Shown: positions 1-39,423 of the stretch, piece by piece | How positions within the stretch are numbered: position 1 is the first letter of the stretch | How the letters are laid out: every line of letters begins with the position of its first letter | Assembly: GCA_903923205.1 (NCBI GenBank) | Contig: CAIXXC010000488.1 | Location: 1 to 39,423, forward strand | Origin: an uncultured Rhodospirillales bacterium | GTDB taxonomy: Bacteria > Pseudomonadota > Alphaproteobacteria > ATCC43930 > CGMCC-115725 | Reading direction: 5' to 3' | DNA: 39,423 bases | The notes under the pieces: generated by a model | The model's database searches: none | What the model saw: the letters and a program-made list of their open reading frames with translations, nothing else | Told to the model about the DNA's origin: nothing | Made by a program: the position numbers and the translations under genes

Positions 1-95
1 ATATGTAAATATATAAATAAAATTGATAAAATATTTTATAATTATATGTAAAATTACCATTATATATAATCATATAAAATATAGTTATCGTTTGA
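1..95. other. Extremely AT-rich block at the left edge
   Basis: Almost every base is A or T, in sharp contrast to the GC-rich DNA on its right. It contains two perfect palindromes, a 14-base one at 26-39 (ATAAAATATTTTAT) and a 12-base one at 59-70 (ATTATATATAAT), and the word ATATGTAAA twice (positions 2-10 region and 44-52 region). No convincing gene covers it: the short plus-strand reading frame that starts here runs into the antisense of the glycosylase gene. It could be the edge of a transferred element, a nucleoid-protein binding region or an AT-rich promoter region for a gene outside the window; the sequence alone does not decide. Confidence 0.6.
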
Positions 96-184
96 TGGGC
101 AGCCTGCCTTGCGCGGCCTTATTTGTGGCGGGGCAAAAATTGCCGAGACTACATCGCCAGGAGAAATTCTTGCCTGCCCTGGGT

Positions 185-832
185 TTACTCGAGATAAGGC
201 ATGAGCAGGTCAAACACCGCCTCGAACATGGCCGGGGTCAAGCGGCCGGTGTTGGTGTTGTATCGTGAGCAATGGTAACTCGCCGCCGTGATGAGTGGCG
301 GGCGATTGTCACCCCTGGAGATCGTTGCAAGCACGCCGTGGCGGAAACCGAATTCCTTGCGCTTGACGCCAAGGACGGCGCCAACCTGCTGATGCGCAAT
401 CTGACCCAGAGCAAGGATCACCCGCAGTTCTTGGAGCCGTGCCAGTTCCTGTAAAAGAAAGCCGCGACAGGCCGTGATTTCGTCGGGCAAGGGTTTGTTC
501 TCGGGTGGAACGCATCTCACCGCATTGGTGATGCGGACTTGACCGAGACGGAGACCGTCATCTGCGCGGGCGAGATAGTCGCCGTTGGCAAGACCGAACT
601 TGGCAAGTGTCGCGTAGAGGAGGTCACCTGCGTAATCGCCGGTGAAGGGGCGCCCCGTCCGGTTCGCGCCTCGCAGACCAGGGGCAAGACCGACGATCAG
701 CAGGCGGGCTGAAAGCGGGCCGAAGGACGGAACCGGGGCGTTGTGCCAGTCAGGATGATCTAACCGAAGCGCGCCACGCCATGTCGCAAGGCGCGGGCAG
801 CGCGGGCAATCCCGCCCTGGCGCGTCGTCCAC
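185..832 (-). CDS. Family 5 (UDGb-type) uracil-DNA glycosylase
   Basis: Removes uracil, and in this family other deaminated bases, from DNA as the first step of base excision repair in the cytoplasm. The 215-residue protein has the family motif GLAPGLRGANRTGRPFTGD at residues 48-66 and SYHCSRYNTNTGRLT at 185-199. Cys9, Cys12, Cys107 and Cys122 are well placed to hold the 4Fe-4S cluster of family 4/5 enzymes. The start is GTG at 832; its G is the last base of the upstream NYN gene's TAG stop (TAGTG overlap), so the two are almost certainly translationally coupled. Assignment to family 5 rather than family 4 rests on the motif wording and is inference from memory of the families; the glycosylase superfamily itself is clear. 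Confidence 0.9.
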   Translation of the reverse strand: MDDAPGRDCPRCPRLATWRGALRLDHPDWHNAPVPSFGPLSARLLIVGLAPGLRGANRTGRPFTGDYAGDLLYATLAKFGLANGDYLARADDGLRLGQVRITNAVRCVPPENKPLPDEITACRGFLLQELARLQELRVILALGQIAHQQVGAVLGVKRKEFGFRHGVLATISRGDNRPPLITAASYHCSRYNTNTGRLTPAMFEAVFDLLMPYLE

Positions 833-1449
833 TATTTTCCAGCGTTTGCCGAATCGGCGGCGCCCGCCGGTGTGGTATCCGGGTGTCCGTGATAACCATG
901 GTGATCATCCCGGGTGCCGTGGGCGCGCGCGATCTGCGGCATCAATTCTGTCAACTCGACAAAGACATCTGCCTGACGACGCAATTCGTCCGCGATCATC
1001 GGTGGATTGGAGCGGATAGTCGATACGACTGTAACCCGAACTCCCTTGCGCTGCACGGCTTCGACAAGGCGTCGGAAATCGCCATCCCCGGAGAACAACA
1101 CAACATGATCGAGATGGGGAGCCATCTCCATCACATCGATCGCAAGCTCAATATCCATATTGCCCTTGAGCTTGCGGCGACCGGAAACGCTATCCGTGAA
1201 CTCCTTGGTCGGCTTGGTCACCATGGTGTAGCCGTTATAATCCAGCCAATCGACCAGCGGCCTGATGGGAGAATATTCCTGATCATCGATCAGCGCGGTA
1301 TAATAAAAGGCGCGAATCAAACGCCCATATTGCTGAAAAACATCAAGCAAGCGTTTGTAATCTATATCAAAACCAAGTGAGCGTGCTGCGGCATAAAGAT
1401 TAGAGCCGTCGATGAAGAGCCCTATTTTTTCTTGCGGATAAAAATTCAT
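832..1449 (-). CDS. NYN domain (LabA/DUF88-like) putative ribonuclease
   Basis: A 205-residue cytoplasmic protein of the NYN branch of the PIN-like nuclease fold, a family generally thought to cleave RNA with metal ions; substrate unknown. The acidic site is visible: Asp14 in FIDGSN, Asp99 and Asp105 in NMDIELAIDV, and Asp122/Asp124 in FSGDGDF. The core ends near residue 172; the last 30 residues are His/Gly/Ala-rich and look disordered. It starts with ATG, with a purine-rich GAGAGGGA stretch upstream, and its stop codon shares one base with the start of the uracil-DNA glycosylase gene, forming a two-gene unit divergent from folK. Function beyond nuclease fold is not established by the sequence. 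Confidence 0.88.
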   Translation of the reverse strand: MNFYPQEKIGLFIDGSNLYAAARSLGFDIDYKRLLDVFQQYGRLIRAFYYTALIDDQEYSPIRPLVDWLDYNGYTMVTKPTKEFTDSVSGRRKLKGNMDIELAIDVMEMAPHLDHVVLFSGDGDFRRLVEAVQRKGVRVTVVSTIRSNPPMIADELRRQADVFVELTELMPQIARAHGTRDDHHGYHGHPDTTPAGAADSANAGK

Positions 1450-1618
1450 TTATTATCTCTGTTTCCCTCTCGGGACGGTAATATCATAAGAGCGAGACTG
1501 CCCAAAAATTGTCACACGATTTAATCAGTGATCAAGGCCACTCACAAGGGTGTTCTTTCCCCAAAGGTTCGCCGATGCGCAATGAACTGGGACCGCCGTC
1601 AGGCAACGAGGAAACCCG
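1450..1618. promoter_or_regulatory. Divergent intergenic region between the NYN gene and folK
   Basis: This 169-base stretch separates the minus-strand NYN/glycosylase pair from plus-strand folK and must hold promoters for at least the NYN unit. I see no confident -35/-10 pair or operator. The GAGG-type ribosome binding site for folK lies near 1608-1612. Confidence 0.4.
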
Positions 1619-2104
1619 ATGATCTTGATCGGACTTGGCGCCAACCTCCCGAGTGTTAATGGCCCTCCCCGCCGAACGCTGGAAATCGCCCTGACGCGGT
1701 TGCGGGCGCGGGGCGTCGTTATCGTGGCCTGTTCGCATTGGTATGAGACTGCACCTGTACCGGTCTCCGATCAACCCTGGTACGTCAACGCCGTGGCAAG
1801 GGTCGAAACGCAGCTTGATCCAGTTTCCTTGCTGTCTTGCCTGCACGATATCGAGCGTGGTTTCGGCAGAATTCGCACCGTCGTCAACGCACCGCGTGCC
1901 ATTGATCTCGATCTTCTTGCCTACGATGATCGTGTTGAAGCGGGCCCGCCGCATCTGCCTCATCCCAGACTTAATGATCGCGCGTTTGTCCTGTTACCGT
2001 TGCGCGATGTCGCCCCGGACTGGATCGATCCCAGGACCGGGGTATCGTTGGCCACACTTCTTGCACGATTATCGCCGGATCAGGATACCCGGCGATTGCC
2101 TTGA
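1619..2104 (+). CDS. folK: 2-amino-4-hydroxy-6-hydroxymethyldihydropteridine pyrophosphokinase
   Basis: Transfers pyrophosphate from ATP to 6-hydroxymethyl-7,8-dihydropterin in folate synthesis. The 161-residue length is normal for the family. Visible motifs are GLGANLPS at the N-terminus, SHWYETAPV (39-47), the PWYVNAVA strand (53-60), FGR...APRAIDLDLL with the two magnesium-binding aspartates Asp96 and Asp98, and HPRLNDRAFVLLPL. The ATG at 1619 follows an ACGAGGAAA ribosome binding site. It is first in the plus-strand housekeeping series and directly precedes rpoZ, an order common in alphaproteobacteria. Confidence 0.96.
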   Translation: MILIGLGANLPSVNGPPRRTLEIALTRLRARGVVIVACSHWYETAPVPVSDQPWYVNAVARVETQLDPVSLLSCLHDIERGFGRIRTVVNAPRAIDLDLLAYDDRVEAGPPHLPHPRLNDRAFVLLPLRDVAPDWIDPRTGVSLATLLARLSPDQDTRRLP

Positions 2105-2247
2105 TGGGGCTTCTGGCGCGCTAAATTGGCACTTTAGAGCCACACTGCGGCGGTTTTGCGACCGTCCTATGCGCCGCCATGGTTGCTCCGGGCGGCGCTC
2201 CAGCCTATATCTTCGTGTTTCAACCAACTGATCAGGTTAATCATACT

Positions 2248-2667
2248 ATGGCGCGCGTTACCGTCGAAGATTGCGTGATGCGGATTCCAAACCGCTTCGA
2301 ATTGGTTTTGGTGGCGGCCCACCGGGCTCGCGATATCGCGTCCGGCGCGCCGATCACGCTGGATCGCGATAATGACAAGAACCCGGTCGTCGCCCTTCGC
2401 GAAGTGGCCGAGAACACGGTCGATACCGATCTCATCCAAAATGCGTTGGTGACCGGCCTGCAGAAGCAGCAGGACATCGATGAGCCTGAAGAGGATCGCG
2501 AGATGTCGGTTGCCGATGGTGTGTGGCAGCGGGAGATCGTCGGTCAGGCTGCCGAAGAGGAATTGTCGGGTGAGGATGGCATGATCCATCTTGGCGATGA
2601 CGATGGTGACGGCGAAGTCGAAGTCGATGGCTTCGCTGGCGACGACATCGTGGAGGGTGATCTCTGA
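2248..2667 (+). CDS. rpoZ: RNA polymerase omega subunit with long acidic tail
   Basis: Binds the beta-prime subunit and helps assemble RNA polymerase; in many bacteria it also contributes to ppGpp binding, which fits its place just before rel. The start is set at the ATG at 2248 because the protein then begins [10 protein letters not shown], the normal omega N-terminus; an upstream in-frame ATG at 2179 would add 23 unrelated residues. The conserved core (MARVTVEDC to about LQKQQD, residues 1-76) carries the [15 protein letters not shown] helix and the NPVVALRE motif. The product is 139 residues, much longer than the 91 of E. coli, because of a strongly acidic tail from about residue 77 rich in Asp, Glu and Gly. 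Confidence 0.95.
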
Positions 2668-2770
2668 GGTGAGACGCCTGCGGATCGCGTGGCTCCGGAC
2701 GATCATCCGTTTCCCTGACGGGGCGCGGACGATCGGAGCGCGTGATCGTAGGCGTGACGGGTTTGTCTCA

Positions 2771-2793
2771 GGCAACCGGGCAGGGCGGTTGCC
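2771..2793 (+). promoter_or_regulatory. Perfect hairpin abutting the rel start codon
   Basis: GGCAACCG (2771-2778) and CGGTTGCC (2786-2793) form a perfect 8-bp, GC-rich stem with the loop GGCAGGG (2779-2785). The ATG of rel begins at the very next base, 2794. The only Shine-Dalgarno-like bases, AGGG at 2782-2785, sit in the loop, eight bases from the ATG. The structure is seen in the sequence; a role in controlling Rel translation is inference. Confidence 0.6.
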
Positions 2794-4926
2794 ATGATCC
2801 GCCAGTTCGAACTCGTCGAGAGGGTCAAGGCCTACGACCCCAGTGCGGATGAAGATGCCCTGAACCGCGCCTATGTGTTTTCGATGCAGGCGCACGGCTC
2901 GCAGAAGCGGGCATCCGGCGATCCCTATTTCTCCCATCCTGTCGAGGTCGCGGGCATTCTCGCTGCCATGAAGCTCGACACGGCGTCGATCATAACCGGC
3001 TTGCTCCACGACACGGTGGAAGACACGGTCGCAACGCTGGAAGACGTGTCGCGCCTGTTTGGCAAGGAAATCGCCTTCCTTGTCGATGGGGTCACCAAGC
3101 TGTCGCGGCTGGAGTTGCAATCCGACAGAACCAAGCAGGCCGAGAATTTCCGCAAGCTCGTATTGGCGATGTCGGAGGATATCCGAGTCCTCCTGGTCAA
3201 GCTGACCGACCGCCTGCACAACATGCGGACGCTGAATTTTATCAAGAGCGCCGATAAGCGTCGCCAGATCGCGCGCGAGACGATGGAGATTTACGCGCCG
3301 CTCGCCGAACGCATCGGCATGCACCGCATGAAAGACGAACTTGAGGACCTGGCTTTCGCCGAACTCCACGGGGAAGCGCGAGACGGTATCCTGGCAAGGC
3401 TGTCATTCCTGCGCACTCAAGCCGGCGGTGTGGTTGAACGGGTGGCGGAAAAGCTGACCGCAACACTGGGAGCCTCGGACCTTCCCAATGCCACGGTCAA
3501 CGGGCGTGAGAAGGCCCCGTATTCCATCTGGATCAAGATGCAGCGCAAGAACATCGCGTTCGAGCAGCTCTCCGACATCATGGCGTTCCGGGTCATCGTC
3601 GATTCGATCGAGCAATGCTATCAGGCGCTTGGTGCGATCCATCGCGAGTATCCGGTCGTCCCCGGTCGCTTCAAGGATTACATCTCGACACCCAAGCCCA
3701 ATGATTACAAATCGCTGCATACCGGCATTATCGGGCCGGAGCGCCAGCGTATCGAAATCCAGATCCGCACCAAGGAAATGCACGAGGTCGCCGAACTCGG
3801 TGTTGCGGCGCATTGGACTTACAAACAGGCCGACGCCCGCCACGAGGGTCGCCAGTATCGCTGGTTGCGCGAATTGCTGGATATTCTGGAACACGCCTCG
3901 AACCCTGAGGAATTCCTCGAGAATACAAAACTCGAGATGTACCAGGATCAGGTCTTCTGTTTCACCCCGAAGGGCGATTTGATCGCCCTGCCGCGTGGCG
4001 CGACGCCGGTCGACTTCGCTTACGCGGTTCACAGCGTGGTCGGCGATACCTGTGTCGGTGCCAAGCTCAACGGCCGGATCGTGCCCTTGCGCACCCAACT
4101 CGCGAATGGCGATCAGGTCGAGATCGTCACCTCGAAGGCGCAAACACCATCGCCGACCTGGGAGCGTTTTGTCGTCACTGGCAAGGCGCGCGCCCGCGTT
4201 CGCCGCTTCGTTCGCCATCAACAGCGCACGCAATACGTCAATCTTGGCCGTGAAATCCTGACGAAGGCGTTCCGGCAGGAACATCTGGAGCTGACGGAAA
4301 AGGCGCTAGAGGGTTCACTCAAGCAGTTCAACTGCGGCAACGTCGATGATCTTCATGCCGCAGTGGGTGAAGGCCTCGTCACCAAGGGTGAAGTCCTCAA
4401 CGCTGTGTTTCCAAACCGGGCCGAACGTGCCTCTGCCAAGGTTGTGCCGTTGGTCCGCGCGCGTCGGCCCCTGGAGAACGCGGTCCCGATCCGCGGCATG
4501 ATCCCCGGCATGGCACTGCATTTTGCCGGTTGCTGTCATCCTCTGCCTGGCGACCGCATCGTCGGCATCGTGACGACAGGCAAGGGTGTGACAATCCACA
4601 CCGTTGATTGTGAGACGCTTGAGAGCTTTACCAGCATGCCGGAACGGTGGCTCGACGTCGCCTGGGACGCCGCAGAGGACGGGCTTGCCCATGTCGGGCG
4701 GATCTCAGTGATGGTTGGCAACGCGCCGGGCGCTCTTGGCAGCCTTACGACGATCATCGGTAAGAACAATGGCAATATCACCAATCTCAAGATTACCAAC
4801 CGATCCGCCGATTTTTTCGAGATTCTGGTCGATATCGAGGTCCGGGATGTCAAGCACCTCAGCAACGTGATCGCGGCCTTGCGATCGGCTCCGGTGATCA
4901 ATTCGGTCGAGCGCGCCCGCGGCTGA
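2794..4926 (+). CDS. rel: Bifunctional (p)ppGpp synthetase/hydrolase, Rel/SpoT
   Basis: Makes and degrades the alarmone (p)ppGpp in the stringent response. The 710-residue protein has the full Rel architecture: HD hydrolase domain (His48, His72-Asp73, Glu76-Asp77), synthetase domain (about 230-345) with RFKD at 292-295 and EIQIRT at 321-326, TGS domain (about 386-447), helical/zinc-finger region, and a C-terminal ACT domain (about 635-708). RFKD rather than the EXDD of monofunctional RelA, together with an intact HD site, points to a two-way enzyme; this is probably the only long RSH protein of the organism, as in most alphaproteobacteria (inference). The N-terminus MIRQFELVERVKAYDP matches the family, supporting the ATG at 2794 directly after a hairpin. 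rpoZ lies 126 bases upstream and pdxJ 32 bases downstream. Confidence 0.97.
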   Translation: MIRQFELVERVKAYDPSADEDALNRAYVFSMQAHGSQKRASGDPYFSHPVEVAGILAAMKLDTASIITGLLHDTVEDTVATLEDVSRLFGKEIAFLVDGVTKLSRLELQSDRTKQAENFRKLVLAMSEDIRVLLVKLTDRLHNMRTLNFIKSADKRRQIARETMEIYAPLAERIGMHRMKDELEDLAFAELHGEARDGILARLSFLRTQAGGVVERVAEKLTATLGASDLPNATVNGREKAPYSIWIKMQRKNIAFEQLSDIMAFRVIVDSIEQCYQALGAIHREYPVVPGRFKDYISTPKPNDYKSLHTGIIGPERQRIEIQIRTKEMHEVAELGVAAHWTYKQADARHEGRQYRWLRELLDILEHASNPEEFLENTKLEMYQDQVFCFTPKGDLIALPRGATPVDFAYAVHSVVGDTCVGAKLNGRIVPLRTQLANGDQVEIVTSKAQTPSPTWERFVVTGKARARVRRFVRHQQRTQYVNLGREILTKAFRQEHLELTEKALEGSLKQFNCGNVDDLHAAVGEGLVTKGEVLNAVFPNRAERASAKVVPLVRARRPLENAVPIRGMIPGMALHFAGCCHPLPGDRIVGIVTTGKGVTIHTVDCETLESFTSMPERWLDVAWDAAEDGLAHVGRISVMVGNAPGALGSLTTIIGKNNGNITNLKITNRSADFFEILVDIEVRDVKHLSNVIAALRSAPVINSVERARG

Positions 4927-4958
4927 GCGGCGCTGCTTCTTTTCATGAGTGACGCGCC

Positions 4959-5708
4959 ATGAGTTTCATCCATCCGCATTTGCGCCTCGGCGTGAACATC
5001 GATCACGTCGCCACGATCCGCAACGCGCGGGGTGGTGCCCACCCTGACCCGGTACGTGCCGCGATCCTTGCCGTACAAGCTGGCGCCGACGGCATCACGG
5101 CCCATTTGCGTGAGGATCGCCGGCACATCACGGATGACGATATCATTCGTCTGACCGGCGAGATCGACCGCCCGCTGAATCTTGAAATGGCAGCCACGGC
5201 AGAAATGCAGGTGATCGCGTTGCGCCATGAGCCGCACGCCTGCTGTCTCGTGCCGGAGCGGCGCGAGGAACGCACGACCGAAGGCGGGCTTGATCTCGTC
5301 GGCGGCTTTGTCCATTTGCAGCCCTATGTCGCCCGCCTGCGGGATGCTGGTATCCGCGTCTCACTCTTCATCGCACCCGACGTGGCGCAGGTGGAAACCG
5401 CCGCGCGGCTGGGTGCTCCCGTGGTCGAATTCCATACCGGGCCCTATTGCCACGCGGTCGGGATGGCGAGGGCGGATGAGCTTGCCCGGCTGGCTCGGGC
5501 GACCGCACTGGCCCATCAGTTAGGAATTGAGTGCCACGCCGGGCACGGGCTCGATTACGACACCGTGGTCGATGTCGCGGCGCTCCCTGAACTGGCTGAA
5601 CTCAATATCGGCCATTTCCTCATCGGCGAGGCGATTTTCTGCGGCCTGGAGGATTCCATTCAAGGAATGCGGGCGGCGATGGCACGGGGGCGCGCGAAGG
5701 CGCAATGA
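4959..5708 (+). CDS. pdxJ: Pyridoxine 5'-phosphate synthase
   Basis: Condenses 1-deoxy-D-xylulose 5-phosphate with 3-amino-2-oxopropyl phosphate to pyridoxine 5'-phosphate, the last ring-forming step of DXP-dependent vitamin B6 synthesis. The 249 residues are a complete TIM-barrel enzyme: [16 protein letters not shown] (10-25), the catalytic-region [13 protein letters not shown] (45-57), LNLEMA with the conserved Glu76, and [11 protein letters not shown] near residue 190. The stop codon overlaps the acpS start as ATGA, so pdxJ and acpS are translationally coupled, a pairing widespread in proteobacteria. Confidence 0.97.
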
Positions 5709-6106
5709 AGATCATCGGTCTTGGCTCCGATCTGATCGACATCCGCCGGATCGAAAAGAGCCTCGGGCGTTTCGGCCAACGATTCATCACGCGCGCCTTC
5801 ACCCTCGAGGAGCAGGCGCGGTCCGAACGCAAGCTGAACCGTGCCGCCAGCTACGCAAAGCGGTTCGCGGCCAAGGAAGCCTGTGCCAAGGCGCTCGGCA
5901 CAGGGTTTTCCCAAGGTGTGTTTCTGCGGGATATCGGCGTTATCAACCTGTCGACAGGACAGCCAACGCTGCGCCTGACAGGCGGTGCCAAGGCCCGGCT
6001 TGATGCCCTGACCCCGCCGGGCATGGTCTGCGAACTGCACCTGACGCTGACGGACGAGCCGCCGATGGCACAGGCGATGGTGATGATCGTGGCGATGAAA
6101 CCCTAA
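5705..6106 (+). CDS. acpS: Holo-[acyl-carrier-protein] synthase
   Basis: Transfers phosphopantetheine from coenzyme A to the serine of acyl carrier protein, activating fatty acid synthesis. The 133-residue length is normal. The magnesium and CoA-binding residues are visible as Asp9 in GLGSDLIDI and Glu58 in [16 protein letters not shown]. It overlaps pdxJ by four bases. In many relatives the next gene is lepB; here a convergent glutathione peroxidase gene comes between. A short palindrome AGCCCCGGGGCT begins at the last base of its stop codon (6106-6117) and is too short, with no T run, to be called a terminator confidently. Confidence 0.96.
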
Positions 6107-6116
6107 GCCCCGGGGC

Positions 6117-6671
6117 TCAGATTTTCGCCAGTTCAGCCTCGATCGCGGCCGTTATGACGGGATCGTCGGGCGTGATATCCGGTGCAAAGCGGCCAACGAC
6201 GTCACCGGCACCGTTGACCAGGAATTTCTCAAAATTCCACGTCACGTCGGTGGCCCGGCCCGGCTTGATGCCGTAGCCGGCCAACATTTCACGGAATTTG
6301 CTGTCAGGCTTGAAATAGGCCAGCGGCTTGGCGTCGATCATCGCGGCGTAGAGCGCGTGCTGACCATCGCCCTTGACCGTGATTTTCTCATACATGGGGA
6401 AGCGGACAGCAAATTTGGTCGAGCAGAATTCCTGGATTTCGGCATTCGTGCCAGGCTCCTGAGCGCCGAAATCATTGGCAGGAAAGCCAAGGACCTTGAA
6501 GCCACGATCTTTGAATTTATCGTAGACTGCCTGCAACTCGGTATATTGCGGCGTCAGACCGCAAGCCGATGCCACATTGACGATCAGAAGAACGTTGCCC
6601 TTGTGCTCGCCAAGGCTTGATTCGGCGCCATCAATGCGGCGCAGCGGGATTTCGTAAAGCGGCGTGGCCAT
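6117..6671 (-). CDS. Glutathione peroxidase family protein (Cys type)
   Basis: Reduces hydrogen peroxide or organic peroxides with a thiol donor, probably in the cytoplasm since no signal peptide is seen. The 184-residue protein has the peroxidatic Cys37 in NVASACGLTPQY, Gln70 in FGAQEPG and the Trp144-Asn145 pair in DVTWNFEKF, giving the full catalytic set of the family with Cys rather than selenocysteine. The family motif that often reads FPCNQF is FPANDF here, so the usual extra Cys is absent and Cys82 may act in resolving; many bacterial members are thioredoxin-dependent, and the donor cannot be told. It is a single gene on the minus strand, convergent with acpS and divergent from lepB. 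Confidence 0.93.
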   Translation of the reverse strand: MATPLYEIPLRRIDGAESSLGEHKGNVLLIVNVASACGLTPQYTELQAVYDKFKDRGFKVLGFPANDFGAQEPGTNAEIQEFCSTKFAVRFPMYEKITVKGDGQHALYAAMIDAKPLAYFKPDSKFREMLAGYGIKPGRATDVTWNFEKFLVNGAGDVVGRFAPDITPDDPVITAAIEAELAKI

Positions 6672-6860
6672 TGTTCGATATCCTGGTAGTGGTCGGATGG
6701 GTTTGTAGGCTTTAAGTCATAACTTTTAATGCGACCCGTTATCAAGGACGAGGCATTATATCGCCTTAGTGCCACGCCCAGTCGCGATGCGGCTTGACGG
6801 GTGGCGGTGCTGCGGGCTTCATGGCGACCAAGATAGAGCCTCCGTTTCCATGAATGAAAG

Positions 6861-7637
6861 ATGAGCGCATCCGTGTCCAAGAATAACCTCGTGCCCGGTC
6901 CCAAGGCTGGCAAACCGGAGGGGCTCGGCGAGACGATCAGAACGGTCGTGACGATCCTGGCGGCGGTGATTCTGGTCAGGACATTCGCCTTTGAACCCTT
7001 CAACATTCCGTCGGGGTCGATGGTGCCCACCTTGCTGGTCGGCGACTACGTGTTCGTGTCGAAATTTTCATACGGCTACAGCCGGTTCTCCTTCCCGCTG
7101 ATCCATCCGCCGATCACCGGCAGGATTTTTGGCGCCCTGCCCAAGCGAGGCGACGTCGCAGTGTTTCGCGAGCCGAGCGACACCTCGGTCGATTATATCA
7201 AGCGGATCATCGGCCTGCCTGGAGATCGCATCCAGGTCCGCAATGGTATTCTCTATGTCAACGACGCTCCGGTTGCCTTGAAGCAACTCGAGGATTTCGT
7301 GGATGATGAATACGGGTTTCCCGATCCGACTCACCAGTTTCAGGAGACCTTGCCCGGCGGCAAGACGCATCTCATCCTGCAGCGGGTGAATGATGGCCCA
7401 CTGGACAACACTGTGGTATTCACAGTCCCTCCAGACCATGTGTTCGCCATGGGCGACAACCGCGATAATTCCCAGGATAGCCGGGTGTTGAGCGCGGTTG
7501 GCTATATCCCGGTCGAGAACCTGATTGGTCGTGCCGAATTTCGTTTCTTTTCTTTCGACGGCAATGTGCCTTGGTGGCAAGTGTGGCAATGGCCCTTTGC
7601 AATTCGCTACGGTCGGCTGCTGACGGGGATCGTCTGA
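6861..7637 (+). CDS. lepB: Signal peptidase I
   Basis: Cleaves signal peptides from exported proteins at the outer face of the inner membrane. The 258-residue protein has one N-terminal transmembrane segment (about 24-44) followed by the catalytic domain: Ser53 in IPSGSMVPTL, Lys114 in DYIKRIIGLPGD, and the GDNRDNSQDSR box near residue 198. It leads the lepB-rnc-era-recO set, whose order is conserved across proteobacteria. rnc starts 37 bases after its stop. Confidence 0.97.
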   Translation: MSASVSKNNLVPGPKAGKPEGLGETIRTVVTILAAVILVRTFAFEPFNIPSGSMVPTLLVGDYVFVSKFSYGYSRFSFPLIHPPITGRIFGALPKRGDVAVFREPSDTSVDYIKRIIGLPGDRIQVRNGILYVNDAPVALKQLEDFVDDEYGFPDPTHQFQETLPGGKTHLILQRVNDGPLDNTVVFTVPPDHVFAMGDNRDNSQDSRVLSAVGYIPVENLIGRAEFRFFSFDGNVPWWQVWQWPFAIRYGRLLTGIV

Positions 7638-7674
7638 GCCCCGCTCTCACGCTCCTGCGGCGGTCGGTGCGGTC

Positions 7675-8445
7675 GTGACGATGTCGGTCTCGGCCAGCGC
7701 CCTAACTGCCCTGGAAGCGAGGCTTGGTCATCATTTCGCGCTCCCGGCCAGGCTGATCGAGGCGCTGACCCATCGCAGTGTTGCCGCGCGGTCGCATGCG
7801 GCCCATGCCCCCGGCGGGCGCGGTCGCAATCGGGGCCGCAGTCAGATGTCGACCCTTGATCAGGCCGATACCGGGAACGAGCGGTTGGAGTTTCTGGGCG
7901 ACCGGGTGCTCGGGCTGCTGGTAGCGGAGATGCTTCTGGACGCCTTTCCAGCCGAGAGCGAGGGTGAGATCGCGCGCCGTCATGCCGAATTGGTCCGCAA
8001 GGAAACATTGGCAGAGGTCGCAGGCGTGATCGATATCGCGCCGCTGATTCGCCTGCCGCCCGAGGAGGACCAGAACGTTCGCCATAATCCCAGCCTTCTG
8101 GCCGATGCCTGCGAGGCGCTAATTGCGGCGCTCTATCTTGATGGCGGGCTTGGGGCGGCACGGCGGTTTGTTGCCGATCATTGGTCCAGCCGGATGACAG
8201 CGACCTTGTCGCCGCCGAAGGATCCGAAGACCGGGCTGCAGGAATGGGCGCAAGCGCGAGGTAAGTCTTTGCCGGCCTATCGACTTCTCCAGACCAAGGG
8301 TCCGCCACACCAACCGGTATTCACCGTTGAGGTTTCGGTTGAGGGCGAGGCCGCCGAACAGGCAGACGGCCTTTCAAAACGTATCGCCGAACGGGAGGCA
8401 GCCGCCGCCCTGCTCGCGCGATTAAAAGGATCAAGCACAGAATGA
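7675..8445 (+). CDS. rnc: Ribonuclease III
   Basis: Cuts double-stranded RNA, including rRNA precursors. The 256-residue protein has the RNase III domain with ERLEFLGDRVLG (Glu72, Asp76) and DACEALIAALYLDGG (Asp144, Glu147), then a double-stranded RNA-binding domain from about 185 to 253. The start given is GTG at 7675; an ATG two codons later (7681) is equally possible and neither has a strong ribosome binding site. Unusual is a 33-residue Arg/Gly/His/Ala-rich stretch (36-68) between THRS and NERLEFLGD, where most family members have a much shorter loop. It overlaps era by ATGA. Confidence 0.96.
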   Translation: MTMSVSASALTALEARLGHHFALPARLIEALTHRSVAARSHAAHAPGGRGRNRGRSQMSTLDQADTGNERLEFLGDRVLGLLVAEMLLDAFPAESEGEIARRHAELVRKETLAEVAGVIDIAPLIRLPPEEDQNVRHNPSLLADACEALIAALYLDGGLGAARRFVADHWSSRMTATLSPPKDPKTGLQEWAQARGKSLPAYRLLQTKGPPHQPVFTVEVSVEGEAAEQADGLSKRIAEREAAAALLARLKGSSTE

Positions 8446-9389
8446 CTGACGCGCCCCACGAGATGGATGCTTCCAGGGCGGACGACATCCAGGCCGAACC
8501 GAGGCGTTGCGGCTATGTCGCGATCCTTGGCGCACCGAATGCCGGTAAATCGACCCTGCTCAATCAGTTGGTCGGCCAGAAGCTGGCGATCGTGTCGCCG
8601 AAGGTGCAGACGACGCGGGCCAAAATCCTTGGTATCCAGATCGCCGGGGCTGCACAGATCATCTACGTTGATACACCAGGCATCTTTCAGCCCCGCCGAC
8701 GGCTTGATCGGGCGATGGTGGCGGCGGCCTGGGGCGGGGCGGCGGACGCGGACCGTGTCCTGCTTATGGTGGATTCTCTTGACGGCGTCACAGCCGATGT
8801 CCGTGCCATCGTCGAGCAGTTGAAGGCGACGTCACGCCGCGCTGCGCTGGTTCTAAACAAGGTCGACGCGGTCAAGCGCGATACGCTGCTTGGTCTGGCG
8901 GCACAACTCAATGCTGAGGACATCTTCGATCATGTTTTCATGATCTCCGCCCTCACCGGGGACGGCACGAAAGATGTCGAAGCCTGGGTTGTCGGCCAGT
9001 TGCCCTTTGGACCGTGGCTCTATCCCGAAGATCAGATCACGGATGTGCCGCAGCGGCAGCTCGCTGCCGAGATCACACGCGAACAACTCTATCTCCAGCT
9101 TCACGACGAATTGCCCTATCAGGCGACCGTCGAGACCGAGCGCTGGGAAGAGCGTGCCGACGGCAGCGCGCGGCTTGATCAGATCATTTACGTGCAGCGG
9201 CCCAGCCAGAAAGCGATCGTGCTTGGCAAGGGCGGCCAGCAGGCCAAGAAAATCGGCGCTCGGGCCCGTCTGGAGCTTGAGCGGGTTTTCGAGCGGCGCA
9301 TCCACCTGTTCCTGTTCGTGAAGGTCCGCGAGGGCTGGGTCGACGACCGCGAACGCTATGACGCGATCGGGCTGGACTTCAACGCCTGA
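8442..9389 (+). CDS. era: GTPase Era
   Basis: Essential GTPase that binds 16S rRNA and helps 30S subunit maturation. The 315-residue protein has G1 GAPNAGKS (30-37), G3 DTPG (77-80), G4 NKVD (139-142) and a C-terminal KH RNA-binding domain with VLGKGGQQAKKIG. The first 22 residues form a polar extension before the G domain; a second ATG at 8463 could be the true start. Its ATG overlaps the rnc stop by four bases, fitting the linked roles of the two proteins in rRNA processing. Confidence 0.97.
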   Translation: MTDAPHEMDASRADDIQAEPRRCGYVAILGAPNAGKSTLLNQLVGQKLAIVSPKVQTTRAKILGIQIAGAAQIIYVDTPGIFQPRRRLDRAMVAAAWGGAADADRVLLMVDSLDGVTADVRAIVEQLKATSRRAALVLNKVDAVKRDTLLGLAAQLNAEDIFDHVFMISALTGDGTKDVEAWVVGQLPFGPWLYPEDQITDVPQRQLAAEITREQLYLQLHDELPYQATVETERWEERADGSARLDQIIYVQRPSQKAIVLGKGGQQAKKIGARARLELERVFERRIHLFLFVKVREGWVDDRERYDAIGLDFNA

Positions 9390-9417
9390 AGCCGGGCGAG
9401 CCTGTAAGGGGGCGCTT

Positions 9418-10182
9418 GTGGAGTGGAGTGAACCTGGGATCATTCTGGGCGCGCGGCGGCATGGCGAGAGCAGCCTGCTGATCTCGGTTCTGACGCGTTC
9501 ACGGGGACGCAATAAGGGCCTCGCCCGGGGCGCTGCCCGCAGTCGCGGTCGCGGCGCTATGGAACCCGGCACTCTGGTCGACGCGACCTGGTCGGCGCGG
9601 CTTCAGGATCATCTCGGCCTGTGGCGGCTCGATGCCGGGACCGCCTACGCCGCCCTGGTGCTCGAAGATCCGCTGCGCCTCGGCTGTCTGGAGGCGGCAA
9701 CCGATCTTGTCGACGCGGCATTGCCGGAACGTCAGGCCTATCCGGTCGTGTATGACGGGCTGCTGGCCGTTCTTGAGGCTCTTGGTCGAGACGACACCTG
9801 GGCGAGCCTGCATCTTCGCTGGGAACTCGATCTGCTCGGCAGTCTTGGCTATGGCCTCGACCTCGCTGCCTGTGCCGTTAGCGGTGTTACGGATAATCTT
9901 GCCTACGTATCGCCGCGCACCGGTCGAGCGGTATCGATGGCCGCCGCAGAGGGCTATCGTGATCGCCTGCTGGTCCTGCCGCGACTGCTGGGCGGCATCG
10001 GTCGGACGAATGACTGGAGCCAGGGCTGGGACCTGATCGACGGGCTTGCCCTGACCGGTCATTTCCTCGGCCGCCATATTCACCCGGATATGGAGACTCC
10101 TCTGCCCGGATCGCGCACGCGCTACATTGACCGCATGACCCGACTCATGGCCTTTTCATCCGGATCATCGCTACAGGATTAA
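9418..10182 (+). CDS. recO: DNA repair protein RecO
   Basis: Mediator that loads RecA onto SSB-coated DNA in the RecF pathway. The reading frame is open from 9358 inside era, but the start is set at GTG 9418: a strong AAGGGGG ribosome binding site lies at 9406-9412, five bases before it, and the resulting N-terminus VEWSEPGIILGARRHGESSLL (first residue fMet) is the standard RecO OB-fold start. This gives 254 residues. The N-terminal OB-fold (about 1-80) is followed by the helical domain; the zinc-binding cysteine cluster of some RecO proteins is not evident. parC follows after a single base. Confidence 0.92.
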   Translation: MEWSEPGIILGARRHGESSLLISVLTRSRGRNKGLARGAARSRGRGAMEPGTLVDATWSARLQDHLGLWRLDAGTAYAALVLEDPLRLGCLEAATDLVDAALPERQAYPVVYDGLLAVLEALGRDDTWASLHLRWELDLLGSLGYGLDLAACAVSGVTDNLAYVSPRTGRAVSMAAAEGYRDRLLVLPRLLGGIGRTNDWSQGWDLIDGLALTGHFLGRHIHPDMETPLPGSRTRYIDRMTRLMAFSSGSSLQD

Positions 10183-10183
10183 C

Positions 10184-12407
<2,224 letters not shown>

Positions 12408-12409
<2 letters not shown>

Positions 12410-12430
12410 ATGAGGCGTTTATTCTCATCT
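12408..12430 (+). terminator. Weak stem-loop after parC
   Basis: AGATGAG (12408-12414) and CTCATCT (12424-12430) can pair as a 7-bp stem around a nine-base loop, starting inside the parC stop codon. The stem is AT-rich and not followed by a T run, so a terminator role is uncertain. Confidence 0.25.
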
Positions 12431-12443
12431 TGAAGCACTGCTG

Positions 12444-13577
12444 ATGGCGATATCGCCCGCAGGCGAGGAGGCTCGACTCTCGACCCGGCTAGCGTTTTTT
12501 GTCGCCGGTTTTGGCATGGCCGCATGGGCCCCACTTGTTCCTTTCGTCAAGGCTCGTTGCGCCCTCGGCGAAGGGCTGCTTGGACTGCTTTTGCTGTGCC
12601 TCGGGACAGGCTCGATCCTGGCAATGCCGATGGCAGGGATGCTCGCCCGCCGTTTCGGTTGTCGCGACGTGGTGATCGCGACGGCTGGACTGATCTGTTT
12701 TGCCCTGCCAGTTCTCGCGACGACGTCGAATATCGGCGTTCTGGCTATTGCCCTGTTCTTCTTCGGCGCAGGGCTTGGTTCGGTCGATTGTGTTGTCAAC
12801 ATTCAGGCTGTGATTGTCGAGCGGGCAAGCGGCAGACCCTTGATGTCCGGCTTTCACGGCTGGTTCAGTATCGGTGGCATCGCGGCTGCGGCGGGTGTCA
12901 GCCTGTTGTTGAGCTTGGGTGCGATGCCTCTGGAGGCCGCCATCTGTGTTGTGGCGACAATGATTGCGGTCATGGTGAAGGCGGGTCCAAACCTATTGCC
13001 TCATGGGGGCGAGGGGGCTGGCTCGACGCTCGCGATCCCGCGCGGGATCGTCCTCTTTATCGGTGTCCTCTGCTTCATTGTCTTCATGGCGGAAGGGTCG
13101 GTTCTTGACTGGAGCGCCGTGTTCCTGACGTCGGTCCGACATGTCGTGCCGGCCCATGCCGGGCTCGCCTATGCCGCCTTCGCAGCGACGATGACATTGG
13201 CACGACTTGCCGGCGATGGAGTCGTTCATCGCCTGGGCGGCAAACGCGTTGTCATCCTCGGCGGGCTCTGCGCCGCCGCCGGTCTTTGTGTCGCAACGCT
13301 TATCCCGAGTTGGCAGGCGGCCATCCTTGGTTATGCCCTGCTCGGTCTTGGTTGCGCCAACATCATCCCTGTCCTTTATACGGCCGTAGGCCGCCAGAAT
13401 GTGATGCCGGAGCATATCGCTGTCCCGGCGATCACGACCCTTGGCTACGCTGGAATCCTTGCCGGTCCCGCGCTGATTGGTTTCATCGCGAGCGCGACGA
13501 CTTTGTCCCTGGGGCTTCTGACGGTCGCCGCGTTGCTGGTCGGGGTCGCAATCAGCGGTCGCTTCTTGCGGATATGA
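12444..13577 (+). CDS. MFS transporter, YbjJ-like
   Basis: A 377-residue inner-membrane protein with about 12 hydrophobic segments and short loops, typical of the major facilitator superfamily. The A-loop is visible as GMLARRFGCRDV near residue 64-75, and FHGWFSIGGIAAAAG near 133-147 matches the FHG(L/W)FS(V/I)GG pattern of the YbjJ-like group. The substrate cannot be told from the sequence. It starts 34 bases after parC with a poor ribosome binding site and is convergent with the alcohol dehydrogenase, six bases separating their stops. Confidence 0.88.
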   Translation: MAISPAGEEARLSTRLAFFVAGFGMAAWAPLVPFVKARCALGEGLLGLLLLCLGTGSILAMPMAGMLARRFGCRDVVIATAGLICFALPVLATTSNIGVLAIALFFFGAGLGSVDCVVNIQAVIVERASGRPLMSGFHGWFSIGGIAAAAGVSLLLSLGAMPLEAAICVVATMIAVMVKAGPNLLPHGGEGAGSTLAIPRGIVLFIGVLCFIVFMAEGSVLDWSAVFLTSVRHVVPAHAGLAYAAFAATMTLARLAGDGVVHRLGGKRVVILGGLCAAAGLCVATLIPSWQAAILGYALLGLGCANIIPVLYTAVGRQNVMPEHIAVPAITTLGYAGILAGPALIGFIASATTLSLGLLTVAALLVGVAISGRFLRI

Positions 13578-13583
13578 ACGTCG

Positions 13584-14621
13584 CTATCCGTTTGGCCGCA
13601 CCAACACCTTGATCTGGGTCGACGGCTTGCGCAGAGCCTCGAAGCTGGCGGGGAGTTGCTCCAGGCTGATTTCGTCGGTGATCATCGGGCGCGGATCGAC
13701 GCGATCGCTGTCGAGCAGATCGAGCACAAGGCGCCAGTCGGGGCGGCCATAGCCAAGCACGAACTGCATGTTCAATTCCTTGAAGATCGCGGACATGGGC
13801 AGCAGCTTGTCCTCGATCATGCAGACGCCGACGACGACCATGCGGCCGAACGGGCGAGAGAGATCAACGCAGGCCTGAATGGTACCGGGCGCGCCGACAC
13901 AGTCGAAGATGATGTCGGGCGCGGCGCCGGCCTTGGCAAGAAAGGCTGGGCCGATTTCCTCCTTGGCTGGATCGATCACCGCGGTTGCTCCCATCGCGCC
14001 GGCGGCCTCGCGCCGCGCGGCGGCGTATTCGCTGAGGATGACGTCGCGCGCGCCTGCGAGCTTGGCGAAAACCGTCACGGCGAGGCCGATCGGTCCGCCG
14101 CCCAGGACCAACACCCGGTCGCCCATCCCAACCTTGCCCTTGGTAACCGCGTGGAGTCCGACGGCGAGCGGTTCCGCCGTTGCGCCTTCGCGGCTCTTGA
14201 CCGCAGACGGCAGGCGCAACGCTTCTCTGGCGCTGACCTTGATGTATTCGGCATAGGCACCCTGTGCCGAGGGATGAAAGCCGGTGAGCGTGTTCCTGGG
14301 ACACAGGATGCCCAGTTCGTCCTTGCATGACCCCAGACCAGCGGCGCGGCAGTCCGCGCAGGCATTATTGGGCAATGCGGTCACCATTTCTCCGACTTTC
14401 CAGCCGGGAGCAGCGGATTCGACGATCTCACCAGCGAATTCATGCCCGAGGATCGTGCCGTCGGGGACGACGAAGGCCCCGGGATGGGTCGCGTGAAGGT
14501 CAGAGCCGCAGATGCCACAGTAATGGACTTTCAGCACCAACTCACCCGGTCCGGCCTGGGGCGTTGCCACGGTCTCGATGGCAAGCGGGTTGCCCAATTC
14601 GTGGAAGACGGCTGCTTTCAT
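13584..14621 (-). CDS. Zinc-dependent alcohol dehydrogenase (MDR family)
   Basis: NAD(P)-dependent oxidoreductase of the medium-chain family; substrate not known, but the layout resembles sorbitol/threonine/butanediol dehydrogenase-like members. The 345 residues show catalytic-zinc ligands Cys35 (CGICGSDLH), His60 and Glu61 (GHEFAGE), and the Rossmann motif VLGGGPIGLA near 172. Candidate structural-zinc cysteines are Cys88, Cys91, Cys99 and Cys107, spaced C-x2-C-x7-C-x7-C instead of the usual C-x2-C-x2-C-x7-C. The ATG at 14621 has GGAG upstream. It stands alone, divergent from the FPPWW-protein/chemoreceptor pair. Confidence 0.92.
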   Translation of the reverse strand: MKAAVFHELGNPLAIETVATPQAGPGELVLKVHYCGICGSDLHATHPGAFVVPDGTILGHEFAGEIVESAAPGWKVGEMVTALPNNACADCRAAGLGSCKDELGILCPRNTLTGFHPSAQGAYAEYIKVSAREALRLPSAVKSREGATAEPLAVGLHAVTKGKVGMGDRVLVLGGGPIGLAVTVFAKLAGARDVILSEYAAARREAAGAMGATAVIDPAKEEIGPAFLAKAGAAPDIIFDCVGAPGTIQACVDLSRPFGRMVVVGVCMIEDKLLPMSAIFKELNMQFVLGYGRPDWRLVLDLLDSDRVDPRPMITDEISLEQLPASFEALRKPSTQIKVLVRPNG

Positions 14622-14870
14622 GATCGGTTGCTCCGATTTCGTGGGGGGCGGCGAGCGGATAAAGGAAAATGCGCTCTGGCGATAGCGCAGGATCGGTGGC
14701 CTTGAGGCTCTTGTCCAGAGGGCGCTTCAATTCGAAGCCGTGGGGTAGCCCGTGAGGGGATTTCCGGACAGTTCATCAATTATTATCGAATCACAACCTA
14801 GAACGGTGCGATCGACGTCATTGACAGCTCATGACTGTGGCCATCGATCTTTGCGGGTGCATGTCTGGCG
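14622..14870. promoter_or_regulatory. Divergent intergenic region before the FPPWW protein
   Basis: This 249-base stretch lies between the minus-strand dehydrogenase and the plus-strand small-protein/chemoreceptor pair. A perfect TTGACA hexamer sits at 14821-14826, but the sequence 17 bases further (TCGATC) is a poor -10, so the promoter call is tentative. No gene is seen. Confidence 0.3.
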
Positions 14871-15251
14871 ATGCGAAGTCATCCAGTCTCAATCAAACGC
14901 CGTCTGACTGGCAACACGGGGTCATCGAAGCACTGGCGATCCTGGTACTCGGCTTCGAGTGCGGTCGCTTTGATGCTGACGAGTTGGGTGTGCCTTTTGC
15001 TGATGGCGTTGCAGCCACCCGCTAACGCCGCCGTCGTCGCCGCGATCTTTCCGCCCTGGTGGACGGGAAGAACTGCCCTTTCCGCTGCCGCTGCTGCTGG
15101 CACCGACATTATCCGGACGGGCAGCCTGCCTAATATTCTCATTCTTCATGTGTCGAGCCCGGAAAGCCTGGTTCGACTTCGTCACGCTGGCGCTTGGTTC
15201 ACGGCTGATCCAATCGCTCTCGGTGGTTGCCTTCGGAGAAATCAGATATGA
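14871..15251 (+). CDS. Small membrane-anchored protein with FPPWW motif
   Basis: A 126-residue protein of unknown function. A basic N-terminus (1-26) is followed by one hydrophobic segment (about 29-48, ending in a possible AxA site at ANA, 51-53), then a soluble part expected outside the inner membrane. Near the start of that part is FPPWW (60-64), then an Ala-rich helix, [14 protein letters not shown] (81-94), and a C-terminal [15 protein letters not shown] (106-120). I believe similar short unnamed proteins with FPPWW, RTG and GAW motifs exist in other alphaproteobacteria, but that is memory, not a search. Its stop overlaps the chemoreceptor start as ATGA (15248-15251), strong evidence that it is real and co-translated. 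The start is uncertain: ATG 14871 has no good ribosome binding site. Confidence 0.68.
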
Positions 15252-16720
15252 CAAAGACCGCATCGCCCAGTCTCGATCGTCTACAGGCGAGCGCCAGCAA
15301 GGGCCTGATCGTCTTCCTTTGGCTGAACGTCCTGCTGGTGCTTAGCATCGCATTGATTCGGGGGGGCGAGGTTACGCTGCCTCTATTGTTGGCTATTGCT
15401 CTCGCGGGCGCATCGACCGCGTCATGGTGGGGTGTCGGCAATGGGCTTTCGACTCGGCTGCTTGTCGCGGTTGCGGTTGTCGGGATGGTATCAGACGTCG
15501 TCTTCGAGATGGCCGGCAGTCCCTGGCAGGTCGACGCTCATATGTACTTTTTCGCCGTCCTTGCCGGGCTGGTCGCGTATTGCGATTTTCGCGTGATCCT
15601 TGCGGCGACGGTTGCGACGGCGCTTCATCATCTCAGCCTCAATTTCCTATTGCCGGCGGCGATCTATCCAGGAGGGGCGGATTTCTTCCGTGTTGTACTC
15701 CATGCCATTATTCTGGTTGGGGAAGCCGGTGTCTTGATCTGGTTGGCGCTGACCCTCAACCGTCTCATGACCGTCAGTGCAGAACACTTGGCTGAAGTCG
15801 AGGCGGCTCGCACTGCGGAAACCCGCGCCAACGCGGATCGTGCGTCTGCAAAAGAGGAAGCTGAGCGACGGGCGGCGGCGGCCACGGCGGCACTTGCCGA
15901 CGGGTTCGAGCGGGCGATCGGACAGATCGTGCTCCAGGTCGCAACGGCAGCCTCGAACATGCAGAATATGTCGGCCGCTATGAACGAGGCCGCGGCTGCA
16001 ACGACCGAGCGCGCCGAAAGTGTTGCGGTGGCGTCTGCCGAGGCCTCGGAGAATGTTTATACCGTCGCCTCGGCGACGCATGAGTTGTCGGGATCGATCA
16101 CGGAGATCAGCGAGCAGGTCAATCGGTCGACGGCGGTTGCTCGCAAGGCTGCCGAAGAGGCAGGAAGGACAACGGCAATCGTCGAAGGCCTGTCCGTTGC
16201 AGGACAGAAGATCGGCGAGGTCGTGACGCTGATCCGCAATATCGCCAGTCAAACGAATCTACTGGCACTGAACGCGACGATCGAAGCCGCGCGTGCCGGG
16301 GAGCATGGCAAGGGCTTTGCCGTGGTCGCCAGCGAGGTTAAGGCGTTGGCGAACCAGACCTCGATAGCCACCGAAGATATCGCGGGCCAGGTGCAGAGCA
16401 TTCAGGGTGCGACAGCAGAAGCAGTGTCGGCGATCCGGACGATTGATGGCACGATTTCGGAGGTGAACCAGATCTCGGCCATGATTGCAGCCGCGATCGA
16501 ACAGCAGGGTGCGGCTACGAGCAGTATCGCGGCCAATATCAACCAGGCATCGAAAGGGACGCAGGATGTCAGCTCCAATATCCGGGGTGTCACCGACGCC
16601 TCGGGCTCCGTCGGTCGTGCCGCGACGACGATGATGGGCGCATCGCGCGATCTTACCGGTTTGTCGGAGCAGCTTCGCGAGGAATTGGCGAAGTTCCTCC
16701 GGTCGATCCGCGCCGCGTAA
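15248..16720 (+). CDS. Methyl-accepting chemotaxis-like protein with polytopic membrane domain
   Basis: A 490-residue signalling protein. The start is set at ATG 15248, with GGAG about ten bases upstream and an ATGA overlap with the preceding small gene, rather than at an in-frame GTG-type start at 15227. The N-terminal half has about six transmembrane segments (roughly 19-37, 44-62, 69-88, 99-112, 115-137, 148-170) with the motif [13 protein letters not shown]...YCDFRVI...[13 protein letters not shown], and no large periplasmic ligand domain. A coiled stretch (175-225) leads to the signalling domain with the conserved hairpin tip [33 protein letters not shown], given here only as a recognised block. 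No HAMP domain or C-terminal NWETF-like pentapeptide is seen. It may sense a membrane or intramembrane cue, perhaps with its coupled partner (inference). Confidence 0.9.
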
Positions 16721-16740
16721 GGCCGTCTCGACGCCTTACC

Positions 16741-17991
16741 TCAATCACACGGGCAGCGGGTGCGGCGAGCCCGGAGGTAGGACCTGAGCGCAGGATCGCA
16801 TTCCAGTCCAATCGCGCGGTCGAAAGCGTCCGCCGCCTCGGCGTCGCGGCCGTCGCGAGCAAGAAGCTCTGCTCGGGCGGCCCAGTAGGGTTGATAGTCG
16901 GCCAGGCTTTTGTTGCCCCGTGCGATTTGGTCGAGTGCTGCGAGGCCATGAGATGATCCATGCACCTCGCCGATTGCTACCGCGCGATTGACCGCCACCA
17001 CGGGTGAGGCGACCATCGTCGCCAGGACATCATAGAACTGCAGGATCGCCGCCCAGTCGGTTCGCCCTGTATTACGGCGGGCCGCGTGAACGGATTGAAT
17101 CGCGGCTTCGATCTGAAACCGCCCGATTGTCCCGAGGCGACCGGCGCGCCACAGATGTTCCTCGGCTTGCTCGATCATGTCGGATTGCCATGCGCCTGTG
17201 TCCTGCTCCGAAAGTGGGACATAAACGCCGCCACTGCGACGTGCCGGGCGGCGCGCCTCGCCGTGCAGCATCAAGGCCAGTAGCCCAAGCGCCTCGGCCG
17301 ATTTAGGGAAAAAATCGGCGACCAGACTGCAGAGCCAGATCGCCTCGGTTGCCAGTTCGGGCCCGCCGCCCGGATCGGACCAGCCCCTAGCGTAGGCGGC
17401 GTAGATTGCCTGTAATACGCCATCGAGGCGCAGGGGCAACTCGTCGCGATCTGGCAGCCGCAAACTGATTCCGGCGAGTTTGATCTTCGCTTTGGCCCTC
17501 ACAAGCCGCTGCGCCATCGTCGCCGGTGATACCAGGAAGGCCGACGCTATCGTTGCCGCGTCGAAACCGAGGACCGTCTGCAGAATCAGAGGGGCATGCA
17601 GCCTCTGGTCGATGGCGGGGTGTGCGCACGCGAACATCAACGCAAGTCGTTCATCGGAGATCGCGGGATCGTTGGGGCGCGCCTGTGCCATGATTTCCGC
17701 GATCATCCCTAATTGGAGATGTGCCCCGTCATCACTAGCTTGGCGCCGGTTTTGGTCGATCTGCTTGCGTTTGGCCACCGTCAAGAGCCAGGCTTCCGGT
17801 TTGAGCGGTATGCCCGTCTCCGGCCAGACGGTCAGCGCCGCCGCAAAGGCCTCTGACAACGCGTCCTCTGCAGCCGCGACGTCGCGGGTGCGGGCGGAGA
17901 GAAAGGCGACGAGACGGCCATAACTTTGTCGGGCGACGACTGCCGCCGTCGCCCGGGAATCGTCACCATCCTGATTATTCAATCCCGGCAC
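16741..17991 (-). CDS. ECF42-type RNA polymerase sigma factor
   Basis: An extracytoplasmic-function sigma factor with a long C-terminal extension, the form found with YCII/DGPF proteins. Sigma region 2 is seen in VAAAEDALSEAFAAAL, the region-4 helix-turn-helix in TIASAFLVSPATMAQRLVRAKAKI, and the extension (about 190 to the end) has the family's DUF6596/TPR-like helices, for example AVNRAVAIGEVHG and AADAFDRAIGL. The frame is open to 18060, but the start is placed at GTG 17991, 14 bases after the YCII stop with GGCGG upstream, giving 416 residues; a later TTG (17982) is possible. The two genes are one operon; no anti-sigma factor is next to them, and in this group the C-terminal extension is thought to control activity. 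Confidence 0.88.
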   Translation of the reverse strand: MPGLNNQDGDDSRATAAVVARQSYGRLVAFLSARTRDVAAAEDALSEAFAAALTVWPETGIPLKPEAWLLTVAKRKQIDQNRRQASDDGAHLQLGMIAEIMAQARPNDPAISDERLALMFACAHPAIDQRLHAPLILQTVLGFDAATIASAFLVSPATMAQRLVRAKAKIKLAGISLRLPDRDELPLRLDGVLQAIYAAYARGWSDPGGGPELATEAIWLCSLVADFFPKSAEALGLLALMLHGEARRPARRSGGVYVPLSEQDTGAWQSDMIEQAEEHLWRAGRLGTIGRFQIEAAIQSVHAARRNTGRTDWAAILQFYDVLATMVASPVVAVNRAVAIGEVHGSSHGLAALDQIARGNKSLADYQPYWAARAELLARDGRDAEAADAFDRAIGLECDPALRSYLRARRTRCPCD

Positions 17992-18005
17992 AGAACCGCC
18001 GTGCC

Positions 18006-18353
18006 CTACATCGACCAGACCGGACGCACTTCTATGGTGCCATGCTGAGCGCCCGGACAACGCGCCGCCCAGACCAGGGCTGCGTCGAGGTCCGGAACCT
18101 CGACAAGATAGTAACCAGCGAGCTGCTCCTTGGTCTCCGCGTAGGGGCCGTCGAGGACTTCAGTTTTATCTTTTCTCACACGCACCGTGCTCGCGGTCGC
18201 CGACGGTTGCAGCCGATCTGCCCCCACCATGACGCCCGCCGCTTTCATCGCCTGGGTATAGGCGCCGTAGGCCGCGTACATTCTTTCGTTGTCCTCCTTG
18301 CTCGCGGTCTTGGAGTCAGCCTCGTTGCCATAGATCATCAAAAGATATTGCAT
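18006..18353 (-). CDS. YCII/DGPF-domain protein
   Basis: A 115-residue dimeric alpha-beta barrel-type protein with the DGPF-family signature DGPYAETKEQLAGYYLVEV and start MQYLLMIYGNE. Biochemical function is unknown; genes of this kind are the standard neighbours and presumed targets of ECF42 sigma factors. Three in-frame starts exist; ATG 18353 is chosen because GCGAGG lies six bases before it, while the ATG at 18359 is only one base from that site and 18380 has none. It precedes the sigma gene by 14 bases. Confidence 0.9.
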   Translation of the reverse strand: MQYLLMIYGNEADSKTASKEDNERMYAAYGAYTQAMKAAGVMVGADRLQPSATASTVRVRKDKTEVLDGPYAETKEQLAGYYLVEVPDLDAALVWAARCPGAQHGTIEVRPVWSM

Positions 18354-18404
18354 GGTCATCCTCGCCATCAGGTTCGACAACGCATCATGCGCTGCTTATC
18401 CTAT

Positions 18405-18440
18405 GACGGTCGAGAGGTCGACAAATCGACAGGCTCGACA
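18405..18440 (-). promoter_or_regulatory. Candidate ECF42 promoter with repeated TGTCGA
   Basis: Read on the minus strand, TGTCGA occurs three times in 23 bases (18440-18435, 18431-18426, 18423-18418), with a fourth copy at 18379-18374. The second copy is followed by a 17-base spacer and CGTC (18408-18405), 52 bases upstream of the YCII ATG. TGTCGA is, as I recall the literature, the -35 element reported for ECF42 promoters, with a CGTC-like -10, so self-control of the YCII-sigma operon is likely. The repeats are seen directly; the promoter role is inference. Confidence 0.6.
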
Positions 18441-18522
18441 AAATTTCTTTGCGATGTCGCGCCCTTTTTGACGATGCCGAGGTCGCGAAAAGCGCGATGC
18501 ACGGGTTTGAGGGAAACATTTG

Positions 18523-18933
18523 ATGTCAGTCGATTCCGATTTCCGCGCCGATCTCGAGGCCTTATCACGCCTCGCAGCGTTCAATATTTGGCTTGGGATC
18601 GAGATCACGCAGGCTTGCTGGGGCGATGTAGAGCTGCAGCTTAGATGGCGACCTGAATTTGCGCAGTATAATGGATATCTTCACGCAAGCATTGTCGGCG
18701 GACTGATCGATACTGCCTGTGGCTTCGCTGGGACGACGGTCACCAAAAATCTTCTGGCGTCTCAGTTCTCGATCCGTTGTCTGCGGCCGGCGATTGCCGA
18801 GGTCTTCGTGGTCAAGGGCAAGGTGGTCAAGCCCGGCAGCCGCCAAATTTTCACGAGTGCCGAACTTTATGGCTTGGGGGTCCCGGAAAAGCCGTTCGCC
18901 GTCGGTGAGGCGCTCCTCGTCCCCATGGACTGA
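18523..18933 (+). CDS. PaaI-like hotdog-fold thioesterase
   Basis: Probably hydrolyses acyl- or aryl-CoA thioesters in the cytoplasm. The 136-residue protein has the PaaI-type helix pattern YNGYLHASIVGGLIDTACGFAG, in which His and Gly are followed by the Asp of DTACG, and ends with the strand pattern ELYG...AVGEALLVP. The ATG at 18523 is preferred over the preceding in-frame TTG (18520); GAGGG lies at 18509-18513. It is divergent from the YCII-sigma operon and convergent with parE, 12 bases apart, so it is transcribed alone. The substrate is unknown. Confidence 0.85.
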   Translation: MSVDSDFRADLEALSRLAAFNIWLGIEITQACWGDVELQLRWRPEFAQYNGYLHASIVGGLIDTACGFAGTTVTKNLLASQFSIRCLRPAIAEVFVVKGKVVKPGSRQIFTSAELYGLGVPEKPFAVGEALLVPMD

Positions 18934-18945
18934 AGTGCCCGATTT

Positions 18946-20898
18946 CTAAATATCCAGATCCCGCACGAAACGCGCGTTTTCCGTAATGAAGGCGTAGCGC
19001 AGTTCGGGCTTGCGACCCATCAGCTTTTCAACCAGCTCGCCTGTTCCGACATCTTCCTTGGTGATGCGCAGCAGGGTGCGGGTCTTTGGGTCCATCGTTG
19101 TCAGCTTGAGGTCGGGAGGCGGCATTTCGCCGAGACCTTTGAAGCGGCTGATCTCGGTCTTTTTGCCCTTGAACCGCGACTCCATAAGCTCATCCTTATG
19201 GCGGTCGTCATGGGCATAAATACGGGTTTCGCCCGAGACAAGACGATAAAGCGGTGGCTGCGCGAGATAAAGATGACCGCCGGCAATCAATTGCGGCATC
19301 TCGCGATAGAAGAACGTCATCAGCAGCGAGGCGATATGGGCGCCGTCGACATCCGCGTCCGTCATGATGATGATGCGCTCGTACCGCAGCTTATCCGCCT
19401 GATACTGCTTGCCGGTGCCACAGCCAAGCGCGAGACAAAGGTCCGAGAGTTCCTGATTGGCGCGCAACTTGTCTGCCGTGGCGCTGGCGACGTTCAGAAT
19501 CTTGCCCCGCAGCGGCAGAATGGCCTGAGTGACGCGGTCGCGCGCCTGCTTGGCGGAGCCGCCGGCGCTATCGCCCTCGACCAGGAAAAGTTCGGTCGAT
19601 ACCGCGCTATCGCTGCTGCAGTCGGAGAGCTTGCCGGGCAAACGGAGCTTGCGCGTCGCGGTCTTGCGCGCCATCTCCTTCTGTTGCTTGCGACGTTGCC
19701 GCTCCTCGGCCTTTTCGACGAGAAATTCGAGTAGTTTCGTCGCCGCCGTCGGGTCATCGCTCAGCCAATGGTCGAAGCGGTCCTTGACCGCATTCTCGAC
19801 AATTCGCGTGGCTTCATTGGAGACAAGGCGGTCCTTGGTCTGACCCTGGAACTGCGGATCGCGCATGAACAGCGACAGCAGGATGGCGGCGCCACCCATC
19901 ACATCCTCGGCTGACACGATCGCGGCGCGGCGGTTGCCGACCAATTCGCCATAGGCCCGCAAGGACCGGGTCAGCGCACTGCGCAACCCCTGCTCATGTG
20001 TGCCGCCATCTGGTGTCGGGATGGTGTTGCAATAGTAATGTGAAAAACCCTCGGTATCCTCAGGCCAGGCGATCGCCCACTCGACCCGCCCGTTATTTCC
20101 CGGGATTTCGACGTCGCCAACGAAGGCGGTTGCCGTCAGGGTTTCCCGCTCAACCAGGGCCGTGGTCAGGTAGTCGGCGAGGCCGCCGGGGAAATGCAGG
20201 GTCTCTCTGGCTGGCACGCCCTCATGGCCGGGGACGCCATCGGCGCAGGACCAGCGCAATTCCACACCCTTGAACAAATAGGCCTTCGAGCGCGCCAGAC
20301 GATAGAGCGTCCCGGGATTGAGATGAAGGGATGGGCCGAAAATCTCTGGATCGGGATGAAAGGTTACGCTGCTGCCGCGCCGGTTGTTCACCGGTCCCAG
20401 TGCCTGCAGCGGCCCGGTCGGCAAGCCCCGCGAGAGATCAAGCCGCCACAGCTGGCGATCACGCGCGACCTCGACACTCATGCGGTCGGAAAGGGCGTTG
20501 ACGACGGAGATGCCGACGCCGTGCAGACCACCGGCGGTCTTATAGGCATCGCCACCGAACTTGCCTCCGGAATGGAGAGTGGTCAGGATAACCTCAAGCG
20601 CGGATTTGTCCGGGAAACGCGGGTGAGGATCCGTTGGAATTCCGCGGCCGTTGTCCCGGATGGTGAGGCTCAGATCCGCAGCGAGTTCGATCTCGATTCG
20701 CGTGGCGTGACCGGCGACTGCCTCATCCATGGCGTTGTCGAGAATTTCCGAGGCGAGATGATGCAGCGCCCGTGTGTCCGTGCCGCCGATATACATGCCC
20801 GGTCGTCGCCGGACCGGCTCCAAGCCCTCCAGGACCTCGATATCCTTGGCCGAATAACCACGATCGGGCGGTGTCGAATTGTCGAAGAGATCTACCAT
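18946..20898 (-). CDS. parE: DNA topoisomerase IV subunit B
   Basis: ATPase subunit of topoisomerase IV, partner of the parC product encoded at 10184-12409. The start is placed at ATG 20898 (MVDLFDNS), since an upstream in-frame start at 20997 would add 33 residues unlike the family; this gives 650 residues. The GHKL ATPase shows Glu51/Asn55 in SEILDNAMDEA, DNGRGIP (82-88) and GGLHGVG; the TOPRIM domain shows LVEGDSAGG and DADVDGAHI, followed by FKGLGEM. The ParE rather than GyrB call rests on length and on the lack of the long GyrB insert. Confidence 0.95.
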   Translation of the reverse strand: MVDLFDNSTPPDRGYSAKDIEVLEGLEPVRRRPGMYIGGTDTRALHHLASEILDNAMDEAVAGHATRIEIELAADLSLTIRDNGRGIPTDPHPRFPDKSALEVILTTLHSGGKFGGDAYKTAGGLHGVGISVVNALSDRMSVEVARDRQLWRLDLSRGLPTGPLQALGPVNNRRGSSVTFHPDPEIFGPSLHLNPGTLYRLARSKAYLFKGVELRWSCADGVPGHEGVPARETLHFPGGLADYLTTALVERETLTATAFVGDVEIPGNNGRVEWAIAWPEDTEGFSHYYCNTIPTPDGGTHEQGLRSALTRSLRAYGELVGNRRAAIVSAEDVMGGAAILLSLFMRDPQFQGQTKDRLVSNEATRIVENAVKDRFDHWLSDDPTAATKLLEFLVEKAEERQRRKQQKEMARKTATRKLRLPGKLSDCSSDSAVSTELFLVEGDSAGGSAKQARDRVTQAILPLRGKILNVASATADKLRANQELSDLCLALGCGTGKQYQADKLRYERIIIMTDADVDGAHIASLLMTFFYREMPQLIAGGHLYLAQPPLYRLVSGETRIYAHDDRHKDELMESRFKGKKTEISRFKGLGEMPPPDLKLTTMDPKTRTLLRITKEDVGTGELVEKLMGRKPELRYAFITENARFVRDLDI

Positions 20899-21062
20899 GG
20901 GCGGCACTATAAGCGGCGCGTTGATCGTGACAAGCCCCAAGATGTAGCGCGTAGGCGATCTGCGAAGCGAGGCTCCACGGGATAGTCCCTTGCGCACCTT
21001 GGGCTGGCGATACGAGGCCGCTATGCTCTACCATGATATCTGGTCCTCTCCGACGAAGGCGT
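20899..21062. promoter_or_regulatory. Divergent region between parE and the acyl-CoA thioesterase
   Basis: About 164 bases separate the two start codons and must hold at least one promoter for parE and one for the thioesterase-modBC set. No clear -35/-10 or operator is seen. Confidence 0.35.
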
Positions 21063-21482
21063 ATGCTCGATATGGGTAAAACCAATTCTGCCGACACTGT
21101 GCCGTCGCCTTGTGGCGGGTTGTTCCTGCGGACGATCGCGATGCCCGGGGATGCCAACCCTGCCGGTGATGTCTTTGGCGGCTGGTTATTGTCGCAAATG
21201 GATCTCGCGGGTGGTTCCTGTGCCGCCCAGCGGGCTCGGGGGCGAACCGCCACAATCGCCATTGATGCGATGAAGTTTCACCTTCCGGTCCTGATCGGCG
21301 ATGAGGTCAGCTGCTATGTCGAAATTCTTAAGATCGGCAGGACATCGATCTCGGTGATGGTGGAGGCCTGGGCGCGGCGCAGCCGCAACAGCGAATTGCT
21401 GAAGGTGACCGAGGGCCGCTTCACCTTCGTGGCGATTGATGACAACCGCAATCCCCGGCCCGTGGATAGCGAGCCTGCGTAA
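21063..21482 (+). CDS. Acyl-CoA thioesterase, YciA/BFIT-like hotdog protein
   Basis: Hydrolyses acyl-CoA thioesters in the cytoplasm. The 139-residue protein has the YciA signature LRTIAMPGDANPAGDVFGGW followed by LLSQMDLAGG, with the catalytic-region Asp, and KFHLPVLIGDEVSCYVEI further on. Start choice is uncertain among ATGs at 21033, 21063 and 21072; 21063 follows GAAGG closely and keeps the usual short N-terminus. Its stop is five bases before modB, so it may be the first gene of a transcript with the molybdate transporter, an odd partnership. Confidence 0.87.
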   Translation: MLDMGKTNSADTVPSPCGGLFLRTIAMPGDANPAGDVFGGWLLSQMDLAGGSCAAQRARGRTATIAIDAMKFHLPVLIGDEVSCYVEILKIGRTSISVMVEAWARRSRNSELLKVTEGRFTFVAIDDNRNPRPVDSEPA

Positions 21483-21487
21483 GGGGG

Positions 21488-22153
21488 ATGGCCGGCATCA
21501 TCATGACGACGGTGGAACTGGCGGCGGTGACCAGCGCGATCTTGCTGCTGATCGCGACCCCGCTCGGGTGGTGGCTGGCTCGGTCGCGGCACTGGTTGGC
21601 TGAAGTAGTCGGGGCGATTGCCCTCCTGCCCTTGGTCCTGCCACCCACCGTATTGGGCTTCTATCTCTTGATCGCACTTGGGCCAGAAGGCCCATTGGCA
21701 CTGCTGCTCGGGTTTTTTGGATTGCATACCCTGGCATTCACCTTCAGCGGTTTAGTCGTCGGTTCGGTCATCTATTCACTACCCTTTGCACTGCAGCCAA
21801 TCCGTGCCCGGTTCGAAGCGATCGGGCAGCGTCCACTCGACGCGGCGGCGAGCCTGCGTGCGTCACCACTCGATGCCTTCTGTTCGGTGGTTGTACCTCT
21901 CGCGCGGCCGGCGCTGCTGTCTGCGGCGCTGCTGACTTTTGCCCATACCGTCGGCGAATTCGGGGTCGTGCTCATGATCGGTGGCAGTATTCCTGGACGC
22001 ACCCAGGTCCTTTCGACCTCGATTTTTGAGGCGATAGAGGCTGGTGATACCCATACCGCTCAGCAGCTCGCTGCCGGAATGCTGCTCTTTTCCTTGCTGG
22101 CGATCCTTGGCATACGCCTGCTCGACCGGCGGTTTTCGCGGTTGCCGGTATGA
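21488..22153 (+). CDS. modB: Molybdate ABC transporter permease
   Basis: Inner-membrane channel of the molybdate importer. The 221-residue protein has about five or six transmembrane segments, the ModB-like LLPLVLPPTVLGFYLL (about 46-61) and the EAA loop AAASLRASPLDAFCSVVVPLARPAL that contacts ModC, followed by HTVGEFGVVLMIGG. The AAGGGGG at 21481-21487 runs right up to the chosen ATG; an ATG five codons later (21503) is the alternative. It overlaps modC as ATGA. No modA (periplasmic binding protein) gene precedes it, where it usually lies. Confidence 0.93.
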   Translation: MAGIIMTTVELAAVTSAILLLIATPLGWWLARSRHWLAEVVGAIALLPLVLPPTVLGFYLLIALGPEGPLALLLGFFGLHTLAFTFSGLVVGSVIYSLPFALQPIRARFEAIGQRPLDAAASLRASPLDAFCSVVVPLARPALLSAALLTFAHTVGEFGVVLMIGGSIPGRTQVLSTSIFEAIEAGDTHTAQQLAAGMLLFSLLAILGIRLLDRRFSRLPV

Positions 22154-23259
22154 ATCGGTCCGCACCCGTTCTTGAGGTCTCACTAAGTGGTACGCTCGGC
22201 GCTTTCACCCTCGATCTTGGTTTCACGACGCCGGCGGCGGGGATCACCGCGCTTTTCGGCCCGTCAGGTGCTGGTAAATCGACGGTTCTGCGTTGCATTG
22301 CGGGTCTTTCCAGACAGGCGGGAGGCCGGGTCATCTTCTCCGGCGAGCGTTGGCTGGATGGCGACGTTTTCGTTCCCGCCTATCGCCGGCCCATCGGCTA
22401 TGTTTTCCAGGATGCCGGTCTGTTTGCCCATCTTACCGTGGCGGAAAATCTGCGCTTTGGTCTGAAACGTGCTGCAGCGGCCCGACCCGTGATAGGATTT
22501 GATGACGTGGTCGAGCGGCTGAGCCTTGAGGCTCTGTTGCAACGAAGTCCAGATGGTCTATCCGGGGGCGAACGCCAACGCGTGGCGATCGGCAGGGCCT
22601 TGCTGGTGCAACCACGATTGTTGCTGGTTGACGAGCCTCTGTCGGCTGTCGATCTTCCTGCCAGGGATACGATCGTGACCCTGATCGAGACGCTTTGCCG
22701 CGATCTTGTCATTCCGGCGATTTACGTGACGCACGACCTCGCCGAGATGACCAGGCTCGCCAACCACCTCGTCCTGATCGATGCCGGAAAATTGGTCGCT
22801 GCTGGTCCGCTTGATCGCGTTCTGACCGATCTCAGTCTGCCGCTCGCAACCCAGGCCGAAGCCGGCGTCGTTCTCGATGGCGTGGTCGAGGCGATAGATC
22901 ATCAATTTGGACTGACGCATTATCGGGCCGGTGGCGCTTTATTGATGGCGCCGTCGCGCGGGCTGACGGTGGGGTCGCGATGCCGCCTGCGCGTTCTGGC
23001 GTCCGACGTCAGCCTTTGCCACGAGCCCCCGCAGGGGACAACGATCCTAAATGTCCTGCCCGGAGTGATTCTAAGTGCCGATAGTTTTGATGGCATGCAA
23101 ACGACTATTCTGCTGCAACTTGGGCATGCGGACGAGGGCGTCCGGTTGCTGGCGCGGGTGACCCGAAAATCCTGGGAGGGCCTAGGCTTTGCGCCCGGCC
23201 AGAAGGTTCATGCCCTGGTAAAGGGCGTGAGCCTTCTGCACGGGCTGGCAGCGGGTTAA
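22150..23259 (+). CDS. modC: Molybdate ABC transporter ATP-binding protein
   Basis: ATPase that powers molybdate import by ModB. The 369 residues include Walker A GPSGAGKST (37-45), Q-loop FQDAGLF, signature LSGGERQ (137-143), Walker B LLLVDEP (157-163) and the switch His in YVTHDL. The last 80 or so residues form the MOP/TOBE domain that binds oxyanions in true ModC proteins (ILNVLPGVILSADS near 297). It is coupled to modB by a four-base overlap. Its stop overlaps that of the convergent alanine dehydrogenase in the palindrome TTAA (23256-23259), leaving no room for a terminator between them. Confidence 0.94.
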   Translation: MNRSAPVLEVSLSGTLGAFTLDLGFTTPAAGITALFGPSGAGKSTVLRCIAGLSRQAGGRVIFSGERWLDGDVFVPAYRRPIGYVFQDAGLFAHLTVAENLRFGLKRAAAARPVIGFDDVVERLSLEALLQRSPDGLSGGERQRVAIGRALLVQPRLLLVDEPLSAVDLPARDTIVTLIETLCRDLVIPAIYVTHDLAEMTRLANHLVLIDAGKLVAAGPLDRVLTDLSLPLATQAEAGVVLDGVVEAIDHQFGLTHYRAGGALLMAPSRGLTVGSRCRLRVLASDVSLCHEPPQGTTILNVLPGVILSADSFDGMQTTILLQLGHADEGVRLLARVTRKSWEGLGFAPGQKVHALVKGVSLLHGLAAG

Positions 23260-24374
23260 AGTCCGAGAATGGACGCAGTTGGCGTTGTCGGGATACCGAG
23301 GGCTGCTGCAACCGCGCCGTGGGTCACGGTGCCGGCATGGACATTAAGCCCGGCGCGGAGGTGCGCATCTTCCACCAAGGCCTGATGCCAGCCCTTGTGT
23401 GCAAGTGCCAGAACGAAGGGCAGGGTGGCGTTATTGAGGGCGAAAGTCGATGTGCGAGCAACCGCACCCGGCATATTCGCGACGCAGTAATGGACCACGC
23501 CATCGACGACATAGGTTGGCGAGGTATGGGTCGTTGCCCGGCTGGTCTCGCTGCAGCCACCCTGATCGATCGCGACATCGACGATGACGGCACCCGGGCG
23601 CATCCGCTTCACCATATCGGCGGTGATCAGCTTCGGTGCCTTGGCGCCCGGGATCAGCACGGTGCCGATGACGAGATCGGAATTGGTCACGAGCCTGTCA
23701 ACCGCGTCGCGGGTCGAGAACACGGTATTGACGGCCGTGCCGAAGCGATCGGCAATTCGACGCAGAACCGGGAGCGAGCGATCGACGACGGTGACATTGG
23801 CGCCCATGCCGACCGCGACCAAGGTTGCGCTCGATCCCGCTACGCCGCCGCCAAGAATAGTGACCTCACCCTGCAATACGCCCGGAACGCCGCCGAGCAG
23901 CACGCCGCGGCCGCCATGAGCCTTTTCCAATGATGTCGCACCAACCTGCACGGCCATGCGGCCAGCGACCTCAGACATCGGCGTCAGCAGCGGCAGGCTG
24001 CCATCCGCTGCGGTCACTGTTTCATAGGCGATGCAGGTCGCACCCGAAGCAATCAGGTCCTTCGTCTGTTCAGGGTCCGGGGCCAGATGCAGGTAGGTGA
24101 ACAGGATCTGCCCGTTGCGAAGCTTGGCCCGTTCGACCGCCTGCGGTTCCTTGACCTTGACGATCATATCGGCTTGCGCGAACACCGCATCTGCGCTGCC
24201 GACGATCTGGGCACCGGCATCGCGATAATCCTGATCCGTCAGACCGGCGCCCAAACCGGCGCCCGTCTCGATCAGAACCTCATGCTGGTCGTGAACGAGT
24301 TCCTTGACCGAGGCCGGCACGAGGCCGACGCGATACTCGTGTTCCTTGATTTCCTTGGGGACACCGATCCGCAT
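23256..24374 (-). CDS. ald: Alanine dehydrogenase
   Basis: Converts L-alanine and NAD+ to pyruvate, ammonia and NADH. The 372-residue length and N-terminus [20 protein letters not shown] are typical. The NAD-binding motif is [18 protein letters not shown] near 173-190, and the substrate-site region includes the [11 protein letters not shown] segment. It is the third gene of a minus-strand operon, 16 bases after the aminotransferase stop, with AGGA upstream of its ATG. Its likely job here is to recycle the alanine made by that aminotransferase back to pyruvate, the amino acceptor (inference from context). Confidence 0.95.
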
Positions 24375-24390
24375 GATAAGGTCCTAACCT

Positions 24391-25710
24391 TTAAGCCGCT
24401 GCCTTGATGGCGATGGCGAGTTTGCCGACGAGCTCATCGACCTGAGCGCGGGTGATGATCAGTGGCGGTGAAAGGGCGATGATGTCGCCTGTGGTGCGAA
24501 TCAGAATGCCGATATCGAAGAAGCAGCGGGTGAAGACATCATACGCGCGGGCGGTCGGCTTGCCCGGAATGGGGGCAAGCTCAATGCCGGCGACCAGCCC
24601 GAGATTGCGAACATCGATCACATTCGGGAGACCGCGCAGAGAATGCACCGCATCCTCGAAGTAGCTCGAAAGCGCGGCGGCATTTTCGAAGATCCCTTCC
24701 TCACGGTAGAGATCAAGCGTTGCCAGCGACGCTGCAACGGCCATCGGATGGGCCGAACAGGTATAGCCATGGAACAGTTCGATCACCTCGGGCGGGCCCT
24801 GCATGAAGGCGTCGTAGATACCGTCGCGCACGATCACGGCCCCCATCGGCACCGTGCCGCTGTTGATGCCCTTGGCGCAGGTGACGATATCCGGGGTGAC
24901 GCCGAAAAATTCCGTGGCAAAGGCGGTGCCGAGGCGACCGAAACCGCTGATGACCTCGTCGAAGATCAGCAGGATGCCGTGGCGGTCGCAGATTTCCCGC
25001 AGGCGCTGGAGATAGCCTTTCGGCGGGATCAGAACCCCGGTCGACCCGGCCATCGGCTCAACGATTACGGCCGCGATATTCGACGCATCATGGAGCGCCA
25101 CGATCCCTTCCAGCGAATCCGCCAGATGCGCACCCCATTCCGGCTGACCGCGCGAGAATGCGTTATGTTCAAGATTGTGGGTATGGGGAAGATGATCGAC
25201 CCCGGTCAGCAACGAGCCGAAGACCTTGCGGTTATTGGGGATGCCGCCGACAGAGATGCCTCCAAACCCAACGCCGTGATAGCCGCGCTCGCGCCCGATG
25301 ATGCGGGTCCGGGTCCCCTGTCCGCGAACGCGGTGATAGGCGATCGCGATCTTCAGCGCTGTATCGACGGATTCCGAGCCTGAGTTGACGAAAAATACCT
25401 TGTTCAAGTCGCCCGGCAGCAGGGCTGCCACCCGCGATGCATTCTCGAACGCTGCCGGGTGCGCGACCTGGAACGGCGGCGCATAGTCAAGTTCGGCGGC
25501 CTGACGCTGGATCGCTTCGACGATCTTCGGTCGGGAATGCCCGGCATTGACGCACCAAAGCCCGGCCGTGCCATCGAGCAAGGTCGCGCCGTCGGCTGTC
25601 TTGTAGTGCATGTCCTTGGCCGAAACGAGCAGCTTTGGTCGTGCCTTGAACTGGCGATTGGCCGTGAACGGCATCCAGTAGGAATCGGTATTGGGCAGTG
25701 AATCCGGCAT
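24391..25710 (-). CDS. Omega-amino acid--pyruvate aminotransferase (class III)
   Basis: PLP-dependent enzyme that moves the amino group of a terminal amine or omega-amino acid, such as beta-alanine, to pyruvate, giving L-alanine and an aldehyde. The 439-residue protein has the class-III pattern: GTAGLWCVNAGH, NSGSESVDTALK (109-120), the cofactor Asp251 in FDEVISGFGR and Schiff-base Lys280 in CAKGINSG. The overall wording (SYWMPFTANRQFK, DYAPPFQ) matches the beta-alanine:pyruvate group best; the true amine cannot be fixed. It starts three bases after the aldehyde dehydrogenase stop and is followed by alanine dehydrogenase, so all three are surely one operon. Confidence 0.93.
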   Translation of the reverse strand: MPDSLPNTDSYWMPFTANRQFKARPKLLVSAKDMHYKTADGATLLDGTAGLWCVNAGHSRPKIVEAIQRQAAELDYAPPFQVAHPAAFENASRVAALLPGDLNKVFFVNSGSESVDTALKIAIAYHRVRGQGTRTRIIGRERGYHGVGFGGISVGGIPNNRKVFGSLLTGVDHLPHTHNLEHNAFSRGQPEWGAHLADSLEGIVALHDASNIAAVIVEPMAGSTGVLIPPKGYLQRLREICDRHGILLIFDEVISGFGRLGTAFATEFFGVTPDIVTCAKGINSGTVPMGAVIVRDGIYDAFMQGPPEVIELFHGYTCSAHPMAVAASLATLDLYREEGIFENAAALSSYFEDAVHSLRGLPNVIDVRNLGLVAGIELAPIPGKPTARAYDVFTRCFFDIGILIRTTGDIIALSPPLIITRAQVDELVGKLAIAIKAAA

Positions 25711-25713
25711 CGT

Positions 25714-27243
25714 TCAATTCCCCGACTTGATATACCAGCCCCACGCGTCGTCTGACTCGTAGGAGGTGACCTGCTTGACCTCAAGGTAGTTCTCAAGGCC
25801 CCAATGGCCGAGCTCGCGACCGATGCCGCTCTTTTTCACACCGCCCCAAGGGGCCTGCAGGAACGTCGGCTGCGAGCAGTTGATCCAGACGATGCCGGCC
25901 TCCAGCGCCTCGGCGACGCGGGCGCAGCGGCCCTTGTCCTTTGACATGACGGCAGCGGCGAGGCCGAACGTCGAATCATTCGCTAGCGCCACCGCTTCGG
26001 CCTCATCATGGAAGGTGCGGGCGGCGAGGACTGGCCCGAAGACCTCCTCACGCCACAGCGGGTGATCGGTCGGGACATCGACGAACACGGTGGGTTCAAG
26101 GAAATAACCGGTATTGAGATTAGCCGGGCGATTGCCGCCCGTCAGCAACTTGACGCCGTCCTTGCGACCGCGATCAACCGCCGCCACGACCTTGTCATAC
26201 TGTGATTTCGAGACCAATGGCCCCAACAACGTGCCGTCTTCGAAACCATCGCCGATCTTGATCTTGGCGGCCTCCTCCGCAAGCCGGGCGTAGAGCTTGG
26301 GCGCGATCTTGTCCTGCACCAGCAGGCGCGAGGTCGCTGAGCACACCTGACCCTGGTTCCAGAAGATACCGAACATCACCCATTCGACCGCGTTCTCGAC
26401 ATCCGCGTCGTCGAATACCAGGAAGGGCGACTTGCCGCCGAGTTCGAGCGAGACGGTCTTGATGTCCTCCGCAGCTTTCATCATGATTTTCGAGCCGGTC
26501 GGTACCGAGCCTGTGAACGCGACCTTGTCGACATCGGGGTGGGCGACGAGGGAAGCGCCTGCCGGCCCGCCAAAGCCTGTCAGGACGTTGAGGACACCTT
26601 TCGGCAGGCCGACATCATTGGCGATATTGCCCAGTTCGATCGCGGTAAGCGGCGTCAGTTCCGAAGGCTTAAGGACGATGGTCGCCCCCGCCGCCAACGC
26701 CGGTGCGACCTTCCATGCAGCCATCAACAGCGGATAGTTCCAGGGAATGATCTGCGCGGCGACACCCACCGGCTCATGGCGCAGCACCGTCTTGAAGCGA
26801 TCATCTGGCAGGGCCAACGGCTCGTTCTGACGCTGATCGAGCGCTTCGGCGAGGTCGGCATACATGGAGAAACAGCCCGCGACGTCATCGATATCCCACA
26901 ATGCTTCAGGCAGGGGCTTGCCGTTATCCGCGACTTCGAGACGGGCGAGTTCCTCCTTGCGCTCCATAATCCGCGCCGCCATCGCGCGCAGGTATACCGC
27001 CCGCGAAGCGCCGCTCGACTTGCCCCAGCCCCCGGCAAAAGCCCTGCGGGCAGCCTTGACCGCCTTATCAACATCGGGAGCTGTCGCCGCCGCAGCTTCA
27101 CCGATGACCTGTTCGGTCGCGGGATTTACGATCGGAAAGAAGCCGCCTTCCATCGGTTCTGCCCAAACGCCATCGATAAAGAGAAGATGGCGGCCCGTGT
27201 TCGTTACCGAGGAGGAATGAACGTCGCTTTTAGGAGAAGCCAT
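25714..27243 (-). CDS. NAD(P)-dependent aldehyde dehydrogenase, betaine/aminoaldehyde type
   Basis: Oxidises an aldehyde to the acid. The start is placed at ATG 27243 (MASPKSDV) with AGGAAA upstream; an in-frame start at 27324 would add 27 residues unlike the family. The 509-residue enzyme shows [12 protein letters not shown], the catalytic base Glu267 in SLELGGKSP and the nucleophile Cys301 in [13 protein letters not shown]; the [11 protein letters not shown] wording is that of plant-type betaine/aminoaldehyde dehydrogenases. It is the first gene of the operon with the aminotransferase and alanine dehydrogenase, and presumably handles the aldehyde the aminotransferase makes. It is divergent from the XRE-cupin regulator. 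Confidence 0.93.
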
Positions 27244-27339
27244 GAGGTCGTTTCCTGACGCTGATTGGGGGACGTGACCAGTATGCGGCTGTTTCCCGAT
27301 GCTCAACAAGACGCTTTCTGGCATCCCGCTAAACCACTG

Positions 27340-27384
27340 ATATCTTGCCGTTACCAGGCATCTTGTTTAAGATATTCAACGGCA
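27340..27384. promoter_or_regulatory. Candidate operator for the XRE-cupin regulator
   Basis: Two interleaved inverted repeats lie between the divergent aldehyde dehydrogenase and regulator genes: ATATCTT (27340-27346) with AAGATAT (27369-27375), and TGCCGTT (27346-27352) with AACGGCA (27378-27384). Inside is the smaller palindrome ATCTTGTTTAAGAT (27360-27373). A -10-like TATGAT for the regulator follows at 27405-27410. The repeats are visible; binding by the regulator is inference. Confidence 0.45.
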
Positions 27385-27430
27385 GGGCGGTTGTGAATGT
27401 CACCTATGATCGCGCATTGAGGAGGGCGGG

Positions 27431-27982
27431 TTGACGGAATTCGATCTGGGCAGGCGCGTGAAGGCAGTGCGGGAGCATTTTGGTTTGTCGCAGCGTGAGT
27501 TGGCGCGTCGCGCCGGTATCGCCAATGCGTCGATCTCGCTGATTGAATCCAATCGGGTCAACCCCTCGGTGGGCGCGCTGAAACGGATACTTGATTGCTT
27601 GCCGATGGGTCTCGCGGAGTTCTTCGTGTTTGAGATGGAGCGGCCGCGGAGGCTTTTTTATCGCCAGGACGAACTCACCGAAATCGGACGCGACGGCATT
27701 TCGTTTCGTCAGGTGGGCGCGGACCTCGAAGACCGTTCCTTGCAAATTTTATCGGAGCGCTACGATCCGGGGGCGGATACGGGCCGCATCATGCTCCAGC
27801 ATGAAGGCCAGGAGGGTGGTGTGATCATCAGTGGCCGCTTGGAGGTTTTTGTCGGCGACGAGCACGTGGTATTGGGGCCGGGCGACGCTTATTACTTCGA
27901 AAGCACGGAACCGCATCGTTTCCGCAATCCGGGCTCCGAACCGTGCATTATTGTCAGCGCGTGCACCCCGCCGAGTTTCTGA
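27431..27982 (+). CDS. XRE-family regulator with cupin domain (PuuR-like)
   Basis: Transcription factor with an N-terminal helix-turn-helix (about 7-60; LSQRELARRAGIANASISLIE) and a C-terminal cupin ligand-binding domain (about 105-180; YYFESTEPHRFRN). The 183-residue size and layout match PuuR-type regulators of polyamine and amine catabolism. It starts with TTG 27431, six bases after a strong GGAGG (27421-27425). It is divergent from the aldehyde dehydrogenase-aminotransferase-alanine dehydrogenase operon, which it most likely represses until an amine or its product binds the cupin (inference). Confidence 0.92.
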   Translation: MTEFDLGRRVKAVREHFGLSQRELARRAGIANASISLIESNRVNPSVGALKRILDCLPMGLAEFFVFEMERPRRLFYRQDELTEIGRDGISFRQVGADLEDRSLQILSERYDPGADTGRIMLQHEGQEGGVIISGRLEVFVGDEHVVLGPGDAYYFESTEPHRFRNPGSEPCIIVSACTPPSF

Positions 27983-27989
27983 TCCGGTG

Positions 27990-28694
27990 TCACAAGCCTC
28001 CGGTGCCTTCGAGGAATTCGAGCACCAATTTTGGACCGACATAGTATTTGGCCAGGGGAATTATCGTCTTTATCGGATGCCCGCTGGCGATGCCTACCTT
28101 CGTCAATTCCATTTTCCGGCTCATGATGCCCAGAAGGCAGCCAGTATTTTTATCGAATACGGCGGATCCGGAATTCCCGGTGCTGTAGACATCAGCGATA
28201 AGGGTGTTGAATTTCGCAATCACGATCGGGGGGAATATCCCGGGTGGTATGACGGATGACGAGACGATATGGGACTGCGAAATCTGTTTTGGGGTAACCA
28301 CCAGAACGGGTGTGCCGATATCCGGATCGTCGTCACAGATTGAGAGTTTCGGCAGCGCGCGAAGCGCCTTCGGCAGGGCCTTGACGTCGACTTGCAACAG
28401 CGAAAGATCGACGTCTTCGAAACGACCCTGCTTAAGCCGGGTCGTTGGCAGGGTGACGCCCGCAATATCCACAACCGGCGACGGATGGCCGATCGTTCCT
28501 GCGACATGCGATGCCGTCAGAATGCGACCATCGCCCAGATAGACGGCGTTACCAACCCAGCGATGAAAGGGCAGTTTGACGAGGGTCGCGGCGTAGGCCT
28601 GCAACTCGGCGGGGGGTGGACTTCCTGTGGCGGACCCGGGCAGCGACAGGATGAGCCAGCAAAACACGATCGCGACGCTAGTTTGACGAAACAT
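27990..28694 (-). CDS. Secreted trypsin-like serine protease
   Basis: A 234-residue chymotrypsin-fold protease with an N-terminal signal peptide (about 1-25). The full catalytic triad is visible: His63 in ILTASHVAG, Asp96 in DVDLSLL and Ser175 in GNSGSAVF. There is no PDZ or membrane domain after the protease domain, unlike DegP. The ATG at 28694 is chosen over an adjacent TTG. It is convergent with the XRE-cupin gene (seven bases apart) and divergent from the exopolysaccharide cluster. Substrate unknown; a periplasmic or extracellular location is likely. Confidence 0.87.
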   Translation of the reverse strand: MFRQTSVAIVFCWLILSLPGSATGSPPPAELQAYAATLVKLPFHRWVGNAVYLGDGRILTASHVAGTIGHPSPVVDIAGVTLPTTRLKQGRFEDVDLSLLQVDVKALPKALRALPKLSICDDDPDIGTPVLVVTPKQISQSHIVSSSVIPPGIFPPIVIAKFNTLIADVYSTGNSGSAVFDKNTGCLLGIMSRKMELTKVGIASGHPIKTIIPLAKYYVGPKLVLEFLEGTGGL

Positions 28695-29271
28695 CAATAA
28701 ATTCCATTCATGATGGTATCCGGGAAGGCTGCACCAATTGAAGGGGTTTGACGTGACCTTGTTGCGAGGCGGAGCGTGACGATATTAGCCTACCGGCCGT
28801 GAACGAATTCGTGATAAATCTGCAAAGCAAGGGTATTTTGGGGTCGTCTTTGTAGTTCTCTTCTCCCCGGATTTGACCTGCTTAATGGCCCTCGGAAGTG
28901 GCATGCGGGAGATCATATCGGCGGCACTCTCGCGCTGAAGCGTTAAATGCGGCAATCATCGACTTTTGGATTGCAAGCGCCGCTTAGGACCGCCTCGCCT
29001 GTCCTTCCCCTGTACTCCTGCAGCTTAAAACTCGACATTGCCTCGATGGAGGATGGGCAGCTGTTTATGCATCTATTCGTGACGACAAGCATGGGCATTT
29101 ACGTATTATAAACCAGATATGTTTGAATAAGGTGTAAAGGTGATCTGAAACTGCTAAGTTATCTGTCGACTGCCCTCCGTGGAAGCATGAGACAATAAAC
29201 TTCGATTATTTTGACTGCCGTGTTGCGCTCATAGGTATTCGTGCTGAACTTGATTTTAAGGGTTATGTGCA
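28695..29271. promoter_or_regulatory. Long gene-free region upstream of the exopolysaccharide cluster
   Basis: These 577 bases separate the protease gene from the Wzz-like gene and are more AT-rich than their surroundings. No convincing coding frame, tRNA or small-RNA structure is seen. A TTGACT hexamer lies at 29211-29216 without a good -10 at the right distance, and an AAGGG ribosome binding site for the Wzz-like gene is at 29257-29261. The length suggests a controlled promoter for the cluster, but no known operator or sigma-54 site was recognised. Confidence 0.4.
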
Positions 29272-31044
29272 ATGGAAAATGTCGGGCTTCGTGAGTATTT
29301 GGCGGTTTTGGGACGGAGAAAAACGGCGTTTTTTACGACTGCTTTCATAATCTTCGCCGCATCTATTGCGTTCGCCTATTTGTGGCCGCCCACCTATCGC
29401 GCTATCGGCACAATCCAGATTGCACAACCGGACATCCCCCCCGACCTTACTCTGCCCACGGGTGAGACGGTCTCGGATGCCGTACAAGTCTTCGCAGACC
29501 AGAGGATACAGCAGATTCAGCAGAAGATTGTTGCATCGGCTAACCTTGTGGACATCATCACGAAATTTAATCTTTACCCTGATCAAAGAAAAATCGAGCC
29601 GCTTCAAGAAGTCGTGCTCAAAATGCAGAAGTCAATTAAGCTTGATCTCGTTAGTGCGGATCTCGCCAATCCAGGTGCCGCGAGTAAGTTGACGCCCGGG
29701 CAACTCGCCGCGATCGCCTTCACCCTAAGCTTTGACTATCGCGAACCGTTAGTAGCCCAACAGGTTGCGAATGAGTTGATTACCCGCTTCCTTGACGAGG
29801 ACTTGAAGCAGCGCAGCCAATCTTCAAAGGCGGCGTCAGACTTTATCGCCGTGCAGGCCGCGCAGTTGGAACAGCAGCTTGCCGAACAGGAAAAGCAACT
29901 GGCTAAGTTCCGTGATCAGCATGCTGGTGGGCAGCCGGAGGACCTGCCGTTCAACATGCAGGGCGCGGCACAGATGTCTCAGAACGTCGACAACATGACC
30001 CAGCAGCTTGCTGCGCTTGACCAGCAACGTGCCGACATGCAGGGCAAACTCGCAACAACCGAACCTTACGCCACGGTCGCCTCGGAAGGTCAGCCGCTCA
30101 CATCGCCGCAGACGATGCTGCGGGCGCTACAATTTCAGTACACGACATTGCTGGGTCGCTATGGGATCAATCACCCCGATGTGGTTAAGCTCCGACGCCA
30201 GATCGAGGCCCTGCATGCCATGGATGGCAGCGGCACCGACACCGCCAATATTGGTGCCAAAGTCGCGGATCTCCAGGGCAAGCTTGCTGTGGCAGAAAAG
30301 AACTACGGCCCGAACCATCCCGATGTTCAGTCCCTGCGGCGGCAGATCGCGCATCTGCAGAATCAAAAGGGACTTTTGTCCCCAACCAATCAGGACAAGC
30401 TGAATGTCCGCGACGCCGATAATCCCGACTACGTCGTGCTCCAGTATCAGCTCAAGTCGATCGATGGTCAGTACAAGTCTATGCTCGAGCAGCGTGACGT
30501 GGCCCGGGCTCAGTACGAACATTACCAGCAGCTGATTGCTGAAACTCCCGCCGTCCAAAGGGAATATGCGGCCCTGTCGCGCGACTATGACAATGCCCAG
30601 CTTCGCTACAGGGAACTAAAGGAAAAGAAGTTGTCTGCTGATATGAATCAGCAAATGGAGCAGGGTCGTCAGGGTGAACGGCTTGAGGTTATCGATTCGC
30701 CGGAACTGCCACTGCGTCCGCATTTCCCTCCGCAGCCAATTGTCCTTGCCATCGGTTTCGTCCTATCTATCTTCGGTGGCCTGGGCGGCGTGCAATTCCG
30801 GGAAGCGATGAGCGGCGCGGTTCACGGAACCCAGCACCTGACGGAACTGATCGGCGCGCCCCCGCTTGTCGCCGTGCCTACAATCTACAGCCAAAGCGAC
30901 ATCCAGAAGAGGCGCAGGAATCGCAACGTTGCAATTGTGGGAAGTGTTGTATTTTTGGCTGCGCTGCTTTTATTTTACAACTACTTCGTCACTCCGCTCG
31001 ACGTGCTTTGGAGCGTGATTGCGCTCAAGCTCGGGCTCACTTGA
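29272..31044 (+). CDS. Wzz/GNVR-type polysaccharide chain-length protein
   Basis: Inner-membrane polysaccharide co-polymerase that sets exopolysaccharide chain length. The 590-residue protein has a transmembrane segment near 18-37, a long periplasmic coiled-coil part (about 190-470) and a second hydrophobic stretch near 492-512, with another near 548-570. Two copies of YGxNHPDVxxLRRQIxxL lie at 297-314 and 345-362. The length and repeats match the subfamily found at PEP-CTERM/exosortase loci. It starts the plus-strand cluster; the kinase-like ATPase that normally partners such proteins is next, starting 25 bases after its stop. Confidence 0.9.
   Translation: MENVGLREYLAVLGRRKTAFFTTAFIIFAASIAFAYLWPPTYRAIGTIQIAQPDIPPDLTLPTGETVSDAVQVFADQRIQQIQQKIVASANLVDIITKFNLYPDQRKIEPLQEVVLKMQKSIKLDLVSADLANPGAASKLTPGQLAAIAFTLSFDYREPLVAQQVANELITRFLDEDLKQRSQSSKAASDFIAVQAAQLEQQLAEQEKQLAKFRDQHAGGQPEDLPFNMQGAAQMSQNVDNMTQQLAALDQQRADMQGKLATTEPYATVASEGQPLTSPQTMLRALQFQYTTLLGRYGINHPDVVKLRRQIEALHAMDGSGTDTANIGAKVADLQGKLAVAEKNYGPNHPDVQSLRRQIAHLQNQKGLLSPTNQDKLNVRDADNPDYVVLQYQLKSIDGQYKSMLEQRDVARAQYEHYQQLIAETPAVQREYAALSRDYDNAQLRYRELKEKKLSADMNQQMEQGRQGERLEVIDSPELPLRPHFPPQPIVLAIGFVLSIFGGLGGVQFREAMSGAVHGTQHLTELIGAPPLVAVPTIYSQSDIQKRRRNRNVAIVGSVVFLAALLLFYNYFVTPLDVLWSVIALKLGLT
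30160..30213 (+). repeat. YGxNHPDV repeat, copy 1 (coding)
   Basis: Codes YGINHPDVVKLRRQIEAL, residues 297-314 of the Wzz-like protein. The matching copy lies 144 bases (48 residues) downstream. The DNA of the two copies has diverged, so the duplication is old. Confidence 0.8.
30304..30357 (+). repeat. YGxNHPDV repeat, copy 2 (coding)
   Basis: Codes YGPNHPDVQSLRRQIAHL, residues 345-362 of the Wzz-like protein. QGKLA also precedes both copies, so the repeated unit is longer than the core motif. Confidence 0.8.
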
Positions 31045-31069
31045 TTTCATTGGCCGGGAGAATTTAATC

Positions 31070-31936
31070 GTGGATAGGCTTGAAAAAGCGCTTGAAAAGG
31101 CCCGTGAACAACGTCAGGGCGCCCTTGGTGGCGCACCGCCGGCTGTGACGTCGCAGCCGGCAGCCACCGACTCGCCGGTGAGTTCCGCGCCTGATACCGT
31201 CGCGCGGGGCGATGGCTCGTCTGTGTCCGGTCGACCGGAAACAGCATCGGGTTCGCGAAAAATTACTCTGTCGGATGCGGCTCTGGAAGAGCACCGTATC
31301 ATCGCGCGTATGGGGCGAGATCCGAATGCCGACATTTTTCGCATTTTGCGAACAAAGGTGCTGCATTTGCTGGCGCAGAATAACTTTCGCTCGATTGCAG
31401 TGACGAGCGCCAATTATGGCGACGGCAAGAGCACGATTGCCACGAATCTTGCTCTCAGCCTTGCGCTTGACGTGAAGCAGACAGTCTGCCTGGTCGATCT
31501 CGATTTTCGTCGACCGAATGTACACAACATTCTTGGGTTGTCTCCGGATGTCGGGCTTGGTGACTATCTCCTTGCCAACACACCCGTCTCGGACTGCATG
31601 ATCCGCCCCGCCGACCGGCTTGTCGTTTTGCCGACGAGTCGCGCGCTGGAGAATTCGTCAGAGACCCTGGCCACGCCGAAAATGATGGCACTCGCCAAAG
31701 AGTTGAAAACACGGTACCCGGACCGTATCATTATCTACGATATGCCCCCGCTTTTGGCGCAGGACGATACCATTGCGTTCCTGCCCAATGTCGATGGCGT
31801 CATCCTGGTCGTGCAGGATGGTGTTTGCCAGGTGAGTGACCTGCGTCAGTGCATGCATTATCTCGAAGGCCATACTCTGATCGGTACCGTGTTGAATAAA
31901 TCTTATGAACGCAGCTTCAACCGTAAAAGCCCCTGA
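31070..31936 (+). CDS. BY-kinase/CpsD-like ATPase of exopolysaccharide locus
   Basis: Cytoplasmic P-loop ATPase that works with the Wzz-like protein to control polysaccharide export. The start is GTG 31070, nine bases after GGGAG; an in-frame ATG at 31019 lies inside the upstream gene. The 288-residue protein has a low-complexity Ala/Ser/Pro linker (20-62), Walker A SANYGDGKST (113-122), Walker A' LVDLDFRRP (141-149) and the Walker B-like IIIYDMPP. The C-terminus has a single Tyr (KSYERSFNRKSP) rather than the tyrosine cluster of classical BY-kinases. This fits the PEP-CTERM-locus tyrosine-kinase subfamily; kinase activity itself is not proven by sequence. Confidence 0.88.
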   Translation: MDRLEKALEKAREQRQGALGGAPPAVTSQPAATDSPVSSAPDTVARGDGSSVSGRPETASGSRKITLSDAALEEHRIIARMGRDPNADIFRILRTKVLHLLAQNNFRSIAVTSANYGDGKSTIATNLALSLALDVKQTVCLVDLDFRRPNVHNILGLSPDVGLGDYLLANTPVSDCMIRPADRLVVLPTSRALENSSETLATPKMMALAKELKTRYPDRIIIYDMPPLLAQDDTIAFLPNVDGVILVVQDGVCQVSDLRQCMHYLEGHTLIGTVLNKSYERSFNRKSP

Positions 31937-32012
31937 GCCAAACCATCCCCAAGCCTAAAAATAGGGTGGGATAAATATGCTTACGATTGCGATGACACTG
32001 GAGTAGCAAGAC

Positions 32013-32036
32013 CGGTTCGATGACCTCGTCGAACCG
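32013..32036 (+). promoter_or_regulatory. Perfect 8-bp hairpin between the kinase and AAA genes
   Basis: CGGTTCGA (32013-32020) and TCGAACCG (32029-32036) form a perfect stem with an eight-base loop, 34 bases before the AAA ATPase start. There is no T run after it, so it may be an RNA stability or processing element, or an operator, rather than a terminator. Confidence 0.4.
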
Positions 32037-32070
32037 ATCGACTCCTGGGTATCTGACCTGGAAATGCTAT

Positions 32071-32955
32071 ATGTACGAGCAATTTTATGGGCTGCGCGAG
32101 AAACCGTTCGCGCTCCTTCCTGATGCCGAATTCCTCTATCTCAGTTCTCGACATCGTCGGGCCCTGAGCTTGCTGGATTACGGCATCGCGGCGCGCGCTG
32201 GGTTTGTCGTGATCACCGGAGAGGTCGGTACTGGAAAGACCACGATCCTGCGGCGGTTTCTCCGCAAGACGGATGCCAGTCTTACTGTCGGCCTTGTCAC
32301 GAATGCGAGCGCAGCGCATCAGGGAATGCTGGACTGGGTATCGACCGCTTTCGACCTTGCCCATCAGGGGCGGGACCACATCACCCTTTATAACCAGTTC
32401 GTTGATTTTCTGATCGCGCAATACAGCGCTGGAAAACGCACGGTTCTCGTCGTCGATGAGGCTCAAAACCTTACAGTTCAGATGCTTGAAGATCTGCGGA
32501 TGCTGTCGAACGTGAATAATGAAAAGGATGCGCTGCTCCAGATAGTTCTCGTCGGACAACCGGAACTCCTGGAAACGCTCAATCGTCAGGAATTACGGCA
32601 GTTTGCGCAGCGCATTTCCGTCCATTACCATCTTCAGCCGCTGGGCGCGGCCGAGACCGTCGCTTATATCCGCCATCGTCTGAGCGTGGTCGGCGGGGAG
32701 CCGGCGTTATTCGACGATCAGGCGTGTGCCGCGATTCATTATTTCAGTGGCGGCGTGCCGCGTCTTACGAATCTTCTCTGTGATCTGGCGCTGACATACG
32801 GGTTTGCCGACGAGGCCAATCCGGTGTCGATCGATACAGTAATCGACGTCGTCATGGATCGAAACCAATCGGGACTGACCGCTTTTAGGCCGATCCCCGA
32901 TGCGCTTGATCGAGACGGCATCAAGGCGCTGATCTCGCAACCAATGCCGAACTAA
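32071..32955 (+). CDS. ExeA-like AAA ATPase of exosortase/EPS locus
   Basis: A 294-residue ATPase of the general-secretion ExeA-like group, the type repeatedly found in PEP-CTERM loci. The start is ATG 32071 (MYEQFYGLREKPFALLPDAE), the typical N-terminus; an earlier ATG at 32020 falls in a hairpin and would add 17 unrelated residues. Walker A GEVGTGKTT is at 50-58, Walker B VLVVDEAQ at 125-132 and a sensor-like VGQPEL at 161-166. It lacks the C-terminal peptidoglycan-binding or membrane part of full ExeA. Its exact role in polysaccharide or protein export is unknown. Confidence 0.9.
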   Translation: MYEQFYGLREKPFALLPDAEFLYLSSRHRRALSLLDYGIAARAGFVVITGEVGTGKTTILRRFLRKTDASLTVGLVTNASAAHQGMLDWVSTAFDLAHQGRDHITLYNQFVDFLIAQYSAGKRTVLVVDEAQNLTVQMLEDLRMLSNVNNEKDALLQIVLVGQPELLETLNRQELRQFAQRISVHYHLQPLGAAETVAYIRHRLSVVGGEPALFDDQACAAIHYFSGGVPRLTNLLCDLALTYGFADEANPVSIDTVIDVVMDRNQSGLTAFRPIPDALDRDGIKALISQPMPN

Positions 32956-32981
32956 TCCTGCTGGAGGCCTCGCGTATCCCA

Positions 32982-35372
32982 ATGACATTTCGGATGAAGC
33001 TGCGGTTTATGACCGTTTTGGCTGGCGGGCTCCTGCTGCAGGCCTGCGATAGCAAGCACGATCGTGAGGTGAAATACCTCGAACACGGCAAAGAACTGTT
33101 GGCTCAGGGCGACTATGATCGGGCACAGATCGAATTCAAGAATGCTGCGCGTATCAACCCGACCGATGCTGAACCAAGATATTATCTCGGTGTCGTTCGC
33201 GAAAGTGAAGGCGATCTCAACAACGCCTTCGTGGCATTCTCTGTAGCGGTGCAACAGAATCCGCATTTCGATCCTGCGCTCCTGAAACTCGCTCGTTATT
33301 ATTTTTCTGCTGGTCAGACTGACCAAGCCGCGGCCAGGGTCTCGACGGTGCTGGCCGACCAGCCTGACAACGCAGAAGCGCACGGCCTTCAGGCCGCTAT
33401 CTACCTGCGCACAGGGCGCTATGATGATTGCGAGCGTGAGGCTCAGACGGCGCTTAGTCGCGATCCTCAGAGCATCGTGGCCAGGTCGGTTCTTGCAGGT
33501 CTCTATGGCGCCCAGAGCAAGCTCGATACTGCTGCCAAGGTCTTGGACGACGGCATCGACCTTAACAAGGCAGATGTCTCCCTGGTCTTGTTAAAGGCAC
33601 AGTTGTTTCAGAAATACCCGAGTCCGAGCAAGGTCGATGAGGCCTATAAGACGCTTCTCGAACGTCGCCCTGTCGATGCCAGTTTCCGCGATCAGGTTGC
33701 AAAGCATTATGTCTTCAAGAAGGATCTTGATGCTGCCGAGAGCGTGCTGCGCGATGGCGTCCGTCTTGCACCGAACGACAAGATGATGAAGCAGGAACTG
33801 ATCGTGCTTTTGAGCGATCTACGAGGCTTGGCTGTTGCCGAGAAAGAGATCCGCAGCTACATGGCGGCGGATCCGCAGAATGACGACTATTATTTCTGGC
33901 TGGCGGAACTCTACGTCAAATATTCGGCGGCTGATCGTGCGATGGCGCTGCTCAACGAATTGGTACAAAAGCGTGGTCTGGAGCAACCAGGGCTTGATGC
34001 CCGGACGACTCTGGCAAGGATCACGTTTCAACACGGTGATTCTGCACTAGCCGGCAAACTCCTGTCGGTCGTGCTGGCTGCCGACCCAGGCAATAAGGAT
34101 GCTCTGTTCGTACGCGCGCGGATTGAATTTGACGAAGGGAAGTTCGAAAGTTCGATATCAGATCTTCGGACGATCTTGCGAAGCGACCCAAATTCAGGAC
34201 CAGCTCTGCAACTCCTGTCGGAAGCGCTTCTGAATGAGGGCCATCTTGATCTGGCGGTCGATACGCTGGGCGCACTGGTTCAGGCCGCACCGACGAATAT
34301 TCCGGCCCGAGTTCGTTTGGCACAGCTCTATCATGCCAACCACGATACAAAGCGGGCACTCGACTCGCTGCATGATCTTGTCAAGGTCGCCCCGAACTAT
34401 AATATTGCGTGGGAGAGCTTGGCGCGGATTGAGATCGATGCCAAGGATTGGGCGGCAGCGGATGCGGCCATTGCAAAGCTCCAAAGCTTTGGCGGGCAGA
34501 CCCAGACCGCGAATTATCTGCGTGGCGAAAGTGCGCGACGCCAGGGCAATATTGATCAGGCCATCGCCTATTTTACCGGGATCGTTAAGGCGGCACCTGA
34601 TTCCGGCCTCGGCGAGCGGGCGCAGGCTGGACTTGTTCAGTGTTACGCGCAGAAGGGTAAGGCGAGCGATGCCTTGGCGACGCTGTCGAGTTTAAATCTT
34701 GACACAGCCTACGCACATACGCTTGCCGGCGAGTTGAATCTCAGTCTACACAAGCCCGCTGATGCAATTCGTGAGTTCCAGCGAGCGATCGAGCAGAAAG
34801 GCAATCGCGCCGATCCCTATATTCAGCTTGCGCGTCAGTATTTCACCACGGGCAAGATCAAAGATGCGGAAGCAGTGCTGAAACAGGGGATTGCCGATGT
34901 CCCTGCTGATCGGCGAACGCGGATGATGCTGGGGGATCTTCAAACCTCGCAGGGCGAATATAACGAAGCGATCCTGAACTATCAGGCCCTGCTCGACATA
35001 GATCCCGGCCTTGATTCTGCGGCCAACAATATCGCTGAGCTGATTGCCGATTATCGCTACACCGACGCAACGGCGCTGGAGCAGGCGCGGCTCGCGGCGG
35101 ATCGGTTCCAAACCTCAAGCAACCCTCTGTTGCTCGACACCGTTGGCTGGGTCTACTTCCGTTTGGGCAAGGTCGAAGAGGCGACAACCTTCCTCGAACG
35201 GGCGGTTGCAGCGGGCAATGTCCCGGCGCAGGTTCATTATCACTACGCGGCGGTGCTGCTCAGGCAGAATAAGAGCGCTAAGGCGAAGCAGGAACTGATC
35301 CTGGCGACCCAAGGCAATACGAAATACCCCGGTATCGACGACGCCAGGCAGTTGCTCGCCGCCCTGCCCTGA
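32982..35372 (+). CDS. TPR-repeat lipoprotein, PrsT-like
   Basis: A 796-residue protein with a lipoprotein signal (LLLQAC, lipid-bearing Cys22) followed by tandem tetratricopeptide repeats over nearly its whole length, for example LLAQGDYDRAQIEFKNAARI. It matches in size and context the PrsT lipoproteins of exosortase/PEP-CTERM loci, thought to act in the periplasm or at the outer membrane during polysaccharide or sorted-protein export. The start at ATG 32982 is uncertain by four codons (another ATG at 32994); GGAGG lies rather far upstream near 32967. It is the last plus-strand gene of the cluster and faces the exosortase gene across a strong hairpin. Confidence 0.88.
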   Translation: MTFRMKLRFMTVLAGGLLLQACDSKHDREVKYLEHGKELLAQGDYDRAQIEFKNAARINPTDAEPRYYLGVVRESEGDLNNAFVAFSVAVQQNPHFDPALLKLARYYFSAGQTDQAAARVSTVLADQPDNAEAHGLQAAIYLRTGRYDDCEREAQTALSRDPQSIVARSVLAGLYGAQSKLDTAAKVLDDGIDLNKADVSLVLLKAQLFQKYPSPSKVDEAYKTLLERRPVDASFRDQVAKHYVFKKDLDAAESVLRDGVRLAPNDKMMKQELIVLLSDLRGLAVAEKEIRSYMAADPQNDDYYFWLAELYVKYSAADRAMALLNELVQKRGLEQPGLDARTTLARITFQHGDSALAGKLLSVVLAADPGNKDALFVRARIEFDEGKFESSISDLRTILRSDPNSGPALQLLSEALLNEGHLDLAVDTLGALVQAAPTNIPARVRLAQLYHANHDTKRALDSLHDLVKVAPNYNIAWESLARIEIDAKDWAAADAAIAKLQSFGGQTQTANYLRGESARRQGNIDQAIAYFTGIVKAAPDSGLGERAQAGLVQCYAQKGKASDALATLSSLNLDTAYAHTLAGELNLSLHKPADAIREFQRAIEQKGNRADPYIQLARQYFTTGKIKDAEAVLKQGIADVPADRRTRMMLGDLQTSQGEYNEAILNYQALLDIDPGLDSAANNIAELIADYRYTDATALEQARLAADRFQTSSNPLLLDTVGWVYFRLGKVEEATTFLERAVAAGNVPAQVHYHYAAVLLRQNKSAKAKQELILATQGNTKYPGIDDARQLLAALP

Positions 35373-35379
35373 CGAAGGG

Positions 35380-35414
35380 CACTTAGGCGTGGCAGTTGGC
35401 GCCACGCTTAAGTG
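35380..35414. terminator. Bidirectional terminator-like hairpin
   Basis: CACTTAGGCGTGGC (35380-35393) pairs with GCCACGCTTAAGTG (35401-35414) through 14 positions with one G-T wobble around a seven-base loop. It lies just after the PrsT-like gene (stop 35372) and just after the stop of the convergent exosortase gene (35430). Neither side has a long T run, but the stem is strong and the place is right for ending both transcripts. Confidence 0.65.
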
Positions 35415-35429
35415 GCGGCGCGGCGAGGC

Positions 35430-36992
35430 CTACAAATAGCTATCGAGCGATGGCGTGGCTGCGTCGAGAAAGTGAGCTAATCTCGCGTCCGCAGCAGCAG
35501 CGTTCTCTTTCGGGCCCACAGGAGTTACGAGCCTGATCAGAGAACCGTCGGAGCGGTTCATCGTTATAGCGTCCACCAAAAGGTACCATTTTGCGGCGTA
35601 TTGATTGGTGATGTCCCGACCACGTTCACTGAACCAATAATAAATCAACGCCGCGCTGCCGCCCCGGTTCACGAGCATTCGGGTGACGAGCAGCGGAGAC
35701 CTGTTCCCTTTGCGGATTACGGCATATGTTGCCGAATCAATGACCTGCCATCCCCCTGCCGGAACACAATTAGAGGGCGAGTGGATCGAACTGTTGAGAT
35801 CTTGTCGATGATAATACGCAATATAAAGGTTGACCGAGCCAGTCTCTTTCGGGCTCACATAGTCCGCTGACCAATAGTCTGTCAGTTTTAGGGCTAGCAC
35901 TATGCTCTTTTCGAACGGCGCTAAACGGCCTTCCCAATCAGCGATGACGATAGGAAACGCTGAAAGCGACGCATGGGGCGGGATCGTTACGGCACGATTT
36001 GAGAAAGCCCCTGTATTCGCGACGAATCCAATGACCATCGCCAATGTCAGGGCCATAATTCCCGATGGAGCGACGCGCGAGCGCTCAGAGAACGGAATCC
36101 GCTGCGGCAGAGAGAGGTAGTGGAAGCGAAACTCACCCGGACGCCCGATCCGACGCAGTACATAGACCTCAAGCATCAGCATAAGGGCGCAGATGAGGAA
36201 AATCGTCCATCCTTCCATCTCATGCAAGACGCCCTGGGCCATTGCGATCCCCCATTTATCGACTGTCACGCCGATCAACGCGATGCGCAGACTGTTCATC
36301 CCGATTGTCAGGGGGACCGAGCTGAGGAAAATAATCAAACGCTTCCACGTGGCGGCCCGGTAAAGGTAGGCGATCAGAAACGCAAAGCTCATCAGCGGGA
36401 AAAGGTAGCGAAGACCGCTACAAGCATCGGCGACTTGAAGCTGTATCCCCCCAAGATCGATGACGTTGCCTTCCTGATAAACGGGCACACCAAGGCCATC
36501 GAGCACCATGACGCCCAGGCTCGAGGAAAGGAGCTGCATTTGCGCCGAAAGGGCCACGAAGATCAGCTGGGGTAGCGGGACCGCGAAGAACAGGCAGATA
36601 AATCCCGGCAGCATCACATTGAGGATCGGAACCCCGAACATCGTCGCACACAGGCCCATGAGCGCAACGATGAAGCCGTACAGAGCGATGACGTCGAAAG
36701 TCGATAGTTCACCGACCACCAGGAGCAACAAGCCGGTGATCAGAACGAGAAGTCCGGCCCAGGAGGCTTTGGGTTCAACGCACTTTTCGATCAGTCGGTG
36801 CCAACAGATCAGCGCCGCGATCGGCGGTAACAGAAAAGCGTGGCTGTATTCTTCTTTCTGCCAATAGCCGATAAGGATCGAAAGAGGGTGTTCGAAGCCG
36901 ATAATCAGCAACAACATCCCCAGGAAAAAAACGACGAGTGGAACAAGGCCGAGAGGAAACCTAATGTTCTGGTCGCTACTCGAAACTGTCAT
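35430..36992 (-). CDS. Exosortase (XrtD-like) fused to EpsI domain
   Basis: Membrane transpeptidase that cuts and re-anchors proteins with a C-terminal sorting signal. The 520-residue protein has about eight transmembrane helices carrying the active-site triad Cys191 (ADACSGLRYLFPL), Arg236 (MNSLRIALIG) and His257 (VLHEMEGW), then a soluble EpsI-type domain (about 320-520) with HSPSNCVPAGGW. EGNVIDLGGIQLQV and the fused EpsI domain recall exosortase D, whose known substrates carry a VPLPA-type C-terminus; the subtype is from memory. ATG 36992 is preferred to a TTG at 37013; neither has a clear ribosome binding site. No candidate substrate is encoded in the window. Confidence 0.9.
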   Translation of the reverse strand: MTVSSSDQNIRFPLGLVPLVVFFLGMLLLIIGFEHPLSILIGYWQKEEYSHAFLLPPIAALICWHRLIEKCVEPKASWAGLLVLITGLLLLVVGELSTFDVIALYGFIVALMGLCATMFGVPILNVMLPGFICLFFAVPLPQLIFVALSAQMQLLSSSLGVMVLDGLGVPVYQEGNVIDLGGIQLQVADACSGLRYLFPLMSFAFLIAYLYRAATWKRLIIFLSSVPLTIGMNSLRIALIGVTVDKWGIAMAQGVLHEMEGWTIFLICALMLMLEVYVLRRIGRPGEFRFHYLSLPQRIPFSERSRVAPSGIMALTLAMVIGFVANTGAFSNRAVTIPPHASLSAFPIVIADWEGRLAPFEKSIVLALKLTDYWSADYVSPKETGSVNLYIAYYHRQDLNSSIHSPSNCVPAGGWQVIDSATYAVIRKGNRSPLLVTRMLVNRGGSAALIYYWFSERGRDITNQYAAKWYLLVDAITMNRSDGSLIRLVTPVGPKENAAAADARLAHFLDAATPSLDSYL

Positions 36993-37057
36993 TGATCTGT
37001 TCGTCCGACGCAATGGGAGGGATCGTTCCGGTGCTTCCGGTTATGTACCTCGACGAG

Positions 37058-37120
37058 TAGTAGAATACCGACAAGGTTACTGAGTGGGAAGCGTCCTGAA
37101 TCGACGACAAAATTCTACTA
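37058..37120. repeat. Nine-base inverted repeat flanking the exosortase promoter region
   Basis: TAGTAGAAT (37058-37066) and ATTCTACTA (37112-37120) are perfect inverse copies 45 bases apart, in the gap between the racemase stop and the exosortase start. The right copy overlaps the racemase stop codon. It could be a terminator for the racemase, a regulatory site or chance. Confidence 0.3.
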
Positions 37121-38194
37121 TTTCTTTGCCGCCCAGGCGGCGATGGCTGCTTCCACGGAGACGCTTTCGGCATTCCTGATTGCGCCTGGGGTTACGGAGA
37201 ATCGAGGGGCCGGTGCCGGTTGCGGCACGTTGAAGGCCGGGGAGATGGTTGCCCTTGCCGCCATGTGCGGATAGGCGGCGACCTCGCCCATCGGCAGGAC
37301 CGGCGTGACACAGGCGTCTGTGCCGTCGAACACCGCCGTCCATTCTATCCGCGTCCGCGAGCCAAATGCCTTTGCTAAATCCGCCTTGAGGCGCGGCCAT
37401 TGGGTGCGGTCGTCCTGAATTGGCAAATAGCTGTCGGGCAACCCGGTCAACTGAATTAGGAGACGGAAGAATTGAGGTTCGATGGCGCCAACTGCCATGA
37501 AGCCGCCATCGCTTGTCTCGTAGACATGGTAGTACGGAGCGCCGCCATCCAGCATGTTGGCTTCGCGGACATCGTCCCATTGTCCGGCATTGCGCATGTC
37601 CCAGGCCATGCCCATCAGGGATGAAGCCCCATCGACCATAGCGCAATCGACGACCTGGCCCTCCCCGGTTTTCGCCGCGTGACGGGTCGCAGCCAGCAGG
37701 CCCATGACCAGATACATCGCGCCACCGCCAAAATCGGCCACCAAATTCAGCGGCGGAACCGGTCGTTCAGCGGGGCCAATGGCATGCAGCGCGCCCGTCA
37801 GGCTCAGGTAATTAATATCATGGCCAGCCATCGGGGCCATGGGGCCTTCCTGGCCCCAGCCGGTCATGCGACCGTAGACCAGCTTCGGGTTAAGGGCGAT
37901 TAGCTGGTCGGGACCGAGACCGAGCCGCTCCATGACGCCGGGGCGAAAACCTTCGACAAGACAGTCAGCCTCAGCCACGAGAGCGAGTACCGCATCGATC
38001 CCAGACTGAGATTTGAGATCGAGGGATAGCTTCCTGCGGCCTCTGCCGAGCACACGATAGCGTGGATTTTCCGCCCCTGGACGTTCGATCGTGACGATGT
38101 CCGCACCCAGATCCGCCAACAGCATGCAAGCGAACGGAGCGGGGCCGAGCCCGGCCATTTCGACGATTTTGAGATCAGACAGGGGTCCGCGCAC
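37118..38194 (-). CDS. Alpha-methylacyl-CoA racemase (CaiB/BaiF family)
   Basis: Family III CoA-transferase-fold enzyme. The AMACR pattern GHDINYLSLTGALH with His125, plus Asp154 in LVADFGGG, matches the His/Asp pair of the racemase, which interconverts 2R- and 2S-methylacyl-CoA for breakdown of branched-chain fatty acids or sterol side chains; a transferase role is less likely. The start is GTG 38194 with GGAGG eight bases upstream; the frame is open to 38305, but the earlier part is unlike the family. This gives 358 residues, the usual length. It is divergent from a thiolase that could act in the same beta-oxidation pathway. Confidence 0.92.
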   Translation of the reverse strand: MRGPLSDLKIVEMAGLGPAPFACMLLADLGADIVTIERPGAENPRYRVLGRGRRKLSLDLKSQSGIDAVLALVAEADCLVEGFRPGVMERLGLGPDQLIALNPKLVYGRMTGWGQEGPMAPMAGHDINYLSLTGALHAIGPAERPVPPLNLVADFGGGAMYLVMGLLAATRHAAKTGEGQVVDCAMVDGASSLMGMAWDMRNAGQWDDVREANMLDGGAPYYHVYETSDGGFMAVGAIEPQFFRLLIQLTGLPDSYLPIQDDRTQWPRLKADLAKAFGSRTRIEWTAVFDGTDACVTPVLPMGEVAAYPHMAARATISPAFNVPQPAPAPRFSVTPGAIRNAESVSVEAAIAAWAAKK

Positions 38195-38587
38195 GCGATG
38201 ATCCTCCGGATGCGGCCCGTTCCGGGCCTGAATTATCTCTCGGTCATCCCCAATTAATGCGTCTGTGGCAAGTCCTGAAATTGCGCGGTGCCTGTTCAGG
38301 CGCACGCTTTTCGTATGATCGCGTCATCGGTGCCTTAGAATTTTGCTCTATCGCGCAATTTATAGAAATCCGCGCCTACTTTGGTGTCGCGAAGATCTTT
38401 GCCTAGCGGAGGGGCTGGCAGATGATCTAGGGAATGCGGCATTGCGTCTGCGTCTGACGATAGGGTCAATACGGGGTTGCTAAATAGCCCTTTTGACTCG
38501 AGTCTCCGTCACGCTCAGCATTAGTGCGAACGCGCTTCCTCGCCAGACGCAGGCGGCAGCACAAAAATTTTTAGGATCGGACCGATC
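38195..38587. promoter_or_regulatory. Divergent region between racemase and thiolase
   Basis: These 393 bases hold no recognisable gene. The racemase ribosome binding site (GGAGG on the minus strand) lies near 38203-38207. Next to the thiolase ATG is a 13-base near-palindrome, GATCGG-A-CCGATC (38575-38587), with AGGA just before it. No clear promoter hexamers were identified. Confidence 0.4.
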
Positions 38588-39423
38588 ATGAGCAACGATA
38601 CCGCAGAAGTCTTCATTCTGAGTTATGCCCGCACGCCGATGGCCGGTCTGCAGGGAGCCCTGTCGAGCGTTAAGGCTACCCAACTCGGCGCCGTCGCCGT
38701 CAAGGCCGCGGTGGAGCGCGCAGCTGTGCCGGGTGACAAAGTGGAACGGGTCTTCATGGGGTGCGTCCTCCCAGGAGGGCTCGGTCAGGCGCCGGCGCGG
38801 CAAGCGGCCCTCGGCGCCGGATTGCCGAAATCCGTGCCATGCACCACGCTCAACAAGATGTGCGGCTCCGGGATGGAGGCGATCATCTATGGCCACGACG
38901 CCATCAAGGCTGGCGCTGCCGATATTATCGTCGCCGGCGGTCTCGAGAGTATGAGTGGCGCGCCCTATCTGACCATGAAGCACCGTGGCGGTGCTCGCAT
39001 TGGTCATGACACCCTTTACGATTCCATGTTTCTCGACGGTCTTGAGGACGCCTACGAGCCGGGTCGGTTAATGGGAAGTTTCGCTGATGGCTGTGCCCGG
39101 AAGTATGAGTTCAGCCGTGCCGAACAGGATGCCTACGCCCTGGAGAGCTTGCAGCGTGCGCTCGATGCGATGAATAACGGCGGATTTGCGCGTGAAATCG
39201 TGCCCGTGAAAGTCACTGGCCGGCAGAACTTCGATGTGGTCGAGGATGAGCAGCCACGCAAGGCCGACCCGTCTAAAATCCCGCTCCTGAAGCCAGCGTT
39301 TTCGAAGGACGGCACGGTTACGGCGGCTAATGCCAGCTCGATCTCGGACGGGGCGGCTGCCATTGTGCTCGCATCCAGAAACGGGGCCGTTAACGCGAAA
39401 CCGATTGCGCGAATCGTCGGCAC
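38588..39423 (+). CDS. Acetyl-CoA C-acetyltransferase (thiolase), cut by right edge
   Basis: Thiolase that joins two acetyl-CoA or cleaves 3-ketoacyl-CoA. The frame is open from ATG 38588 to the window end, 278 residues of a family usually near 390-400. It shows ILSYARTPMAG at the N-terminus, the nucleophile Cys92 in TTLNKMCGSGMEA, the GGLESMSGAPYL segment and NASSISDGAAA near the cut end; the His and second Cys of the active site lie beyond the edge. Biosynthetic versus degradative role cannot be told. It faces away from the racemase gene. Confidence 0.95.
   Translation, partial: MSNDTAEVFILSYARTPMAGLQGALSSVKATQLGAVAVKAAVERAAVPGDKVERVFMGCVLPGGLGQAPARQAALGAGLPKSVPCTTLNKMCGSGMEAIIYGHDAIKAGAADIIVAGGLESMSGAPYLTMKHRGGARIGHDTLYDSMFLDGLEDAYEPGRLMGSFADGCARKYEFSRAEQDAYALESLQRALDAMNNGGFAREIVPVKVTGRQNFDVVEDEQPRKADPSKIPLLKPAFSKDGTVTAANASSISDGAAAIVLASRNGAVNAKPIARIVG

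Follow-up and report, generated by a model that had tools for sequence, protein, structure and literature searches.

The window, the whole 39,423-nucleotide stretch of DNA analysed here, carries a small gene that overlaps the start of a chemoreceptor gene, and sequence comparison identifies the pair, at the genomic level, as a conserved two-gene receptor built from two unnamed protein families. We lean towards reading the two genes as one membrane receptor in two pieces, with the small partner at the periplasmic face and a plausible Cys/His site. The parts of this reading differ in strength: judged from the sequences, the small protein and the receptor are very probably partners, and the partner probably acts at the periplasmic face, while metal or redox chemistry of the cysteine and the histidines is proposed tentatively. 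A first-pass annotation of this DNA had proposed a split two-protein receptor; the conserved gene linkage upholds that proposal, but the exposed domain, which it suggested as a possible sensor, may instead be a structural subunit or one for metal or redox chemistry.

The gene pair and its two products

14871–15251, + strand: gene of the small partner protein, 126 aa (open reading frame; class-wide relatives; no Pfam or NCBIfam family)
15248–16720, + strand: chemoreceptor gene, 490 aa (PF00015 match, E 2.8e-27)
15248–15251, + strand: ATGA stop/start overlap of the two genes (read from the sequence)
15235–15238, + strand: GGAG, a ribosome-binding-like site for the receptor, within the end of the small gene (read from the sequence)

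The TGA of the small gene (15249–15251) overlaps the ATG of the receptor gene (15248–15250), and the GGAG lies 9 nt 5' of that ATG; the 126-residue reading frame and its ATGA overlap, as first annotated, are both borne out. Because a same-genus genome encodes the same small protein, up to its contig end and adjoining the same alcohol dehydrogenase, and because relatives are found across the class with E values of 1e-12 to 1e-22, the small reading frame is, on sequence conservation, a real gene. A 4-bp overlap is compatible with approximately 38 of 88 homologous pairs, a count biased upward by choosing the start codon nearest the stop; 4-bp overlaps are also present in annotated records, independent of that choice. 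The window genome encodes CheA (dimerisation domain PF02895, E 8.4e-16), so a pathway is available for the receptor to feed. Further along, at 16741–18380, lies a sigma-factor-like gene with an adjacent YCII-like gene on the minus strand, both named by eye.

14934–15008, + strand: predicted membrane-anchor helix, partner residues 22–46 (AlphaFold model)
15033–15230, + strand: predicted periplasmic beta-alpha-beta-beta-alpha-beta domain, partner residues 55–120, FPPWW to GGC (AlphaFold; ferredoxin-like by Foldseek, at the fold level)
15228–15230, + strand: codon of Cys120 (invariant in 89/89 aligned receptor-linked homologues)

The small protein is of no named family, as had been supposed: the partner and 41 relatives match no Pfam family, and the partner has no NCBIfam family and no PDB relative by sequence search. 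Weak Pfam matches to NTPase_P4 and Sdh_cyt fell below the cut-off, were not common to the relatives and were rejected. In the AlphaFold model, built with 42 relatives, residues 51–110 form a block with pLDDT of 91–98, followed by 83 at residues 111–120, and the helix at 22–46 agrees with the earlier description of a single-pass protein; signal-peptide cleavage between ANA and A may be an alternative to the anchor. A positive-inside test of this topology came out 30 of 56 for, 15 against and 11 tied, which gives it moderate support from sequence. Foldseek retrieved RNA-binding domains and subtilisin prosegments, a likeness at the level of the ferredoxin-like fold, with no significant PDB match. 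Protease inhibition was considered and rejected, since no gene in the neighbourhood fits it and the prosegment match is at the fold level. Across 92 unique pairs, Cys120 is present in all 89 aligned rows and a Cys occurs in the tail of all 92, and the partner surface is otherwise poorly conserved apart from GA(W). FPPWW is far less conserved than Cys120 (W63 is kept in 34/92) and was rejected as the key motif; FPPWW and IRTG, the motifs singled out in the first-pass annotation, are present in the protein, but they vary among homologues, and the invariant residue is Cys120.

15266–15799, + strand: six-helix membrane input domain, receptor residues 7–184, unnamed family (AlphaFold; no Pfam match)
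15539–15541, + strand: codon of His98, in the DxHM motif (invariant, 92/92)
15626–15631, + strand: codons of His127 and His128 (kept in 90/92 and 92/92)
15701–15703, + strand: codon of His152 (invariant, 92/92)
16136–16603, + strand: MCP signalling domain, receptor residues 297–452 (PF00015, MCPsignal, E 2.8e-27)

Six helices are predicted within the first 185 residues of the receptor, and the AlphaFold model of this domain, built with 50 relatives, likewise has six helices and no large loop (pLDDT 94.4, pTM 0.89). Pfam searches of the receptor at E≤1 gave no HAMP and no ligand-binding domain, in line with the earlier description of an input half that is polytopic without a periplasmic domain. 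No Pfam family matches the input domain (33 members searched at E≤0.1), which also has no PDB relative by sequence search and no significant Foldseek match in the PDB; the best Foldseek match, TMEM45A, has an E value of 0.74 and was set aside as not meaningful. Among the 92 pairs, the strictest conservation lies in this membrane domain rather than on the partner surface, and besides the histidines the receptors keep Asp96 (91), Arg148 (90), Gln94 (88) and Pro136 (88). From the helix order and the cytoplasmic output, we infer that the GxPWQxD and VFPxGxDxxR loops, together with the outer halves of helices 4–6, face the periplasm in the model. No haem or metal motif was recognised. Conservation of the intramembrane histidines suggests an active site in the receptor half as well.

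Linkage of the partner to the membrane input domain

The class-wide set comprised 385 genomes of Alphaproteobacteria. Scanning contigs with the single small protein gave no match; an alignment used as the query did. Relatives of the small protein at E≤0.001 are present in 43 of the 385 genomes. Inspection of the loci placed 34 of 47 small genes beside the same membrane domain, and at least 8 of the remaining places have an MFS transporter as neighbour. The search in the other direction, starting from the membrane domain, found 56 places in 49 genomes, of which 51 keep the histidines. The partner adjoins 49 of these 51 (30/30 of the first loci and 19 of the rest), which is the conserved gene pairing expected of a two-protein, or split, receptor. 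The two exceptions are an intact His-keeping receptor in a genome with no small-gene relative anywhere (G235) and a fragment of the domain with a truncated copy before it (G387). At the five places where the domain has diverged and has no histidines, the partner is adjacent in none; Fisher's exact test, by hand, gives approximately 5e-6 for the association of histidines and partner, computed over related genomes that are not independent. The first-pass annotation had looked to repeated linkage with this receptor type as support, and to mostly unlinked homologues or disrupted frames in relatives as refutation; the linkage appears from both search directions, and neither of the latter was found.

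A second, phylum-wide draw had the partner at all alphaproteobacterial loci from L127 to L154, and plasmid records contain the pair in 10 of 11, the small gene being called 'hypothetical protein' if annotated. An intact His-keeping receptor of Paracoccus (L178) has no partner that we found. Diverged receptors at L113, L115–L118 and L162 have lost the membrane histidines, and the partner gene is also absent there.

The domain is fused to a HisKA/HATPase histidine kinase at one locus (L018) and to a hybrid kinase at another (L180), and both retain the partner. Because pairs also occur with histidine-kinase outputs, the partner, on this comparison of loci, follows the membrane domain and not the chemotaxis module. 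At L021, L022 and L126 the two genes stand in the opposite order, the small gene following the receptor gene; L126 is a tandem of two such receptors followed by one small partner gene. Mutual information between the two proteins (92 pairs) showed no periplasmic enrichment, and its top Cys–His scores were set aside as evidence because they come from near-invariant columns.

The small family is also wider than the first reading supposed, which had the receptor linkage right but not the related clade that pairs with MFS transporters. When 56 of the small proteins were placed in a tree, the 11 that are not linked to receptors (7 with MFS genes, 4 with others) fell on one branch with support of 97/93, separate from nearly all receptor-linked ones. 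In the transporter-linked branch the small gene stands directly downstream of the MFS gene, whose product is similar, below family cut-offs, to oxalate/formate and monocarboxylate carriers. At eight loci (L054–L058, L064, L070, L071) the transporters upstream of the small-protein relatives have a conserved FFVCGFH..HLP. This branch also keeps the Cys, so conservation of that residue extends beyond the partners of the His receptor. The MFS-linked small proteins are possible transporter accessory subunits, and the small family may have a general accessory role.

Thiol neighbours, a proposed mechanism and alternatives

A phylum-wide search found relatives of the input domain in other Pseudomonadota, apparently gamma- and betaproteobacteria, most of which keep the histidines and have neither the WQxD loop nor the small protein. 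At L157, L158 and L159 a loop is inserted after helix 1, SPDGFILEGHM replaces PWQxDxHM and no partner was found; L157 has a weak C-terminal match to the zinc-binding CZB domain (E 4e-4). Another thiol-bearing membrane or periplasmic protein is adjacent in 18 of 36 outside-class loci that keep the histidines and have no WQxD loop, several of them near-replicates, and none is adjacent in the other half. Twelve loci have a DUF6436-like neighbour (among those scanned, Pfam confirmed two; one is divergent), three have SCO1/SenC (one scanned) and three a single-helix Cys micropeptide of roughly 30–60 aa. Specifically, the DUF6436-like thioredoxin-type gene is directly coupled to the receptor gene, upstream of it in L163, L171 and L183 and downstream in L175, L184, L185, L187, L188, L190, L192, L194 and L195. 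The SCO1/SenC-type gene is directly 5' of the receptor in L196, L198 and L199, with no cytochrome oxidase cluster in the 6-kb stretch, and the micropeptides, with a W-x-YS-x-x-ALGW pattern and one terminal Cys, are encoded just upstream of the receptors in L161, L170 and L186. Additionally, in nine genomes of one outside-class family the sole DUF6436 gene is the receptor neighbour. The recurrence of thiol neighbours suggests metal or redox chemistry.

We therefore sketch how such a two-part receptor might work. The polytopic piece would consist of the six-helix input domain fused to the chemotaxis signalling hairpin, and the small piece of a one-helix anchor and a ferredoxin-like domain in the periplasm, which may dock on the GxPWQxD and VFPxGxDxxR loops. 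Cys120 and the membrane His cluster could then form one redox- or metal-responsive site, for copper, haem or another metal, and a change there would reach the CheA pathway by way of the last helix. This proposed Cys/His site is the best-supported hypothesis. A broader form of the idea is somewhat more doubtful: that these receptors are a widespread two-gene metal/redox chemoreceptor class, in which a membrane His cluster is completed or controlled by the Cys of a separate periplasmic partner, and unrelated thiol proteins (ferredoxin-like small protein, DUF6436, SCO1/SenC or Cys micropeptide) fill the partner role by lineage.

The transporter-linked branch invites another reading, in which the small protein helps polytopic membrane proteins to assemble or stay stable (the receptor here, the MFS protein in the sister branch) and stands outside sensing; translational coupling would suit a stoichiometric chaperone. 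However, the His-lacking receptors are still polytopic and have no partner, so the presence of the partner tracks the histidine site, not topology, and we regard an assembly factor as unlikely. It is more improbable still that ligand is bound and sensed by the small periplasmic domain, with the six-helix domain acting as a transmitter. The small domain is the sole sizeable extracytoplasmic one of the pair and has a compact predicted fold, yet its surface shows little conservation beyond GA(W) and the Cys, the membrane domain is the stricter of the two, and relatives outside the class that keep the histidines do without it. As for shared transcription alone, a short, overlapping gene could be an unrelated passenger or a translational leader; adjacency at 49/51 places class-wide, reversed order at three loci and conservation at the protein level bring this close to refuted.

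In many chemoreceptors no sensing domain can be recognised. The two-part receptor favoured here ties two undescribed protein families to each other and points to residues likely to matter, namely Cys120 of the partner and Asp96, His98, His127, His128 and His152 of the receptor. For DUF6436, a family of unknown function, its place next to a receptor gene is a first functional context. The open-licence papers searched contained no description of the pair, and the two-part sensor is apparently undescribed.

Comparison with known systems

The window receptor shares the signalling hairpin of methyl-accepting chemotaxis proteins (PF00015), and CheA is present in the genome. Unlike canonical periplasmic-sensing members, it matches no periplasmic ligand domain or HAMP and has instead a six-helix input and a separate partner. 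MHYT is a six-helix domain with conserved His and Met near the outer face and is a proposed metal sensor; the window domain is alike in its six helices and conserved His, but its 33 members give no MHYT Pfam match at E≤0.1. DUF6436 (PF20029) and SCO1/SenC (PF02630) are membrane-anchored thiol proteins beside related receptors outside the class. Both are thioredoxin-like, whereas the window partner has another predicted fold and matches neither family (PF20029 in the partner and 41 relatives, PF02630 in the partner). PA2867 of P. aeruginosa, another chemoreceptor, may be similar to the window receptor. Its ligand domain is given as Unknown (PMC10653921). Sensory rhodopsin II–HtrII complexes are also two-protein receptors, with a polytopic membrane sensor that passes its signal to a chemotaxis transducer (PMC12917780). 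Their polytopic component is a protein of its own and holds retinal; in the window pair the polytopic component and the transducer are a single protein, and a small single-pass protein stands apart.
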